A stretch of DNA of 64,000 bases, taken from contig JAIELF010000017.1 in NCBI GenBank assembly GCA_019753235.1, positions 111,105 to 175,104 of the forward strand, given 5' to 3'. Of this stretch, positions 1-64,000 are shown piece by piece (within the stretch, counting starts at the first letter, position 1; each line of letters begins with the position of its first letter). The notes beneath the pieces are model-generated. The model was not told the DNA's origin. It ran no database searches and saw only the letters and a list, made by a program, of their open reading frames with translations. The position numbers and the translations under genes were made by a program. This DNA comes from a bacterium. Its GTDB lineage: Bacteria > Planctomycetota > Planctomycetia > Kolteriales > Kolteriaceae.

Positions 1-2
1 TC

Positions 3-383
3 CTCTCTGTTGACGCGGGCCTGATCAATTTAAACAATCCAACGGGCCTCATCGGAACCCTCTTTTCAGGCCAGTTCCCCCTCGCGCAGAATTTCGACCT
101 CACGCCGATCGACGTGCCAGCCACCCAACTCTTTCAGCTTGATCTTCCTGGAGCTTTCGACGACGACGGACCTTCGCTCTTTGACCCCAAACCCGAGTTC
201 AACTTCACCATCGATCCAATCGCGATCGTGATCGACGAGATCGCTCGTGGAACCAACCTCTACGTCGTTCTCAGCGGCAAAATCTACACCGCAGTCCCCG
301 AGGTATCGAGCACGGTGATGCTGCTTGTGCCGCTCGCCGCGCTGACCTTCGTTGTTGTCCGCCGTCGCGTCACCGCTTGTTGA
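3..383 (+). CDS. PEP-CTERM-type secreted protein, 3' part only
   Basis: The reading frame is open from the left edge, so only the C-terminal 126 residues are present. The last ~30 residues read VPEVSSTVMLLVPLAAL followed by a hydrophobic run and RRR, which is the layout of a PEP-CTERM sorting tail: a short Pro-Glu motif, one membrane helix, then a basic end. Proteins of this class are exported, anchored through the tail and usually processed by an exosortase. The motif is VPEV rather than canonical PEP, as in the other copies in this window. The visible body is Asp/Phe/Pro-rich with no recognisable catalytic motif. The gene ends about 65 bp before an IS1380 element. The class is fairly sure; the function is unknown. 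Confidence 0.7.
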   Translation, partial: LSVDAGLINLNNPTGLIGTLFSGQFPLAQNFDLTPIDVPATQLFQLDLPGAFDDDGPSLFDPKPEFNFTIDPIAIVIDEIARGTNLYVVLSGKIYTAVPEVSSTVMLLVPLAALTFVVVRRRVTAC

Positions 384-447
384 ATCCGAGAATTGCCACT
401 TCACTCATTGACATGACCAACCCCAACGCGCGGAGCATGGCCACATA

Positions 448-466
448 AGCCCGGATTTCCCAGATG
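448..466 (+). repeat. Left terminal inverted repeat of the IS1380 element
   Basis: This 19-bp end matches the inverted right end at about 15 of 19 positions, with the inner 12 bases identical. It directly follows the CATA target duplication at 444-447. Confidence 0.8.
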
Positions 467-555
467 AATCTCTACCTCGGCCTGTTTTTGGCCGCTGATT
501 CCGCGTAAAAAGCTGGGGTTGAGACCGTTTTCGATGCTCATGGAGGGGCCGAGCG

Positions 556-1899
556 ATGGGTGAAGGACAAAAGGCCCCGCTTCGGGTCGGTTTTGATCGC
601 GGCGTCAAGCTGGAGTTTCACGGGGTGAAGATCACCAGCGACGCGGGTCTGCTCGTGTATCGCGAACTGGATGACGCTTTCGATCTCACCGCATCCACGG
701 CCAATCAGCTTGCCGACGTTCGGACGGGGAGCAACACGCAGCACTCGTTGACGGCACTGTTGCGGCAGTCGATCTACAGCCGACTGGGCGGCTACGAAGA
801 TCTCAATGATGCCGAGCGGCTGCGCGTGGACCCGGCGATGCGTCAAGTCGTTGGTGGGCGCGCCCGTGAGAAGACAGCGGCTTCGACCAGCGAAGTGGGA
901 CGCTTCGAGACAGAGATCCTTTCGCAGCCCGCGAACCTGGAGAAGATCCAGAAGATGGCAGGGCTCTGGATCGATCGTGTTCGTCAGACCAAGCCGATCG
1001 ACAAGATCGTCCTCGACATGGATAGCTCCGTCAGTGAGACGTACGGTCAACAGGAGGGGACGGCGTACAACGGCCACTTCGAATGCACCTGTTACCATCC
1101 GCTATTCTGCTTCAATCAGTTCGGCGACTTGGAGCAGGCGCTGCTGCGAAATGGAAACGTCCACAGCGCCGAGGATTGGCGGGCCGTGCTGGAGCCGGTG
1201 GTGGCTCGCTATCGCGACCAGGATCTGGCCCGTTACTTCCGAGGCGATGCGGCTTTCGCCAAGCCGGACCTCTACGAGTTCCTGGAGGAGGAAGGCTACG
1301 AATATGCCATTCGGTTACCGGCCAACGACGTGTTGGAAGAGAAGATTCGGCATCTGTTGACACGACCCGTGGGCAGGCCGCCGAAGAAGCCAATCGTTCT
1401 CTACGCCTGCTTTCTATATCGGGCGGCGAGTTGGAACAAGTGGCGTCGCGTGGTGGCCAAGGTGGAATGGCACGAAGGAGAACTCTTTCCTCGTGTCGGC
1501 TTCATCGTGACGAGCCTTTGGATCGCCGAGGAACGAGTCGTGCGGTTCTACAACGGGCGAGGGACGGCCGAGCAGTGGATCAAGGAAGGCAAGCAGGCCA
1601 TCAAGTGGACGCGGCTTTCCTGTCAGCGCTTCGATGCGAACCAAGTTCGCCTGCAGTTGTTCGTCCTGGCGTACAACCTCGCGAACTTCGTTCGTCGGCT
1701 TGCCTTGCCGCAAAGCATTCGGCGGTGGTCCCTGACGACGCTGCGGGAGAAGCTGGTCAAGATCGGCGCCAAGGTCGTCCGCCACGCCGGCTACATCACC
1801 TTCCAGTTGGCCGAGGTGGCCGTGCCGAGGCGGCTGTTCGGGGAAATCTTGTGCAGGATCGAACGACTGCGGGCGCTCGTCGCTCCCGCTCCGTCCTGA
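556..1899 (+). CDS. IS1380-family transposase
   Basis: A 447-residue DDE transposase that moves the surrounding element. The N-terminus has the family hallmark LEFHGVKITSDAGLL. Candidate catalytic residues are present: an acidic cluster LDMDSS (Asp154/Asp156), Asp231 in RGDAAF, and Glu344 in QWIKEGK. The length is normal for the family and the frame is unbroken, so the enzyme is probably functional. The ATG at 556 is used because the family N-terminus begins just after it. A small piece of a related transposase gene (the segment around SLTALLRQSIYSRLGGYEDL) recurs at 7347-7451, so this IS family has inserted nearby more than once. Confidence 0.93.
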   Translation: MGEGQKAPLRVGFDRGVKLEFHGVKITSDAGLLVYRELDDAFDLTASTANQLADVRTGSNTQHSLTALLRQSIYSRLGGYEDLNDAERLRVDPAMRQVVGGRAREKTAASTSEVGRFETEILSQPANLEKIQKMAGLWIDRVRQTKPIDKIVLDMDSSVSETYGQQEGTAYNGHFECTCYHPLFCFNQFGDLEQALLRNGNVHSAEDWRAVLEPVVARYRDQDLARYFRGDAAFAKPDLYEFLEEEGYEYAIRLPANDVLEEKIRHLLTRPVGRPPKKPIVLYACFLYRAASWNKWRRVVAKVEWHEGELFPRVGFIVTSLWIAEERVVRFYNGRGTAEQWIKEGKQAIKWTRLSCQRFDANQVRLQLFVLAYNLANFVRRLALPQSIRRWSLTTLREKLVKIGAKVVRHAGYITFQLAEVAVPRRLFGEILCRIERLRALVAPAPS

Positions 1900-2106
1900 G
1901 CGTTGAAAAATGGGCCAAAACACAGTCCATTCGGTCCGTCACTGCGATCGCGGTACGTCCGCAGGGGCAAAAATGACCCGATTCGAGCCGTCAAGGCGGG
2001 CATTCTGATCGAAAACGGCAGCGAACCGAGCCCGACGATGGTTGGAAAACAGTGGAACGACCGAAAACCAGTCGGTATCGTGTTGTCAATCGTGGCTCAA
2101 GGGAGC

Positions 2107-2125
2107 CATCTGGGAAATGTCGGTT
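2107..2125 (-). repeat. Right terminal inverted repeat of the IS1380 element
   Basis: Inverted counterpart of the left end, followed directly by the second CATA duplication at 2126-2129. A copy of the same end occurs at 6809-6827 in the opposite orientation. Confidence 0.8.
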
Positions 2126-2145
2126 CATAGGATACAATTTCAACG

Positions 2146-3945
2146 ATGGAATGTGATCCGATAACACTGGCTGTCTTCAAGGAACTAGCAAGCTCCATAG
2201 CAAAACTGGTTGTAAGCAAATGCGCTCAATTCAACTTTTTTGGGAGCACGTCAACCGACATATCCGACGGATGCAACCGTAAGTTACAAAGTCATTTAAC
2301 TGAAGTTGTAAGTTGGTCTCAAACTATACACTTTTTTGGCATGCCTAATCCTCGCGATACTCCAAACACCACCGTGCCTTTAATTATGAGCACTTTGCCG
2401 CGAAAATTTAGTTCCTCTCAATCAGAATTAGCCACCCTCTCAGAAGGAGATCTGCTTCAAACTAGTGGGCATGCTGTGCTACTAGGTGACCCTGGTGCCG
2501 GCAAGACTACAACAATGAAGCGACTCGCATTACGCCTATTAACTTCCGACTCAGATCACGATAGCGACACATGGGAATGCCCAATATGCCTACGACTTCG
2601 GCGCATCAATACTAGCATCCCCCTGCACTGTGCACTTGCTGATATATTCGGAATATCTTTCGGCATTGACCCTAGCAAATCACAAGACGCCTTAGAACGC
2701 CAGTCAAATGAGATCCGAGTTGCGATTACAGACATCTTGAATAATGGCCGATTCGTAGTTTTGCTTGATGGTCTTGATGAGGTTCATCCACAAGCATTCA
2801 ATGATATTTGTGCACAAATCGTCGAGCTCGGATACTGCTTAACGCAATGCAAGATAATCGTATCGTGCCGTTCCGGTGCTTATCAGAAACACCTTGACGG
2901 CTATTCAACCGCAGAATTAAAGCCGCTCTCATCCGATCAAATACGCGCAGTCACGTTACACTGGCTTGGAACAGAGGATCTGGCTGATGAATTCTCCCAG
3001 CAGGCAGAGCTATCACGTGCAAGTGATTTACTCGACCGCCCCCTCTACTTGGCACAATTGCTGGTGGTTTTTCAAAATAGCGGATACCTTCCACAACAAC
3101 CAACATACTTAGCTCGACGAATTATTCTGTTGATGCTTGAAGGATGGGATGCAAAACGATCCTTGCACCGACCGTCCATGTATGCCAATTTCGACGCGGA
3201 AGGCAAGTTAGAGTTCTTGTCGTGCTTAGCGTTCGAGTTATTGCTGGATGCAAAAACAGAATTCGACACGTTTACACTTCAAGAAGCATATAAACGCATT
3301 CATGGCAAGTTTGGGCTACCTGAACGAGAGACAGAGCAAGTTGTGAGAGAACTTGAGGCACATACTGGGCTTATCGTCGAGTCAGTCTATGATCTATGGT
3401 CATTCTCTCACTTATCCATTCAAGAATATTTGAGTGCCAATTATATCGTACGTGCGCCGTTTGATACTACAACTCGCGCCATGTCCAACACTTATCCGGA
3501 GGTGCTTGCAGTTGCAATCGCCTTGTCATCTGATCCTACAGAGTGGTTTATAAAATTGGTCTCTGAACCACTTAACTATGCGAAATCTCGAATCATTGGC
3601 GATGGACCTCGCTTTTCGAAGAGATTGTCGCAAGAGCAACCGCGCTTTTCGCGATCATCAAGCCTCGGCGCGTGTTACATGCGATTTGCGCTAAGTTTTG
3701 ATATCGATGCGACTGTCCCCCTACTAAGCATTCCTAACGTCTGCGAATCAGTTCTGCTAGTGTTGCCATATTATTGTTCAGTTCGTGTACGCAAGAATAA
3801 TGAATCGATTGATAGTGAACGGGTATGCGTTAGTAAGGATAAGTCATATCAATTACCGCAAGAATTTCGCGATGATGCAGGAATCGTAAAACCAGGATTT
3901 CTTTCGAAACTTGCTGCAGAAATTAGTAAACATCTTCATATCTGA
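2146..3945 (+). CDS. NACHT-type STAND NTPase, candidate anti-phage protein
   Basis: A 599-residue protein. A ~105-residue, largely helical N-terminal region precedes the NTPase, which has Walker A GDPGAGKTT (residues 114-122), Walker B LLDGLDEV (206-213, with the small residue and second acidic residue typical of NACHT), and a sensor-like SCRSGAY (240-246). The winged-helix hallmark FSHLSIQEYLSANYI follows at 420-434. The final ~165 residues show no LRR, TPR, nuclease, TIR or protease motif. Bacterial NACHT proteins are known anti-phage immune ATPases, so defence is the likely role by family and setting. The gene is visibly AT-richer than its neighbours and uses codons such as tta and ata freely, which points to horizontal transfer. 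It starts only 20 bp after an IS1380 end. The effector domain is not identified. Confidence 0.85.
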   Translation: MECDPITLAVFKELASSIAKLVVSKCAQFNFFGSTSTDISDGCNRKLQSHLTEVVSWSQTIHFFGMPNPRDTPNTTVPLIMSTLPRKFSSSQSELATLSEGDLLQTSGHAVLLGDPGAGKTTTMKRLALRLLTSDSDHDSDTWECPICLRLRRINTSIPLHCALADIFGISFGIDPSKSQDALERQSNEIRVAITDILNNGRFVVLLDGLDEVHPQAFNDICAQIVELGYCLTQCKIIVSCRSGAYQKHLDGYSTAELKPLSSDQIRAVTLHWLGTEDLADEFSQQAELSRASDLLDRPLYLAQLLVVFQNSGYLPQQPTYLARRIILLMLEGWDAKRSLHRPSMYANFDAEGKLEFLSCLAFELLLDAKTEFDTFTLQEAYKRIHGKFGLPERETEQVVRELEAHTGLIVESVYDLWSFSHLSIQEYLSANYIVRAPFDTTTRAMSNTYPEVLAVAIALSSDPTEWFIKLVSEPLNYAKSRIIGDGPRFSKRLSQEQPRFSRSSSLGACYMRFALSFDIDATVPLLSIPNVCESVLLVLPYYCSVRVRKNNESIDSERVCVSKDKSYQLPQEFRDDAGIVKPGFLSKLAAEISKHLHI

Positions 3946-4239
3946 GAGTATATTGTCTTAAGGTATTCAAGCTATTTTGTTCTTTCGTAAAGCCCTAATT
4001 TTTCGTGTTTCTTGTCACTTCTCCTGCCGTTGACTTAAGAGATACGCCGTTATGCCCTGTCGCGACAACTCAAGCTGATTATCTCACGCTCCGCAACGCC
4101 GACTTCGAAGACCCGATACTAGAAGACGGAGAATCTATGGTAACGTCCGCAAGCTTGCGCAGATTTTGAAAGTTGGCACTCCGTGATCGGGTAGGTTTCG
4201 GTGCTTTGAACTGAGACTTACTTTCACAGAGGGAGTGCC
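3946..4239. other. Junction between the NACHT gene and IS256-family debris
   Basis: AT-rich DNA follows the NACHT stop. From about 4044 it turns into a fragment of a secreted-protein gene (annotated separately), and from about 4138 into what is probably the left end of an IS256-family element upstream of its transposase. No intact gene or clear terminator is seen. Confidence 0.5.
4044..4140 (+). pseudogene. Remnant of a secreted-protein N-terminus
   Basis: One frame reads ADYLTLRNADFEDPILEDG, which resembles the mature N-terminus of planctomycete PEP-CTERM proteins (a NADFEDP segment just after the signal peptide). The preceding signal-peptide-like stretch is broken by a stop and frame shifts, and the downstream part is replaced by insertion-sequence DNA. 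It may be the 5' stump of the gene whose PEP-CTERM tail survives at 7079-7348, but this cannot be shown from sequence alone. Confidence 0.35.
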
Positions 4240-4635
4240 ATGGAGAGTGTAACGAACTTTTCGGATGAGGGAAGCTTCTCTGGTGACGTCGTTCGCATCG
4301 ACGAGGGGAAGCTTCGGGGTCATGTGGACCAGGTGGTGCGGGCGAGCGTCGAGGAGACGCTCAACGGGCTTTTGGAAGCCGAGGCGGATCAGTTGTGTAA
4401 CGCGAAGCGTTACGAACGAACTCCGGACCGTGTCGATACCCGTGCCGGCAGCTATGAACGCCAGCTCCACACGAAGGCGGGCGAAGTGACGCTTAAGGTG
4501 CCGAGGCTTCGCACCCTCGCCTTTGAGACGCAGATCATCGAACGATATCAGCGTCGAGAGAGCAGCGTGGAAGAGGCCCTGGTGGAGATGTACTTGGCGG
4601 GCGTGAGTGTTCGCCGGGTGGAGGATATCACATAA
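4240..4635 (+). pseudogene. IS256-family (mutator type) transposase, truncated
   Basis: The 131-residue frame matches the N-terminal third of IS256-family transposases, including VPRLRTLAFETQIIERYQRR and the motif SVEEALVEMYLAGVSVRRVEDIT, which normally continues into a catalytic domain for a total near 400 residues. Here it stops immediately after RRVEDIT, where the DNA switches to a tyrosine-recombinase fragment on the other strand. All catalytic acidic residues are missing, so this is inactive debris. Confidence 0.85.
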
Positions 4636-4636
4636 G

Positions 4637-4819
4637 TCACCTTGGCCATGCCTCGATCTCTTTGAGCGACAGAGCCCGACGATTCTTGGTAGGTCGATCA
4701 TGCTTCAAGTGCCGAATCTTTCCAATCGGGTTGGAGCCGATGAGCCCCCACTCCACCGCACGATTCAAGACGTTGACCATGATGCCGACTTCTCGGTTCG
4801 CCGTTCGGCCGGGTGGCAC
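4637..4819 (-). pseudogene. Tyrosine recombinase (phage-type integrase) fragment
   Basis: The 60-residue frame reads TANREVGIMVNVLNRAVEWGLIGSNPI followed by a basic stretch and LSLKEIEA. This is the end of the SAM-like core-binding domain and the start of the catalytic domain of phage-type integrases. The catalytic Arg-His-Arg-Tyr part is absent because the frame ends at the junction with the IS256 fragment. It shows that an integrative element once occupied this place. Confidence 0.7.
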
Positions 4820-4916
4820 CGGCTTTTCCCAGTACTATTCATTTTTGTCCAAATTACAGCCCATGAACTCCGGGCAATCTTGCAAGATGGTTGCGCAAAT
4901 CTCGTGCCGAACAACC

Positions 4917-4937
4917 GTGGAATTTCCCCTTTTCTGG
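4917..4937 (+). repeat. 21-bp direct repeat, left copy
   Basis: Matches 5491-5511 at 19 of 21 positions and brackets the AT-rich gene at 4952-5410. The core, a GAATGTCCCC-like stretch, also occurs in the inverted repeats at 48886 and 59681. Possibly a REP-like or insertion-associated sequence. Confidence 0.6.
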
Positions 4938-4951
4938 GTTCTCTGGTCCCG

Positions 4952-5410
4952 TTATGACTGGTTGTCATCGTAGCTGGGGTCGCATCTAGCCAGCTCCTGA
5001 TCGAGCGGAGAAAGCAATTCAACCACTGCGTCGCATTGTGATTTTACTTCAAGTAGGATGTGTTTAGCCTCGGCATGCAATCCGTGGTCAATAAGGTGCC
5101 TTCCTACTTGGATTCCAATTGCGACACGTCGCCAGCTGTCTTCAAGCCAGTAGGATTTCAGCAAATTAAACTTTTCTACACATCGACTGTAATTACAATT
5201 ATAATTTATCGTTCCAATTAGAAGTCGCTCTGCAACCGCTTGATGTCCTTTTACTGTGTACCTTGGGTCTGATTCAATCGTGAGAATGTACCGTGAGAGC
5301 GCTGAGTTTATTTGTTCTTCAAAATGACGATGCTCAATCTCTCTATGCAAGGAAAAGATAGAGTCCAATGTAGTTATAAGCAAATGAAAAGCTTCGTCAA
5401 GAGTGTTCAT
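4952..5410 (-). CDS. Hypothetical AT-rich orphan protein
   Basis: A 152-residue protein that I do not recognise. It appears helical throughout, with alternating hydrophobic and charged residues, and has no signal peptide, membrane segment or catalytic motif. The second half (GIQVGRHLIDHGLHAEAKHILLEVKS) could form a TPR-like helical pair. Base composition is clearly AT-richer than the core genes and similar to the NACHT gene, suggesting a shared foreign origin. It is bracketed by two 21-bp direct repeats and lies in a region of broken mobile elements. It may be a cargo gene of a lost element. Confidence 0.6.
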   Translation of the reverse strand: MNTLDEAFHLLITTLDSIFSLHREIEHRHFEEQINSALSRYILTIESDPRYTVKGHQAVAERLLIGTINYNCNYSRCVEKFNLLKSYWLEDSWRRVAIGIQVGRHLIDHGLHAEAKHILLEVKSQCDAVVELLSPLDQELARCDPSYDDNQS

Positions 5411-5490
5411 TGTTGCTCCCGGTATGAAAATGCGACCGGAAATATGGAAGTTTTGGGATATCGTCGAACATTCAGTTGTTTAAGAAAAAA

Positions 5491-5511
5491 GTAGAATGTC
5501 CCCTTTTCTGG
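5491..5511 (+). repeat. 21-bp direct repeat, right copy
   Basis: Second copy of the repeat at 4917-4937, lying just upstream of the gene at 4952-5410 (which is on the minus strand). Confidence 0.6.
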
Positions 5512-5539
5512 TAAACGCGCATCGGAATGGGACACTGCA

Positions 5540-6757
5540 CTAGGGCGAGGCTACTGGTTCGACGATATCGGGAATGCCGTCCAAAATCGTTATCTGATAC
5601 TTCACCGCTCCCCGAGATTTGGAGGCTAAGTTCGAGCGATCGGAGTAAAGCTGCGTCAACTGCGTCCTGAGGATCTGCTCATCCGAATCGAGCCGTTGTT
5701 GACGTTCAGGAAGAGCTTCGTACTCGGGAGTGTTTAACTTGTTCAGCAATTCGCGATACTGCGTTACCTCTTTTTCCTTGAACTCCAGCCGGCTCTTGAT
5801 TTTTCTATATTCATTGACTCCAAAAGGAAACTGTCCAGGTACATCACTTCGCTTGAGAATCGCGGCGCTGGCCATCGCTTCCTTGAGAGCTAATTCTGCC
5901 TCCTTCACGTCATTTTCCGGCGCCTTCTCGCTCTTAAGCGTGGCGAGTCTCTCCATGCGTGATTGAACAACCTGCTGCCAGTCCTGAGCAAGCGGGTCCA
6001 ATTCCGGAGGGGGCCCCATATTGATCAATTGCTCGCGGAGCTGCTGGACTTGACCCTCGGCGCTCCCCAGGAATTGCTCGACCATTCGAAGTCCGTCATG
6101 GCGAAAGTTCAGCGGAATAGCTTGCCAAAGCTCTCGGACTTGCTTTTGCTCGACGCGTACTTTCTCCAGACTGTCTTTTGTAGAGGCAACCGAAGCCAAC
6201 CACTCTTTGCGGGCTTTCTCGCCGGCGGAATTAATCGCATTCGCCGATTCATCGAACGCACGCTGGAGCTCTTCTTTCACGGCCACCAAGAGCCGTTGAC
6301 CATCTCCATCCTTCCAATCAACTCCATCCACACGATAGAGTAGCATGTCAATACGCGTGACTCGATTGGTGTCAAACGAAATCAACTGGACTGCCGCGCG
6401 AGCCTTCTCACTCTTATCACTCAACGTCTTTTTTAGGACCCCCTCCATAAATGCCGACGAAGTCATGATGGCAGTCGCTTGCGGAGGGTAACTCGACCGA
6501 TCGGAGTCGGCATCGACCTGGATCACCATGGAGGCATGTTGAACCGGGGTCCCTTCCGGTTTGGTTGACGGCCAAGTAACCCCCGTGCCGAACATGGGCG
6601 AGAGCAGGCCAGACCGAGGCGGCGGGGACGTCCCGAACAACCTGAGAATGTTTGGTGCATCCCCTCTTTTCGTCTTAAGTGCCGAGTCGTCTCCGATGAC
6701 CTCACTCGCTGCCAAGACGAGAAGCACCGCCAGCCAGCTACCAAAACTTGACTTCAT
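5540..6757 (-). CDS. Secreted coiled-coil protein of unknown function
   Basis: A 405-residue protein starting with a clear signal peptide (MKSSFGSWLAVLLVLAAS). I place the start at 6757 because the open frame upstream runs into the end sequence of an IS1380 remnant (6809), so the extra 26 residues are not native. After a Pro-rich linker, residues ~115-145 resemble a small beta domain (AAVQLISFDTNRVTRIDML), and from ~160 to 385 the protein is rich in Glu, Gln, Lys and Leu in heptad-like spacing, so a long coiled coil is likely. The end is hydrophobic (YQITILDGIPDIVEP). No family is recognised. It is probably periplasmic or secreted. Confidence 0.75.
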   Translation of the reverse strand: MKSSFGSWLAVLLVLAASEVIGDDSALKTKRGDAPNILRLFGTSPPPRSGLLSPMFGTGVTWPSTKPEGTPVQHASMVIQVDADSDRSSYPPQATAIMTSSAFMEGVLKKTLSDKSEKARAAVQLISFDTNRVTRIDMLLYRVDGVDWKDGDGQRLLVAVKEELQRAFDESANAINSAGEKARKEWLASVASTKDSLEKVRVEQKQVRELWQAIPLNFRHDGLRMVEQFLGSAEGQVQQLREQLINMGPPPELDPLAQDWQQVVQSRMERLATLKSEKAPENDVKEAELALKEAMASAAILKRSDVPGQFPFGVNEYRKIKSRLEFKEKEVTQYRELLNKLNTPEYEALPERQQRLDSDEQILRTQLTQLYSDRSNLASKSRGAVKYQITILDGIPDIVEPVASP

Positions 6758-6808
6758 GATCCGTGACTCCGTGAAGTGGACCCCAAAAACTGGACCGGCG
6801 GATAGGTT

Positions 6809-6948
6809 AACCGACATTTCCCAGATGGCTCCCATGAGCCACCATTGAGCCGAAGGTACCGACCCGCTCTCCGAGAATCAACGGTTTTCCGACCGGCGTC
6901 CGGCTCAGTTCGCTTCCGTTTTCGATTGGGTTCCGCGCCATGGCAGCT
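6809..6948 (-). mobile_element. Remnant of an IS1380 right end
   Basis: On the minus strand this stretch is homologous to the right end of the complete element (about 1985-2125): it shares the terminal AACCGACATTTCCCAGATG and the adjoining GGCTCnnGGGAGCCAT region with moderate divergence. No transposase lies next to it in the expected orientation, so it is a solo end left after deletion. Confidence 0.75.
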
Positions 6949-7078
6949 AAGTATCGACTGGCTTTCGCGCCCGGCCGGGTGGCACTGGCGTGTCGCCAGT
7001 GTGCAGCTAGCGTCTCCGTCCGGTGAACCACACTCTTTAATCTTTCGCTTGATCTGGTCAGACTTCTTTATTCGTCAT

Positions 7079-7348
7079 GGTGAATCGAGGCTCAACCAAT
7101 ATTTGCTTGATCGATACGGACTTGTTACCACGAACCAGTACCGCAACGTCGTGGAGGTGAGCGACGATGGCCGCACGTTCGTTGTGGACAACGGGCGGAC
7201 TCCGTACGGGGGGTCGAACAGGAATTCGATCTACGTCGTCACGGTCGTCGTCCCGGAAGCAAGTGCAACGACGTTGGTCCTTGTTTCTATCGCGATTGCC
7301 ATTCTACCGATCGGCGGTTTCGTGCGTAGCTCGCCGCGAACGCATTGA
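7079..7348 (+). pseudogene. 3' remnant of a PEP-CTERM protein gene
   Basis: The frame ends in VVPEASATTLVLVSIAIAILPIG and a basic tail, a PEP-CTERM-type anchor of the same VPEA class as the protein at 10497-11576. Just before it is a short extracellular-type segment (VVEVSDDGRTFVVDNGRTPYGG). The frame upstream of about 7079 looks unrelated and merges into the IS1380 remnant, so the 5' part has been lost. The gene is probably dead. Confidence 0.6.
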
Positions 7349-7451
7349 TGTTCGCACAGGGAACAATACACCGCACTCGCTGACGGCGCTGTTGCGGCAG
7401 TCGATCTACAGCCGGCTGGGCGGCTACGAAGATCTCCATGATGCCGAATAA
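7347..7451 (+). pseudogene. IS1380-family transposase fragment
   Basis: Encodes 34 residues nearly identical to part of the transposase at 556-1899 (DVRTGNNTPHSLTALLRQS and on to GGYEDLHDAE), then a stop. It starts directly at the end of the PEP-CTERM remnant. Orientation is opposite to the solo right end at 6809-6948, so the two pieces are not a simple internal deletion of one element. Confidence 0.8.
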
Positions 7452-7565
7452 CAGAAGATAGATGATCAAAGAAACTTCGTTTTTCCCGTGACTGGTGCCT
7501 GTTCAGTAATGAAGGACGGTCTCAGGGATCGATTTCGATTTACTCTTCGCGATCGGAGATCGATT

Positions 7566-8393
7566 TTACAGTGGAGCGGGCAAATCCCGCTTACAAAAAA
7601 TGATTGTTGCCAGGATGAAGCAGGCTGTCCCGATGGCCAGCAGGGTGCCGTTCAGATTTAGAAAGAGAGTCCAGTAGGCCTCGGGCTTGGCGTCGATGAG
7701 CCACCAGGGTTCATAGGCGCCATACACCGTGCAATAGCGAAGCGGTTCGAATTGCTCCTTGAGCCGACTGAGAACTTTAACGATGAGCTGAGTCACCATG
7801 AACCCGCCCCCCAACGCAAGCGTTCGCCAGCGATAACGATCGACCGAGCTAAGTAGGGTGGTGACGGCGGCGATCACATAATTCAGGCAGAACAGATTGA
7901 AGACCCCCCGGGAATAGCGTTCGAAATCGACGCCCGTCTTATACTGAGCAAGCCAAACGCCGAGATAGCAGCCGAGCAGGACAATCAGACACAATAGAGC
8001 CGCACAAATCGTGGTGACGACCGCCTGGACAAGGACGATTTGGTAGCGGGGTACAGGCTGGGCGAGGAGTAATTCCATCGTGCCGCGATTGAGTTCGCCG
8101 CTGACGGCGTCGGAACCTCGCGCGACTGCCCAGAGACCGCACGTGAGAAAAAGGGTCGGGTCTACCAGCAAGCCAGCGATTCGGCCGAGCGGCGTGATGA
8201 GTTGACTCAGGGGGATCGGGGTTACTTTCGAAAAGACGTCTGGCAGATTCTCGAGGATAACGTTTAACTTTTCGTCTTCGAATTGGGAACCCATGTAGAC
8301 ATACAGCCCGCTGAAAACGAACAGCAGGGCTCCGGCCGCGGCCGTGAGGATCCAAGCATCGTTAAAGGTCTTCGCCCAGAGAGCCCATCTCAT
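7566..8393 (-). CDS. ABC-2 type transporter permease
   Basis: A 275-residue membrane protein with about six hydrophobic segments: one near the N-terminus (ILTAAAGALLFVFSGLYVYM), a large extracytoplasmic loop, then segments around residues 90, 130-155, 175-190, 200-215 and 245-265. The stretch VSGELNRGTMELLLAQPV is the usual ABC-2 signature before the third helix. It forms the membrane part of an exporter with the ATPase encoded just upstream; the two genes overlap by 4 bp. The substrate cannot be inferred. Single ATPase/permease pairs of this kind often export drugs or lipids or support gliding and surface functions. Confidence 0.88.
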   Translation of the reverse strand: MRWALWAKTFNDAWILTAAAGALLFVFSGLYVYMGSQFEDEKLNVILENLPDVFSKVTPIPLSQLITPLGRIAGLLVDPTLFLTCGLWAVARGSDAVSGELNRGTMELLLAQPVPRYQIVLVQAVVTTICAALLCLIVLLGCYLGVWLAQYKTGVDFERYSRGVFNLFCLNYVIAAVTTLLSSVDRYRWRTLALGGGFMVTQLIVKVLSRLKEQFEPLRYCTVYGAYEPWWLIDAKPEAYWTLFLNLNGTLLAIGTACFILATIIFCKRDLPAPL

Positions 8394-9289
8394 GTTGGAT
8401 CGATCTCCTGGGTTCCGTGGTATCGGTCATAAACCGCTTGCAGGCTGATCGGGTCGATCCGCACCTGATCGATGGGCAACGTTCCGAGCCAACCAAAAAG
8501 CGTGGCAACATCCGATGCCGTCTGCATCACCACTTCCTTCTCTGACGATTCGAGCAGTTCGACGTCCTGACGAAGGTTGTCGGGAATGGTCGGAAACGGG
8601 CCGGTGATTCGGGCGCGAATTCGGTGTTCTCTTTTGATCGAGGCAAGGGCTTCGGTATGGACCAGCTTTCCTCGGCGAAGGATGCAAACCCGGTCGCAGG
8701 TCGCCTCTGTCTCCGAGAGCACGTGCGAGGAAAAGATGATCGTGCGACCCTCCCGCTTGGCTTCGTTGATCAGCGCCATCACTTCTCGTCGCACCGTCGG
8801 ATCGAGGGCAGAGGTCGGCTCATCCAAGATTACCAGAGGCGTCCGAGTCGCCAGGGTCGACACCAAGGCGATTTTCTGCTTCATGCCTGTCGAGCAGAAA
8901 GCGACAAGCCGGGAAAGGTCGAGTTCCAATCGCTCGGCCAGTTGAATTGCTCGCTCGAAATCGCCGGCGGGGTGCATTCTCGCGAAGAATTTAAGAACAT
9001 CTCGGCCACGCATGTTGAAGAAGAGGCGAACTTCGGCAGGGAGATAACTGAGCCGGGCATGGACGGCGACTGAGTCGTGATAGCAATCGAGATTATCGAT
9101 TTTCGCCCAGCCGGCCGTTGGCTTCAGGTAACCCATTAAGAGACGAATGAGGGTCGTTTTGCCCGAGCCGTTGGGCCCTAACAAGCCGAACACTTCGCCT
9201 TCATTGACGCCCAGTTTGCAATGGTCGAGCGCAAGCAGCGAGCCATATTGCTTGGTTAGCCCGTCTGTTTGAATAAGTGCGCGAGTCAT
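8390..9289 (-). CDS. ABC transporter ATP-binding protein
   Basis: A 299-residue cytoplasmic ATPase that powers the permease encoded downstream (4-bp overlap). Walker A GPNGSGKT is at residues 38-45, the signature is the degenerate STGMKQK (133-139) rather than LSGGQ, Walker B LVILDEPTSALD begins at 152, and the H-loop is SSHVLSE. The Q-loop position reads YLPAEVRLF, lacking Gln, which is common in the ABC-2 (DrrA/NatA-like) group. About 75 residues follow the core, as in other ABC-2 exporters with a C-terminal regulatory extension. Substrate unknown. Confidence 0.92.
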   Translation of the reverse strand: MTRALIQTDGLTKQYGSLLALDHCKLGVNEGEVFGLLGPNGSGKTTLIRLLMGYLKPTAGWAKIDNLDCYHDSVAVHARLSYLPAEVRLFFNMRGRDVLKFFARMHPAGDFERAIQLAERLELDLSRLVAFCSTGMKQKIALVSTLATRTPLVILDEPTSALDPTVRREVMALINEAKREGRTIIFSSHVLSETEATCDRVCILRRGKLVHTEALASIKREHRIRARITGPFPTIPDNLRQDVELLESSEKEVVMQTASDVATLFGWLGTLPIDQVRIDPISLQAVYDRYHGTQEIDPT

Positions 9290-9353
9290 CTGGTTCCGCC
9301 TGCCGATTGCCGACCACTCTTACCATAGGAACCTGACCGCTGCGCGTCGGCAA

Positions 9354-10172
9354 CTACGCCTTTACGCCGACGCTAGCCTTCATTTTTTCTAAACCGGTCT
9401 TCGCGACCACGAGAGGATCTTCTTTCCAATACTCGGGGTTAAATAGTTCCAGCGTGAGGCAGCCTTCCCATCCCTTCTTGCGAAGTTGGTCGGCAATTTG
9501 CGCCAGCGGCATGATGCCGTCCCCAGGATAGACGCGATGTGAGTCGTTCTGTTCCAGACGGGCCGGCTCGCGCGGCGCATCGTTCCAATGAAAACAGCTA
9601 ATATGGTCGGCAGGGATCTGATCGAGCGTTGCGAGATTGCTGCCCCCGCGAAACAAATGCCAGATGTCGGGCGTCACCGTCGCTGCAGAATTACCGGGCC
9701 CGGAACAGATCGCCCATGCCTCTTCAAGCGTGTTGATTCCCTCGACGAAGCCGAGGAACTCGACCGAGGCAGGGACGCCGAACGTCAGGCTCACATCAAG
9801 CAGCATGCCGTATCGTTCGATCGCGAGGGCACGGTTGACCTTCTCTCTGGGCGGGCTGGCGACGATTCTCTTGATTCCGAGTTGGGCCGCGATATCGAGG
9901 CGTCTTTTGCATTCGTCCATCGCCAACGCAAGCGACGACTCGTCGACCGTGTAAAAACCCCCGAGCATGATCATGCTTGGCCGAGCCAGGCTCAGATCGT
10001 CGAGAAGTTTTCTCAAATCGGCGATCGTCCCGCCATCCTTGACGTACTGGTCCACATCGGAGATCCACATTTCGATTGCTTCGTAGCCGGCCTTGGCGGT
10101 GATCTCGATTTTCTCGCGGGGACCCGCTGGCCGAATGGTGCTGGTGTTGAGCCCAAAAGTGAGCTTGCTCAT
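9354..10172 (-). CDS. Sugar phosphate isomerase/epimerase, TIM barrel
   Basis: A 272-residue protein of the xylose-isomerase-like/AP endonuclease 2 superfamily. Its probable divalent-metal ligands are in the expected order: Glu138 (PASVEFLGF), Asp169 (TPDIWHLFRGG), His195 (CFHWND) and Glu242 (LTLELF). Members isomerise or epimerise sugars or inositol derivatives in the cytoplasm; the exact substrate is not deducible. It has no signal peptide. It stands alone between the ABC pair and a divergently oriented PEP-CTERM gene. Confidence 0.88.
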   Translation of the reverse strand: MSKLTFGLNTSTIRPAGPREKIEITAKAGYEAIEMWISDVDQYVKDGGTIADLRKLLDDLSLARPSMIMLGGFYTVDESSLALAMDECKRRLDIAAQLGIKRIVASPPREKVNRALAIERYGMLLDVSLTFGVPASVEFLGFVEGINTLEEAWAICSGPGNSAATVTPDIWHLFRGGSNLATLDQIPADHISCFHWNDAPREPARLEQNDSHRVYPGDGIMPLAQIADQLRKKGWEGCLTLELFNPEYWKEDPLVVAKTGLEKMKASVGVKA

Positions 10173-10496
10173 GCGTCGCCTTCCTATTCACAAGATTTCC
10201 GATCCTCTCAGGTTAGAAGTTCTTTGCTCCCGTTCGATCGGACCGGCTGGCGACTTTTCCTTGTCGGTTTGGGAACAACGGAATCTGCGAAGAGGAAGCT
10301 TTTCTTAAGAAACTGTTTTGGCTACGATTCCATTGGGAATCGCGGGGTCTTCGCCAGTCTTGACCCCGCTGTGTTCGATCGAGCGACTCGCTGATCATAT
10401 CTGAGCCCACCACTTGAGAGATCGCGAGCGAATCGTAGGGGCCTATCGTTGGCCTTGCATGTCGGTGCTTTCGTGTTTTTAGGGGGGAACGAATTC
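10173..10496. other. Divergent intergenic region
   Basis: A 324-bp gap between the minus-strand epimerase gene and the plus-strand PEP-CTERM gene. It should hold both promoters, but I see no convincing -10/-35 pair, hairpin or RNA gene. The one clear element is the Shine-Dalgarno-like AGGGGGG just before the ATG at 10497. Confidence 0.4.
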
Positions 10497-11576
10497 ATGT
10501 CTCTGCGTCGAGAATATGTGCGCGCCTGTGCGGTCTGGTTGGGTACGACCGCGAGTTTGTTTGGCACGGTCCGTGCCGAAACCTTCACGTACACGATCAA
10601 TCAGAGCCAAAGCCAAGTCAACCTTACCGCTGGCGGAACAATCTTCGGCGGGGCGTTGACGGTAACCGAGCAACAGGCCAATGCCATCACTCGTTACAAT
10701 GGCACGATCGGTGTCGATGTCACGGTCGGCGGCCCGGACTTTGTCGGCGCAGGCTCGGCCAATGCCGTCAACCCGACAGGGGGTTTTTTCAATTCTCCGC
10801 TGCAGTACTCTCCAAACGTGAACGGGGCTGCTGGCACGGCGCCGGCCAACTACGGCCTTAACCTGACCGCGCCCGTGAACGTCGTGATCCCGACGATCAA
10901 TATTCCCCCTGAGGTGATCGCCGCGCTTCCCGCCCCACTCAACACCCTGATTCCGACCACGTTGAATCTGGGAACGCTCTCGAGCATCGTTTCGAAGGTC
11001 GCGGTTCGGGATGTAACCCTCCAGGTGAGCAGCAATGATCGAATTCCCCGAACGGGAAACAATTTCGATCCGACGCAAACTCTCATCGATATCACGGGTG
11101 GGTTTGCAGACATGAACATTTCGGCCCGATTGACACAGCCGAACTTTTTGCAGAAGACCACACTGCAGCTCCTCTTAGGAGCAGTCGCGAGCTCGGCACC
11201 TCAACTCGGATTGACAGTGACGAGCCCGAGTTTCTTCTCGAACGATCTGGATATCGGCTTCGGGTTCCGCATCGATCTGTCGGCATTGGCTGCCGTACCG
11301 AACACCAGCGCGCTCCCGGCGACGATCACGGGCTTGGGGGGCCCTCCGGGCCCGTCGACGTTGACGCTGCCAGTCGAGTTTACCGCGATCGCAAGTATTC
11401 AAGACGTTCTCGGTCCGGATCTGGCGCCGATCCTGGGAGATCTGGTCAATCTCCAATTCGATTTCGCGGGTCGATTGGTTGCCACCTCGGTGGTGCCGGA
11501 AGCCTCCACCTTCGTCATGATCGGGCTCGCTTTGTCGGGTGCAGCGGTCACGATGGCACGCCGTCGCTCGCGTTAA
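10497..11576 (+). CDS. PEP-CTERM-type secreted protein
   Basis: A 359-residue exported protein. The start at 10497 is chosen because AGGGGGG lies about 10 bp upstream and the N-terminus is then a regular signal peptide (MSLRREYVRACAVWLGTTAS, cleavage near Val-Arg-Ala). The body is beta-rich and low in charge, with many Pro, Thr, Asn and Leu residues and no catalytic motif. The end VVPEASTFVMIGLALSGAAV followed by ARRRSR is a PEP-CTERM-type anchor with VPEA instead of the classic PEP. It is probably a surface or extracellular-matrix protein. A good hairpin terminator follows. Confidence 0.85.
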   Translation: MSLRREYVRACAVWLGTTASLFGTVRAETFTYTINQSQSQVNLTAGGTIFGGALTVTEQQANAITRYNGTIGVDVTVGGPDFVGAGSANAVNPTGGFFNSPLQYSPNVNGAAGTAPANYGLNLTAPVNVVIPTINIPPEVIAALPAPLNTLIPTTLNLGTLSSIVSKVAVRDVTLQVSSNDRIPRTGNNFDPTQTLIDITGGFADMNISARLTQPNFLQKTTLQLLLGAVASSAPQLGLTVTSPSFFSNDLDIGFGFRIDLSALAAVPNTSALPATITGLGGPPGPSTLTLPVEFTAIASIQDVLGPDLAPILGDLVNLQFDFAGRLVATSVVPEASTFVMIGLALSGAAVTMARRRSR

Positions 11577-11607
11577 TTCCGAGTGATCGAAAGACTTGAG
11601 ATCGGCG

Positions 11608-11640
11608 GGCCTGAGGGAGCATCCCTCGGGCCTGTTTCTT
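11608..11640 (+). terminator. Rho-independent terminator after the PEP-CTERM gene
   Basis: An 11-bp GC-rich stem (11608-11618 with 11622-11632, one G-U pair) with a three-base loop is followed by TGTTTCTT. It lies between convergent genes 32 bp after the plus-strand stop and 14 bp before the rhaB stop, so it may serve both directions. Confidence 0.75.
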
Positions 11641-11653
11641 TGATGGGGACGCA

Positions 11654-13138
11654 TCAGCGCCCGATGAGCTTGAGGAACGTAGGGTAATGATCGTCCCACG
11701 CCCGCGAGGACGATGGCGTCGGCGTGAAGATCTCCGTCGGAAAGGACTGCATGATCACCTGCCGACCCTCGGCCAAAGAGGCGATGTCGCCGGACGCCAT
11801 CGCTTGCACGACGACGTTGCCCAGGGCGGTTGCTTCGACGGGGCCCGCGACGATCTCGCAATGGCACGCGTCAGCGGCCAATTGATTCAAAAGTCGATTT
11901 TGCGACCCCCCCCCGACGATGTGGATTCGGCGGATAGGTTTGCCTCGATGGGCTTCGAGTTGTTCCTTGACCCAGCGATAGCGAAAAGCCAATCCTTCGA
12001 GACAAGTTCGAACGAGCGAGCCGATCTCGTCGGGAGGATTCTGCCCCGTTTGTCGGCAGAAATCGCGAACAGCGGTCGGCATGTCGGCGGGATTCATGAA
12101 CCGAGCGTCGTCGGGATTCAAGATGGCCACGAACGCAGGCGCGCTGGCCGCCTGGGCCGTGAGATCGGCGTAGCTGACGGACTGGCCCGCGCGGTCCAAC
12201 GATCGACGACACTCTTGAACGAGCCAGAGTCCCATGATGTTCTTCAGAAATCGAATCGTGCCGCCGACGCCTCCCTCATTGGTGAAATTGTTGGCCAGCG
12301 TCTGAGGGGAGATAACCGGGCTAGGGAGTTCGGCGCCCATCAGCGACCAGGTTCCGCTGGAGATGTAGCACCAATCATCCCCGCCGATGGCCGGAACCGC
12401 GGCAACGGCCGAACCAGTGTCGTGACCGGCGGTCGCCACCACATCGACACTGCCGCCAACCTCGCGGGCGACATCGGGCAGAACCGGACCAAGTTTCGTC
12501 CCCGTCGCCACCAATTCCGGCAACAGGTGCGTGGGGATTCCAAACCGTTCGAGCAGATTTGTGTCCCAGATTTGTCGATGGGCATCCAGCATCTGCGTCG
12601 TAGAAGCAATGGTGTACTCCGCCACTTTTTGGCCCGTGAGAAATGAGTTCAACAGATCGGGGACCAGCAGCATTTTGTCGGCCCCGACAAACGCTGCCGA
12701 TCCGCGTTGACGTTTCTCGGCCAACAGTTGAAAGAGGGTGTTGAATGGAAGGAATTGCAGCCCCGTTTGGCGATAGATTTCTTCCTGGGGAACGATCGAG
12801 AAAGCGTATTCGAGAATCCCCTCGGTGCGACGATCGCGATAATGAACTGGGTTTCCGACCAGCGAACCATCGCCGGCCACGAGGCCGTAATCGACCCCCC
12901 ACGTATCAACGCCGACGCTACGAGCCTGACCTGCTTCGCGAATCGATTTGCCGATACCGGTCTTGATCTCGCCCCAAAGGCGAAGCGTATCCCAATACAT
13001 TGTTCCCAAGATTCGAACGTATCCATTGGGAAAGCGATGCGTTTCGGATAACCCGATGGTCTGACCATCGAAACGAGCGACCATGGTTCGGCCACTCTCG
13101 GCTCCCAGGTCGACGGCAATGAAATGTCGATTCGTCAA
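11654..13138 (-). CDS. rhaB: Rhamnulokinase
   Basis: A 494-residue FGGY-family carbohydrate kinase. It phosphorylates L-rhamnulose to L-rhamnulose 1-phosphate in rhamnose breakdown. The N-terminal ATPase lobe begins IAVDLGAESGRTMVARFDG; GVDTWGVDYGLVAGDG matches the rhamnulokinase substrate region; TAGHDTGSAVAAVP and IHIVGGGSQNRLLNQLAADA are the ATP-lobe motifs. Length is typical. No rhamnose isomerase or aldolase gene is adjacent; the neighbour 41 bp upstream is an FkbM methyltransferase, so co-transcription is possible. Rhamnose use fits an organism that degrades sulfated algal polysaccharides. Confidence 0.92.
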   Translation of the reverse strand: MTNRHFIAVDLGAESGRTMVARFDGQTIGLSETHRFPNGYVRILGTMYWDTLRLWGEIKTGIGKSIREAGQARSVGVDTWGVDYGLVAGDGSLVGNPVHYRDRRTEGILEYAFSIVPQEEIYRQTGLQFLPFNTLFQLLAEKRQRGSAAFVGADKMLLVPDLLNSFLTGQKVAEYTIASTTQMLDAHRQIWDTNLLERFGIPTHLLPELVATGTKLGPVLPDVAREVGGSVDVVATAGHDTGSAVAAVPAIGGDDWCYISSGTWSLMGAELPSPVISPQTLANNFTNEGGVGGTIRFLKNIMGLWLVQECRRSLDRAGQSVSYADLTAQAASAPAFVAILNPDDARFMNPADMPTAVRDFCRQTGQNPPDEIGSLVRTCLEGLAFRYRWVKEQLEAHRGKPIRRIHIVGGGSQNRLLNQLAADACHCEIVAGPVEATALGNVVVQAMASGDIASLAEGRQVIMQSFPTEIFTPTPSSSRAWDDHYPTFLKLIGR

Positions 13139-13179
13139 GGCTTGGCTCCCCCCGATCCAAGAATGCCAACGGGATCGTT

Positions 13180-14073
13180 CTATCGATCAGACGACTTTAC
13201 CCACACGATCGGTGGGGCATCTCGGGCGACCGCAATCAGATTGAACTCGACCAGTTCCTGCCCCGCGACGGCGGGTTGACCCCGCAGATCAAAGAGATCG
13301 TATCCCATGCTCGTCAATTGGTCGAAGAGTTCCCGTTCACTCGCGCCCCCTTTTGTCTGATGGTCGGACTTACTTTCGACGATCATGATTTTCGGGCGAG
13401 TCGACGGAGTAATCCCACGCAAAACGGGCAACTCAAAACCTTCCACGTCGAGCAGCATCAGGTCCGGGCGACGAAGCTTCAGTCGATAAAGCAACTCGGG
13501 CAATGTTTCGACCACGATGGAAAAGGGGAGCGGCTCATCCCTTTGGTCGACGAGCGAGGCCATCCCCGAGTTGTGTTCCGGCGCGGGGACCATCCCCGCC
13601 AAACCCGCTTCCGCGCCGAGAGCGGCCGAGACCAGAAAGACATGCGCCGCCAATCCGTCGTTGAGAAGAATGTTCTGCCTTGCCCGGAGCAAGCTGCTGG
13701 GCTGTGGCTCGACGCCGACGACTTTGCCGGTCGGTTTCACCATCGATGCCGAGATCAAGACATGCAGTCCGATGTTGACGCCCGCCAGGACGGCCTGATG
13801 TCCCTCTTTGAGATTGGCCCGCAAAAACGCGAGCGTGACCGGTTCATACGTTTCTCGTTGCAAGAGACGGTACTCGATCCAGTCGCGCGGGTGGAGGAGA
13901 AGTCGGGTCCCGTCCGCGAGGGTATAAACGCCCCCCTCGGCCGGGAGAAACCGCTTTGCAAGCCAGCGGGCAACCCGAATCTTGCCGCGGTAATGGGCAC
14001 CTCGGCAATACGCCCGGACGAGCCATTCTCCCCACGTCATGCCCGATTCTCCCCCAATCAATCCCGTTATCAT
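13180..14073 (-). CDS. FkbM family methyltransferase
   Basis: A 297-residue SAM-dependent methyltransferase, probably O-methylating a sugar or other small molecule. The family landmarks are present: the leading WIEYRLLQRETYEPVTLAFL, the SAM-binding region with NIGLH and VGVEPQP, and LMLLDVEGFELPVLRGI near residue 225. Motif I reads QAVLAGVNIGLH where most members have an Asp-Val-Gly-Ala-Asn type sequence, a visible departure. The ATG at 14073 is used; a second Met 11 codons later is possible. It lies upstream of rhaB on the same strand. Confidence 0.82.
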   Translation of the reverse strand: MITGLIGGESGMTWGEWLVRAYCRGAHYRGKIRVARWLAKRFLPAEGGVYTLADGTRLLLHPRDWIEYRLLQRETYEPVTLAFLRANLKEGHQAVLAGVNIGLHVLISASMVKPTGKVVGVEPQPSSLLRARQNILLNDGLAAHVFLVSAALGAEAGLAGMVPAPEHNSGMASLVDQRDEPLPFSIVVETLPELLYRLKLRRPDLMLLDVEGFELPVLRGITPSTRPKIMIVESKSDHQTKGGASERELFDQLTSMGYDLFDLRGQPAVAGQELVEFNLIAVARDAPPIVWVKSSDR

Positions 14074-14204
14074 TAGGCGGAGAACCAGGGGGTTCGTTCC
14101 CCTCCTCCATCGTCGGAGGATGTCCCTGCCTCGCTTTTTTTCCAGATAACGCCCCAGGCGTGTATCGTAGAAGAACCAGAGTCCAACTTGTGGGGTTCCA
14201 TCTC

Positions 14205-15290
14205 GTGGATAGCGTCATCAAAGAGTCGATTTTCTCGGCAAGCGACGATCGATTACAGTCGTGGCTGGAAGAGCGGGGGCAACCCCGCTTTCGCGTGCCA
14301 CAAATTCGTCAATGGATCGTTCAGCGTCGCGTCGTCGATTTTGAAAAGATGACCGATCTCCCCGCAGGGCTGCGCACAGAATTGGCCGAGCATTGGGTAC
14401 CCCTCGCCAGCAGCATTGCGAAGGAAAATGTCGATGCCGACGGCACGACCAAGCTCCTCGTTCGGCTCGCCGACGGTGAGCATGTCGAGTGCGTCCTCAT
14501 TCCCGAGGGAGAGCGGCGAACCGTTTGTCTTTCGACGCAGGTCGGTTGCGGCATGGGCTGTGTCTTCTGTGCGAGCGGATTGAAGGGGGTTGTTCGGAAC
14601 CTGACTTCGCTTGAGATGATGGAACAACTGGTATGGCTGAACCTTCGGCAATCGGCGACCGATCGGCTCAACCATGTGGTCGTGATGGGGATGGGAGAGC
14701 CGCTGGCCAATCTCGACAATCTGATGGTCGCGCTCGAATTCGCCACCAACGACAAAGGGCTCGGGATCAGCGCTCGAAACATCACGATCTCGACGGTCGG
14801 CCTTCCGGGTCGAATTCGGCAACTCGCGATGCTTGGCAAGCCTTACCATCTGGCCGTGTCGTTGCATGCTCCGAACAACGAACTTCGGCAACAGATCGTG
14901 CCGACGGCCGAGAAGATCGAACTGAAAGACATTCTTTCTGCCGCCGATCATTTTCGGGACAAAACCGGACGGCAAGTCACCTTCGAGTATGTGCTGTTAG
15001 GGGGGATCAACGATCAAGCCGAGCATGCCTCGCAGTTGGTTCGGCTTCTAGCGCAGCGAGATGCGATGATCAACCTTATCCCTTACAATCCAGTCTCGGG
15101 GCTCTCGTATCGAACGCCGATGCCTGGGCAAAGCCGGGATTTCGCGATGACGCTTCGAAGGGCCGGCTACACCGTCAAGATTCGCAAACGCAAGGGCTCG
15201 AAAATCAATGCGGCGTGCGGTCAGTTGCGCCGGGTTCATCAGGATGTTGTTTCGCTAACGAGTCCTCCATCGACAGGAGAGAATCGCTGA
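14205..15290 (+). CDS. rlmN: 23S rRNA (adenine-C2)-methyltransferase, radical SAM
   Basis: Dual-specificity RlmN methylates C2 of A2503 in 23S rRNA, and in known cases A37 of some tRNAs. The product of 361 residues has the radical-SAM cluster motif C115-x3-C119-x2-C122, the family stretch VVVMGMGEPLANLDNL, the N-terminal FRVPQIRQWIV domain, and the C-terminal catalytic Cys338 (NAACGQL). I use the GTG at 14205 because GGGG lies about 8 bp upstream and the length is then normal; the frame is open further upstream without a better start. It is followed without a gap by a sigma-factor gene. Confidence 0.93.
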   Translation: MDSVIKESIFSASDDRLQSWLEERGQPRFRVPQIRQWIVQRRVVDFEKMTDLPAGLRTELAEHWVPLASSIAKENVDADGTTKLLVRLADGEHVECVLIPEGERRTVCLSTQVGCGMGCVFCASGLKGVVRNLTSLEMMEQLVWLNLRQSATDRLNHVVVMGMGEPLANLDNLMVALEFATNDKGLGISARNITISTVGLPGRIRQLAMLGKPYHLAVSLHAPNNELRQQIVPTAEKIELKDILSAADHFRDKTGRQVTFEYVLLGGINDQAEHASQLVRLLAQRDAMINLIPYNPVSGLSYRTPMPGQSRDFAMTLRRAGYTVKIRKRKGSKINAACGQLRRVHQDVVSLTSPPSTGENR

Positions 15291-15379
15291 CGACGAACGG
15301 CTCTTCGAAAGGTTCGGGGCCGGCCCGAACACCGACAAACGGAGAGGCCCACGGGCCGCTGGATCCTGCCACGCGCCGA

Positions 15380-15970
15380 ATGCTTCGAGTGAAGCAGGGG
15401 GATGACGAGGCATTTGCCGAGCTGGTCGAAGAATTTCAGGATCGCGTCATCGGCATTCTCTACCACATGCTGGGAGATGCCGACGAGGCCGAGGATCTCG
15501 CCCAAGAGGTTTTTTTGAGGGTGTATCGCTCGCGAGCCAATTACGAACCGACCGCGAAGTTTTCGACCTGGCTCTTCACCATCGTCAACAATCTCGCCCG
15601 AAACGCAATTCGCGATCGCAAGCGCCGACGCGATCGGCACGGGGCCGGCAAACCCGCCAGTTCTTCCCAAGAGGCAACGATTGATCGCTTAGCCATTGCC
15701 CCCAGTGGTGCGATGCCGAGCCGAATCTTCGCGAAGGGAGAGATTGCCGAGATCGTTCGCGAAGCGGTGAAACAGCTTTCGCCTGATCAGCGATTGGCGA
15801 TGATGCTGCACCGCTTCGAGCACATGAACTACAAGCAGATCGCTGACGTGATGGACAAGACCGAGGCGGCCGTTAAGTCGCTTCTCGCCCGTGCTCGAAT
15901 CGTTCTCCGCGATATCCTCGACCCATTTATCAACCCTGCTTCTCCTTCGACACCGCGGGAGGAAGCATGA
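15380..15970 (+). CDS. ECF-type RNA polymerase sigma factor
   Basis: A sigma-70 family protein of at least 196 residues. Region 2 is DEAFAELVEEFQDRVIGILY followed by DEAEDLAQEVFLRVYR; region 4 is LSPDQRLAMMLHRFEHMNYK, then QIADVMDKTEAAVKSLLARA. The ATG at 15380 has no good ribosome site. The frame stays open back into rlmN, and an AGGAGAG sits 6 bp before an in-frame CTG at 15287 that overlaps the rlmN stop, so translation may really begin there and be coupled to rlmN. It overlaps the next gene by 4 bp, and that gene encodes a probable anti-sigma factor. Confidence 0.88.
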   Translation: MLRVKQGDDEAFAELVEEFQDRVIGILYHMLGDADEAEDLAQEVFLRVYRSRANYEPTAKFSTWLFTIVNNLARNAIRDRKRRRDRHGAGKPASSSQEATIDRLAIAPSGAMPSRIFAKGEIAEIVREAVKQLSPDQRLAMMLHRFEHMNYKQIADVMDKTEAAVKSLLARARIVLRDILDPFINPASPSTPREEA

Positions 15971-16494
15971 CCGATTCGGGGACATCCCAACCTCCTCCCG
16001 AGAACGAACCCGTTTCGCTCGCGGCCGACTCCGAACGACTGGTGTCGTATCTCGACGGCGAAGCGGATGATGTTGCATCGAAAGAGATTGAAAAGGCCAT
16101 GGTTCGCAACCCCGAGGTCCGCGGGGAAATCAATTCCTTGCAAAGAGCGTGGGACCTGCTCGACTATCTGGATCGGCCCACCGCGAATAAAGAGTTCGCC
16201 TCTCGCACGCTCGAATTGGCAACGCGTTCCATGCCCGAAACTCCTTCGGCTCGGCCGGTGACAGCGCCGTGGCCTGGAAAATGGACTTGGCGTGCGGGAG
16301 CGGTCGCCTTCGCTTTAGCCGGAGCGGCGGCTGTATGGTACCGGCCCGCGATGGATCGGAGGATGGAACGGAACCTTCCGATCTTGGAGAAGCTCGACGT
16401 CTATCGCGCGACGCGCGATGTTGAGTTCCTGAAGCAGATCGAGAAGGAGAATCTTCTCGACCAGATGGACCATCTCTTGGAGCCGGAATCGTGA
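15967..16494 (+). CDS. Probable membrane-bound anti-sigma factor
   Basis: A 175-residue protein with an N-terminal cytoplasmic part whose SERLVSYLDGEADDVASKEIE resembles the N-terminus of anti-sigma proteins, although the zinc-binding His-Cys-Cys residues are absent. One membrane helix lies around residues 103-121 (AGAVAFALAGAAAVWY), followed by a short charged outer segment. It overlaps the sigma gene by 4 bp on one side and a secreted-protein gene by 4 bp on the other. The inferred role is to hold the sigma factor at the membrane until an envelope signal releases it. Confidence 0.7.
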   Translation: MTDSGTSQPPPENEPVSLAADSERLVSYLDGEADDVASKEIEKAMVRNPEVRGEINSLQRAWDLLDYLDRPTANKEFASRTLELATRSMPETPSARPVTAPWPGKWTWRAGAVAFALAGAAAVWYRPAMDRRMERNLPILEKLDVYRATRDVEFLKQIEKENLLDQMDHLLEPES

Positions 16495-17630
16495 ACACGT
16501 CGACACGAAGGTGGTGTTGGATCCCATTGGTAACGCTATTGTGCGTGCCTGATCCATTGTTCGGGCAGGCAAGTTCATCGGCTCTTTCTTCTGACCGCCG
16601 AGAACTTCTGACAACACGACACCGTGAGTGGATCAAGATGAGCGATGCCGACCGGGCCTCGATCACAAACCTCCACACCCAAAGCCAGTCGCCGGGGCCT
16701 GAAGGGGATGAACTCCGATCGTCCCTGGATCGATACGACCGTTGGCTTGCGACGTTGGAACCAAGCGAAAGACAACGAATCGTTGAAGCTGCCAGCAACA
16801 AGGAACGGATCGAGCGGGTGAAAGAGATTCTTCAGCAGCAATCGATGGCACTGGAAGAAAGCTTGCTTCCCATTCGGTCGACCAGCGCGGTGACAACGGT
16901 CCCGGGCGCGGTCCCCCCCGCTGAATTGGCGGTTGCCGATCCACCGGCGTCAAACCCCTCGACGCCCGAGCCAGCCCAACGACCCAACGCCAAGCGACCT
17001 AGCTTTATCAAGCAACGATTCGACATGATCGAATCGGAAATCGAACGACTCGATGAACTCGAAGGGAAGTTCACCGAAGAAGAGCGACGAAGACTCGATC
17101 AGGCTCGGGGTGGCCAAAAGGTTCCTCTCATGATGGCGCTGGCGACGAAATACGCGATCCCGCTTCCACCGTTTGTGGAAGAAGGCCAGGCCCCCATTTT
17201 GCAGTTCTTTATGGGGCTGCTCCCCGAGCCCGGAAAAATCCTGGGCACGACGTCAGCGGCAGATCTCTCCGACGATAATCGAAAGAAGTTAGGTGCCATC
17301 ATGGTCGATCTGATCATGCTCCCCGACCTATCTCAAGAAAAACAGTTCACGATGTTGCAGTCAGAATCCGCGAAGGTCCGGGCAGGGATGGAGAAGATTT
17401 CCAAAGTGACGATGAACAAAACGACGTCTCGATTCTTGACGAACGTTCTCTACTACGTGCAGCATCCCGAGGATGCCCCAGAATCGACCCACGACTCGGT
17501 CGCTATGATCCCGCCCGAACATTTGCGAGAGCTGATCGTGGCTGGCAATGCTCGTTTGTTTGGCAGCCGTCCTCCGCGCGTTGGGGACTTGTCGCGGCCC
17601 AACCGCCCGGACCGCCGACCTAATCCCTAG
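16491..17630 (+). CDS. Secreted protein, third gene of the sigma operon
   Basis: A 379-residue protein with an N-terminal signal peptide (hydrophobic WIPLVTLLCVPDPLFGQAS). The first half is rich in Arg, Glu and Leu with Trp-containing helices (REWIKMSDADRASI, YDRWLATLEPSERQRI) that resemble DUF3106/CpxP-like envelope-stress proteins, but I cannot assign a family. A Pro-rich linker follows at about residue 140-165, then a helical second half. The 4-bp overlap with the anti-sigma gene suggests it works in the same signalling unit, perhaps as the periplasmic sensor. That role is inference. Confidence 0.7.
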   Translation: MNTSTRRWCWIPLVTLLCVPDPLFGQASSSALSSDRRELLTTRHREWIKMSDADRASITNLHTQSQSPGPEGDELRSSLDRYDRWLATLEPSERQRIVEAASNKERIERVKEILQQQSMALEESLLPIRSTSAVTTVPGAVPPAELAVADPPASNPSTPEPAQRPNAKRPSFIKQRFDMIESEIERLDELEGKFTEEERRRLDQARGGQKVPLMMALATKYAIPLPPFVEEGQAPILQFFMGLLPEPGKILGTTSAADLSDDNRKKLGAIMVDLIMLPDLSQEKQFTMLQSESAKVRAGMEKISKVTMNKTTSRFLTNVLYYVQHPEDAPESTHDSVAMIPPEHLRELIVAGNARLFGSRPPRVGDLSRPNRPDRRPNP

Positions 17631-17941
17631 TCTCTGTCTGAAAAGACCCATCTGGTGCCGGTCGGCTGCATCGTCCGGATCGGGGCGTCGGCCTGCTTCG
17701 ACGGTTATTCTTCGATACCGGCGGCATGGGCGCCTGCTTCGGCCTCCCTGCCTCCGGACGATTCGCTCGGACCTAGGGCCAACGAGCCTCTTTTCAGAAA
17801 GAACCGAGTGTTTCGACCAGCATGTCGATGCCCAAGTCGCGTTTTGGCGAACGCGACGCGCCCCGACGTCGCGACCTCTCTTGCACTTGATCCTCCATCC
17901 TGTCTCGCGGTTGCATAAACTCCTGTTAGGAGATGTGCTAC
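17631..17941. other. Intergenic region upstream of ribD
   Basis: A 311-bp gap. I looked for an FMN riboswitch because ribD follows, but the conserved element is not visible. No gene is supported. Confidence 0.4.
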
Positions 17942-19126
17942 ATGGAGTCGGCAGACAAAAACTTCATGCGAAGGGCCCTCGAATTGGCCGCTCGCGGTCG
18001 CGGTTCGGTCGAACCCAACCCTATGGTCGGCGCGGTCGTCGTTAGAGATGACCAAATAGTCGGGGAAGGCTCGCATCAACGGTTCGGCGGGCCGCACGCG
18101 GAGATATTCGCACTCGATGAGGCTGGTGAAAACGCCAACGGCGCGACTCTCTATGTCACACTCGAGCCTTGTTGTCATCACGGCAAAACGCCTCCTTGCA
18201 CCGATCGAATTCTCGCGGCAGGCATTCGCCGAGTCGTGATGGCGATGCGCGATCCCTTCCCCGCTGTGGCAGGGAAAGGTGTCGAGTTCCTTCAACGGCA
18301 CGGCAAAGAGATCGTTGTCGGATGCCTAGAACAGGAATCGCGCCAACTGAATGCCCCTTACTTGACGCTTCTCGACAAAGGTCGGCCTTTCATCCATCTC
18401 AAATGGGCGATGTCTTTGGATGGTCGAACCGCAACCACCACGGGTGATTCAAAGTGGATCACCGGTCCCTTGGCCCGGGAGCATGGCCATCAATTCCGCG
18501 GCTTGGTGGATGGGATCCTTGTTGGCATCGGAACTGCCATGGCCGATGATCCCCTTCTAACGCCTCGGCTGCCGGGCGATGAATCTCCTCGACGGGTCCC
18601 TGTTCGAATCGTGCTCGATTCCCGTGGGCGACTCCGAAGCGACTCTCAACTGGTACAAACCGCCAAAGTCTTCCCGACACTCGTGGCACTCACGAATATA
18701 GCTCGGCCAGCGGACGTGGCTCGGTTATCGTCTCTGGGATGCGAGTGCATCGTCTTTCGTCCCGATGCCGACGGACGGGTGCCACTGGTCGACTTGGCAG
18801 GCGTACTTGGAAGTCGAAAGATGACGCATCTGTTGGTCGAAGGGGGCAGTAGCACGATTGGCTCGTTCGTCGATGAGGGGCTGGTCGATTCGCTCCGGAT
18901 CTATGTCGCGCCGATGGTCATGGGGGGGGCTGGTGCAACGCCCGCGGTCGCTGGAATCGGTTGGCCGACGCTGGCCGACTCACTCCGTTTTCAATTTGAA
19001 CCACCTGTCAGCGTGGGGCCGGACCTCTTCTTGGCTGGCTCGGTTGTCAATCGTGTGCAGGAATCACTGCCGACGTCAGAGGACCCGACGAATCCTTTCT
19101 CGGCACGACGATCGAGGCTCCATTAG
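17942..19126 (+). CDS. ribD: Bifunctional riboflavin biosynthesis deaminase/reductase
   Basis: A 394-residue enzyme for two steps of riboflavin synthesis: deamination of the pyrimidine intermediate, then reduction of its ribosyl chain. The N-terminal deaminase has the zinc motifs HAE (in GPHAEIFALDEAG) and PCCHHGKTPPC. The C-terminal reductase begins FIHLKWAMSLDGRTATTTGDS, continues with SKWITG, and has LLVEGGSSTIGSFVDEGL. I prefer the ATG at 17942 (AGGAG about 9 bp upstream) to the ATG at 17933, which is too close to that site. It stands alone; no other rib gene is adjacent. Confidence 0.94.
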   Translation: MESADKNFMRRALELAARGRGSVEPNPMVGAVVVRDDQIVGEGSHQRFGGPHAEIFALDEAGENANGATLYVTLEPCCHHGKTPPCTDRILAAGIRRVVMAMRDPFPAVAGKGVEFLQRHGKEIVVGCLEQESRQLNAPYLTLLDKGRPFIHLKWAMSLDGRTATTTGDSKWITGPLAREHGHQFRGLVDGILVGIGTAMADDPLLTPRLPGDESPRRVPVRIVLDSRGRLRSDSQLVQTAKVFPTLVALTNIARPADVARLSSLGCECIVFRPDADGRVPLVDLAGVLGSRKMTHLLVEGGSSTIGSFVDEGLVDSLRIYVAPMVMGGAGATPAVAGIGWPTLADSLRFQFEPPVSVGPDLFLAGSVVNRVQESLPTSEDPTNPFSARRSRLH

Positions 19127-19237
19127 ACCTCTGCTTAACTCTTTATTGGGGCAGTGTCTCGACCTCATCCAGCAGAGTTGGTAGGATTTACTGACTGAGT
19201 CGTCCACACCGAAGTGCTGCGGTGAAAGGGAGGGGGA

Positions 19238-19993
19238 ATGGAGAACGGTTCGGAGGCTGATCCCTCCTATCTCCGCACCCCGAAGGTCCAATCGACACCC
19301 GTTACGGAAGAGATTCTTTCGGACGAGGATTGGCTTCGTCGACTTGTAGCCGAGCGTGCCTATCAGTACCTTGAATCCGATTTCTCTTCGCCGTTGCCAC
19401 CGCACATTCACAAATACGTTTGGGGAACGGTTTTTCGAGAGATCAAACGCTACGCTCCGACGGGCCGAATCCTTGATGCGGGCTGCGGGAACGGGGCCTT
19501 TTGCGGCGAATTGGCCAGGCAAAGCAAGCATCAAGTTTGTGGCATGGACCTCTCCAAAACGGGCATCGAGATTGCCCGACGATTCTTCCCCGACGTCTCC
19601 TTCAAGCTCGCCAGCGTTAACGAAGACATCATCAGTGTCTTTGATGAGCCATTCGACGCCATCGTGAGCCTAGAAGTAATCGAGCATCTCTACGACCCGC
19701 GAGGGTTTGTGGAATCGCTGTACCAGGGGCTCCGTCCGGGGGGAGTCCTCATCTTGTCGACCCCATATCACGGCTACTGGAAGAATCTGGCCTTGGCCCT
19801 GACCAATCGGCTCGATCCACATTTCACCGCTCTTTGGGATGGGGGACGGATCAAGTTTTGGTCTCGGCCGACGCTGACGAAGCTTCTTACCAGCAAGGGA
19901 TTCCGCATCCTCAATTTCGCGGGCTGCGGCAGAGTCCCTTACCTATGGAAATCGATGGTTATCACCGCGCAGCGGCCATCGGCAACAACATAA
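19238..19993 (+). CDS. Class I SAM-dependent methyltransferase
   Basis: A 251-residue UbiG/Methyltransf_11-like protein. Motif I is RILDAGCGNGAFCGELA, the acidic end of strand 2 is VCGMDLSKTGIEIA, and AIVSLEVIEHLYDPRGFVES and LRPGGVLILSTPYHGYWKN are the usual post-I motifs. The C-terminal part (RLDPHFTALWDGGRIKFWSR) is typical of methyltransferases in glycan or lipid clusters. Cytoplasmic, substrate unknown. The ATG at 19238 follows GGGAGGGGG; the first ~60 residues lie outside the core. Confidence 0.85.
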   Translation: MENGSEADPSYLRTPKVQSTPVTEEILSDEDWLRRLVAERAYQYLESDFSSPLPPHIHKYVWGTVFREIKRYAPTGRILDAGCGNGAFCGELARQSKHQVCGMDLSKTGIEIARRFFPDVSFKLASVNEDIISVFDEPFDAIVSLEVIEHLYDPRGFVESLYQGLRPGGVLILSTPYHGYWKNLALALTNRLDPHFTALWDGGRIKFWSRPTLTKLLTSKGFRILNFAGCGRVPYLWKSMVITAQRPSATT

Positions 19994-20222
19994 CGGCCCT
20001 TGGTTAATCAATCCCGAAGCGGACACCTAGCCGGTCGACTCATTTCACTCACTAGGCCATTCTGATGACGTTGTTCCCTATTCTCTTCTCGCTTCAATGT
20101 GGATAATGTGCGAAGGATAACCGCACGGGTTGGCAGGCCCTTCGAAGAGGATCACCCCGCGGAGAAAATGGCCGATGCTTGTCGATAAGGGGCACGGCGT
20201 AAGGCTGGGAAACGGACGCACG

Positions 20223-21650
20223 ATGCGAAGGCTCATCCGATCGAGATCTTTAATTTCGATTTCTTTCCTAGCTTGGGCGGCCTGGCCGACCGGCGCTTTG
20301 GGAATGACGCCGGTTCGGACCAAAGTGGGCGACCAGTATCGGGTGGTCAACTCGAGCCGATTCAAAGGGTGGGCCGAGACAGCTCTGCCTGACGAAAAAC
20401 CTTCCCCCGCCGGAAGCAAGACGCCCCCTCCGCCGAAGGAACTGAACCGAACCGAGTTTTCGGGCTCTTCTAAAGTTGTTTTTCGCGAGAGGCAACTCCC
20501 GTCGGCTCCCCCCGCCGACGGAACGCGACTCTTCCGCGCGTACGACATCGTCGAGTACGCTCGCAACCTAGGCGAACAAGAGGAGAAAGCTCGCCTCCGT
20601 CAACAGGTTCGCCGAGTTCTGCTCGATCCGATGGAGAAAGGTTTTGTGATCTACTCGCCTGACGGGCCGATGCGCCTAGCCGAGCTGAGTATGCTGGCGG
20701 ACCATTCTCATTTGCCCTTACTCGAAACATTCTTGCCGGAGAAAGAACTCAAGGTCGGAGATACCTGGCCGGCGGATTCGAAGGCTCTCGTCGAGTTAAC
20801 AGGCCTCGACTCGGTGGAGTCGGGTTCGGTCGAATGCAAGTACGAAGGGGAAGTGACGATCCAGGACATTCCCTATGCACAGATCTCCGCCACCGGTAGC
20901 TTTATCGGCATCACCGGCGGGCAGCGTTCCCGTTGCAACCTTCGCGCGGGTCTTTACCTCGATGCGAAGACCAACCGATTTGTCTCGATGCGCGCGGTCG
21001 GCAAGCAAGAGACTCTAGGACCCGAGGATAAAGTTCTCGGCGAAGTGCAGGTCGATTTTCAAGTGCTGATCGAGCCAGCCGACAACGACAAGGAACTGAA
21101 CGACCAGGTTGTCACCAAACTTCCGACACAAGCGACTCCCGATTTGCTTCGTCTTGTCTTCGAGTTGCCGGAAAAAGGATTTCGTTTGGTGCACGGTCGG
21201 CAATGGATCTTGCAACGTGTCGATGGAGACCGGTTTTTCTTTGCGGGTCCCAACGTCTCTTTTGTGGTGACGCTCGAACCCGAGGACAAAGTCCCGACGG
21301 TGGAAAGTTACCGGGATCAAGTCGCCCATTACATGAAGGACCAAAAGATCGAGACCAAGCCGTCGCAACCTCCGGAAACGAAGGAGATCGACGGTCTCTC
21401 GCTCAGTCATTTCCAGTATCAGGCAAAGATCAAAGACCGTCCCAGCCTGCTCGACTATTGGGTACTTTCCATGGGAAATCGCGGCTTGACGATCGCATCG
21501 AATGCGGCGGACCCTGCTCCCGAGGGCGTGCTCGCCGATCTGTCGGCCATGATCGCCCGTATCGAACTGTTTGATCCAATCACGCCAGAAGAACCCCCGG
21601 CCGACCGGCTTGCTAACCCGTCGGCCAAAGGCGAACCCGAAAGCAAATGA
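20223..21650 (+). CDS. Secreted protein of unknown function
   Basis: A 475-residue protein. The start at 20223 gives a regular signal peptide (MRRLIRSRSLISISFLAWAA, cleavage after about ALG), whereas starts further upstream add an unlikely leader. Residues 150-310 look like repeated beta strands (AELSMLADHSHLPLLETFLP, YEGEVTIQDIPYAQISATG). The second half contains a distinct domain (LPEKGFRLVHGRQWILQRVDGDRFFFAG). No cysteine pairs or catalytic motif are visible. It ends 2 bp before the stop of the convergent redoxin-fusion gene. Confidence 0.75.
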   Translation: MRRLIRSRSLISISFLAWAAWPTGALGMTPVRTKVGDQYRVVNSSRFKGWAETALPDEKPSPAGSKTPPPPKELNRTEFSGSSKVVFRERQLPSAPPADGTRLFRAYDIVEYARNLGEQEEKARLRQQVRRVLLDPMEKGFVIYSPDGPMRLAELSMLADHSHLPLLETFLPEKELKVGDTWPADSKALVELTGLDSVESGSVECKYEGEVTIQDIPYAQISATGSFIGITGGQRSRCNLRAGLYLDAKTNRFVSMRAVGKQETLGPEDKVLGEVQVDFQVLIEPADNDKELNDQVVTKLPTQATPDLLRLVFELPEKGFRLVHGRQWILQRVDGDRFFFAGPNVSFVVTLEPEDKVPTVESYRDQVAHYMKDQKIETKPSQPPETKEIDGLSLSHFQYQAKIKDRPSLLDYWVLSMGNRGLTIASNAADPAPEGVLADLSAMIARIELFDPITPEEPPADRLANPSAKGEPESK

Positions 21651-21651
21651 A

Positions 21652-23571
21652 CTATTCGGTGCTCTTGCCGGTCGAGGACCCTTCGTTCTTGGCGGCCCCC
21701 TTACCGGTCATCATGAAACGGGTGACCGCGAGCATCACACGCGGGTTCTTCATTTGCTGCTGCATGTTTTCGCGCAGTGCCAAGCCAAGTGATTGGCGAT
21801 CATTTTTGCTCGGATCCTCGAGCAGACGGAAAGCACAGATGCACATTTCATCGGTGGTCTGCTCGCCAAAACCAACGAATGCTGGCGGCGAGTTGGGATT
21901 GAACGGGTTCTTGTCGGAGTTGTCGAAATACGCTTCCAGATCCAGCCGAGTTCCTTTAGGTAGATGAATCACATCACGGAAGCGATAGACGTCCTGCCAA
22001 TTGAAATCCCAGTTGGAATGGATGAGAGGAATCACGCTTCCATCCGGAAGAGTCGCGGTCGCTTTCATCTCGGTGCCGATCACATGCATATGCGGGGTAA
22101 CGTCGATGATTTCGAGATCGACCGGCGTGGTGAAGCTATGCGTCATCTTGTGTCGGGATTCGCCCGCGGGGATGTTGACATCGAAGTTGATCAAGGCCAA
22201 CCCGCCGACGGTCTTCTCGACTGGTTTGTCGGCAAAGTGAATACCGACCTGCGATTGGTCGATCTCCTCCTTGCCGGACGGATGGTAGTGAATCTGCAGC
22301 GCTAGATCGGTCTTAGTGAAGAGCTTTTGACCGACCCCCTGCGGATAAAATCGCGGGGTATACCCCGGCGCCCAGAAGCCCAGCACGCCGCCGCCGCGAA
22401 CCTCGGTCGCCACGAAACCTTCGAAGCCCGGACCGGGCTCGGCTTCGTCACGTTTGCGGGCGTTCCCACTGCGGTCGAGGTACAAGATCGCGTGATGAAC
22501 GACTCGCGGGTTTCCGGGCCGAAACTCAACCCCCACAACGTACTTGTCCTCGGGAATATCGATCGGAATCACAAAGAAACGGTTGATGTCGTTACCACTC
22601 GCGTACACCGGATAAGGTTCAGGCATTTTGATGACAAGGTCCGGTTCGCCCAGTTGCCAACCCGTCGAAAACGATGGCGCAGGGGGAAGATCCTCCGATG
22701 AACCTTCCTTCGCTCCATTCTTCGCCCAGTCGACCAGAACCTGACGATCGAGTTCGTTGAGGATTCTCTCCCCCATGAAGTGACCGAAATCGGGCCGAGC
22801 CTTCCATGGCGGCATCTTCTGAGAAGAGGTCATCTCGGCAATGAACTCTGCTCTCTTTGCTGCATCGTCGTAGCTCAATAGTTCGAAAGGGGCAACCTCA
22901 CCGGCTCGATGACACTCAGCACAATTGGCGAAAAGAATCGGAGCGACGTCGCGATCGTACGTGATCGAGCTCGGCGAGACCTCATGAACTCTCGCGCTCA
23001 GCTTGCAGCCGATCGGATTTGTCTGAGTGGCGGAAATCTTCTCGCCTTTCACCGCCGCGTCAATGGCGTCCGCCCAGTCGTGCGTCGTTACCTCCGTTCG
23101 TCGTCGGAGCTTCTCATCAAACTGGTTATCGATGCGACCTCGATAAAGAACTTTCCCCAGTGGGTCGAGAACGAACGCCTCCGGAACATGGGTCGGCAAC
23201 AAAAGCCGAGCCAACGTCGCGCTGGCATCGAAGAGAACGGGCATCGCCACTTGAAAAGATTTCACGAAATCCTTCGCTTGGGCCCGTGTCCGCGTTCGGT
23301 CCGACATCACGCCATAAATCTCGACAGGCTGATCGGCAAGCTTGCCGGCAATTCGATTGAGTTCGGGGATGTATTGATTGGAGATCGGGCACTCATCGGA
23401 AAGAAAAACAATCGCGATCGCTTTCACCCCTTCTTTCTGACCCAGGGAGACGACCTTCCCAGCAAGGTCGATCGACCGGATTGTTCCCAATGGAATTTGA
23501 TTCTCCCCGCCCGCGCCGAGACCGGCCATGCCGCCGAGGATCAGAACCCAACTCAGCGCAAGCAACTTCAT
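21652..23571 (-). CDS. Redoxin / cytochrome c / copper monooxygenase-like fusion
   Basis: A 639-residue exported protein with three modules. The start at 23571 has AAGGAG 6 bp upstream and begins a signal peptide (MKLLALSWVLILGGMAGLG). Residues ~25-185 form a thioredoxin-like redoxin domain with Cys61 (SDECPIS, the second Cys of a CxxC replaced by Ser). Residues ~205-285 hold a c-type heme site C217-A-E-C220-H221 and a Met in SQKMPPW as likely sixth ligand. The rest resembles copper type II ascorbate-dependent monooxygenases: His359-His360 (VVHHAILYLD), His428/His430 (LQIHYHPSG), His494/His496 and Met502 (TPHMHVIGTEM), the layout of the two copper sites. It is probably periplasmic. Substrate unknown. 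Similar fusions occur in Planctomycetota and Acidobacteriota. Confidence 0.85.
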   Translation of the reverse strand: MKLLALSWVLILGGMAGLGAGGENQIPLGTIRSIDLAGKVVSLGQKEGVKAIAIVFLSDECPISNQYIPELNRIAGKLADQPVEIYGVMSDRTRTRAQAKDFVKSFQVAMPVLFDASATLARLLLPTHVPEAFVLDPLGKVLYRGRIDNQFDEKLRRRTEVTTHDWADAIDAAVKGEKISATQTNPIGCKLSARVHEVSPSSITYDRDVAPILFANCAECHRAGEVAPFELLSYDDAAKRAEFIAEMTSSQKMPPWKARPDFGHFMGERILNELDRQVLVDWAKNGAKEGSSEDLPPAPSFSTGWQLGEPDLVIKMPEPYPVYASGNDINRFFVIPIDIPEDKYVVGVEFRPGNPRVVHHAILYLDRSGNARKRDEAEPGPGFEGFVATEVRGGGVLGFWAPGYTPRFYPQGVGQKLFTKTDLALQIHYHPSGKEEIDQSQVGIHFADKPVEKTVGGLALINFDVNIPAGESRHKMTHSFTTPVDLEIIDVTPHMHVIGTEMKATATLPDGSVIPLIHSNWDFNWQDVYRFRDVIHLPKGTRLDLEAYFDNSDKNPFNPNSPPAFVGFGEQTTDEMCICAFRLLEDPSKNDRQSLGLALRENMQQQMKNPRVMLAVTRFMMTGKGAAKNEGSSTGKSTE

Positions 23572-23920
23572 GTTGAACTCCTTCTCGAATCCCAAAGGAG
23601 ACGCAACGCGAAACGCGTCCCTTGTCCGTGAAATGATGCCGGCGACAAACGACGCGATCCCGGCCGAGCACTATTCTAGGGCGACTGGGCATGCCCGCGA
23701 AGGTTCTCGGCAATCGCGAGATGAACCGTTCGCCGAAGCCACCCCTGCGTGAAGTACCCCCCCCAAGGGCCGGTGGTTTCGGCCCCGACGCCCGGCATTG
23801 CGAAAGCGGGCCGTAAATCCTACGATGCGAAGCATGTCGGTCCACAAAGGGTGAGTTCGTTCTCACCCGTAAAAGGATGATGGAAGTAGGTTTATCGGTC
23901 CGACGCCAAAGGAGCTTCGT
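23572..23920. other. Divergent intergenic region before cysK
   Basis: A 349-bp gap between the minus-strand redoxin fusion and plus-strand cysK. It contains a perfect 7-bp hairpin (23849-23855 with 23862-23868) about 50 bp upstream of the cysK start, without a T tract, which could be a leader hairpin or operator. No S-box or T-box pattern is evident and no gene is supported. Confidence 0.4.
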
Positions 23921-24862
23921 ATGCCGCGTGGCAAAACGTTCCCCGATGCGACCAGCACGATCGGCGATACCCCCATGATTCAGATTCAGCGATTGATTCC
24001 CAAAGATCATGCCACGGTCTTCATGAAATGTGAGTTTTTCAATCCGCTGAACAGCGTCAAAGACCGGATTGGTCTGGCGATGATCGAGGCGGGCTTCAAA
24101 GAGGGGAAGATTCAGCCCTCGACGCACATCATCGAACCGACCAGCGGCAATACCGGCATCGCCTTGGCATTCGTCTGTGCGGTCAAGGGGCTCAGGTTGA
24201 CACTGACCATGCCCGAATCGATGTCGGTCGAAAGGCGGGCGTTGCTTCGATCGTTGGGGGCGAATCTTGTTCTCACCCCCGCGGCCGAGGGAATGCGCGG
24301 CGCCATTGCCAAGGCCATGGACATGGTCGAGCAGGATAAAGATGGTTGGATCCCGCAACAATTCGAGAATCCCGCTAACCCTGCCGTCCACGAACGAACC
24401 ACCGGCCCGGAGATTTGGGAAGATACCGGGGGGAAAATCGATGCCATCGTTGCTGGCGTCGGCACGGGGGGGACGATCACGGGCGTCGCACGGTACATCC
24501 GCACGAAGAATCCGCAATTCAAGGTCATCGCCGTCGAGCCCCAAGACTCTCCCGTCATCAGCGGCGGCAAGCCCGGCACGCACAAGATTCAGGGAATCGG
24601 CGCAGGTTTTGTTCCAAAGAATCTCGACACGTCGTTGGTCGATGAAGTGGTCACGGTCTCGAACGATGACGCCTTCGAGTGGGGCCGAAAACTTTCGCAA
24701 GTCGAAGGGATCTCCGCCGGCATCTCCAGCGGAGCCAATCTATTTGCTGCCTCGCGAGTGGCCGCTCGACCTGAATTCAAAGGAAAGCAAATCGTCACCG
24801 TCGCCTGCAGCCTAGGAGAGCGATACCTCTCCACCCTGTTGTTCGAAGGCTACCGCGACTGA
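23921..24862 (+). CDS. cysK: Cysteine synthase (O-acetylserine sulfhydrylase)
   Basis: A 313-residue PLP enzyme forming L-cysteine from O-acetylserine and sulfide. PLP-binding Lys47 lies in NPLNSVKDRIG, the substrate loop is TSGNTG (74-79), and the phosphate-binding GVGTGGTITG is present, as is the C-terminal SGAN. AAAGGAG 6 bp before the ATG supports the start. Length is normal for CysK. It is not clustered with cysE. A hairpin lies in its leader region. Confidence 0.95.
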   Translation: MPRGKTFPDATSTIGDTPMIQIQRLIPKDHATVFMKCEFFNPLNSVKDRIGLAMIEAGFKEGKIQPSTHIIEPTSGNTGIALAFVCAVKGLRLTLTMPESMSVERRALLRSLGANLVLTPAAEGMRGAIAKAMDMVEQDKDGWIPQQFENPANPAVHERTTGPEIWEDTGGKIDAIVAGVGTGGTITGVARYIRTKNPQFKVIAVEPQDSPVISGGKPGTHKIQGIGAGFVPKNLDTSLVDEVVTVSNDDAFEWGRKLSQVEGISAGISSGANLFAASRVAARPEFKGKQIVTVACSLGERYLSTLLFEGYRD

Positions 24863-25118
24863 CCGCGACTTGAGCGAGTCTGACCGAGACTCAGGTTCTA
24901 GGCCTTACCAAGCCAACCTCCACGGCAATCCATCGGCAGGCCGCGCCTCGCGGAATCAACGCGAGCGCGTCCCAGCAAAGATCGATCCTGCGGATGTTCC
25001 GCTTTAAAGGATCCTCGATCAACCCCTGCTCGACCCCGCGCACGATGATGGCGAGCAGATCATTCTAGATTTTCATGATGCCGCCGCGAATCGGAGTCTT
25101 CTCTGGCGATTCGTTCTC

Positions 25119-27284
25119 CTACGAACCGGGATGATACGCGCGTGCGGTCTTCTTAATCTCGTCCCAATCAAAGAGCGATTTCTTCATCTTGCTCTGGGAC
25201 ATCAGCTTGGTTTGATCATCGTAGTTGGGAGATTTCGGGTGACTGCTTGACCCGAACTGAATCAAGCTCCGCGAGTCAACACCATCCTTCTTGAACTCGA
25301 CAACGCCGGAATAGGACGTTCCAACAACCGCGTAGTGCTTGCGAGTCTCTCGCACAAATGGGACGTAAACACTCGGCGAATAGTAGACCGTGAAAACGAT
25401 CCCCAGCGGCCCCGGAGCGCCGACACATGGATAGCTCGGCTTCTTGTCACTCAGAGGGACCGCGAGCAGGTCGGCGACATTATGATGCCTTTGCAAGCGA
25501 TAGACGTCACCCCACTTCACCTTCCAACTCCCGTAGTTCTCGGTCAGTTTCTTCGCGGCATTGATGAGTGCCTCGAATTTTCGATCGGGGTTTTCCTTAT
25601 ACTCGTTGCGAAGTGTCTCCGCCGGGTAGCCGAACCCGTAGAGCTCTTCATACCACTGGACGCAGAGCGGCGAGCGAGTGCACTCGTTGATGATGCGATA
25701 ATCCCAGCCATCAAAGTGGCGGAGATACTCTTCCGATCGACTAGCAAGCGCGGGCTGACGACTTTTGAGTTCTTCATGCTCGCGACGAAGAATTGGTAGC
25801 TCGGTCATGGGCCAGTAAAGAAGCGTATCAAAGGCCAATTTCTCCAGTTCATCCATCGTAAGATCTTGCTGCTGACGAAGAAGGTGACGACTCACTTTCG
25901 ATCGTCTCTTGTCATAGTCCTTGTCGACGACCATGTATTTGGGGAAGTCCTCTTTAAAGGGATTCCCATCGTCGGTCGTAGTAAAGGGGCTCGCGTTGCA
26001 ACTCTGGATGTACCCGGACAAAGGGTTCAGAATCTGAGGCAGATCGTCGATCGAATGGAGCCCCTTCCAATCGGTCCGGGGATCACTTCCATCGACATGC
26101 TTGCTGAAATCGATCGAGTCATCTCGTTTGGGGACAGGGCCGTTGTAGAGATAAAAAATGTTGCCTTCACGATCGGCGGCAACCGCATTGAAGATGGGAT
26201 AATTGAGTCCCGACATCGCCTCACGAAACTCGCCGACATTCTTCGAGCGAATCATTTTCTCTGTCTGAATGCCAAAATCGTTGTCGTAAAGCTTCGAGAT
26301 CGCAACGGCGTGATGAATGTGAGGGTTCTCTTTTTCGTTGCGAAGAATCGGGCCGTGATGCGTTTTGCGGAAGGTGTATTTGCGATCCCGCTCCCCTTTG
26401 ATCTTGATCGTTTCCGACCAAACCGTCGCTTCGCGATAACCCTCTCCGTGCCGATAGTGGTTCGGCCGACTGGGGTCATCAAAGCTGACGTGGTAGACGT
26501 CGGCGACATCGGGAGTGTTGACGGTAAATGTCCAGCCGCAGGAATGATTGTGTCCGATGGACGGCAAAGGACTGCAGAAAAAGGAGGCGCCGTAGAAGTC
26601 GATACCGTCGGCGGTGTGGACATGCGACTCGTACCACTGGCCGTAGCCGTAAAACGGTTGGTGCGGGTTGATGAAGAGCATCGCATTCTTATCTTTTGTT
26701 CGCGAGGGGGCGATCGCCCAGGCGTTGGATCCGATCTGTTCGTAGACCTCGTTCTCTCGTCCGGGGAAGAATGATCGAGAGATGCCGTTGGAAGTGCAGA
26801 TGATTTCGAGCCAAGCTCGTCGGCTAAAGGCGAGCATATTCCAGGGTTCTAACTCGGTGAGAAGCCGAGGCTTGTCGTCTGGATGAGACTTGACGTACCA
26901 GTTGTAGCCGGCAGCGTAGGCCTCGGCGAGCTGCTGACTCGCGACTGGGGCGCTTTTGAAATCTGCCTTGGATCGGCGGGGAATTTCGAAGGCGTGCGTC
27001 GTAACGTCGTTATCGATCCCCTTCTTGCCATACACTTCCGCGTAGCGACCGACCGACCAGAGCAGGCTGTCTTCAACCTGCCAGAGATAATCTTCGCACT
27101 GAGCGTACGCCTCGCCGAAAGCGGCACCGACGACATCCTTGGCGTCGATATGGGCAACCCCATACGAATCGCGATAGATCGTGACACTCTTGGCGAGTTC
27201 CTCCGGCGAGGGAATCTCTGCCCAGAGGCGAGCCCCGTTCCACAGTGATGCTCCCAAAACAAAACAGCAAACCGCGCGATTCAT
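25119..27284 (-). CDS. Penicillin acylase family Ntn-hydrolase
   Basis: A 721-residue precursor with a signal peptide (MNRAVCCFVLGASLWNGARL, cleavage near WAE). The start at 27284 is preferred because the open frame upstream codes a basic, non-signal leader. The family processes itself: the new N-terminal nucleophile is Ser186 in IGSNAWAI, separating an alpha chain (SVTIYRDSYGVAHIDAKDVV) from a beta chain carrying AMLFINPHQPF and HHGPIL. It acts in the periplasm or outside the cell, hydrolysing amides; relatives act on penicillins, aculeacins, acyl-homoserine lactones or lipoamides. The substrate is not deducible. It is followed upstream, on the same strand, by apbE with a 52-bp gap. Confidence 0.9.
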   Translation of the reverse strand: MNRAVCCFVLGASLWNGARLWAEIPSPEELAKSVTIYRDSYGVAHIDAKDVVGAAFGEAYAQCEDYLWQVEDSLLWSVGRYAEVYGKKGIDNDVTTHAFEIPRRSKADFKSAPVASQQLAEAYAAGYNWYVKSHPDDKPRLLTELEPWNMLAFSRRAWLEIICTSNGISRSFFPGRENEVYEQIGSNAWAIAPSRTKDKNAMLFINPHQPFYGYGQWYESHVHTADGIDFYGASFFCSPLPSIGHNHSCGWTFTVNTPDVADVYHVSFDDPSRPNHYRHGEGYREATVWSETIKIKGERDRKYTFRKTHHGPILRNEKENPHIHHAVAISKLYDNDFGIQTEKMIRSKNVGEFREAMSGLNYPIFNAVAADREGNIFYLYNGPVPKRDDSIDFSKHVDGSDPRTDWKGLHSIDDLPQILNPLSGYIQSCNASPFTTTDDGNPFKEDFPKYMVVDKDYDKRRSKVSRHLLRQQQDLTMDELEKLAFDTLLYWPMTELPILRREHEELKSRQPALASRSEEYLRHFDGWDYRIINECTRSPLCVQWYEELYGFGYPAETLRNEYKENPDRKFEALINAAKKLTENYGSWKVKWGDVYRLQRHHNVADLLAVPLSDKKPSYPCVGAPGPLGIVFTVYYSPSVYVPFVRETRKHYAVVGTSYSGVVEFKKDGVDSRSLIQFGSSSHPKSPNYDDQTKLMSQSKMKKSLFDWDEIKKTARAYHPGS

Positions 27285-27336
27285 GAGGTCAGCCTCGATT
27301 TCAAGGATAGACAACAGACAACACAGAGTGAACGGG

Positions 27337-28440
27337 TCACGGGGTCTTCGGATCCGCTTGTTCTTTCGGTATGGAAGACCAGCTTTCCGTCGTCCATGTT
27401 TTCCAGCCTTTTTCCGTCCATTCGTCTCCGCGAACAATCAGCCCCGCCCAGCGAATGAGATCCCTACCCGCAGGGGTATCTCCCAATACGGAGAGGGCCG
27501 ACGAACAGGCATCGGCCGTCATTCCATTGTCGGCAAGTACAGTGACCTGCCGGCGATGAGTGAGGGCTTGCCCGGTCCGTGGATCTACCAAATGCGAGTA
27601 ACGAACTCCATCCACCTCGACAAACTGCGACGCGTCGCCCGAAGTGGAAACATTGGCGTGGGACAGGATCAGATACTCCGGCTGCACGCGGTTTGTTTCA
27701 CCGGGCATATTGAGAGCAATCTTCCAGCCCGCCTTCCCGGGCGGGGGGGCTCCGACGGCAATCTCGCCGCCGCCAACGACCATGCAACGCGCCATCCCTT
27801 TCTCTTTAAGTGACCGGCGAGCCTCATCGACGGCGTAACCCTTCGCGATGCCCCCCAAGTCGAGAATCATCTCCGGCGTATCCAGGCGAACATGCTTGCG
27901 CGCCTGGTCAAGATGAACCTTCTCGTGGCCAATACGACCGAGCACTTGCTCCACGCGGGCGGGCGTCGGGATTTGTCTGGTTCGCCGGGCTCGTCGCCAA
28001 AGCCGAACCGCGGGGCCGACGGTGACATCGAACGCCCCCTGACTATGTCGGGCGATTTCATCGGAACGAGAGAGAACTTTCCAAAGGTCCTCGCCGACCT
28101 CTTTACCAACCGAACCGCTCGATTTCGACAAAAGTGTCAGTTCGCTGTCATCGCGATAATCGGAAAGCGTCTGATCCAAGGCCGCCACCCTTGCGAACGC
28201 AGCGTCGGCAGAGGTCGTTGCGATGCTTTCGTTGTCGGCGTACAATACCAGCCGAAACTCGGTCCCCATATGGATCTGGGCAAACTCGAAACGCTCGAGC
28301 GGTGGGTTTTTGGAACTCTCCGTGCCGAGAGTGGGTATCGACATCATCAACCAGCAAACGATGGCAACGCTTTTCTGCCCATCGAGCTTGATCATTCGCG
28401 GAAAGGGTCTTCGTTGAGCCGGCACGGTAATCACTTTCAT
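27337..28440 (-). CDS. apbE: FAD:protein FMN transferase
   Basis: A 367-residue exported flavin transferase, which attaches FMN to a Thr of periplasmic electron-transfer proteins using FAD. Motifs: DLGGIAKGYAVDEARRSL, VVGGGEIAVG, HLVDPRTGQAL and the metal/FAD region TADACSSALSVLGD. A hydrophobic signal (SVAIVCWLMMSIPTL) lies near the N-terminus. The ATG at 28440 gives a long n-region; an ATG at 28395 gives a more compact signal peptide and is an equal candidate. With the longer start the gene begins 3 bp from the divergent SUMF1-fold gene. No flavoprotein partner such as an Nqr or Rnf subunit is in the window. Confidence 0.88.
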   Translation of the reverse strand: MKVITVPAQRRPFPRMIKLDGQKSVAIVCWLMMSIPTLGTESSKNPPLERFEFAQIHMGTEFRLVLYADNESIATTSADAAFARVAALDQTLSDYRDDSELTLLSKSSGSVGKEVGEDLWKVLSRSDEIARHSQGAFDVTVGPAVRLWRRARRTRQIPTPARVEQVLGRIGHEKVHLDQARKHVRLDTPEMILDLGGIAKGYAVDEARRSLKEKGMARCMVVGGGEIAVGAPPPGKAGWKIALNMPGETNRVQPEYLILSHANVSTSGDASQFVEVDGVRYSHLVDPRTGQALTHRRQVTVLADNGMTADACSSALSVLGDTPAGRDLIRWAGLIVRGDEWTEKGWKTWTTESWSSIPKEQADPKTP

Positions 28441-28443
28441 GGG

Positions 28444-29424
28444 ATGGCAGTACTTCTTCTGACGATTCTTCTGATGACAAGCGCGGGAGTCGCCTTCTCG
28501 CAGACCGCTCCCCCTGCTGGTGTACCCGAGGGGATGAAGGAATACATCGAAAAGATTCCAGAATCGAAGCTTCAGTTCAAGATGATGCCCATTCCCGGGG
28601 GGCAATTCTTAATGGGTAGCCCCGAGTCCGAAGAGGGTCGCTCGGACGACGAAGGACCTCAAACGGAAGTGAAGGTGAGTCCGTTCTGGATGGGGGCACA
28701 CGAGATCACTTGGCAAGAATTCGATTTCTACGCCTTCAGCACGGACAAGAAGTTTGCCAAGGCGGCCAAGGAGGCGGGCAAAACGCTCGAACGAACGGAG
28801 TTGGACTTGAAGGCGGACGCCGTCGCTCGCCCCACCCCTCCGTACGTCGACATGACGTTCGGCTACGGGCATGACGGCTATCCTGCCATCTGCATGACCC
28901 AGCGAGCGGCTGCGGGCTATTGCCAATGGTTGGCCGCCAAGACCGGCAAGAAATTCCGCTTGCCCACCGAGGCAGAATGGGAATGGGCCTGTCGGGCCGG
29001 TACTACCGGGCCCCGATTCTTCGAGGACGACGCCATCGGCGAAAATGCGTGGTACTTCGAGAATTCAGACGAAAAACCTCAGCCCGTCGGCAAGAAGAAA
29101 CCGAATCCTTGGGGACTCTACGACATGCTCGGGAACGTGTCGGAATGGTGTGCCGACAAATATGTAGCTAACTACTTCACAAGGCTCGCCGAATCGAAGA
29201 AACTAGAGAATCCCTTGATGCTCACGGACGAAACGCCGTGGCATTCAGCGAGGGGTGGCTCTTGGCAGGATGATCCCGAGTTTATCCGGTCGGCCGCGCG
29301 GCGAGGCGCTGATGCCGACTGGAGCATCCAGGATCCTCAAGAACCTAAGAGTATTTGGTGGCACACGGACGCTCATTTCGTTGGTTTCCGGGTTGTGCGG
29401 GAGTACGAACCGGGCAAGGAGTAA
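28444..29424 (+). CDS. SUMF1/FGE-fold protein, probably not an active formylglycine enzyme
   Basis: A 326-residue exported protein: signal peptide (MAVLLLTILLMTSAGVAFSQ), then a formylglycine-generating-enzyme-type domain with MPIPGGQFLMGSPESEEG, PFWMGAHEITWQEF, RLPTEAEWEWACRAG, GLYDMLGNVSEWCAD and ARGGSW...GFRVV. True FGEs have two catalytic cysteines shortly after the GGSW region; here it reads QDDPEFIRSAARRG with none, so maturation of the window's sulfatases by this protein is unlikely. Many planctomycete SUMF1-fold proteins are secreted and of unknown role. An oxidoreductase gene follows after 3 bp, so the two are probably co-transcribed. Confidence 0.85.
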   Translation: MAVLLLTILLMTSAGVAFSQTAPPAGVPEGMKEYIEKIPESKLQFKMMPIPGGQFLMGSPESEEGRSDDEGPQTEVKVSPFWMGAHEITWQEFDFYAFSTDKKFAKAAKEAGKTLERTELDLKADAVARPTPPYVDMTFGYGHDGYPAICMTQRAAAGYCQWLAAKTGKKFRLPTEAEWEWACRAGTTGPRFFEDDAIGENAWYFENSDEKPQPVGKKKPNPWGLYDMLGNVSEWCADKYVANYFTRLAESKKLENPLMLTDETPWHSARGGSWQDDPEFIRSAARRGADADWSIQDPQEPKSIWWHTDAHFVGFRVVREYEPGKE

Positions 29425-29427
29425 CTC

Positions 29428-30729
29428 ATGTCTGAACAGAACCCATCGTCGGCCAATGGCACGACGAACTCAGCGGGCCCATCGCGGCGAATTTTTCTGA
29501 AGACCTCCGCGTTGGCGGCGGCGGCCATGCAGCTCTCGTCAACTGGTTCGCTTCACGCGGCCGGCAAAGACGAAATCAAAGTCGGCGTAGTCGGCTGTGG
29601 CGGGCGCGGCAGCGGGGCCACGCGTGATTCGCTCGAAGCCGATCCCGGCGTCAAGATCCTCGCGATGGCCGATGTCTTTGCCGACCGACTGAAAAGCAAT
29701 CTCGATTCGCAGAAGACTCGCTTTCCCGATCGCGTCGACGTCCCCGCCGAGCGTCAATTCATCGGGTTCGACGGTTACAAAAAACTGCTCGAGTGCGACC
29801 TGGATTACGTCATTTTTGCGACCCCGCCCTACTTTCGGGCCGAACAAGTCGAAGCGGCCGTCCAAGCCGGCAAGCACGTCTTCATGGAAAAGCCGATCGG
29901 CGTGGATCCGGTGGCGTGCAAGCGAATCATGGCAGCAGGCGATTTGGCGGCAGAGAAGAAACTGACCGTCGTCACCGGCACCCAGCGCCGCCACGAAGAC
30001 TGTTACATCGAGATGATCAAACGCGTTCGCGACGGAGCGCTCGGCGAAATCCTGGGCGGGCAGGTTTACTGGAACCAAGGCCAGCTCTGGTACAAGACCA
30101 AGCAAGAGGGTTGGAACGACCTCGAATGGATGCTCAAGGATTGGGTAAGCTGGCGCTGGCTGTCGGGCGACCACTACGTGGAACAGCACGTCCACAATAT
30201 CGACGTCATGAACTGGTTCAAGGATGGCCACCCCGTCCGAGCGGTCGGTAGCGGCGGCCGGGCACACCGGGTCACGGGCGATCAATACGACTATTTCGCC
30301 GTCGATTATGAATTCGCGGACGGGTCGCACTTTGCCAGCTACGCTCGGCAAGTCAATGGTTGTGCCAATGCAGTCGAAGAACGAGTTTTCGGCACCAAGG
30401 GTCAATCGTACTCGACCTCTAATCGAGCTGAGATCAAGGGGGCCAACGAGTGGAAGTTCCGCCGAGCGAAGAAGGACTTCGTCAGCCCTTATGTCCAAGA
30501 ACATATCGACCTGATCGCTTCGATTCGCGAAGGTAAAGGGCTTAACGAGGCTCGCCGAATCGCGGAATCGACGTTGACAGCGATCATGGGTCGCGAAGCC
30601 TGCTACACCGGCCGGGCCATTACCTGGGACGAGATGATGAAGTCCGACATGAAGCTTGGCCCGTCAGAAACCATCACTTGGGACATTGCTGCTCCCGAAG
30701 TGAAGGTTCCCGTCGCAGGGACTGCGTAA
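29428..30729 (+). CDS. Tat-exported Gfo/Idh/MocA family oxidoreductase
   Basis: A 433-residue NAD(P)-dependent oxidoreductase. The N-terminus has a twin-arginine signal (SRRIFLKTSALAAAAM), so it is folded before export. The Rossmann motif is VGVVGCGGRGSG (about residues 51-62) and the conserved MEKPIG motif supplies the catalytic Lys. The C-terminal substrate domain ends with the planctomycete-type LIASIREGKGLNEARRIAES. Substrates of the family are sugars or inositols; secreted members are abundant in Planctomycetota. It lies 3 bp after the SUMF1-fold gene and ends before a strong terminator. Confidence 0.9.
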   Translation: MSEQNPSSANGTTNSAGPSRRIFLKTSALAAAAMQLSSTGSLHAAGKDEIKVGVVGCGGRGSGATRDSLEADPGVKILAMADVFADRLKSNLDSQKTRFPDRVDVPAERQFIGFDGYKKLLECDLDYVIFATPPYFRAEQVEAAVQAGKHVFMEKPIGVDPVACKRIMAAGDLAAEKKLTVVTGTQRRHEDCYIEMIKRVRDGALGEILGGQVYWNQGQLWYKTKQEGWNDLEWMLKDWVSWRWLSGDHYVEQHVHNIDVMNWFKDGHPVRAVGSGGRAHRVTGDQYDYFAVDYEFADGSHFASYARQVNGCANAVEERVFGTKGQSYSTSNRAEIKGANEWKFRRAKKDFVSPYVQEHIDLIASIREGKGLNEARRIAESTLTAIMGREACYTGRAITWDEMMKSDMKLGPSETITWDIAAPEVKVPVAGTA

Positions 30730-30760
30730 GTAAGGTCCCTCTTCGAAGATTCTCTCTCGA

Positions 30761-30790
30761 CAGGCGGACCGAGTTGGTCCGCCTGTTTTT
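30761..30790 (+). terminator. Rho-independent terminator
   Basis: A perfect 10-bp stem (30761-30770 with 30776-30785), a five-base loop GAGTT and then TTTTT, located 32 bp after the oxidoreductase stop. One of the clearest intrinsic terminators in the window. Confidence 0.9.
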
Positions 30791-31070
30791 GTTCCAAGCA
30801 AACCCGCGAGGGGGTCCGGAACACCGAAGCCGTCCACTCGCAGCAAAACGCGAGGAACCGAGGTAGATCGCTTGTCCAACGGTATCGATGCTTGCATCTT
30901 GTTGATGATCGATAGACTTTGATTCCAAAGCATCGGGCGATCGGGTTTAGGCGGAAGAAACGACTTGATCGTCGTCGATGAGATTTCAGCGTGTGGATGG
31001 GCCGGCCCGACGGGATAAAACAACAACGTCAATGGTGGACTAAATCAGCGAGGATCCTGTTAGCAAAACC
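30791..31070. other. Intergenic region before the DnaJ-like gene
   Basis: About 280 bp after the terminator with no supported gene. It should contain the promoter of the DnaJ-like gene. I do not see a CIRCE-type inverted repeat. Confidence 0.4.
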
Positions 31071-31997
31071 ATGGCAAAAGACTTCTACTCGACGCTCGGT
31101 GTCTCCAAAACCGCCAGCGAAGCCGAAATCAAAAAGGCGTACCGTAAGCTCGCGCGCGAGAATCATCCCGACCTGCACCCCAACGACAAGAACGCGGAGA
31201 CGCGCTTTAAAGAGGTGCAAGAAGCGTACGACATTCTCTGCGATAAAGAGAAGCGAGAGAAATACGACCGATTCGGCAGCGCGGCGTTCGAGCAGGGTTT
31301 TCCCGGCGGCGCGGGTGGGCGAACAGCCTCGTGGGGGCCGGGACAACCGGGAGCGGGCGGCCAATTCGAGTTCGGCGGTATGGAGGATATCCTGCAGAAC
31401 ATTTTCGGCGCCAAGGGTCGCCACAAAAGCCCCTTTGGTTCCCCGGGCGGCGGTGGATTTTCCTCCCCCAAAGGACGCGATGTCGAGACCGAGTTGAGCG
31501 TCCCATTTCGCATCGCGCTCCTGGGCGGATCGATCGACATTGAACTGAGCGGCCGACAAACGGAAAAACTCAGCGTCACCATCCCGCCCGGCGTGACCGA
31601 CGGGTCGAGGCTTCGCTTGGCTGGAAAGGGAGAGCCCGGCGCCGGGGGCATCGGTGATTTAATCGTGATCGTGCACGTCGATGCCGATCCTCATTTCACG
31701 CGAGAGGGGAACGATGTTCAGATCGAAGTTCCTGTCACCATCGGCGAAGCCGTCTTAGGGGCGACAATCGATGTGCCGACACTCGAAGGAACGATCTCGC
31801 TGGCCATCCCGCCCGGCAGTTCGAGCGGGCAGCGACTTCGCCTTCGCAGCAAAGGAGGCAAAACCCGATCCGGGGAACGAGGCGACCTTTACATTCGAAT
31901 CAAGATCTTGGTTCCCCCCAATCTGGATGATGAAAGCCGACGCCTTATTGCCGAATTCGAGAAAAGAAATCCTTTTTCTCCTCGGTCATTTCACTGA
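31071..31997 (+). CDS. DnaJ/CbpA-type co-chaperone
   Basis: A 308-residue J-domain protein. The J domain covers residues 1-70 with the HPD motif (ENHPDLHPND). A Gly/Phe-rich linker follows (FPGGAGGRTASWGPGQPG), then two DnaJ C-terminal beta domains (LGGSIDIELSGRQTEKLSV, VTIGEAVLGATIDVPTL). The zinc-finger CxxCxGxG repeats of true DnaJ are absent, which makes it a type II/CbpA-like protein that stimulates a DnaK ATPase. Cytoplasmic. No dnaK or grpE lies nearby. Confidence 0.92.
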   Translation: MAKDFYSTLGVSKTASEAEIKKAYRKLARENHPDLHPNDKNAETRFKEVQEAYDILCDKEKREKYDRFGSAAFEQGFPGGAGGRTASWGPGQPGAGGQFEFGGMEDILQNIFGAKGRHKSPFGSPGGGGFSSPKGRDVETELSVPFRIALLGGSIDIELSGRQTEKLSVTIPPGVTDGSRLRLAGKGEPGAGGIGDLIVIVHVDADPHFTREGNDVQIEVPVTIGEAVLGATIDVPTLEGTISLAIPPGSSSGQRLRLRSKGGKTRSGERGDLYIRIKILVPPNLDDESRRLIAEFEKRNPFSPRSFH

Positions 31998-32149
31998 TCG
32001 TCGCGACACAAAAGCTATGGTCGATCCGACCGAAGGGACCGATCCGACCGCGAATCCGCATACATCGGCTCCGTGGCAATCGGCTAGGAGCATTTGAACA
32101 TCTATGGGATGATCGGAACGGCGCTTTCGCCCGAAAGGAATCGTGCCGT

Positions 32150-32956
32150 ATGGTCCTTCCCTACAAGTCGAAGCATTCCTGTGCCGGCTTCACCCTGCTC
32201 GAGGTATTGGTTGTTCTGGTTATGGCCGGCTTGTTGGTGACGCTCTTACTTCCGTCGCTAAGCTTCATGCGCGGGCTCAGCCATCGCACGGCCTGCAGCA
32301 ACAATCTTCGGCAACTCGGGATCGCACTCTTCTCTTATCAACAGCGGCATCGCCACATTCCGCATGCTTCGCTCGTTCGAATCCTGTCGAATCCGTCGCA
32401 GGAGAAGAGATCAATCGAAACGACCTGGATGGCGATCCTTTTGGCTGATGTCGATGATCGAGGGATCGTCAACAACTACAACTTCGATTGGTCATTTGAC
32501 GACCCTGCCAACGGGACGGTCGTGGGGGAACGCGTGGGCATTTATCTTTGTCCCGCCGCCGACGATGAACCGATCGATGGTTTTGGCCGATCGAATCTTG
32601 TGCTAGCGGGACTAGCGACCGCGTTTGTCGATCAACAACAAGATCATCGGATCATTGTCGGCGAGATCGTTCGAAACAATCTCGGATGGGCTCGGCCCCG
32701 CGCGACACCCGTCGCAGACGCGCCGAACCTCCCCTACAGCGTCTTTCGTCCTGGGATCACGCCGAGCAACACCGCGACGCAGGGCATCAACGTCACGCCG
32801 ACATCGCCCGATCGCATGGAGGACTTCTATCAGTTTTCGTCGGCCCACTTGGCCGGTGCAAACTTTCTCTTCGCCGACGGGCACGTCATGCACATTGCCA
32901 ACAGCGTCGATCAGGGCGTCCTCGAAGCGATGCTGATTCCCAGCAAGCAGAATTGA
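32150..32956 (+). CDS. DUF1559-type pseudopilin-like protein
   Basis: A 268-residue protein with a type IV prepilin N-terminus: a short basic leader, the cleavage/methylation motif GFTLLEVLVVLVMAGLL, then one hydrophobic helix. The motif CSNNLRQLGIALFSYQQRHR follows, and near the end FSSAHLAGANFLFADGHVMHI matches the H-x9-DG motif that characterises the DUF1559 group, which is greatly expanded in Planctomycetota. It is membrane-anchored; its role is unknown. The gene stands alone. Confidence 0.9.
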   Translation: MVLPYKSKHSCAGFTLLEVLVVLVMAGLLVTLLLPSLSFMRGLSHRTACSNNLRQLGIALFSYQQRHRHIPHASLVRILSNPSQEKRSIETTWMAILLADVDDRGIVNNYNFDWSFDDPANGTVVGERVGIYLCPAADDEPIDGFGRSNLVLAGLATAFVDQQQDHRIIVGEIVRNNLGWARPRATPVADAPNLPYSVFRPGITPSNTATQGINVTPTSPDRMEDFYQFSSAHLAGANFLFADGHVMHIANSVDQGVLEAMLIPSKQN

Positions 32957-32980
32957 AACTCACTGAAAAGTGTGTTTGAC

Positions 32981-33472
32981 CTAGAACTGCGTCCGCTCGT
33001 GCGTGTATCGGCGATCCGTCGCCAGAGCAGCAATCGCCGCGACCGCGTCCCCCTTCGTCTTAAAGGTGCCGGGAATGTGCAGTTCCTTGGCCACGAGAAG
33101 AACGATCGCCTTTGTCGGCTTCTTCAACACGCTTGCCATTTGATCCGTGAGAGACTCGTAGCTTTGGGTACTATCGGTCGCTGATTCAAGAATCTTGCCG
33201 ATCTGTTGGGCGAGATCTTTCACTAACTCATCCCCTTTTAATGCGGGGCTTCGCTTGGAACCACCCGTGATCGCCTTGGTCGGGACGATTCCCTCGCGGT
33301 GATACAAGTCCGCTTTTTCCAGAAACTCGGCAAAGTCGCGCATGGACAGCGACGCAAAAGGCGACAGCGCCTCGGCGGTCTGCTCCAATTCGTTGGCGAC
33401 CTTTGCTCCACCCGATGCACGTACTGGCAACGCGAGGTTAAGAATGAATTGTTTCAGATGAGACACGTCCAT
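32981..33472 (-). CDS. Small partner of the ParA-like ATPase, unknown function
   Basis: A 163-residue soluble, mostly helical protein that I do not recognise. It has no signal peptide or membrane helix. Central part: SLSMRDFAEFLEKADLYHRE; the C-terminal half (LTDQMASVLKKPTKAIVLLV, GTFKTKGDAVAAIAALATD) could bind DNA or protein. Its start overlaps the 3' end of the ParA-like gene by 35 bp in a different frame, so translation is probably coupled and the products may act together, as ParB-type partners do with ParA. There is no ParB HTH motif, so this role is inference. Confidence 0.75.
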   Translation of the reverse strand: MDVSHLKQFILNLALPVRASGGAKVANELEQTAEALSPFASLSMRDFAEFLEKADLYHREGIVPTKAITGGSKRSPALKGDELVKDLAQQIGKILESATDSTQSYESLTDQMASVLKKPTKAIVLLVAKELHIPGTFKTKGDAVAAIAALATDRRYTHERTQF

Positions 33473-34799
33473 GGATCGGCACCTTTGCTGTGATTTCTGC
33501 TACCAGTTTTTCAAAGATCTTCGCGACGTCAGGGTCTCGTGCGGCCATACGAGGATAGGCTTCTTTCGAAGCGACATCCGCGAACACCACTTTTTTCGGT
33601 ACAAACGCCCTGAACAAATTCGGGGCATCATGCCAAGCTCCGTCAGAGACGCGACGACGGAGACGATCCCATATCTGCTTCTCTTTATTCGTGAACGATT
33701 TCGCGTTCTGTGTCATCGACGCGACGATCCCTAAAAGCGACAGGTGCGGGCACAATTTCACCTTGTCGCTCTTCAGACGAGAGACCCATTTCAGCATTCT
33801 GGGAACCGCGTCGAGCGAAACACTGTCGACGACCGCAGGAACCAGAAAATAGTCACTGCAAGCGAGTGCATTGATCGAAGAGGTCGTCAACCGAGGTGGA
33901 CAATCGATCAAGATCCAGTCAAAGGCGTCGGCGATCGCGCGTGCGTGGAGCGTTTGCCTCAGGATGAGCCGACCATCGACCGAAAGGGATTTCATCTGCC
34001 AGGCCGCGAGCACCTTCATCTCGTTATGGGTCAGGTCTTCATCGGTGGCGGCAATACTCATCGTGGAATCCGGGATCGGCTGCACGAGTTCGTGCAGGAT
34101 CACATCATGCCCAAGCTTGGCAAACGCCTTCTGGATGAACCGCCCCGAATCACGCGACTCTTGCACGGTGCCCGGCGGCAGACAAAGAGAGGTGAGCGAG
34201 GCTTGATGATCGAGATCCACAAAGAGAACCCGGCCCCCCTGCTGGGCGAGCGTGTAACCGATATTGGCGGTGAGCGTCGTTTTGCCCACGCCCCCTTTTA
34301 GATTGACGATCGAAACAATTCGACAACGACGCTGCGCGATCGGAACAAACGGAAACGCATCGGGAGGCACCACTTTTTCCCAAACGCGTCCATCGCTCTC
34401 GACAACATCACTTATCTGCTTGAGCAGTTCACCCCGCTCTTTGTGAAGTGCTTCCCGTTCCTTCCAAAGTTTTCTCGCGCCGGCGAGAAGCTTGTTGTAC
34501 TTCTCGAGCAGCCGTTGCCCCCCTTCCTTCTGATGATCCAGTTCTGCCGTCAACTTTTCTTCAATCTCTTGACGATGTTTGATTTGATTCTCGAGATTGG
34601 AATTCTGACTTTGAAGAGTATCGACATGTTGCTGGGCAGCAAGCACCCCCTGCACATCCGTCGTTTTTCGAAGCCGGGACAAGCCGAAGAAAAGCCCCGC
34701 TCCAAACACGAAGGCGACGAAGATCTCGCCGAGCACCCGCGGATCCTCCCGCTGGATGACGTTCAGAAAGCTGAAACCAAACTCAAGAATGGCGTTCAT
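33438..34799 (-). CDS. Membrane-anchored coiled-coil ParA/MinD-like ATPase
   Basis: A 453-residue protein. A membrane helix lies at about residues 22-41 (VLGEIFVAFVFGAGLFFGL), followed by a long coiled coil at ~50-132 (Gln/Glu/Lys/Leu-rich). The ParA/MinD/CobQ-type ATPase has the deviant Walker A KGGVGKTT (168-175) with its signature Lys, the VLFVDLDHQASLTSL motif, and DWILIDCPPRLTTSSINAL as Walker B. Soluble ParA proteins segregate DNA or position cargo; a membrane anchor plus coiled coil on a ParA is unusual. It overlaps the small downstream partner gene by 35 bp. No parS-like repeat was noticed. The role could be positioning of an envelope structure or defence; neither is shown. Confidence 0.88.
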   Translation of the reverse strand: MNAILEFGFSFLNVIQREDPRVLGEIFVAFVFGAGLFFGLSRLRKTTDVQGVLAAQQHVDTLQSQNSNLENQIKHRQEIEEKLTAELDHQKEGGQRLLEKYNKLLAGARKLWKEREALHKERGELLKQISDVVESDGRVWEKVVPPDAFPFVPIAQRRCRIVSIVNLKGGVGKTTLTANIGYTLAQQGGRVLFVDLDHQASLTSLCLPPGTVQESRDSGRFIQKAFAKLGHDVILHELVQPIPDSTMSIAATDEDLTHNEMKVLAAWQMKSLSVDGRLILRQTLHARAIADAFDWILIDCPPRLTTSSINALACSDYFLVPAVVDSVSLDAVPRMLKWVSRLKSDKVKLCPHLSLLGIVASMTQNAKSFTNKEKQIWDRLRRRVSDGAWHDAPNLFRAFVPKKVVFADVASKEAYPRMAARDPDVAKIFEKLVAEITAKVPIHGRVSSETIHS

Positions 34800-35190
34800 G
34801 CGATACCCGGGCTGACGTTTTGTCGAGGACGAAAATATTTTAGATGGCAGAACAAGCGTTCACCAGAAAAAAGCCGGCCTGTGCCGATCGATGGCTCCTG
34901 CGTCGTGATAAAGCGTATCGATTGTCAAAACTCTGCCATCAAACTCTTCCGCAGACGATTGGCCTATTCCACGCTGCGGAGAATGAATTCGCGGTCGATC
35001 GAAGAGTGTGTGCGGATTGGACACACATCTCGACCATCGCCGGCGGATTAATTCGGTGAGGTCGAGGAACCTTTCTCTCTTCTCGAACTAGGTGGATAGA
35101 CTAACACAACACGAGCGCCCCATTCGTGGAGTTGAAGAACTGTCCGATCCGGTCGGGCATTCCAGGGGGGAGAGTAGAAGGGAACTCACC
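34800..35190. other. Divergent intergenic region
   Basis: A 391-bp gap between the ParA-like gene (minus) and the cytochrome gene (plus). A short open frame at 34844-35059 has no recognisable features and is not supported. No RNA gene or hairpin is evident. Confidence 0.4.
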
Positions 35191-35595
35191 ATGAAGCATG
35201 GGAAGTGGATCGTCGGCTTAGTAGCGATTGTAAGCGGCGCGGTCGTTTGGCAACAGAGCCAAGCGGAGCCAGCAGGCGGCGTGCGAAAGTTCATGCGACC
35301 GAAACTCGAACATGCCCAACGAGTGCTCGAAGGACTCACTCTCGAAGATCACGCTTTGGTGGCGAAGAATGCGGAGGCTCTGCTGCGGCTCAGCGAGGCG
35401 GCGGAATGGCAAGTATTGCCGAGCCCCGAGTATGTTCGCTACAGCGAAGACTTCCAGCGATTGGCCCAGGAACTCGTCCGGTCGGCGAATCAGAAGAACG
35501 TGGATGCGGCGACTCTTGCTTATGTCCAATTGACGATGAACTGCGTCAATTGCCATAAGCATGTTCGCGAAGCCCGCCGAACGGCAACTCCCTAA
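35191..35595 (+). CDS. Cytochrome c'/c556-like protein
   Basis: A 134-residue exported protein with a signal peptide (KWIVGLVAIVSGAVVWQQSQ, cleavage near QAE) and a single heme motif C118-V-N-C121-H122 close to the C-terminus. That position, within a mostly helical chain of about 110 residues, is the layout of the four-helix-bundle cytochrome c' / c556 class. It should carry one covalent heme in the periplasm and act in electron transfer or gas binding. AGAAGGGAA precedes the ATG. Its stop overlaps the stop of the convergent glycosyltransferase gene by 4 bp. Confidence 0.82.
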   Translation: MKHGKWIVGLVAIVSGAVVWQQSQAEPAGGVRKFMRPKLEHAQRVLEGLTLEDHALVAKNAEALLRLSEAAEWQVLPSPEYVRYSEDFQRLAQELVRSANQKNVDAATLAYVQLTMNCVNCHKHVREARRTATP

Positions 35596-36668
35596 AGCAG
35601 CATTTTGCCTTGCGACATGTCGACGATTATCTTGGCTACGACCTGGGCACCGTTGGTTTCATACAGCGGATTGCCCGTCGTGGCGAGGACGCTCTCTAGA
35701 TGCGGAAGAACGTTGCCGCTCAAGCAGGTGGTTCGATCGATTTCGACGGCGCGTCCCCAGCGATGGAGATATCCCGCCAACGAGTCCGCCTCGGGAAATC
35801 GCGTCGAGCGAGAAAAAACCATCGGCACATCATTCATCATGCAGTCCGCGACGGTGCCGTAACCAGGCTTACCCAGCACGACTTGGCACGATGCCAATAC
35901 ATCGGGGACATCAAACCGCCGGGGGTCAACCGAAGCGATTCCCTTTGCGGGAGGAGCTTCTTTACTCAACAGTAAAAACTGCCAGCCGGCATAGCGGGTC
36001 AACCGCTCCCAATCAAAAGAAAGAGGATATTGCCCGAGATAGACAAGACACCACTTGGCATCAGGGTCAATGTCCAGCCAGCCCGCCAGCGCCGGTCGAA
36101 GGGATGTCCCCTGGCGGGCTACCAGAGGAGCGTCAACCGTGGTGGGAAGTTCGCTCATCTCCATGCAAAGAGGCAATCGAATGCCGATGGTGGCCAGGGC
36201 ATACTCCTCGGCCATCTCTCGCAGCATCGTTTCATAGTCGGGATTCTCGTCGACAAGAGGCTTGTAGATATCGCCCCAAGTGAAGTTACCCACTGCCAGC
36301 CCTGGAACATTCGCTTCGCGAGCCACCATCAGCGGAAAGCTGGCCGAGTCGCTGATGATCACGCGGGCGTCGTGTTTCTTTAAGAAGGCGACTTCATTGC
36401 TCAATCGATCACGGTTTTGTTGGTGCAACGACTGGTACTTGGCCAGCGTCGCAGGCCCATCGACGGTGAAACTATCCTTCTGCACGCAGCCTACATCGAA
36501 CGACGCGGGCTCCTGTTGAAACGGGCGATGAATTTCCTCTTCAAGGATAGCGGGATTGACTTCGGTACGAAGGATAACCGGCTCGCTGATGGGGATCTCG
36601 TTGACGATCGCCGCCGTCCGGATGGCGTGACCCAACCCGTGCGAAGAAACGTAGTAAACGATCGACAT
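35592..36668 (-). CDS. GT-B type glycosyltransferase-like protein
   Basis: A 358-residue cytoplasmic protein. The N-terminus IVYYVSSHGLGHAIRTAAI matches the acceptor-domain start of MurG-like GT-B enzymes and of the N-terminal domain attached to some arabinokinases. The C-terminal donor domain has WCLVYLGQYPLSFDW and LGKPGYGTVADCMMNDVPM, the latter the usual GxG nucleotide-sugar motif. The start at 36668 has a GAGAGGG site upstream; eight codons further upstream is another ATG. Donor and acceptor are unknown. Confidence 0.8.
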   Translation of the reverse strand: MSIVYYVSSHGLGHAIRTAAIVNEIPISEPVILRTEVNPAILEEEIHRPFQQEPASFDVGCVQKDSFTVDGPATLAKYQSLHQQNRDRLSNEVAFLKKHDARVIISDSASFPLMVAREANVPGLAVGNFTWGDIYKPLVDENPDYETMLREMAEEYALATIGIRLPLCMEMSELPTTVDAPLVARQGTSLRPALAGWLDIDPDAKWCLVYLGQYPLSFDWERLTRYAGWQFLLLSKEAPPAKGIASVDPRRFDVPDVLASCQVVLGKPGYGTVADCMMNDVPMVFSRSTRFPEADSLAGYLHRWGRAVEIDRTTCLSGNVLPHLESVLATTGNPLYETNGAQVVAKIIVDMSQGKMLL

Positions 36669-36877
36669 GGCCACCCTCTCCTCGAACTTCACTTCTCCGG
36701 AAATGAATCAACAGGGGAACAAAAAACGTTCGGCTGTCGACGGCAGGACCGTCGCAATCTTGACCCGCCTGTCGATCAAATCCGGATTGACCGCTGGGAC
36801 AATGGATTCCTTCGATCGGACGATTTAGGTCAGCAACCTGTCCCCGCCGACCCGTTGGCCTGTATCATAAGAGTGCC

Positions 36878-37726
36878 ATGGATTTTGCGAGTCGAATCTC
36901 TCTTCTTTGTTTCGGCGCCAGCTATGCGATCAGCATGGTCGCGGAGTTGTTTCGTTTTCTTTGGCCGCACCGCTGGGTCCGCTGGATCGCAACCGGCTCT
37001 GCATTGGCAGGGATGTTGGCCCAGACTCTCTTTCTGGTTCATAAAGGCTGGCTGAGCCAACGGATTCCAATCTCAAATCAATTCGAGTCGCTGGTCTTTG
37101 TCAGTTGGCTGATGGCGATGGTCTACCTGTATTTGATCCTGCGCGACCGACGATTGAGCGCCGGGATCTTCGTCCTGCCGATCACGATAGGGCTCGTCGG
37201 GATGGCCGCATCACTTTCTCCCGAAGAAGCGGGCGCCAGCGACGCGGGAAACACCGTTCTCTCGGCCACGCATGGTTTGACGCTGCTGGTCGGAACGGTC
37301 GTGATGGTGATTGCGACCGTGGTGGCGGTGATGTACCTAGTCAAGCTTCGTCAACTTCGCCGAGGATCGGTTTTCTCGCGGGTTCGGCTGCCGGCCCTCG
37401 AACGATTGGATCGACTTAATCTGGCGGCGGTCTACTTGGCTTGGCCTCTCCTCACGATCGGACTTGGCTTAGGATTCATGCTTCACCATCTGAAGATCAG
37501 CGACCCCAAGGTCATCAGCACCCTTATTGCATGGTTCATCTTGACGGTGCTCGCGCATTACCGCTACCAACCCGAGCATCGTGGTCCGCGCGTCGCGGTT
37601 CTGACCATTGTGGCCGGTCTTGCGGTCCTGGTCAGTTTTCTCGGCGATCCCATCTTCGGAACCGCTCATCTGCGAGACCGTTCAACCCACTTGCCCGCGC
37701 GCGAGGCAGGGGAGGGAGGGTCTTGA
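36878..37726 (+). CDS. CcsA/HemX-like integral membrane protein
   Basis: A 282-residue protein with about eight membrane helices (for example SRISLLCFGASYAISMVAEL, LIAWFILTVLAHYR). It belongs to the cytochrome c assembly (CcsA/HemX) family. The Trp-rich heme-handling motif of true CcsA is not visible, and its position directly upstream of hemA fits HemX, which modulates glutamyl-tRNA reductase level or activity in some bacteria. Its TGA overlaps the TTG start of hemA, so the two genes are translationally coupled. Confidence 0.82.
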   Translation: MDFASRISLLCFGASYAISMVAELFRFLWPHRWVRWIATGSALAGMLAQTLFLVHKGWLSQRIPISNQFESLVFVSWLMAMVYLYLILRDRRLSAGIFVLPITIGLVGMAASLSPEEAGASDAGNTVLSATHGLTLLVGTVVMVIATVVAVMYLVKLRQLRRGSVFSRVRLPALERLDRLNLAAVYLAWPLLTIGLGLGFMLHHLKISDPKVISTLIAWFILTVLAHYRYQPEHRGPRVAVLTIVAGLAVLVSFLGDPIFGTAHLRDRSTHLPAREAGEGGS

Positions 37727-38991
37727 AGTTTCTCTGCGTAGGGCTTCACTGGAAGACCCCGATCAGTCTTCGCGAGCGTCTCGCCTTTGACCGCGACCAA
37801 GTGGAGCTTGCCTTGCAGCAGCTTCGACAGCGTCACGAAGAGGCCGAATTCGCGATCTTGAGCACGTGCAACCGGACCGAGGTTTACTCGGCCGGCGGCG
37901 AGGGTTCTCAAGAGATTCGAAGCGACGAGATCATCCGTTTTCTCTCCGACTTCCATGATGTGTCGATGGATGAGTTTGTTCCTCACCTCTACACGCATGA
38001 AAATGCCAAAGCATCGTATCATCTCTTCGAAGTTGCTTCGGGACTCGACAGCCTGGTCTTAGGCGAAGTTCAGATTCTGGGGCAAGTAAAGCAAGCATAT
38101 GAGCAAGCCGCCCGCGTTAGTTCCGCAGGGCCGGTGATGCACACGATCTTTCAAAAGGCCTTCAACGTCGCCAAGAGGATTCAAACCGAGACCGGTCTGA
38201 CGCGCGGAAGGCTTTCTATCGCGAGTGCGGCCGTCGACTACATCAAAGGGGTTTTTGAGGTCTTCCGCGACAAAACCGTCCTTGTCATCGGTGCCGGCAA
38301 GATGGCCGAGCTCACCGTTCAGCATCTCCGAGAGTTACACCCCGGCCGGCTTCTCGTGCTCAACCGAAACATCGAACGTGCCGAGGCGATTGCGGCGCGA
38401 TTTGGCGGCGAAGCTTGGGCATTCGGTCGGCTGGAGGAAGCTCTCACGCAGGCGGATATCGTGATTTCGAGCACTGCCGCCGACGAACCGATCATCCATG
38501 CAAGCGATTTCGCCCGCGTGATGAAAGCACGTCGGCAGCGACTCATTGCCATCGTCGATATTGCTGTCCCTCGCGATTTCGATGACGCCATTCGCGAGAT
38601 GGCGAACGTTCTCTTATGGAACATTGATGATCTCGAACGGGTTCGGCATCAGACGATTCGGTCCCGCCGATCCGAGCTGGTAGCCGCCAATAAAATCGTC
38701 GAAGATGAGCTAGGTCAACTCGATGTACAGCTTGCTCTTCTTCAAAGCGGACCGATTATCGGTCAGCTCGATCAGCGATTTCAACGAATCATTGAGGATG
38801 AATTGGCGTGGCTGTTACCTCAACTGAACGGTCTCAGCGATGCCCAGAGAGAGAAGATCAAGCACTTCACGCATCGAATGAAGAATAAGATGCTGCATGC
38901 ACCGAAGGCGACCATCCGCGAAGAGCTCAAGCAAGGACGGGTCGGGGTGCTGGAATTGATTCAAAAGCTGTTCGGGCTCGACAGACGATGA
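37723..38991 (+). CDS. hemA: Glutamyl-tRNA reductase
   Basis: The 422-residue enzyme reduces glutamyl-tRNA to glutamate-1-semialdehyde, the first step of C5 tetrapyrrole synthesis. Motifs: LHWKTPISLRERLAF at the N-terminus, the catalytic Cys in LSTCNRTEVYS, GLDSLVLGEVQILGQVK, and the NADPH site VLVIGAGKMAEL. The start is TTG at 37723, with GGAGGGAGGG directly upstream and a 4-bp overlap (TTGA) with the HemX-like gene; this gives the normal HemA length. hemL and hemB are not in the window. Confidence 0.95.
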   Translation: MKFLCVGLHWKTPISLRERLAFDRDQVELALQQLRQRHEEAEFAILSTCNRTEVYSAGGEGSQEIRSDEIIRFLSDFHDVSMDEFVPHLYTHENAKASYHLFEVASGLDSLVLGEVQILGQVKQAYEQAARVSSAGPVMHTIFQKAFNVAKRIQTETGLTRGRLSIASAAVDYIKGVFEVFRDKTVLVIGAGKMAELTVQHLRELHPGRLLVLNRNIERAEAIAARFGGEAWAFGRLEEALTQADIVISSTAADEPIIHASDFARVMKARRQRLIAIVDIAVPRDFDDAIREMANVLLWNIDDLERVRHQTIRSRRSELVAANKIVEDELGQLDVQLALLQSGPIIGQLDQRFQRIIEDELAWLLPQLNGLSDAQREKIKHFTHRMKNKMLHAPKATIREELKQGRVGVLELIQKLFGLDRR

Positions 38992-39013
38992 ACTCCCCTG
39001 AAGCCTTTGCTTC

Positions 39014-40069
39014 TTAGGAACGACCTGTCGCGGAGCCGGTCGCCAGCGGCGCGGGCAGATGCCGAGCATTCCCAAAAATGAGATTTGGCCGAAATATCCG
39101 CCGGCCGAGCATGCCGCCGATCCAGCCTGGAACAACGGTCAACAGCCCCTGAATCACGGTTCCATCCATGGTGGCGGCAGGTTCAAAGAACTGAACCATC
39201 AGGAATATGACGGTTCCGACGATAAGCCCTGGGACCGCGCCTGCCCGATTGGATGAGCCGGCAATCATGCCTGCCGCTAAACAGCCGACCGCATGGAGCG
39301 GCATCTCCACGCGCAAAAGGGCCACTTCGAGGAGCGACTGGTTCTTAATCAGCGAGTGGAAGATCATGTACAACAGGCCGCTGATCCCATGCCAACTTGC
39401 CCACCCGACAAAGATCCCGATGAGAACACGCAACCAGTTCTTATTGACGTCGCCGGGCAACTCGCGTTCGCTTGGCTTGGCGTTTCGGTCCCAGGAATCG
39501 ATAGGTTTGAAATGAAACTCTTCGATCACGGGAAGTTTGCCACCAATGAATAAGCCAGCAATGAACGAGAGAGCGGCCGACAGAGGAACCGCGCCCCATT
39601 CGATCGGCGACATGGGCAAGTCGAGTCCCACCCGTGCAACGCAAAGCAGGCTCGCCGCGGCCAAGCCGATCAACAAACCCATCAACTGCGCGAGATAGAC
39701 CCCGTAGAGTTGACACAAGGTTGACAGCACAGGCGCGAGGACGATCACCAGAGAAGCGGTCAACTGGAATAGCTCTGGGTTGTCTGTCGCAAAGGTGTCC
39801 GGATCGTTGGACGTCACCACCAATCCACAGAGGACGAGAAACGCCAGGCCAATCGCGATCATCTGCGAAAAGAGAACGCCGATCACGAACTGCTTGATTC
39901 GTGAGTAAACGGTCGGCCCGTTACCGAGCCGGATCTTGACGAAACCGCTCCCCGAGTCTGGCGCGACAAAGCCGGCCAAGAGCGAAAAACGCATTCGGCC
40001 ACCACACTTGGGGCAGTCCGAAGCGAGGGAATCCTCGCAATGTTCGCAGACGGGGCAGTACATCGGCAT
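39014..40069 (-). CDS. Zinc-ribbon membrane protein of unknown function
   Basis: A 351-residue protein. It begins with a zinc ribbon (CPVCEHCEDSLASDCPKCGG), then a short soluble segment, and from residue ~65 has about eight membrane helices (for example VLFSQMIAIGLAFLVLCGLV, LMGLLIGLAAASLL, LIVGTVIFLMVQFF). The C-terminal glycine-rich helices resemble small-molecule transporter or sensor domains, but no family is recognised. I use the ATG at 40069, with GAGGG upstream, rather than one 19 codons earlier. It is convergent with hemA. Confidence 0.75.
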   Translation of the reverse strand: MPMYCPVCEHCEDSLASDCPKCGGRMRFSLLAGFVAPDSGSGFVKIRLGNGPTVYSRIKQFVIGVLFSQMIAIGLAFLVLCGLVVTSNDPDTFATDNPELFQLTASLVIVLAPVLSTLCQLYGVYLAQLMGLLIGLAAASLLCVARVGLDLPMSPIEWGAVPLSAALSFIAGLFIGGKLPVIEEFHFKPIDSWDRNAKPSERELPGDVNKNWLRVLIGIFVGWASWHGISGLLYMIFHSLIKNQSLLEVALLRVEMPLHAVGCLAAGMIAGSSNRAGAVPGLIVGTVIFLMVQFFEPAATMDGTVIQGLLTVVPGWIGGMLGRRIFRPNLIFGNARHLPAPLATGSATGRS

Positions 40070-40324
40070 GATCGCGACCCTCGCCGATCGAATGTTTGCT
40101 TCCAAGAAATGACTCACAAAAAACATAGCACGCAGGTCGTGCTCGCTTTCGACGGATCGCCATCAAATCAAGAAATGAGGAGCGCGATGGGGGAAACTCA
40201 ACCGATATAAGCGTCCATCGACATCAAGAGCACGCCTCTCGGCAAGAGGGCGTCTCTTAATGTCGACGACGCGATTGGATGGAGGATATTCCTAAATGCG
40301 ATGAGATCTCAATTCGACGGAGGT

Positions 40325-41206
40325 TTATTCCTCGAACGGTTTGTTGAGCCGCTTCATCGCGCGGTCCATGTCGCCGTAGATCTCTTTCAGATTGGGAGTC
40401 GAATCCCCGTCGACTTTCTTCGCGGCCCAGAGGATCCCCTGCGCCACCATCTTCTGATAGAGAGGGTTCGTCCAAACATCGTCGCGATGACCCAGTCCCG
40501 TGTAGAAGACCCGGCCGTCGCCGAAGTTGCTGCACCAAGTAATGGGGTAGTCATCTCGCTTGTACATGGGGCCGGACATTCCCTCGGTTTCGAGCATCAT
40601 CAGAACGCGAATGTTCGGCATGAAGCCCTTGTAGGCATACCACTCATCGTTGAGTTCAAACTGCGCGGGCCATCCCTTCACGGCGGGAAAACTTGAATCG
40701 ACGACACGAACCGTCGACTTTTGCTGGGCACCATGCGTGCGGAACTCGGCACCGACCATGTCGAGGAAAGGTCTCGTCTCCCCCTCTCGCCATTTGTGCC
40801 AAGTGTCGGCTCCGCCACAATGCGTCCCAACGAAACCACCCCCCTTTTTCACGAAATCAAGCACGCATGATCGCTTCGCCACATCGACCGACGGTGCTTT
40901 ATCGCGCGTCCGCTCGGCGGGGTCGTCCAACTCTCCCTGACTGAAGAAATAGACGACCTGATACTTCGCGAGTTCCTCGGGATTGATCAGAGTGCCATCC
41001 TTCGAGCAAGTCACCACGAAGCCGTTCTCTTTCCCCAGATCGGTGACGATCTTCTCCGCCAGACTCAATTGGTCCGGCTTCTTGCGGGCGACAACGTCGT
41101 GCTGAAAGCCTTGGCTCTTCGTAAACATGAGCACTTTCGGCAGATCGTCGCCCCAGGCGACCGCGCTGCAGAATATCCCTAGCCAAGCGTAACGACCGAT
41201 CGACAT
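40325..41206 (-). CDS. ThuA domain secreted protein
   Basis: A 293-residue exported protein: signal peptide (MSIGRYAWLGIFCSAVAWG), then a ThuA/glutamine-amidotransferase-like fold with VLMFTKSQGFQHDVVARKKP, YQVVYFFSQGELDDP, FVKKGGGFVGTHCGGADTW (nucleophile-elbow-like but without the amidotransferase Cys context) and YTGLGHRDDVW. ThuA proteins are abundant in planctomycetes and linked to trehalose or sugar metabolism. The start at 41206 has AAGGGGAA 8 bp upstream. Confidence 0.88.
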   Translation of the reverse strand: MSIGRYAWLGIFCSAVAWGDDLPKVLMFTKSQGFQHDVVARKKPDQLSLAEKIVTDLGKENGFVVTCSKDGTLINPEELAKYQVVYFFSQGELDDPAERTRDKAPSVDVAKRSCVLDFVKKGGGFVGTHCGGADTWHKWREGETRPFLDMVGAEFRTHGAQQKSTVRVVDSSFPAVKGWPAQFELNDEWYAYKGFMPNIRVLMMLETEGMSGPMYKRDDYPITWCSNFGDGRVFYTGLGHRDDVWTNPLYQKMVAQGILWAAKKVDGDSTPNLKEIYGDMDRAMKRLNKPFEE

Positions 41207-41390
41207 GAATGATTCCCCTTCGATGATAGACCGTTTCAATCAGTACCGAGCCAGTACCGAGGGTACCTATCGCCGTCGTCGGCATCAAGAAGTCGCTCGA
41301 AAACTCGCGTCCCCCCCCACCCCACCGGCGTGGTTTCGCCTACCCATAGAATGGACCCGTGAGAATAAATGACCTCGGCGGAGGATAAGG

Positions 41391-42749
41391 GTGCCCAAGC
41401 CAAGTGATGTGCGCGTCCGCGACGCCCGGATCGAGATAGAGCATCTCTCCTTTCGTACGCCCTTGAAGTTCGGCGGGCGAATCGTCGAGAACTATCAAGT
41501 CGTCAACATCCGTCTCAACGTCGAAACGCGCGACGGTCGCCGAGGAACCGGCATGGGCTCGATGCCGATCGGCCACATCTGGGCATGGCCCACCACGATC
41601 GATCCGGAATTCACCCAGCAGGCGATGCGGCAACTGACCGAGGATCTGACCTCGCGGGTCATGAGCAACAACGATTATCTCCATCCTCTTGATCATGGCG
41701 TTCGCTTGGTCGAGAGTCTTTCTGATCGAGCCGACCACGTGACGCAGCAGCTTGAATTGAAGGAATCGATGCCTCGATTGGCGGCGCTCGTTGCAAGCAG
41801 CGCCGTCGATGCGGCGATCTACGATGCTTTTGGCCATGCATTGGGACTGAATGTCTATCACACTCTCGGACCCGACTTTGTCGATCGCGATCTCTCGACA
41901 TATCTCTCGAAAGATTTTGAGGGGGAGTTTCTCGACCGCTATACCCTGCGCGAGCCGAAAGCGACGATGCCTCTCTATCATCTGGTGGGCGCCCTCGATC
42001 CTCTTACACCTGCCGACGTCGCGAAGCCGATTGGGGATGGTTTGCCCGAGACGCTCGGGGAATGGATCACGTTCAATGGCTTGACGCATTTGAAGATCAA
42101 GCTCGCGGGGGATCAACTCGATTGGGACGTTGATCGCGTGATATCGGTGGAGAAAGTTGCCTTCCAATCGCAGCAGGCTCGCGGCTGTCGCCAATGGTAC
42201 TACAGTCTCGACTTCAATGAGAAGTGCCAGAGTATGGAGTACGTGCAGGCGTTTCTGGACCGCGTGCAAGAACAATCCCCCTTTGCGCTGCAGCGGGTTC
42301 AATACATCGAGCAACCGACCCATCGCGATTTGAAGCGACATGGTATTCCCGTGCATGCGGTGGCGGCGATCAAGCCGGTGGTTATCGATGAATCGCTCGT
42401 GGATTTCGAGAGCCTGTTGCGAGCACGTGAACTTGGTTATTCGGGCGTGGCGCTGAAGGCATGCAAGGGGGAGACCGAATCGCTTCTCATGGCCGCCGCC
42501 GCCCAGAAGTTCGGCATGTTCCTGTGCGTGCAAGACCTGACGTGTCCGGGGGCGTCGTTTCTTCATTCGGGTGGGATCGCTGCCCGAATCCCTGGAATTG
42601 CCGCCCTGGAAGGCAATGGCCGACAATACTGTCCGACGGGCAACAAAGCTTGGGTCGATCGTTTTCCCACAATGTTCCAGATCAAAGATGGAAACGTTGG
42701 AACGGGCTGTTTAACCCTTCCCGGGCTGGGGCACACCACCGTCTCATGA
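41391..42749 (+). CDS. Enolase-superfamily (mandelate racemase/MLE-like) enzyme
   Basis: A 452-residue cytoplasmic enzyme. The start is GTG at 41391 with GGAGG 6 bp upstream. The C-terminal barrel has the metal-binding acidic residues at the ends of successive strands (YYSLDFNEKCQ, YIEQPTHRD, PVVIDESLVD) and a general-base Lys in GVALKACKG. This group abstracts a proton alpha to a carboxylate; members are sugar-acid dehydratases, racemases or epimerases. It is longer than most MR/MLE proteins. The exact substrate is unknown; a sugar acid is plausible in a polysaccharide degrader. Confidence 0.85.
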   Translation: MPKPSDVRVRDARIEIEHLSFRTPLKFGGRIVENYQVVNIRLNVETRDGRRGTGMGSMPIGHIWAWPTTIDPEFTQQAMRQLTEDLTSRVMSNNDYLHPLDHGVRLVESLSDRADHVTQQLELKESMPRLAALVASSAVDAAIYDAFGHALGLNVYHTLGPDFVDRDLSTYLSKDFEGEFLDRYTLREPKATMPLYHLVGALDPLTPADVAKPIGDGLPETLGEWITFNGLTHLKIKLAGDQLDWDVDRVISVEKVAFQSQQARGCRQWYYSLDFNEKCQSMEYVQAFLDRVQEQSPFALQRVQYIEQPTHRDLKRHGIPVHAVAAIKPVVIDESLVDFESLLRARELGYSGVALKACKGETESLLMAAAAQKFGMFLCVQDLTCPGASFLHSGGIAARIPGIAALEGNGRQYCPTGNKAWVDRFPTMFQIKDGNVGTGCLTLPGLGHTTVS

Positions 42750-42845
42750 TGTTCACGCGGAAACATTCTTTGGCGATCCGATCACCCAGGGCCGATTCAT
42801 CCGCGAGGCAAAAGGCGTTCTCTGAACATTGATAGGACACCTTGG

Positions 42846-43544
42846 ATGGCCAACCGCTATTACGCTCCCGAGCTGACTTCTGCGGAAGGGGAGTTTCTTC
42901 TCGTCGGTTCGGAAGCCCATCATTTGGCGACCGTCTGTCGAGCGAAAGTGCAAGAGCCCGTGATTCTCTTCAACGGTCAAGGACTTTCCGCGACTGGTCG
43001 GATCCTGGAGATCTCGAAAAAGCAGGTCCTCATTTCTCTGGACAAGGCGGTGCTGTCTCCCTCGCCCGTCGATCGAACACTGGGGGTTGCGTTTCCAAAG
43101 GGAGATCGGGCCCTGATTCTGGTCGAGAAATGCGTCGAGCTTGGTGTCGCTCGGCTTGTTCCGTTGATAACCGAAAGAACCGTGACGCAGCCCGGCGAAG
43201 GGAAACGCGATCGGCTCGAGCGAGCGGTGATCGAGGCGTGTAAACAATCGGGCCGAGACTATCTGATGAGAATCGATCCGCCGACAAAACTGGCGGACGT
43301 GTTGCAAGAGGGAGAGGGTTGGATGCTCGATCTCTCTGGGGATTGGATTTCCGCCCAGAGCTCGCCCATGGCCTCGCGAATCATTGTCGGGCCCGAAGGA
43401 GGTTGGAGCGATGCCGAGCGAGCAGCGGCCGACAACCTTGGATGGAAGCGAGTAAGGGTCGCCCGCGGGATCCTTCGGGTCGAGACAGCCGCCATCGCCC
43501 TGGCCGCCCAAGCCGCCTGGATGGACACCATGAACAAGTCGTGA
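42846..43544 (+). CDS. rsmE: 16S rRNA (uracil-N3)-methyltransferase
   Basis: A 232-residue SPOUT-class enzyme that methylates U1498 of 16S rRNA. The N-terminal PUA-like domain (EAHHLATVCRAKVQEPVILF) is followed by the trefoil-knot domain with IIVGPEGGWSDAERAAAD and the conserved GILRVETAAIA. Length is normal for RsmE. It is convergent with gpsA; the 10 bp between their stops sit in a 6-bp inverted repeat (GTGACA / TGTCAC) without a T tract. Confidence 0.94.
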   Translation: MANRYYAPELTSAEGEFLLVGSEAHHLATVCRAKVQEPVILFNGQGLSATGRILEISKKQVLISLDKAVLSPSPVDRTLGVAFPKGDRALILVEKCVELGVARLVPLITERTVTQPGEGKRDRLERAVIEACKQSGRDYLMRIDPPTKLADVLQEGEGWMLDLSGDWISAQSSPMASRIIVGPEGGWSDAERAAADNLGWKRVRVARGILRVETAAIALAAQAAWMDTMNKS

Positions 43545-43554
43545 CATGACCCTG

Positions 43555-44550
43555 TCACTCGGCCGAAAGAGGTCGCTGCATCAAGTCGGTGATCGCCTGC
43601 GTGACATCTTCTCCCTCGAAGAGAATCTGGTAGACCTCGGTGGTCACGGGCATGTCAATACCCCGGTCTTTTGCCAACGCATAGACGCTTTGCGATGTCC
43701 AAACGCCTTCGCTGACTTGCACCATGCTCGCCAGGATATCATGAATCTTTTCGCCGGTACCGATGCGGTGCCCGACTCGGCGATTTCGTCCGTGGGGACT
43801 CACACACGTCGTGATTAAATCTCCCAGACCGGCAAGGCCGTAAAACGTTCGCGGATCGGCCCCGAGAACAGTCCCCAGGCGAATCATCTCGACCAGACCT
43901 CGCGTCATGAGGGCACTCTTTGCATTATCCCCCAGATTGGCTCCATCGCAGATTCCCGCGGCAATCGCGATCACGTTTTTGAGTGCCCCACCAAGTTCGG
44001 TTCCGATCAGATCTCGCGACGTGTAAACCCGCAAACGATCACTGGAGAACCATCGCTGAACCATCTCCGCCACCGGCGCGTCTTCACTGGCAGCAACGAC
44101 ACTGGCGAGCATTTCCTGCGCGAGTTCCTCGGCATGCATCGGCCCAGAGAGGGCCGCCAATCGAGATTGAGGAAAGAACTCTTTAACGATTTCACTTGGC
44201 CGAGCCGACGTCTCTCGCTCGATGCCTTTGATCACACTCACGATCGGCAAGCCGACCCGCGGCGATAATCCTGACGCGACAAGACGCGTCAGCGTCGCGC
44301 GAAGATAAAGCATGGGGACGGCCAGGATGATCGCATCCGCGTCTCGACAGCAGGCAACGTCCGACTCGATCGAGACCGACGGAGGGAGAGAGATGCCTGG
44401 AAGAAATCGGCGATTCTCACGATCTCGCCGCATCGCCTCGGCATTCTCGGCAAACTGACACCAGAGTGACACTTCAAGATCGCTTTTTTTTGCCAGCAGA
44501 AGGGCGCACGCTGTCCCCATCGCCCCGTCACCGACAACCGTGATCCGCAT
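43555..44550 (-). CDS. gpsA: Glycerol-3-phosphate dehydrogenase (NAD(P)+)
   Basis: A 331-residue cytoplasmic enzyme that makes sn-glycerol 3-phosphate for phospholipid synthesis. The Rossmann motif is VVGDGAMGTACALLLAKKS. The C-terminal helical domain has the catalytic Lys in GGALKNVIAIAAGICDGANL and GDNAKSALMTRGLVEM, plus the GLAGLGDLITTC motif. Length is normal. It stands alone. Confidence 0.95.
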   Translation of the reverse strand: MRITVVGDGAMGTACALLLAKKSDLEVSLWCQFAENAEAMRRDRENRRFLPGISLPPSVSIESDVACCRDADAIILAVPMLYLRATLTRLVASGLSPRVGLPIVSVIKGIERETSARPSEIVKEFFPQSRLAALSGPMHAEELAQEMLASVVAASEDAPVAEMVQRWFSSDRLRVYTSRDLIGTELGGALKNVIAIAAGICDGANLGDNAKSALMTRGLVEMIRLGTVLGADPRTFYGLAGLGDLITTCVSPHGRNRRVGHRIGTGEKIHDILASMVQVSEGVWTSQSVYALAKDRGIDMPVTTEVYQILFEGEDVTQAITDLMQRPLSAE

Positions 44551-45082
44551 CTCTCCAATCTCCCGGCTTCATTGAATTCTGAAAAGTCCGCGATTCGCGA
44601 ACGCTTTCTGAAGAATTCCTCTTGCAGCAATCGTGAAGGTATTCTATGGGCCCCCGCTGCATCACCTGCTTTTGCCGATGAATCACCGTACACGGTTCGT
44701 GACTGAACGGATCGTCGTTCGCTGTCAAGGGGACGTTTTCGCAGAGCTCGACCTTTTGAGCCCGAAAACGGACTCCTTCTTCCGCGAATGATCGACTCGT
44801 GTCCCTTCGTGAACGGTCCATCGGGAATGGGTGATTGCCCACTGCGAGAAACACCTTCGGTTTTGCACCTCGAGAGCAGCGGCCAGAATCAGGGAATCAT
44901 TGCGTTTACTGGGGATGATGTTGGAGGGGCTCCGGGGGGAGCCTCTTCAGCATTCTCCGGCATTCGCCAGAAGCTTGCCCCACAACGGAAAAGGCAGGCG
45001 TCGAAAGCTTGCGTCGTCAGAGCCTCTCGCGCGAAGCGAAGGATCGTCGGCCGAGATCTCTTTGAATGGGGAGACGGTGAGC
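44551..45082. other. Divergent intergenic region
   Basis: A 532-bp gap between gpsA (minus) and a PEP-CTERM gene (plus). The plus frame of the PEP-CTERM gene is open from 44831, but the sequence before 45083 reads as a basic, Ser-rich leader unlike a signal peptide and is not counted. No RNA gene or strong hairpin is seen. Confidence 0.4.
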
Positions 45083-45697
45083 ATGAATTGGTGCATGCTG
45101 CTCGTCGCGGCAAGCGTCGCGAGTCCATGGGAAAAGAACAACTGTCGCAGTTACTATTGGACGGAACCGACACCCGTCTACGTGACCTGTCAACCGACAC
45201 CTTCGTGCACGTATCCATCGACGATGGTCTGCGGACCGGTTGTCGCGGAGATTTGCGAAGAAGTTAAGACCGAACCGGTGAAGGCGGAAGAACCGATCAA
45301 AGAAGCCTCGGCCGAAGAGGAGGGAGAAGAGACGACCGAGTTTACGAGTTTCGGCGTCCCGGCCCCGTTTTCAGGGGGAGATCTCGCTCTCGACTGGGGG
45401 ACGGCGTCCATCGGGGCCGGCACACTCTATCCGCAGCAGCCGTACGCGGCTCAAAGTGGCGGCTTTTTCCCATGGGGAAGAGGAAACGTCGGATCAAACG
45501 GTAGTGGCGACGTCATCTATCCCAACAGCCCTACGACGATCATCAACAACATCATCAATAACTACGGCCGCACGCCCGATCCGATTCCCGAGCCTGCGTC
45601 GATCTTGGCTTGGGGAATGGGTCTTTTGGTGATCGGATTGTTGGGGATGCGTCGACAACGCCTCAAGCAGGCGGCGGCACGGGCCAAGTACGAGTAA
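45083..45697 (+). CDS. PEP-CTERM protein
   Basis: A 204-residue secreted protein. The start at 45083 has GGGGAG about 10 bp upstream and opens a short hydrophobic signal (MNWCMLLVAASVAS). The body contains a Cys/Pro/Thr-rich segment (PTPVYVTCQPTPSC), an acidic stretch (EEPIKEASAEEEGEE), a Gly-rich segment and an Asn/Ile repeat (IINNIINNYG). The tail DPIPEPASILAWGMGLLVIG then RRQR is the canonical PEP-CTERM anchor, the only one here with the exact PEP motif. It overlaps the 3' end of the convergent pabC by 35 bp. Confidence 0.85.
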   Translation: MNWCMLLVAASVASPWEKNNCRSYYWTEPTPVYVTCQPTPSCTYPSTMVCGPVVAEICEEVKTEPVKAEEPIKEASAEEEGEETTEFTSFGVPAPFSGGDLALDWGTASIGAGTLYPQQPYAAQSGGFFPWGRGNVGSNGSGDVIYPNSPTTIINNIINNYGRTPDPIPEPASILAWGMGLLVIGLLGMRRQRLKQAAARAKYE

Positions 45698-46481
45698 TCG
45701 CTGAATCGATCTCGAACAAACCGCGCGCGGGCTGATCTCGACAGCCCGCAATTTTCGTCACTTCTTCGACTCCCCGCACGCTGTTGGTGACCGCGACAAT
45801 CTCCGCGTTTGTTAAATCATCAAGCGTCATGGCCGCTTCCCTGACATTGATCAATCGATCTGCAAGCAACGCCTGTCGCACTGTTCCCGCGAGCAGCCCC
45901 GCGCCAGCAGTCGGCGTTTGCCAAACGCCATCGATCCTCGCGAAGATGTTGCCATGAGCCGTCTCAAGAACGTTGCCCGCCTCCGAAAGGATCAATGCAT
46001 CATCCCAGCCCTCCTTCGTCGCTTCTTCGAAGGAAAGATGCCGAGCCAGATAATTCATCGACTTGATCGTCGCCCATGCGTCCGCGTGAAAGGCCCGGTA
46101 ACGAGCAATCCCCAGCCCAACACTCCGTCGTGGGGTCGGCACCGGCCGAGCACGCATCCAGACCATCGGACACGCGTTTCGCGTTGTGTATCCCACGTTC
46201 AGACGAACGGCCTGATCCCCCTGCCCGAGGATTCTGATGAACGAGGCAACATCGTCCGCACTCGGAAGCTCTGTTGCCGCGATCCTGATGCCGAGCACCT
46301 CGGCAGCTTGACGCATCCGATCGATATGTTCTCGCCAAAGCCAGGGAATGCCGCCAAACGTTCGCGTCGTTTCAAATAGACCTCGGCCGTATAAGACGAG
46401 TTCATCGTCGGGCGAAATCGCCAATGCCGACGGCTCCACGGCCGCCCCTTGAAGCCAAATCTTGTCAGAAGTCGAACTCAA
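45663..46481 (-). CDS. pabC: Aminodeoxychorismate lyase
   Basis: A 272-residue class IV PLP aminotransferase-fold protein. It cleaves 4-amino-4-deoxychorismate to p-aminobenzoate and pyruvate in folate synthesis. Motifs: VLYGRGLFETTRTFGG at the N-terminus, the PLP Lys in TIKSMNYLARHLSFEEA, and ALILSEAGNVLETAHGNIFA. Branched-chain and D-amino-acid aminotransferases share these motifs; the assignment rests on the 4-bp overlap with pabB immediately upstream. The 3' end overlaps the PEP-CTERM gene. Confidence 0.88.
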   Translation of the reverse strand: MSSTSDKIWLQGAAVEPSALAISPDDELVLYGRGLFETTRTFGGIPWLWREHIDRMRQAAEVLGIRIAATELPSADDVASFIRILGQGDQAVRLNVGYTTRNACPMVWMRARPVPTPRRSVGLGIARYRAFHADAWATIKSMNYLARHLSFEEATKEGWDDALILSEAGNVLETAHGNIFARIDGVWQTPTAGAGLLAGTVRQALLADRLINVREAAMTLDDLTNAEIVAVTNSVRGVEEVTKIAGCRDQPARGLFEIDSAITRTWPVPPPA

Positions 46482-47884
46482 GCTTTCGTCCCCAAAAGAA
46501 TCGATCGTAGTCGCTCTCCTTTGACCAACGTCTCGCGGTACTCCGAAAGAGGATCGCTTTCGATGACAATCCCGCCACCGACGCGATAGCGAGCGATCGT
46601 CCCTTCGACGACGATGGTCCGAATAGCAATGTTCAGGTCGGCGCGACCATGGTCACTCAGGTAGCCGATCGCCCCCGTGTAGATCCCGCGTCGGCTCGCT
46701 TCCAGTTCTTCGATAATCTGCATCGCACGAATCTTCGGTGCTCCTGTAATCGATCCGCCTGGAAACGTCGCGAGCAGCAAATCCACAACATCCTTACCGT
46801 CTCGAAGTTCTCCTTTTACGGTCGAGACCGCGTGATGCACATTTCGGTACGATTCGATCTGTCGATGATCGCAAACGTCGATCGAACCAAATCGACAAAC
46901 CCGCCCGAGATCGTTCCGTTCAAGATCGACAATCATCGTCAGCTCGGCCCCGTCCTTGCCTGATCGAGCCAATTCATCCCGAAGGAGAAGATCATGTTGC
47001 GGATCTCTTCCACGAGGCCGAGTTCCCTTGATAGGACGCGTCTCTACTCGACCGTCGGGCAACAAAAGCAGAAACCGTTCAGGACTCGTCGAAACAACAT
47101 CCCAACCTGGCCCGCGAACGAGGGCGGCAAACGGAGCAGGGCTCTCTCGAAGCGCCCGGGCAAAGAGTTGGTCGGCACGGCCAAGGAAGCTTCCAGTGAA
47201 TTCATGCGAAATGTTCGCCTGAAAAATGTCGCCGGCACGAAGGTACTCGATGACTCGCTCGACTCGCTGGCGATAATCTCCTTCATGAGAATCGCTGATC
47301 AAATCACCGTCCACGAATGACTCACCCGAATCGGTCGACGGCGGAGCATTCAGCAACTCAAAAAGCCGATCTCGCCTTGCTGACCGAGATTGTTCGGAGC
47401 CGCCTAACGAATCGGTCGAGTAGATCGCTGTCTGTTGCGTCAGCGAATCGTGGATGGCGAACGTGTCGTAGTAGCGAAGAAAGAGGTCGGGCAGAAGGCT
47501 CTTTTGATCGTGGATTCTCGGCAACTGTTCGATTGTCCAAGCGAGGTCGTAACCAAAATAGCCGATCCAGCCCCCTTGAAAGATCGGGGGATCAGGCCGA
47601 GTTGATGATGCCCTCGCGGTCTGTTTCAACAGCGCTCTCAGCGATTCCCAAACCGTTGCGCCGGGCGCGGGTCGATCGAGAGGCCAATCGTCCGAAAGAG
47701 TCCAGTCTCCACCGACAGATTCAAATGTCGCTCGGGGTTCGATCGCAAAGATGCTGTACCGCGAAGAAGGACCGTAGCCATCCGCGCTGGCCAGAATCGA
47801 CGAGCCCGCCGACCGTGCCACGCCGCCGACGGGAGGATACCCCAGCCCTCGCTCTGGCATCGATTTTTTCTCGATCAACCTCAT
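46478..47884 (-). CDS. pabB: Aminodeoxychorismate synthase component I
   Basis: A 468-residue chorismate-binding enzyme that makes 4-amino-4-deoxychorismate. The C-terminal chorismate-binding core has ETRPIKGTRPRGRDPQHD, DLERNDLGRVCRFGSIDV and GGSITGAPKIRAMQIIEELE; the end IVIESDPLSEYRETLVKGE is typical. The N-terminal domain is shorter and more divergent than in TrpE, and the coupling with pabC (4-bp overlap) supports PabB rather than anthranilate synthase. Its glutamine amidotransferase (pabA/trpG) is not adjacent. Confidence 0.9.
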   Translation of the reverse strand: MRLIEKKSMPERGLGYPPVGGVARSAGSSILASADGYGPSSRYSIFAIEPRATFESVGGDWTLSDDWPLDRPAPGATVWESLRALLKQTARASSTRPDPPIFQGGWIGYFGYDLAWTIEQLPRIHDQKSLLPDLFLRYYDTFAIHDSLTQQTAIYSTDSLGGSEQSRSARRDRLFELLNAPPSTDSGESFVDGDLISDSHEGDYRQRVERVIEYLRAGDIFQANISHEFTGSFLGRADQLFARALRESPAPFAALVRGPGWDVVSTSPERFLLLLPDGRVETRPIKGTRPRGRDPQHDLLLRDELARSGKDGAELTMIVDLERNDLGRVCRFGSIDVCDHRQIESYRNVHHAVSTVKGELRDGKDVVDLLLATFPGGSITGAPKIRAMQIIEELEASRRGIYTGAIGYLSDHGRADLNIAIRTIVVEGTIARYRVGGGIVIESDPLSEYRETLVKGERLRSILLGTKA

Positions 47885-48401
47885 GAGAATCCAGCGCTGT
47901 TACCGAAACGTGGCTTTTTCTTCGACACGGTAGATGCTCAAAAACCAATCGCCGATGGCCGAGCGGAGAAGCGGGAACGAGGGGAAAGCATTCGCGGGCG
48001 AACTGGCCCCGTCGGTCGGATCCGCTCTCGGCATCTCCTCCACGAACATCCCTAGAAGCGTTCTACGGATGTTCTCGCGGAACAAGAGGCCAATCAGCAT
48101 CGAAGAGAACCCCAAAAGCCTCGGGTGGAAGCCAGAATCTCGTCTGATCTGCGTTCTAACATCGTCCGGCATACCACCGCGACCGCGACAATCGCTCTCA
48201 CGTTGAGTGCCTCTTTTCCTAAACGCGATCGGGGTACCGACCGGAAAAGTTGTCCGGCAAGCGTGGCAAACGTATATTTGTCCCAAGCGTTCGCTTCGAC
48301 GGAAGCCTTGCCAATCGAAAGTTGGTAGTGGGTGAGGTCGGGCCGATCACCACTCCCGGGATTCGTTCTGGCTGTTTTCATGGAAGTGGTTCATTCGCTA
48401 A
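47885..48401. other. Unresolved region between pabB and the tRNA
   Basis: About 517 bp with several mutually overlapping open frames on both strands, none with a recognisable motif. The longest (47900-48286, minus, 128 codons) has a single CxxC near its start and no clear ribosome site. I do not call a gene here. It may contain the pabB promoter. Confidence 0.35.
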
Positions 48402-48475
48402 AGCGGGGTAGCTCAGCTGGCTAGAGCGGCGGATTCATAACCCGCAGGTCCGGGGTTCAAGTCCCCGCCCCGCTA
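48402..48475 (+). tRNA. tRNA with CAT anticodon, probably elongator tRNA-Met
   Basis: A 74-nt cloverleaf: a 7-bp acceptor stem AGCGGGG/CCCCGCT, D arm GCTC...GAGC, anticodon stem with the CAT anticodon at 48436-48438, a five-base variable loop, and T arm CGGGG-TTCAAGT-CCCCG with discriminator A. The CCA end is not encoded. It lacks the GGG/CCC anticodon stem and the mismatched first pair of initiator tRNAs, so elongator Met is favoured. A lysidine-modified tRNA-Ile cannot be excluded. The last anticodon-stem pair is A-C. Confidence 0.9.
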
Positions 48476-49318
48476 ATCTTGTCGATTCTTGCCTCTAGCT
48501 GCCAGTCACTCTCTTTTCCGCGGGCTCTTGATGATTTTCTCGTCTCCTTGCTGTGGGCCGCGATCAGACCCCGATCGCCACTTGCTGCCACGAACTGCCC
48601 CGAAAAGTCGGGAGTAATGGGCAGTGGAGTGGGCAGTGAATTCGCGCAAAGATCCGCTGCTGGGGCCGTTCCAGGGCTCGGCCATTCCTCATCCCATGCA
48701 CCTTTCCTTTGATGTCGGATCGATCCCTCGTCTTGACAGAGGGGATCTCCTTGACGGAGGATGCTGCTGGAAGGTTTGGAGCAATGGCACGCGAGCGGTC
48801 AACGAGGATGTTTTAGGGAGTGTTCTCGATGATGGTATCCGCCAAAAGACATCGAGCATCGTGATCTCAACGGAGAAGTAACGAGTGACATACCTATGTC
48901 AATACCAGAATGTCCCCTTTTCTCCGTCTTCGCCGGTGAGAGTTTTCTGCGCCATCCAAGAGCGTAGGCGGCTTTCCGCAGTGGCGAAGGCCGGAGCATC
49001 CGCGAACGTGGCCCATTGAGCGTAACGAGTTGAATTCCTCATGAACGACGGGGACAATGCCACCCTCGTAACCAGTTCCAACACATCCATGCGAAGCGGA
49101 GCCGCTTCGGCAAGCTCCGTTTGGCCACGGACGGCGGTTATTTCTGAATTTGAGGAGTAGCCCTTTTCATAAACTGTCGGGGCACCAGCAGGAGGCGAAG
49201 CAACCTCTAGCCAAGACGCGGTAATCTAGCGGGCGACGATCTCACAATTCAGCCTGCTTCGGGACAGGGGCGTCGTTTCGCATCAGGGAATCGCATTGCT
49301 CTTTGCAGTGGAGGAGAC
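48476..49318. other. Gene-poor junction between the tRNA and the inverted-repeat segment
   Basis: An 843-bp stretch with only short, unrecognised open frames. It holds the left inverted repeat (48886-48925). The position directly downstream of a tRNA gene and the lack of coding potential suggest the scar of an integrated element, but no recombinase fragment was identified. Just before 49319 is GGAGGAG, the ribosome site of the next gene. Confidence 0.45.
48886..48925 (+). repeat. Inverted repeat, left copy (bounds the sulfatase segment)
   Basis: About 40 bp, nearly identical to the inverted sequence at 59641-59681 (one substitution in the first 34 bp). It begins with a 7-bp palindrome TGACATA-CC-TATGTCA and continues into the GAATGTCCCC core shared with the repeats near 4917 and 5491. 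Confidence 0.8.
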
Positions 49319-50146
49319 ATGTTCTTCTGGATCTACGATATTCCCACCTGGAAACTGGTTGTGCTTGTTACTGGTGTATTCGTCGGGGCAACTTGGGCGA
49401 GCACGATCTTCATTCGGCCGATTCTGCGAGCCTTCATCCGCTCGCAATCAGGAGTGAATGACATCGTTTCCTATATGCTTGGCAGTCATGGCGTGTACTT
49501 TGGTATTCTCATCGGTTTACTCGCCTTGTCGGCGTATGACAATCTCAATAGTGCCCAGGTTCAAGTCACCATCGAATCCGCCCGGTTGGCGGCAATCTAT
49601 CGCGATGTATCGACCTACCCCGAGCCCTTTCGCGACAACCTTCAGAGTCGGCTCAAAGAGTATACGCGTTACGTCATTGATGAAGCCTGGCCGCTGCAAC
49701 GCAAGGGGCTCATACCTCGCAAGGGATCGCAATTGGTGACACAGTTCCACTTGGAACTCACGAAGTTTGAACCCAAGACCCCAGCCCAAGAGATCCTTCA
49801 CGCGGAGGCGCTCAGCGCCTTCAATTCATTCATCGAAGCCAGACGTCTCAGGCTCTATGCGGTCGGAAATGGAATACCGATGATTATGTGGTACGTGGTA
49901 TTTATCGGCGCCGTGACGAACATTGTGCTCGTCTTGCTCTTGGATATGAAGTTGTTGCCCCACCTCTTCTTTGGCGCCATCAGCACCTTTTTCCTTGCGA
50001 CGCTGATCGCCTTTGTTGCAGCCATGGACAATCCATTCAGGGGCGAAGTGAGTATTTCGCCAAGAGCCTTTGAACTGGTTTACGAAGACCTGATGAGCGG
50101 GGAGTTGCAATCAGAATCGCCTCCATCGTCGCCGGACAGCAAGTAG
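49319..50146 (+). CDS. DUF4239/bestrophin-like membrane protein
   Basis: A 275-residue protein with two N-terminal membrane helices (WKLVVLVTGVFVGATWAS, GVYFGILIGLLALSAYDNL), a long cytoplasmic or periplasmic helical segment with RLAAIYRDVSTYPEPFRDNL, and two C-terminal helices (VVFIGAVTNIVLVLLLDM, LFFGAISTFFLATLIAFVAA) ending AMDNPFRGEVSISPRAFE. This is the signature of the DUF4239 family, a bestrophin-like group with unproven channel activity. It is the first gene inside the inverted-repeat segment and has the ribosome site GGAGGAG. Confidence 0.85.
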   Translation: MFFWIYDIPTWKLVVLVTGVFVGATWASTIFIRPILRAFIRSQSGVNDIVSYMLGSHGVYFGILIGLLALSAYDNLNSAQVQVTIESARLAAIYRDVSTYPEPFRDNLQSRLKEYTRYVIDEAWPLQRKGLIPRKGSQLVTQFHLELTKFEPKTPAQEILHAEALSAFNSFIEARRLRLYAVGNGIPMIMWYVVFIGAVTNIVLVLLLDMKLLPHLFFGAISTFFLATLIAFVAAMDNPFRGEVSISPRAFELVYEDLMSGELQSESPPSSPDSK

Positions 50147-50190
50147 AAACAAGAGTCAACCTGGGAATTCGGTGAGGTCGAATCAAGAAC

Positions 50191-50847
50191 ATGGCAGAGT
50201 TTGACATTCAACAATCAGAAGGTACGCGTTGGGTGAAAGTCACGTTGCGCAATGACGCCATTCGCGCCGAGAATGGCGCGATGAACCACTACGTCGGTGA
50301 CATCACCATGGACACCCCCTGGCCTGGTCTGCGAAGTCTCTGGGTGTCATTATTCTCCCAGGAATCTTTGTTTCGCCCCTGTTTTCGCGGATCGGGACAG
50401 GTCTATTTGGATTCGTCCCTGGGTGGATTTCACACCATGGACCTTCATGAAGGAGATACTTGGATCGTTGAGAATGGTGCTTATTGGACCTCCGACGACG
50501 AGATCAACATCTCTATTCGGCGAGAGCGATTCATGACAGCATTTTGGGCAGGAGAAGGGTTCTTCTGGTACCAGACGCAACTTCGCGGGACAGGTAAGGT
50601 CGTTTTGGTGACGAAGGGTCCCGTCGAGGAAATGACGCTGAACAATGAACGTCTCGTCGTCGATGGTCGAATGGTACTGGCGAGAACCGACGGTATTAGA
50701 TTCTCCGTGACTCGCCCAACTCGGTCGCTTTTAGGCTACTGGTTATCTGGGCAAACGCTTTCGAATGTCTACCAAGGAACCGGGCGGCTACTGATTTCGA
50801 CCACACCTTACTGGCGCTACGCGATGAAAACCAAAGATTCGCCTTAA
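50191..50847 (+). CDS. AIM24-like protein
   Basis: A 218-residue, beta-rich protein resembling the AIM24/TIGR00266 family: alternating strands with VKVTLRNDAIRAENGAMNHY near the N-terminus, RGSGQVYLDSSLGGFHTMDL in the middle and GTGRLLISTTPYW at the end. There is no signal peptide. AIM24 is needed for inner-membrane organisation in mitochondria; bacterial members have no settled function. It follows the DUF4239 gene by 44 bp and is probably co-transcribed with it. Confidence 0.75.
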   Translation: MAEFDIQQSEGTRWVKVTLRNDAIRAENGAMNHYVGDITMDTPWPGLRSLWVSLFSQESLFRPCFRGSGQVYLDSSLGGFHTMDLHEGDTWIVENGAYWTSDDEINISIRRERFMTAFWAGEGFFWYQTQLRGTGKVVLVTKGPVEEMTLNNERLVVDGRMVLARTDGIRFSVTRPTRSLLGYWLSGQTLSNVYQGTGRLLISTTPYWRYAMKTKDSP

Positions 50848-50892
50848 ATGAATAAAATGACGACCTGAAGAACTTAAGAAACTGGGTGAATC

Positions 50893-51093
50893 ATGCAGTA
50901 TGTACAACTATCATTGATCATTCTTATTGTTTCCATTCTGACAATCTTTTCCATCCAGAACTTCGACTCGGTGAACCTCTCCTTCCTCTTCTGGTCCATA
51001 TCCATGCCAAAGATCGTGTTCATTCTTTCACTTTATGCGCTTGGCATGTTCTCGGGATGGGGCTTCGTGCAACTCTTTAGGCGGATGTTCTAA
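50893..51093 (+). CDS. LapA-domain small membrane protein
   Basis: A 66-residue protein with two membrane helices (LSLIILIVSILTIFSIQN and MPKIVFILSLYALGMFSGW), separated by SVNLSFLFWSISMP. This is the layout of LapA/DUF1049 proteins, linked to lipopolysaccharide assembly in E. coli. Third gene of the small membrane group at the left of the inverted-repeat segment. The ATG at 50893 is accepted because the first helix follows directly. Confidence 0.75.
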   Translation: MQYVQLSLIILIVSILTIFSIQNFDSVNLSFLFWSISMPKIVFILSLYALGMFSGWGFVQLFRRMF

Positions 51094-51212
51094 GCCGGAA
51101 CCGCCCGGTGCTGATAAGGACAACATCAAGTGACCGGCAATAGCCACAAATCGAAAACAGATACGACCCGTCATCGGTGATCGAAAAAAATGGCATTTTG
51201 GGGTCGAAAACA

Positions 51213-52751
51213 ATGCGGAAGTTCTCGTTTGTGGTTCTCGTGTCGACGCTGTCTTGCATGTCCCTGTCGCCGTTAATGGCGCAGACCACGAAACCCAACA
51301 TTGTCGTGATCATGGCCGACGATGTCGGCTGGATGAACCTGTCGTCCTATGGCGGCGATATCATGGGAGTCAGGACGCCGAACATCGACCGAATTGGGAA
51401 GGAAGGCATCAGGCTCACGTCGTTCTACGCGCAGCCAAGTTGCACGGCGGGTCGCGCCGCGTTCCTCACCGGTCAGCTTCCGGTCCGCACGGGATTGACG
51501 ACCGTCGGCACGCCCGGCTCGCCTGCGGGTCTCCAGAAGGAGGACATCACGCTTGCCGAAATCCTCAAGGCCAAGGGCTACTCGACCGCTCAGTTCGGAA
51601 AGAACCACCTCGGCGATCTGGAGGAGCATCTTCCGCATCGACATGGCTTCGACGAGTATTTCGGCAACCTCTACCACCTCAACGGCAACGAGGATCTCGA
51701 AGACCCGGACCGTCCGACCGACCCAGAGTTCCGCAAAAAGTTCGACCCGCGCGGGGTCATTTCCGGCACGGCGGACGGTCCAACCAAGGATGAAGGTCCG
51801 CTGACCACCAAGCGGATGGAAACCTTCGACGATGAGGTTGTCGCCAAGTCACTCGATTTCCTCGAGCGCAAAGCGCAAGACAGGAAGCCATTCTTCCTTT
51901 GGCATTGCTCTGCTCGCCTGCATGTGTTCTTCCACTTCAAGGAGGGCGTTCGAGGGAAGTCCCGCGCCGGACGCGAGGATGTTTACGGCGATGCCCTCGC
52001 TGAACACGACGGACATGTTGGTCAACTCCTTGCGAAACTGGAGGCTACCGGCCTCGATAAGAACACCATCGTCGTCTATGTAACCGACAACGGTGCCTAT
52101 CAGTACATGTGGCCCGAAGGCGGCACCAGCCCCTTCCGCGGCGACAAGGGGACGACTTGGGAAGGCGGAGTTCGCGCCCCGTGCATGGTCCGTTGGCCCG
52201 GCGCTCCCGTTGGCCGCGTCTCCAGCGAGATCGTGGACATGACGGACTTGTTGCCTACGCTGGCCTCCGCTGCTGGCGAGACTGATGCTGTAGAGAAACT
52301 GAAGAAGGGGGCCGACTACGGCGGCAAGAACTACAAAGTGCATCTCGACGGCTACGATCAGACGGCCCTCTTAACCGGCAAGAGCGACAAGTCTGCTCGC
52401 AAGTTCGTCTTCTATTACGACGAGACCGTGCTCACGGCCATCCGTTATGATTCGTTCAAAGTGAGCTTCTCCATCAAGGAAGACGGCCATTGGGATGATC
52501 CGCTGATCGGCCTGGGTCGCCCGATGATCACCAACCTGCGTATGGACCCCTTCGAGCGACAAACCGGCGACGTGAATCGTCAGTATGCGGAACACAAGAC
52601 ATGGGTGCTCACCCCAATCGTGGGCATTGCTGAGAAGCACTTGATGACGTTCCGCGAGTTTCCGATCCGCCAACTCGGACTCAGTGCGCAGATGGGCAAG
52701 ACCATCGAGGGCATCCAGTCTCAGATTCTGAAAATCAAGGCGCAACAATAA
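51213..52751 (+). CDS. Arylsulfatase (first of three)
   Basis: A 512-residue secreted sulfatase: signal peptide (MRKFSFVVLVSTLSCMSLSP, cleavage near LMAQ), metal-binding VVIMADDVGW (Asp36/Asp37), and the formylglycine site C77-T-A-G-R81 in PSCTAGRAAFLTG. The nucleophile Cys must be oxidised by an FGE or anaerobic maturase encoded elsewhere. The third position is Ala, so the site is the C-x-A-x-R variant rather than CxPxR. Other active-site landmarks: GKNHLGDLEEHLP, VVYVTDNGAYQYMWPEGGTS and FRGDKGTTWEGGVRAP. It lies 19 bp before the second sulfatase gene. The likely role is desulfation of a polysaccharide or other sulfate ester. Confidence 0.92.
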   Translation: MRKFSFVVLVSTLSCMSLSPLMAQTTKPNIVVIMADDVGWMNLSSYGGDIMGVRTPNIDRIGKEGIRLTSFYAQPSCTAGRAAFLTGQLPVRTGLTTVGTPGSPAGLQKEDITLAEILKAKGYSTAQFGKNHLGDLEEHLPHRHGFDEYFGNLYHLNGNEDLEDPDRPTDPEFRKKFDPRGVISGTADGPTKDEGPLTTKRMETFDDEVVAKSLDFLERKAQDRKPFFLWHCSARLHVFFHFKEGVRGKSRAGREDVYGDALAEHDGHVGQLLAKLEATGLDKNTIVVYVTDNGAYQYMWPEGGTSPFRGDKGTTWEGGVRAPCMVRWPGAPVGRVSSEIVDMTDLLPTLASAAGETDAVEKLKKGADYGGKNYKVHLDGYDQTALLTGKSDKSARKFVFYYDETVLTAIRYDSFKVSFSIKEDGHWDDPLIGLGRPMITNLRMDPFERQTGDVNRQYAEHKTWVLTPIVGIAEKHLMTFREFPIRQLGLSAQMGKTIEGIQSQILKIKAQQ

Positions 52752-52770
52752 CTCCGAGAGGTTTAAGCCG

Positions 52771-55125
52771 ATGAAATCGAATTCCTGGTTCACTCTGCTC
52801 AGCCTCATGCTGTTCGCGCCAACAGCTGGGGCACAGGAAGTCTTGCCGTTTCGACCCACACCTTCTGCTTCGACCCCGGGGCTGACGATGCAGGACTCCA
52901 TCTACAAGAAGCGCGTCGAGCCAAAGCGCCTGGCTGCCGACGCGCCCAACATCCTCATTATCTTGATGGACGACGTCGGGCCGGGCACGCCTTCTACCTA
53001 TGGTGGCGAAATCAACACCCCCACGCTCGACCGCGTGGCGAAGATGGGTGTCTCCTTCAATCGATTCCACTCGACGGCGATGTGTTCTCCCACGCGAGCC
53101 GCGTTGCTCACCGGGCGCAATCACACGCGCGTCGGCAATGGCCAGATCGCGGCCATCGCCAATGACTTCGACGGTTTCAGTGGCACCATCCCGAAGTCCG
53201 CAGCCACGGTCGCTGAAGTGCTCAAGAGCTACGGCTACAACACCGGTGCCTGGGGGAAGTGGCACAACACTCCGGAAGAGCAGATCACCTCCAAAGGACC
53301 GTTCGATTATTGGCCCACGGGCTATGGCTTCGAGTATTTCTATGGCTTCCTTGCGGGCGAAGCCTCGCAGTATGAGCCGACACTGACACGGAACACCTCG
53401 CCGGTCACCGAGCATCTCCCCAAGGGCTACCACCTCACAGATGACATCGCGACCGACGCTATCAAATGGCTCCGCGAACAGAAGGCCTTCGCGCCGGACA
53501 AGCCGTTCCTGATGTACTGGGCGCCAGGCGCATCGCACGGTCCGCACCAGGTGATGAAGGAATGGGCCGACAAGTACAAGGGGAAGTTCGATGACGGTTG
53601 GGATAAGTATCGCGAGCGGGTCTTCGCGAGAGCCAAAGCGAAAGGCTGGATTCCGCAGAACGCTCAACTGACGCCACGTCCTGCCTCAATGGCTTCCTGG
53701 GACTCGATTCCTGAGGACGAGAAACCGTTTCAGCGCCGACTCATGGAAGTCTTCGCCGGTTTCACCGAGCACGCCGACTACAACGCGGGCCGCGTGATTG
53801 ATGAAGTCGAGCGTCAAGGAAAACTCGATAACACGCTTATTTTTTACATTTGGGGCGACAACGGCTCTTCCGCTGAAGGGCTGTATGGGACCATCAGTGA
53901 GCAGCTCGCTCAAAACGGCATTCCAACGAAGATTTCGCAGCATCTAGAAGCTCTGGATACACTCGGCGGCCTCGATGCACTTGGCGGTCCGAAAACCGAC
54001 AACATGTATCATGCTGGCTGGGCGTGGGCGGGTAGCACACCTTACAAGTCCACCAAGCTCGTCGGTGCCCACTTCGGCGGCACTCGCCAGCCGATGGCCG
54101 TCTCCTGGCCGAAGCGCATCAAGGCGGACGCGACGGCGCGACCGCAGTTCCATCACGTCATCGACATCGTGCCGACGATTTACGAATTGACGAAGATCAC
54201 GCCACCGAAAGTCGTGAACGGATTCGAGCAGGATTCGATCGACGGCGTCAGCATGGTCTACGCGTTAGGCGATGCAAAGGCACCAGGTACTCGCAAGACA
54301 CAGTTCTTCGACATCATGGCCAGCCGTGGGATTTACCACGACGGTTGGTTTGCGAGCGCATTGGGCCCACGTGAACCCTGGGTGGGCGGGATACCGAAAG
54401 GCGCCAAGGAGTGGTCGCCGCTGACGGACAAGTGGGAACTCTACAATATTGACGAGGATTGGAGCCAGGCGAATGACCTTTCCGGTACGAATCCACAGAA
54501 ACTCGAAGAGATGAAGCTGCTCTTCTTGCTCGAATCCACGAAGAACAAAAACCTCCCCATCGGGGGCGGCCTGTGGTCCACAGCCATGTTCCATCCCGAG
54601 GACGCGCCTGCTTCGACTCTCACGGAATGGACCTTCGATGGCCCCATGACCCGTATGCCGGAATCGGCAGCGCCCAAACTGGGTAAAGTGGATAGTCTCG
54701 TGACCATGGACGTGGACGTGCCCACGAATGCCAACGGCGTGCTTTACGCGCTGGCTGGCTTCTCCGGCGGCATCACCTGCTACGTGAAGGACGGCTTCCT
54801 TTGTTACGAGTTCAACCTTTTCGAGGTCCAGCGCACCAAGCTCAAATCCAAGGCCAAGCTGCCCACCGGCAAGGTGATAATCGACGTCGAATCGAAGCTC
54901 GCCGCCAAGATCGGAGGTCCAATGGACGTCACGCTCAAAGTAAATGGCGCGGTGGTGGCGCAGGGGCAAGTGCCCGCAGCCATGTCGCTTCACTTTACCT
55001 CCAATGCTACCTTCGATATCGGGACCGACCTGGACTCGCCTGTTTCCCTCGATTACTTCGACCAGGCGCCGTTCGCCTTCAACGGCACGATTGGTACGAC
55101 GAAGATCAAGTATTCGAAAAAGTAG
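52771..55125 (+). CDS. Arylsulfatase with C-terminal beta domain (second of three)
   Basis: A 784-residue secreted sulfatase. After the signal peptide (WFTLLSLMLFAPTAGAQ) comes the linker EVLPFRPTPSASTPG, a metal-binding ILMDDVG (Asp67/Asp68) and the formylglycine site C105-S-P-T-R109. Active-site motifs include GKWHNTPEEQ, GASHGPHQV and WGDNGSSAEG. The sulfatase core ends near residue 620 and is followed by a ~150-residue beta-rich domain (YALAGFSGGITCYVKDGFLC, LKVNGAVVAQGQV) that may bind carbohydrate. The third sulfatase (56941) is a close paralogue along its whole length, with a DUF1254 gene between them. Confidence 0.93.
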   Translation: MKSNSWFTLLSLMLFAPTAGAQEVLPFRPTPSASTPGLTMQDSIYKKRVEPKRLAADAPNILIILMDDVGPGTPSTYGGEINTPTLDRVAKMGVSFNRFHSTAMCSPTRAALLTGRNHTRVGNGQIAAIANDFDGFSGTIPKSAATVAEVLKSYGYNTGAWGKWHNTPEEQITSKGPFDYWPTGYGFEYFYGFLAGEASQYEPTLTRNTSPVTEHLPKGYHLTDDIATDAIKWLREQKAFAPDKPFLMYWAPGASHGPHQVMKEWADKYKGKFDDGWDKYRERVFARAKAKGWIPQNAQLTPRPASMASWDSIPEDEKPFQRRLMEVFAGFTEHADYNAGRVIDEVERQGKLDNTLIFYIWGDNGSSAEGLYGTISEQLAQNGIPTKISQHLEALDTLGGLDALGGPKTDNMYHAGWAWAGSTPYKSTKLVGAHFGGTRQPMAVSWPKRIKADATARPQFHHVIDIVPTIYELTKITPPKVVNGFEQDSIDGVSMVYALGDAKAPGTRKTQFFDIMASRGIYHDGWFASALGPREPWVGGIPKGAKEWSPLTDKWELYNIDEDWSQANDLSGTNPQKLEEMKLLFLLESTKNKNLPIGGGLWSTAMFHPEDAPASTLTEWTFDGPMTRMPESAAPKLGKVDSLVTMDVDVPTNANGVLYALAGFSGGITCYVKDGFLCYEFNLFEVQRTKLKSKAKLPTGKVIIDVESKLAAKIGGPMDVTLKVNGAVVAQGQVPAAMSLHFTSNATFDIGTDLDSPVSLDYFDQAPFAFNGTIGTTKIKYSKK

Positions 55126-55289
55126 GAGACCGGTTGCCTCGCGAACCCAGCCGAGGATTTTAGTAATCGAAACAACCAAACCGAACCAAACAATACAACG
55201 AACACGACGTACTCGCGCTCGCCCTCGGGTTGGCTCTCATCGGGTCTGCTGCCAAAGCGGCGGACGAAAAAACCAACATCCACGTCAAT

Positions 55290-55346
55290 GGTGACCAAAC
55301 ACACCATGACCAAATTGACAGGGACAATCATGACCAAACACACCAT
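55290..55346 (+). repeat. Two copies of a 16-bp direct repeat upstream of the DUF1254 gene
   Basis: TGACCAAACACACCAT occurs at 55290-55305 and again at 55331-55346, the second copy spanning the chosen start codon. The duplication creates an alternative in-frame start at 55288. Confidence 0.7.
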
Positions 55347-56859
55347 AGGCAGGGCGGTGCTTGCCGCTCTTCTCGGCATCCCTCTCAACTTGCTTGCCCA
55401 GGATCGCTATTCGATCCCGGCCGATCCGAACCTCAAATATTCCACGGCAATCGCTCCGGGTGTGGCCGTGCCCGACAAGATCGAGAGCTCCATTGGCATG
55501 CTCAACCTCAGCTACGGTTATCCTTCGGCCGATACCGTCGAGAAAATCTACGACAACCTCGACCGCTCCCGCGCGCTGCAGGCCTACCTCATGGCCATCC
55601 CAATCGTGAACCAAGCTGGAATGCGCGACTCGCTCCGCCAGTTTGGCCCAGACAACCAGACCGACGTCATCTGGGAAAAGCTCGTCGATCCTCGCACCGT
55701 TGAGCTCACCGCCAACGACAACACGATCTACAACTTCATCTGGATCGACACGAAAAAGGGCCCGTTGGTCCTCGAAGTTCCGCCTGAAGTGCTCGGGCTT
55801 GTGAACGACTTCTGGTATCGCTGGGTCGGCGATGTCGGCATCACCGGTGAAGACCGCGGCAAGGGCGGCAAGTATCTCGTCCTCCCCCCTGGCTACAAAG
55901 GCGAGGTGCCGCCGGGGTATTTCGTTCTGCGGCCCACCACCTACGCGAACTGGTTCGTTTTCCGAGCCTTCGTCGTCGATGGCTCGACAAAGCCCGGCGT
56001 CGAGTCGGTCAAGAAACACCTCAAGATCTATCAGCTCTCCGAAGCCTCAAACCCGCCTGCGATGAAATTCGTGGACGGCTCGGGTATTCCCGCGAACTTC
56101 GTCGCCCCCGGCGACTACACCTTCTGGGAGATGCTCAACAAGGTCATCCAGGAAGAACCTCCGGGCGGCAGCGACCCGACCACGCTCGGCCTCTTTGCGT
56201 CCATCGGCATCGTGAAGGGCAAGCCTTTTGCGCCCGATGAGCGTATGAAGAAAATCCTGACCGACGCCGCATCCATCGGTGCGGTGACCGCCCGGACGAT
56301 CGCTTTCAAGATCCGCGACAAGGATGCCTACTACTTCCCCAACAGCACGTGGCGCCTGCCCTTCTTCGGCGGCTATAAGTTCGAGAGTTCGCCCGGCGTG
56401 ACCAACATGGATGGATACATCTTTTACTATTACTTCGCGACCGGCGTCACCCCGGCCATGGAGATGAAGATGGTCGGCAAAGGCTCGCAATATCCGTGGT
56501 CCGTGCAGGACTCGAATGGCAACCCCTTCGACGGCGGCAAGAACTACAAAATGCACCTACCGCCTGATGTACCGGTGAAGGACTTCTGGTCGGTGATCGT
56601 TTATGACAACCAAACACGTTCGATGATCCAGACCGACCAGAAAGCGCCGAGCGTGAGCAGCGAGGACAAAGACTTGAAGAAAAATTCCGACGGTTCGGTG
56701 GACGTCTTCTTCGGCCCCAAGGCCCCGACCGGTTATGAGAACAACTGGGTGCAGACCATCCCCGGCAAAGGCTGGTTCATGATTCTGCGGCTCTACGGCC
56801 CGCTCGAACCATGGTTCGACAAGACCTGGAGGCCCGGCGAGATCGAACTCGTGAAGTAA
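55330..56859 (+). CDS. DUF1254/DUF1214 domain secreted protein
   Basis: A 509-residue exported protein. The ATG at 55330 (AGGGA about 6 bp upstream) gives a normal signal peptide (MTKHTIGRAVLAALLGIPLN); an upstream in-frame ATG at 55288 adds a repeated leader. The N-terminal DUF1254 part has YPSADTVEKIYDNLDRSRAL and WIDTKKGPLVLEVPPEVLGL; the C-terminal DUF1214 part has DNQTRSMIQTDQKAPSVSS and IPGKGWFMILRLYGPLEPWF. These proteins are typically periplasmic and of unproven function. Its place between two paralogous sulfatases suggests a joint role. Confidence 0.9.
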   Translation: MTKHTIGRAVLAALLGIPLNLLAQDRYSIPADPNLKYSTAIAPGVAVPDKIESSIGMLNLSYGYPSADTVEKIYDNLDRSRALQAYLMAIPIVNQAGMRDSLRQFGPDNQTDVIWEKLVDPRTVELTANDNTIYNFIWIDTKKGPLVLEVPPEVLGLVNDFWYRWVGDVGITGEDRGKGGKYLVLPPGYKGEVPPGYFVLRPTTYANWFVFRAFVVDGSTKPGVESVKKHLKIYQLSEASNPPAMKFVDGSGIPANFVAPGDYTFWEMLNKVIQEEPPGGSDPTTLGLFASIGIVKGKPFAPDERMKKILTDAASIGAVTARTIAFKIRDKDAYYFPNSTWRLPFFGGYKFESSPGVTNMDGYIFYYYFATGVTPAMEMKMVGKGSQYPWSVQDSNGNPFDGGKNYKMHLPPDVPVKDFWSVIVYDNQTRSMIQTDQKAPSVSSEDKDLKKNSDGSVDVFFGPKAPTGYENNWVQTIPGKGWFMILRLYGPLEPWFDKTWRPGEIELVK

Positions 56860-56940
56860 CGGCCTGCTTCGATTGACAATTGCGCAGGCCGCTTCCCAAG
56901 GAGCGGCCCACGCATTCAACAGCAAAACGAGACCAATGAC

Positions 56941-59298
56941 ATGAAACTCATCGGCAGCACTCTTGCCTCGCTGGCAATTGCCCTCTCCAACGCCGCCCTG
57001 GCCACCACTCCCAACGACGGCTCCGTGCTGCCGTTCCCGCCGACTCCCAGTGCAAGCAAGGCGGGACCGACGTTGCAGGAGTCGGTTCATAAACGCCGGG
57101 TCGAACCCGACCGCCTGCCAAAGGGCGCGCCCAATGTCCTCATCGTCCTCATTGATGACGCCGGTTTTGGCGTGCCGGATACGTTTGGCGGATTTGCGCA
57201 TACGCCGACGCTTTCGAAGCTTCGTGATGAAGGCATCAGCTACAACCGCTTCCACACCACGTCGATCTGTTCGCCCACCCGCGCGGCTCTGCTCACCGGC
57301 CGCAATCACCAACGCGTCGGTAACGGAACCATCGCCGAGCGCGCGGTGGATTGGGATGGTTACACCGGCGTCATGCCAAAAACCTCGGCGACGTTAGCCG
57401 AAGTTCTGAAAAACTACGGCTACAAGACTTCCGCCTTTGGGAAATGGCACAACACGCCCGCCGACCAGACCACAGCGATGGGACCTTTCACCTATTGGCC
57501 CACAGGCTACGGCTTTGAGCACTTCTATGGTTTCCTCGCCGGCGAGACTTCCCAATGGGAGCCGCGCCTCGTCGAGAACACAACCGCCGTTGAGCCACCA
57601 GACGATGAGGCTTATCACCTTACAGAGGACATGGCCGAAAAGGGAATCGCCTGGCTAAAGAAGCATCGTGCGTTCTCGCCGGACAAACCCTTCTTCATGT
57701 ATTGGGCGCCCGGTGGTGTCCATGGGCCGCATCACGTCAGCGCGCCGTGGGCCGACAAATACAAAGGCAAGTTCGATCAGGGATGGGACAAGCTTCGCGA
57801 GGAGATCTTCGCCCGCCAAAAGCAACTCGGCTGGATCCCAGCCGACGCCGAACTCACGCCACGCGACAAGACGATGGCCGGTTGGGTGGACATTCCCGAA
57901 TCGGAGCGAGCATTCCAGACTCGGCTCATGGAGCTCTACGCGGGCTTCTGCGAACACACGGACGCCCAGGTCGGCAAGCTGGTGGATTTCCTTGATCGGA
58001 CCGGGCAGCGCGACAACACGCTCATTCTCTACCTATGGGGGGACAATGGCTGTTCCGCCGAGGGGCAGAACGGATCGATCAGCGAACTCCTCGCGCAGAA
58101 CCAGATTCCCAATACGATCGCTCAGCAGATCAAGGCGCTCGATGAACTCGGCGGTCTCAAAGCACTCGGTGGCCCGTTAACCGACAACATCAAGCATTCC
58201 GGCTGGGCCTGGGCTGGCAACACGCCGTTCCGCCATACCAAACTGGTCGCCAGTCACTTTGGCGGCACCCGCAATCCGCTGGTTGTTTCGTGGCCCAAGA
58301 AGATAAAGGCCGACAAGACGCCTCGCTCCCAGTTCTATCACGTCAACGACATTGCCCCGACGCTCTATGACATCCTTGGAATTAAACCGCCCAAGGTCGT
58401 CAATGGATTCGAGCAGGATCCCATCGATGGTGTCAGCATGGCGGCTTCGTTCACGGACGCACGATCGCCGGAGAACAAACACGTCCAGTATTTCGACAAC
58501 AATGGCAGCGACGGCATTTACAAGGATGGCTGGTATGCCTGCACCTTTGGGCCGCTCAGCCCTTGGCTCAACGCCCAGCCGGGACTCGACAAATGGGATT
58601 CTTCGAAGGCCGTCTGGGAACTTTACGACCTCACCAAGGACTTCACTCAGATGCACGACCTCGCCAAGTCGCATCCGGAGAAGGTCGAGGAAATGAAGAA
58701 GCTCTTCCTAGAGCAGGCCAAAGAAAACAAAGTCTTCCCCATCGGAGCAGGAATCTGGCTCCGCATTCATCCTGAAGACCGGATTAAGACGCCCTACACG
58801 AGTTGGACCTTCGACGACACGACCACCCGCATGCCGGAGTTCACGGCGCCCGCCGTAGGCAACCACAACAATATCGTGACCATCGATCTTGAATGCGGCG
58901 TGGATGCCACCGGCGTGCTCTATGCCATGGGCGGCGCTGGCGGTGGCCTCACCTGCTACATGGATAAGGGCCAACTCGTCTTTGAGTACAACCTGATGAT
59001 CATTGATCGGACCATCGCGAAGTCAGCGGATAAGATCGCGGCAGGAAAGCACAAGGTCGTCGTCGAGACCACCTTAAAGGCTCCGAAACCCGGCGCGCCC
59101 GCCGACATTGTGCTGACCGTGGATGGCCAGGAAGTTGCCCGCACCACGGTGAAGATGACGGTGCCCGCCGCGTTCACCGCGAGCGAAAGCTTCGACGTTG
59201 GCACCGATCTGGGCTCGACAGTCTCCCGCGATTACTTCCAGCGGCGACCGTTCAAGTTCGACGGAAAGATCGACAAGTTGACCGTCGAGATCAAGTAG
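56941..59298 (+). CDS. Arylsulfatase with C-terminal beta domain (third of three)
   Basis: A 785-residue secreted sulfatase, paralogue of the gene at 52771. Signal peptide (MKLIGSTLASLAIALSNAAL), the same pro-region motif (SVLPFPPTPSASKAG), metal-binding LIDDAGF (Asp72/Asp73), the formylglycine site C110-S-P-T-R114, GKWHNTPADQ, WAPGGVHGPHHV and WGDNGCSAEG. The C-terminal beta domain starts after ~630 (GGAGGGLTCYMDKGQLVFEY). The two paralogues differ in many surface positions, so they may desulfate different substrates. Last gene of the sulfatase cluster, ending about 340 bp before the right inverted repeat. Confidence 0.93.
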   Translation: MKLIGSTLASLAIALSNAALATTPNDGSVLPFPPTPSASKAGPTLQESVHKRRVEPDRLPKGAPNVLIVLIDDAGFGVPDTFGGFAHTPTLSKLRDEGISYNRFHTTSICSPTRAALLTGRNHQRVGNGTIAERAVDWDGYTGVMPKTSATLAEVLKNYGYKTSAFGKWHNTPADQTTAMGPFTYWPTGYGFEHFYGFLAGETSQWEPRLVENTTAVEPPDDEAYHLTEDMAEKGIAWLKKHRAFSPDKPFFMYWAPGGVHGPHHVSAPWADKYKGKFDQGWDKLREEIFARQKQLGWIPADAELTPRDKTMAGWVDIPESERAFQTRLMELYAGFCEHTDAQVGKLVDFLDRTGQRDNTLILYLWGDNGCSAEGQNGSISELLAQNQIPNTIAQQIKALDELGGLKALGGPLTDNIKHSGWAWAGNTPFRHTKLVASHFGGTRNPLVVSWPKKIKADKTPRSQFYHVNDIAPTLYDILGIKPPKVVNGFEQDPIDGVSMAASFTDARSPENKHVQYFDNNGSDGIYKDGWYACTFGPLSPWLNAQPGLDKWDSSKAVWELYDLTKDFTQMHDLAKSHPEKVEEMKKLFLEQAKENKVFPIGAGIWLRIHPEDRIKTPYTSWTFDDTTTRMPEFTAPAVGNHNNIVTIDLECGVDATGVLYAMGGAGGGLTCYMDKGQLVFEYNLMIIDRTIAKSADKIAAGKHKVVVETTLKAPKPGAPADIVLTVDGQEVARTTVKMTVPAAFTASESFDVGTDLGSTVSRDYFQRRPFKFDGKIDKLTVEIK

Positions 59299-59697
59299 CT
59301 ACTCGAACTGATCGAATTCATTTCCCGGCAGGCCGAATGGACACTTTTGTGTTTGTTACTTCGCGTTCGTCGGGGCGAATCATCGCTGCGGCGTCCGTAA
59401 GAGCGAGGACCGCTAGCTTGATGTGCTCAGGAAGCGACGGCCAACATTCCACGACATGAAGGAGGTTTGCGTCGTCCGGCGACAGGCTGTGAAGATCTGG
59501 GCCGCAAAAATGCAGCACATTTGCAGCAAGGTCTGAAGGGTGAAATCCTAAGTCGTTGTCCGCTAAGCCGCTTGGTCGAATTCGAAGATCGCTTCGATTC
59601 CCTCCGCCTCCAATTCTTAAGTCATTGAATTGCAATGGAAGGAGAATAAGGGGACATTCTGGTAATGACATAGGTATGTCACCGCACCTGTGGCGGC
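59299..59697. other. Right end of the inverted-repeat segment
   Basis: A 399-bp stretch. A minus-strand open frame (59318-59671) starts inside the inverted repeat, so as a whole it is unlikely to be real. Its end (DDANLLHVVECWPSLPEHIK) resembles a short tail sequence often seen at the end of planctomycete recombinase or mobile-element genes, which suggests mobile-element debris. No intact gene is supported. Confidence 0.35.
59641..59681 (-). repeat. Inverted repeat, right copy
   Basis: Inverted match to 48886-48925. The palindrome TGACATA-GG-TATGTCA lies at 59666-59681 and the GGGGACATTC core inside the segment side at about 59650-59659. Confidence 0.8.
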
Positions 59698-60057
59698 AAT
59701 GATCGCTTCGGGCGGATCAAGGGTCAGCGGTGGGATGACACGGACGCCACTCTAGACACCGACTGCTATCGGTACGGCTACGATTAAGCGGGGAATCGGC
59801 ATTCGCAGGAAGTGACGGCCGGGCCGACGACCACCACCACTCTCTACAGGGTCGATACCAACAATACGACCGGTTACGCGCAGGTGATCGACGAGATGAC
59901 CACCACCAGCGGCTCGGGTGGAGCCGAAGTTCGCACGAGTTACACCGTTGGCCTGGATGTCATCGCACAGCAGAAGCGGACGCGGAGCGGTTCGACCTGG
60001 AAGCCAAGCGATTCACATACGTTCCTCCACGACGGCCACGGCTCGACGCGCGGGCTG
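59698..60057 (+). pseudogene. RHS-repeat protein remnant
   Basis: The frame encodes RHS hallmarks in order: RFGRIKGQRWDDTD, CYRYGYD, then an in-frame TAA where the family continues with a Gly-Asn-Arg motif, then YRVDTNNTTGYAQVIDE, SYTVGLDVIAQQ and TFLHDGHGSTRGL. The nonsense codon at about 59785 and the lack of both the N-terminal repeats and the toxin tip show it is dead. It starts right after the inverted repeat, so the insertion or its excision may have cut the gene. Confidence 0.85.
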
Positions 60058-60107
60058 ATCTTTCAGCGATCGTTCGCGAACAAATTCGCATTGAAGACAT
60101 CACCAGA

Positions 60108-61112
60108 TCAATCGTTGTAGGCAATACCCGGTCGACTACGTATCGGTTGTGCCGGAGACCGTTGGACAAAGTCGAGTAGGTCGGTGAGTCTGCCGGTGGC
60201 AAGGGCGATACATGAATCCGCGCCGCCATAGTACATTCGAATATCGCCGGTCGCTTCATCCAATATCCATCCGCACGGGAATACAACGCCGTTGACGTCT
60301 CCTTGTCGCTCGTACGTCTCCTCCGGCGAGAAGATCCATTCATCAGCTCGACGCAGTACTTGCCAAGGTTTTTCTAGGTCTAGTAATGCTAGTCCGAGAC
60401 GATAGAGACACCCGCCGGGGGTATGTCTTACGCCGTGATACATAATGAGCCAGCCCTCGGGAGTTTCCATGGGAGGTGGGCTGAGCCCGATCTTATTGGC
60501 GTCCCACCATGCTCCTCGACGTGCAAATAGAAGAACGTGGTGGTCTCCCCAATGCGTCATGTCAGGTGAGAATGAGAGCCAAATGTGCGCGCCAGAGCTT
60601 CCGCTAGAAACAGGTCGATGGATCATCGCGTACCGACCGTCAAAACGTCGAGGAAAGATGGCCGCATCTTTATCCTCCGGAGGCATTACTGGCCCCATGC
60701 GATCAAAACTCTTAAAGTCCTTCGTCTTCGCAAGTGAGACCATTGGCCCGCTCGGCGAGTAAGCGGTATACGTGATGAGCCATTCCTCTCGCTCGGCGAT
60801 CCACGTGATCCGGGGATCCTCGACTCCCCATGCTTCTTCGGAGAAGTTGGCGGGATCGGGCGCAAAGCTGGGCTGCGCATCAATCTTCCAGTTCGTTACC
60901 CCATCGTTACTTCGTGCGACTGTTAGATGGGAATGTCCTCGGCGGTCTTCCACGCGCACAAGCAATAGGGTTTGACCTTCAAACTGGCACGCGCCGGCGT
61001 TGAAAACGGTATTGGCGGGATAAGGCCAGTGCTGGGCCGTGAGAATCGGATTATCCTGATGACGCTTAAAAAGCTCGCGGTAGAGACTCGTCCGATGCGA
61101 TTCACGATTCAT
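60108..61112 (-). CDS. GH130 family glycosidase/phosphorylase
   Basis: A 334-residue five-bladed beta-propeller protein. The family motif WGVEDPRITW (with the catalytic Asp) and the start RHQDNPILTAQHWPYPANTVFN are clear, as is ARRGAWWDANKIGLSPPPMETPEGWLIMYHG (split here by residues typical of the active site). GH130 enzymes phosphorolyse or hydrolyse beta-mannosides. Cytoplasmic: no signal peptide. It is the last gene of a three-gene minus-strand operon (51-bp gap to the next gene upstream) with an alpha/alpha-barrel protein and a GT4 glycosyltransferase. Confidence 0.9.
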   Translation of the reverse strand: MNRESHRTSLYRELFKRHQDNPILTAQHWPYPANTVFNAGACQFEGQTLLLVRVEDRRGHSHLTVARSNDGVTNWKIDAQPSFAPDPANFSEEAWGVEDPRITWIAEREEWLITYTAYSPSGPMVSLAKTKDFKSFDRMGPVMPPEDKDAAIFPRRFDGRYAMIHRPVSSGSSGAHIWLSFSPDMTHWGDHHVLLFARRGAWWDANKIGLSPPPMETPEGWLIMYHGVRHTPGGCLYRLGLALLDLEKPWQVLRRADEWIFSPEETYERQGDVNGVVFPCGWILDEATGDIRMYYGGADSCIALATGRLTDLLDFVQRSPAQPIRSRPGIAYND

Positions 61113-61163
61113 AAAAGCAATTCCCCTTGAGTGTAAGTTGATCGGTCTTGGCGGAAATCGCCA

Positions 61164-62225
61164 TCAGGTATTTGCACGCTGTAATTCGTGCATGCTCTTG
61201 GCGGAAACTCTGAGCCACTCGGTCCACAAGTAAGCGATCGTCGACTCTGCGCCCTGATTCTGGTTGACTCCATTCTCTTGCAATCCGTCGAAACAGCCTC
61301 CGTACTTCTCGTCTGCCAAAGGCAAGCCAAGAACGTTTCTTCCGTGGAACCATTGGTGGGCTCGGAGGAAAGCCGGTCGACATTCCTCAATTCCGTGGAG
61401 TTCCAGGCCAGCAAGGGCGGCAGAGGCCATGGTGGAAGCCTCGACCGGCTGCTGATCGAACGGGGACTTTTCCTCACCCCTCGAATACCAGTCGCGATTG
61501 CCGACAGGGCAAAAGGTGTCGTTCGTTGTCGTCACGTGGTCGAGAAAGCGAAACGAAGATTCAGCCACGGAGCGGTATTCCGATTGAGGCCAAATCTGGG
61601 CGGCGTCAAAAAGGGCATGAGGGAGGACCGCATTGGCGTAGGTCATACGAGACTCGAACCAAAGCCAGTCACTTCGATGGGAGCGATGGTAACAATCCAC
61701 CAATCGGTCCGCCGCCAACCGGGAGACCTCCTCGAACGATCCGAAGTCTGTGACGCCCGCTCTCCACAATTGCGCCCATGCCTGAATCACGTAAGCTTGC
61801 GCTCGGAGACTGCGAAGTTCAGCGAGGGTCGGGAGAACAGATTTGATGAGTTCGCGAGCCAATGCTCGGTAGCCATCGGGGAGATCGCTTGCCATGACTT
61901 CTGCCAGCGCCAACACGGCTTGGCCTTGACAGTCTCCTGTCCCGGCAGCGTCAAGCCAATCCCGTTGATAACTCAGAAAGTTGTGAAATCCGCGGACCGG
62001 ACAACGGGCGTGCTCAAGGAAACTCAAATAGCAGGATATCCGTCGTAGCATGCGTTCATCGGATTGCACGCTCCAGAGCCAAACACAGAGTCGCAGGGCA
62101 CGAGCGTTATCGTCTGTCGTGTAGCCGCTCTCGCGCCGGGGCAAGTTATAAATGCCATGCTGGATGATACCCGTGGAGTCCGTCATTCGATCGAAGTGAT
62201 CGAGCGTGGGAATGTCATGAAACAT
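61164..62225 (-). CDS. Alpha/alpha-barrel glycan-associated protein
   Basis: A 353-residue protein, helical and rich in Trp, Arg and Leu, starting FHDIPTLDHFDRMTDSTGII and including ESGYTTDDNARALRLCVWLW and LWFESRMTYANAVLPHALF. It resembles the (alpha/alpha)6-barrel module often found next to, or fused with, GT4 glycosyltransferases and GH130 enzymes. It has acidic residues (YTTDDNAR) that could be catalytic. Cytoplasmic. It sits 12 bp after the GT4 gene, so the two are co-transcribed. It is probably a glycoside hydrolase-like or glycosyltransferase partner; the activity is unproven. Confidence 0.75.
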   Translation of the reverse strand: MFHDIPTLDHFDRMTDSTGIIQHGIYNLPRRESGYTTDDNARALRLCVWLWSVQSDERMLRRISCYLSFLEHARCPVRGFHNFLSYQRDWLDAAGTGDCQGQAVLALAEVMASDLPDGYRALARELIKSVLPTLAELRSLRAQAYVIQAWAQLWRAGVTDFGSFEEVSRLAADRLVDCYHRSHRSDWLWFESRMTYANAVLPHALFDAAQIWPQSEYRSVAESSFRFLDHVTTTNDTFCPVGNRDWYSRGEEKSPFDQQPVEASTMASAALAGLELHGIEECRPAFLRAHQWFHGRNVLGLPLADEKYGGCFDGLQENGVNQNQGAESTIAYLWTEWLRVSAKSMHELQRANT

Positions 62226-62237
62226 AAAACAATTCTC

Positions 62238-63458
62238 CTATACGTCGAAAATGATTCGGGGTGATTGGCTGACAGGGACGCGTTGTCGATTGATGGGAAC
62301 CAGACTCTTCCGTTGCTGAAAAGCACACTCATTGAATAGGCGAAGGTATCGTCGACCGACATTAGGCCAGAACATCGGCTGAGCATACTGGTACGCTCGC
62401 GAACGAGTTTCGTAGAGCATCCTCGCGTCGGTGAAGTATCGCAGCGTCGCTTCGGCCATGGCATGGCTGTCAGAGAAGGGAACAATCTGACCGCGACCTT
62501 CGGCCAGGACTTCCAGTGCGTACAAATAAGGTGTGCTCACCACAGCGCCCACCGCCGCCATTGCGTAAGCCATCGTTCCGCTTGCAATCTGGTCCTTGCC
62601 TGGGTATGGAGTCACAAAGACATCACAGGCCTTGAGGTGAGCGAGTAACTCGTCCAGTCCAAGATAGCGGTTGACGAACATGACATTCTCGGAGATTCCA
62701 AGCGACGCCGACAGTTCCTTGAGGCTTTCACGATACTCCTCGCCCTCCCTCCGTTTCACTTGCGGATGAGTAACGCCGACGATTAAGTAGACGGCGTTAG
62801 GGCAGCGCGCGACGATTTCGGGCATGGCCCGGATCATGAACTCCAATCCCTTTCCCCGATTAATGAGCCCGAAAGTACAAATAACTCGTCGTCCCGCGAG
62901 ACCGATCGGCACCTTGTGATCCTCATCGCGCCCGAAAGACACGACAGGAACTCCGTGCGGTATCACACGGACATCCTTTCCCTCCACGCCGTACACTTCT
63001 TTAAGCAAGCGAGCCGCGACGTGCGTCATCACCACAATTCCTTGGCTTTGAGCGGCCAGTTCGCGAACCAGTCGCCTTGGCAACGCCTCCGGCTTGGTCA
63101 GCAGTGTGTGAAACGTGGTCACGATGGGCTTTTCACATCGACGCGTGAAATCAAGGATGTCCGAGCCCCATTCGCCAGAGTAAAGCCCGAACTCATGCTG
63201 AAGACTGACGACGTCGTACGGCGAATCATTCGCGAACTCCGCCGCGACCGCGTATGCTCTTTGCCGGCCATGATCAATAACGTGCGAGACACGTGGATTG
63301 TTGGGAGCGGGAACGATTTGCTTCTGGATGGCGGCAATGCTTGAAACGTCCGTCTCAGCCGCCAAGTCAACAGCGTCGGCCAAATCCTTTGTGAATGTCG
63401 CCAACCCACATTCTTCCGGCGGATAAGTCGAAATGAAGAGCGGTCGTGTGAGTTTCAT
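62238..63458 (-). CDS. GT4 family glycosyltransferase
   Basis: A 406-residue GT-B glycosyltransferase. The N-terminal domain starts [20 protein letters not shown] with [20 protein letters not shown]; the C-terminal donor domain has [20 protein letters not shown] and [20 protein letters not shown]. The usual EX7E acidic pair is not evident: the region reads [19 protein letters not shown]. The ATG at 63458 has AAAGGG 6 bp upstream; eleven codons upstream is a poorer start. First gene of the operon with the alpha/alpha-barrel protein and GH130. The set is likely to make or remodel a mannose-containing glycan. Confidence 0.88.
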
Positions 63459-63972
63459 GGTTGCCCTTTCAGGCTTGGCTTTCCTCCGCAAGTCGGGCGA
63501 AATACGAGATTAGATTCCCGCCCACCTTGCAAACGCGGTCGGTTTACCTTTGCATTGGCAATGAATATTCACGGAACGCTCGTGAGCGATCTAAGCGAAG
63601 TCGCTTTAAAGACTGGATCATTGAGCCAATGGTGTCGAGACTCGTGAACTACCCTTCAGAAAGGAAGGTGGACTGGCAGGATTGACACCATCGCAAAGAG
63701 GCGATGGCTCCGATCGGTAGTTGTTGAGTCAACAATGAAGTATACCCCATCAGAGTCGACAAGGTTAGAAAAATCGCACCCATTCACGAGCTGACGGAAT
63801 TCGTCAGGCGGCTTGGATGTTGGCGGGTGTCTTCGAGAGGATGGACGGGAGTTGTTGGCCGGTGATGGCCGCTTGATGACATGCCGTCTAGAAGCAGTTT
63901 CAAAACCATGCTGAAGTAACCTGTTCTTGAATCTCGACTTGTGTTTTGCTGTCTTCCGAAAGGAGTCGGGAG
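63459..63972. other. Intergenic region with possible gene debris
   Basis: About 514 bp upstream of the glycan operon. It should hold the operon promoter. A short minus-strand frame ending at 63804 (GQQLPSILSKTPANIQAA) may be the tail of a lost gene. No RNA gene is seen. Confidence 0.3.
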
Positions 63973-64000
63973 ATGGCCAAGCGAGAACGGTTTGTCACGG
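63973..64000 (+). CDS. Start of a gene cut by the window edge
   Basis: An ATG follows AGGAGTCGGGAG and reads MAKRERFVT before the window ends. The ribosome site supports a real start. Too little is present to name the product. Confidence 0.4.

Follow-up and report, generated by a model that had tools for sequence, protein, structure and literature searches.

A NACHT-type ATPase gene next to an IS1380 element in a Kolteriaceae bacterium belongs to a separate bacterial NACHT family with its own C-terminal domain and phage conflict as its likeliest role

The gene at positions 2146–3945 of the window (the whole 64,000-nucleotide stretch of DNA analysed) is, as judged by Pfam score and motifs, a gene for a bacterial NACHT (bNACHT) STAND ATPase. 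Sequence comparison places its product, P0001, in a family that forms one group, apart from both the bNACHT12-like (clade 14) and the NCH2-bearing NACHT proteins, and by the behaviour of its profiles the C-terminal region of this family is a family-specific domain with a hypervariable tail. Phage conflict appears to be the likeliest role of these genes, because two members lie in phage head or tail gene clusters and because the source genome was the only carrier among 294 genomes of the phylum. A conflict gene would fit the location among phage structural genes, the patchiness of the family and the variability of its tail. In the literature searched, we found no account of this group, of its C-terminal domain or of members borne by phages; bacterial NACHT immunity is a known kind, and the group may already have a number among the clades drawn by Kibby et al. 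2023.

Motifs and predicted fold of the NACHT protein

The gene and its parts are as follows.

2146–3945, + strand: NACHT-type STAND ATPase gene, 599 aa, ATG start, no internal stop
2146–2250, + strand: predicted N-terminal helix, residues ~1–35 (helix 5–27), candidate effector part
2251–2457, + strand: linker helix and pre-NACHT segment, residues 36–104, family-conserved, mostly inside the NLRC4-like fold
2485–2508, + strand: Walker A GDPGAGKT, residues 114–121
2755–2781, + strand: Walker B VVLLDGLDE, residues 204–212
3403–3429, + strand: winged-helix hallmark FSHLSIQEY, residues 420–428, with H422 invariant
3454–3771, + strand: family-specific helical domain C1, residues 437–542
3772–3942, + strand: hypervariable beta tail C2, residues 543–599, candidate sensor surface

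The Pfam NACHT family matched residues 111–274 of P0001, the protein product of the window ORF, with 41 bits (gathering cut-off, 26.7). In an alignment of 96 family sequences, 14 columns were invariant, including G114, G117, G119 and K120 of Walker A, G209, D211 and E212 of Walker B, R242, P299 and H422. The corresponding patterns were found in 99 (Walker A), 99 (Walker B) and 87 (winged-helix hallmark) of 100 family proteins. The NACHT-type Walker motifs and the winged-helix hallmark named in the preliminary description were thus borne out. That description had also called the gene AT-rich; its GC content of 45.1% (GC3, 40.5%) is low for the genome, the window standing at 56.4%, but the gene is not AT-rich in absolute terms.

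Outside the NTPase, a Pfam search of P0001 at E ≤ 1 gave no family. PADLOC 2.0.0 gave no full-length match to P0001 and only weak partial ones, the best being mad8 (20.6 bits, residues 104–134), and the top NCBIfam match was the antiphage protein EruA, with 63.4 bits far under its cut-off of 1000; no paper joining EruA or HyoA (both NCBIfam names) with NACHT was found in the literature.

The AlphaFold2 model of P0001 (pLDDT 91.3, pTM 0.89) predicts an NLR-like tertiary fold, NLRC4-like over residues ~39–530, with the structural match beginning at residue 39. The sequence profile of the family likewise matched NLRC4, while NLRP5 entries were reached with a whole-sequence E of 3.7e-4 and their best stretch at profile positions 407–429, none being significant alone. 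The set A3 took in 63 of the 95 homologues. In the preliminary description, ~105 N-terminal and ~165 C-terminal residues were left without a match. This holds at the level of Pfam, but residues ~39–104 belong to the predicted NLR-like module, so that the unexplained N-terminus shrinks in the predicted model to one short helix (residues ~1–35). A hold-out HMM of residues 36–104 recovered 47 of 48 members.

The C-terminal domain and its hypervariable tail

The C-terminal region was, as first described, absent from Pfam and PADLOC. We trained an HMM of C1 on half of the family, and it recovered 48/48 held-out members and 4/4 members found later; its training set comprised 47 rows to which the test rows are related, hence 48/48 is not an independent sample. 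The same HMM matched 0/10 clade-14-like proteins and 1/26 other NACHT proteins. The sole match among these 26, obtained with the model of residues 437–599, was P0098, which has 434 aa, is 31% identical to P0001 and is probably a fragment of a family member. A hallmark written as a regular expression, found in 40/100 family proteins and 0/36 others, proved too inflexible, and the hold-out HMM took its place.

When modelled alone, residues 434–599 reached a pLDDT of 91.5, and the C-terminal domain matched no PDB fold at E ≤ 0.001. The close relatives P0002–P0004 share 53–55% identity with P0001 in residues 437–599; a region search with these residues returned the query alone despite this, and is too insensitive to show absence. 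The C2 tail, the last ~57 residues, had a mean pairwise identity of 0.128 in the family, and its hold-out HMM recovered 4/48 members. This hypervariable tail predicts where specificity would be located.

Relatives and trees

P0001 was searched against 5.8 billion proteins, of which the 7995 candidates sharing most words were scored, and 410 matches were obtained at E ≤ 1e-3. Among the best 120 of these 410, about 95 were of similar length. Three of them (P0002–P0004) were 57–59% identical to P0001 over 99% of its length, P0005–P0096 reached E 1.9e-42, and the next match fell to 4.6e-32; the length of P0002–P0096 was 468–706 aa (median 612). Named members among the matches listed came from a Verrucomicrobiae MAG, Candidatus Kentrum, a Desulfobulbaceae MAG, a Mycobacterium MAG and a Nostoc record. 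A first scan of genome contigs with P0001 gave no relative; a later scan, whose carriers are a lower bound, added at least Geomonas, a Thermoanaerobaculia MAG (a partial gene, left out of the trees) and Pelagimonas.

In an unrooted tree of 57 NACHT cores, the 35 family rows fell on one side of a branch (96/96) and eight clade-14-like rows on another branch (100/99). This tree took 35 of 99 family proteins; P0133, P0098 and P0131 were excluded for lacking a pattern. A quicker tree that included both phage-borne members, and left out P0131 and P0136, gave the same groups, with SH-aLRT values of 94 for 25 family rows and 100 for seven clade-14-like rows.

Patchy distribution and carriage by phages

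The source genome holds a single gene of this NACHT family. Two of 148 related genomes matched at 1e-20, one being the source genome and the other contributing an 847-aa frame that covers only residues 105–449. Among the 294 genomes of the phylum, with at most four first-look candidates per genome scored, a match at 1e-30 was found, among those shown, only in the source genome. The family is, on these sequence matches, patchy in distribution, and nothing was seen of a housekeeping gene with conserved synteny, which the preliminary description had named as grounds for abandoning an immune role (1/294 phylum genomes, the source, has the gene).

Members of the family were detected inside the structural gene clusters of at least two viral contigs, L027 and L050, both inserted on the strand opposite to the structural genes around them, as in phage morons. 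On L027, P0124 is encoded on the reversed strand inside a tail gene cluster, flanked on one side by genes for the tail sheath and for a tail or head protein; its other side has a small gene without an assigned family and then the tape measure gene. On L050, P0135 is encoded on the reversed strand inside a head gene cluster, with head protease and major head genes to one side of it and genes for head morphogenesis, the portal and the terminases to the other. Just upstream of the P0135 gene and on the same strand lies a 177-aa ORF (6741–7274) without a PHROG family, possibly a partner or a second cargo gene. A third viral contig of 36 kb (L051) carries a 600-aa NACHT gene at 7254–9056, shortly after an integrase gene and also adjoined by a transposase gene; this more distant gene matched phrog_18297 at 1.1e-35 and is without the family C-terminal domain. 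With P0021 and P0006 as queries, scans of viral sequences found no relative.

On chromosomal contigs, the member on L003 neighbours a Panacea-type antitoxin, and the member on L002 has a 520-aa ATPase-like ORF (AAA_16 below cut-off) just upstream on the same strand and, in its vicinity, genes for a Y1 transposase and a NERD protein. No gene neighbour common to L002, L003, L004, L027 and L050 was seen by eye, family names having been assigned to only some of the ORFs.

NACHT proteins of similar build are described in PMC12169576 as protecting Escherichia coli from phages. For the candidate anti-phage gene of the preliminary description, the two members in structural clusters and the patchiness of the family point to phage conflict, but defence itself, activity of the window copy and the novelty of a killing mechanism are unsupported so far.

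Mobile elements around the window gene

The gene is bordered by the following features.

444–447, no strand: left target-site repeat CATA, 4 bp
448–2125, + strand: IS1380-type element, complete-looking, directly upstream of the NACHT gene, transposase at 556–1899
2126–2129, no strand: right target-site repeat CATA, 4 bp, the NACHT start codon following at 2146
4139–4635, + strand: fragment of an IS256-type element, its left end near 4139 and its truncated transposase at 4240–4635

The IS1380 transposase scored 383 bits against NCBIfam IS1380. The terminal 20 bases of the element are inverted repeats alike at 15/20 positions, and the genome contains a second full copy (89.7% match over 450–2123) as well as partial ones; a 4-bp target repeat would match by chance in 1 of 256 cases. 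The element ends (2125) 20 bp before the NACHT start codon, indicating that it was inserted into the interval from the preceding gene (stop codon at 381–383) to the NACHT gene and divided it. The IS1380 end was matched 15 times across the genome, a count that takes in the end itself and some partial matches; one of the 15 is at 6809–6926 of the window. A diverged IS1380 right end in inverse orientation occupies 6809–6948, and a separate internal piece of IS1380 lies at 7347–7447; the two appear to be remnants of a second element beyond the NACHT/IS256 stretch.

The IS256-type ORF (4240–4635) scored 110 bits against Pfam Transposase_mut and 78.7 bits against NCBIfam IS256, below the cut-off of 150, and positions 4139–4248 recur elsewhere in the genome at 98% identity. 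The mobile surroundings proposed at the outset were therefore recovered, with IS1380 on one side and IS256, as a fragment, on the other. The supposed integrase debris (ORF 4637–4819, − strand) was named by its looks and gave no Pfam family at E ≤ 0.01. To the right of the IS256 fragment, ORFs 4952–5410 and 5540–6835 matched no Pfam family above cut-off, and none of 18 other related genomes contained a match to the latter (− strand, 431 aa) at 1e-8. A gene for an ABC-2 membrane protein also lies to the right of the NACHT gene, and the window neighbours seen include transposase genes and a PEP-CTERM-like gene. In our reading, the genes present have a planctomycete look. PADLOC gave no match for two window neighbours of the NACHT gene. 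In a search for an empty site, the genes flanking the NACHT locus had no match at E ≤ 1e-8 in the 18 other related genomes.

With an IS1380 element ending 20 bp from its start codon and fragments of IS256 and IS1380 around it, the window copy might be a decaying, unexpressed passenger in a transposon graveyard, whatever the family does elsewhere. The element beside the start codon may have silenced it, and no sigma-70-like promoter was found at 1850–2300 (shuffles gave a mean of 0.3, and the consensus may not suit this organism). Elements such as IS1380 can, on the other hand, supply an outward promoter. The frame is open over 599 codons, the invariant residues are kept, and the identity to three relatives is 57–59% over 99% of the length, suggesting selection until recently; we therefore regard a mere passenger as improbable.

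The N-terminal helix and the proposed mechanism

The N-terminal helix varies widely in the family (mean pairwise identity, 0.147), and residues 1–40 of the predicted model have a pLDDT of 64–80 in blocks. An HMM of residues 1–60 recovered 30/48 held-out rows and 0/4 later members. In 88 of the 96 members (eight truncated or HTH-bearing rows excluded), the N-terminal segments beat shuffles on average for amphipathicity (z 1.36), with 0.450 for N-terminal against 0.353 for random segments; p < 0.05 was reached in 30/88 members, and the P0001 helix by itself was not better than its shuffles (p 0.11). Only 2/88 members had a segment with the hydrophobicity that a membrane span requires. Compared within the same proteins (n = 84; 9/96 rows and three HTH rows excluded), the best 14-mer moment had a family mean of 0.530 for the N-terminal helix and 0.560 for the internal helix at 319–337. 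A specially amphipathic N-terminal helix was accordingly rejected, since it is not special beside other helices of these proteins, and amphipathicity was kept as a lead only.

In 3/96 members (P0072, P0083 and P0093; Pfam-checked for P0072), an XRE-type HTH stands in place of the helix, hence a helix effector cannot be universal. In a quick tree P0093 stood apart from P0072 and P0083, and the swap, judged from these sequences, may have arisen more than once. Such an HTH would also suit a NACHT regulator of transcription or stress signalling that has no part in defence and lies on mobile DNA by chance, and STAND proteins include regulators too. A regulator of this kind is very unlikely in view of the patchy distribution, the carriage inside structural clusters on at least two phage contigs and the hypervariable C-terminal tail.

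The explanation that we prefer, tentatively and at slightly less than even confidence as a whole, is a single-gene anti-phage switch. The resting protein would be ADP-bound, recognition of a phage product would fall to the C-terminal domain, and the NACHT core with ATP would assemble into a ring, in which the clustered short N-terminal helices would damage the membrane and so stop the infected cell. The plant resistosome offers one analogy for such damage by N-terminal helices. Another is the BELL/HeLo analogy with the fungal HeLo domain (PMC7889193). Leaving the membrane step aside, an anti-phage switch is quite probable; the membrane step taken on its own, drawn from these analogies, is the weakest link and is doubtful. 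The term single-gene is itself not secure, given the same-strand ORFs just upstream of the members on L050 (177 aa) and L002 (520 aa).

An anti-phage NACHT switch might instead have an output other than membrane damage. The N-terminal helix would then serve only to dock or to oligomerize, and a partner, the sequestration of a phage factor or the C-terminal region itself would bring about the effect. The N-terminus is very short and little conserved (identity 0.147), and an HTH occupies this position in 3/96 members; both agree with such an output, as does clade 14, which protects though said in PMC12169576 to lack a readily discernible effector domain; a partner is disfavoured in the small sample of L002, L003, L004, L027 and L050, where no common neighbour was seen by eye. 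This alternative is rather unlikely. Returning to the switch with a membrane step, its boldest form would be a minimal bacterial resistosome, a one-protein NLR from a family that neither Pfam nor PADLOC names, in which the ring makes of a single 20-residue N-terminal helix a membrane-breaking funnel, a new C-terminal sensor carries a fast-changing tail, and the gene is swapped between bacteria and phages for use against rival phages. We consider this form unlikely.

Comparison with known systems

A close parallel in build is clade 14, with bNACHT02, bNACHT11 and bNACHT12; WP_021519735.1 is bNACHT12, its accession and clade being given in PMC12169576. We recovered it on an E. coli plasmid and included it in the clade-14-like set of ten, in which it alone has a published assignment to clade 14, the others being chosen by similarity. 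Like the family, these proteins (612 aa for bNACHT12) have a central NACHT, a short C-terminal region, a location on mobile DNA and a short N-terminus without a discernible effector, the median number of residues before Walker A being 111 in 90 family proteins and 110 in nine clade-14-like proteins. They differ in forming a separate group in the NACHT-core trees and in giving 0/10 matches to the family C-terminal HMM. The C-terminal profile of the clade-14-like set, compared in view of the SNaCT C-terminal domain of clade 14, does not align with that of the family (E 0.71), though remote homology may remain. A Klebsiella plasmid (L039, 1–3830) carries a NACHT gene, WP_015632533.1, 64.5% identical to bNACHT12. 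Genes of the ThiF and Mov34/JAB types adjoin it, and such a pair is reminiscent of the ubiquitin-like conjugation genes of defence systems. A Vibrio phage of 14.8 kb (Vinavirales; L036) has a NACHT gene at 5785–7575, near its genome end, labelled NLR_like_bNACHT01 by the depositors; the gene takes up much of this small genome.

The cores of NCH2-bearing (PF22727) NACHT proteins, many of them cyanobacterial, are nearer to the family. Against the family core profile of 45 proteins, 21 NCH2-bearing sequences gave E 3.2e-57 and the ten clade-14-like sequences E 3.6e-33. In contrast to the family, NCH2-bearing proteins have a longer N-terminus (median 187 versus 111 residues before Walker A), and the C-terminal profiles of the two do not align. 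In Pfam searches PF22727 was absent from P0001 at E ≤ 1 and from P0005, P0006, P0011, P0072, P0049 and P0027 at E ≤ 0.01.

For bNACHT25/32 of clade 6, PMC12169576 reports a bacterial NACHT module that defends against phage. In these proteins a PD-(D/E)XK nuclease stands at the N-terminus and NCH1 at the C-terminus, whereas P0001 has no such Pfam match at E ≤ 1, and the ~35 residues preceding its module are too short for the nuclease. The phage protein group phrog_18297, whose function is unassigned, was matched by P0001, P0124, P0135 and P0136; it is broader than the family, since it includes P0136, which is without the family C-terminal domain (HMM E 320).

P0001 resembles the animal NLRs (NLRC4, NOD2 and NLRP3) in its predicted fold over residues ~39–530 and in the profile match to NLRC4. 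It differs from them in having no Pfam match to CARD, PYD or LRR at E ≤ 1; in their place stand a single short helix and a C-terminal domain that is also short. The family is a second, separate group that poses the puzzle of clade 14, namely no discernible effector, and it offers for this puzzle a defined C-terminal domain, natural N-terminal swaps between helix and HTH, and phage-borne members.
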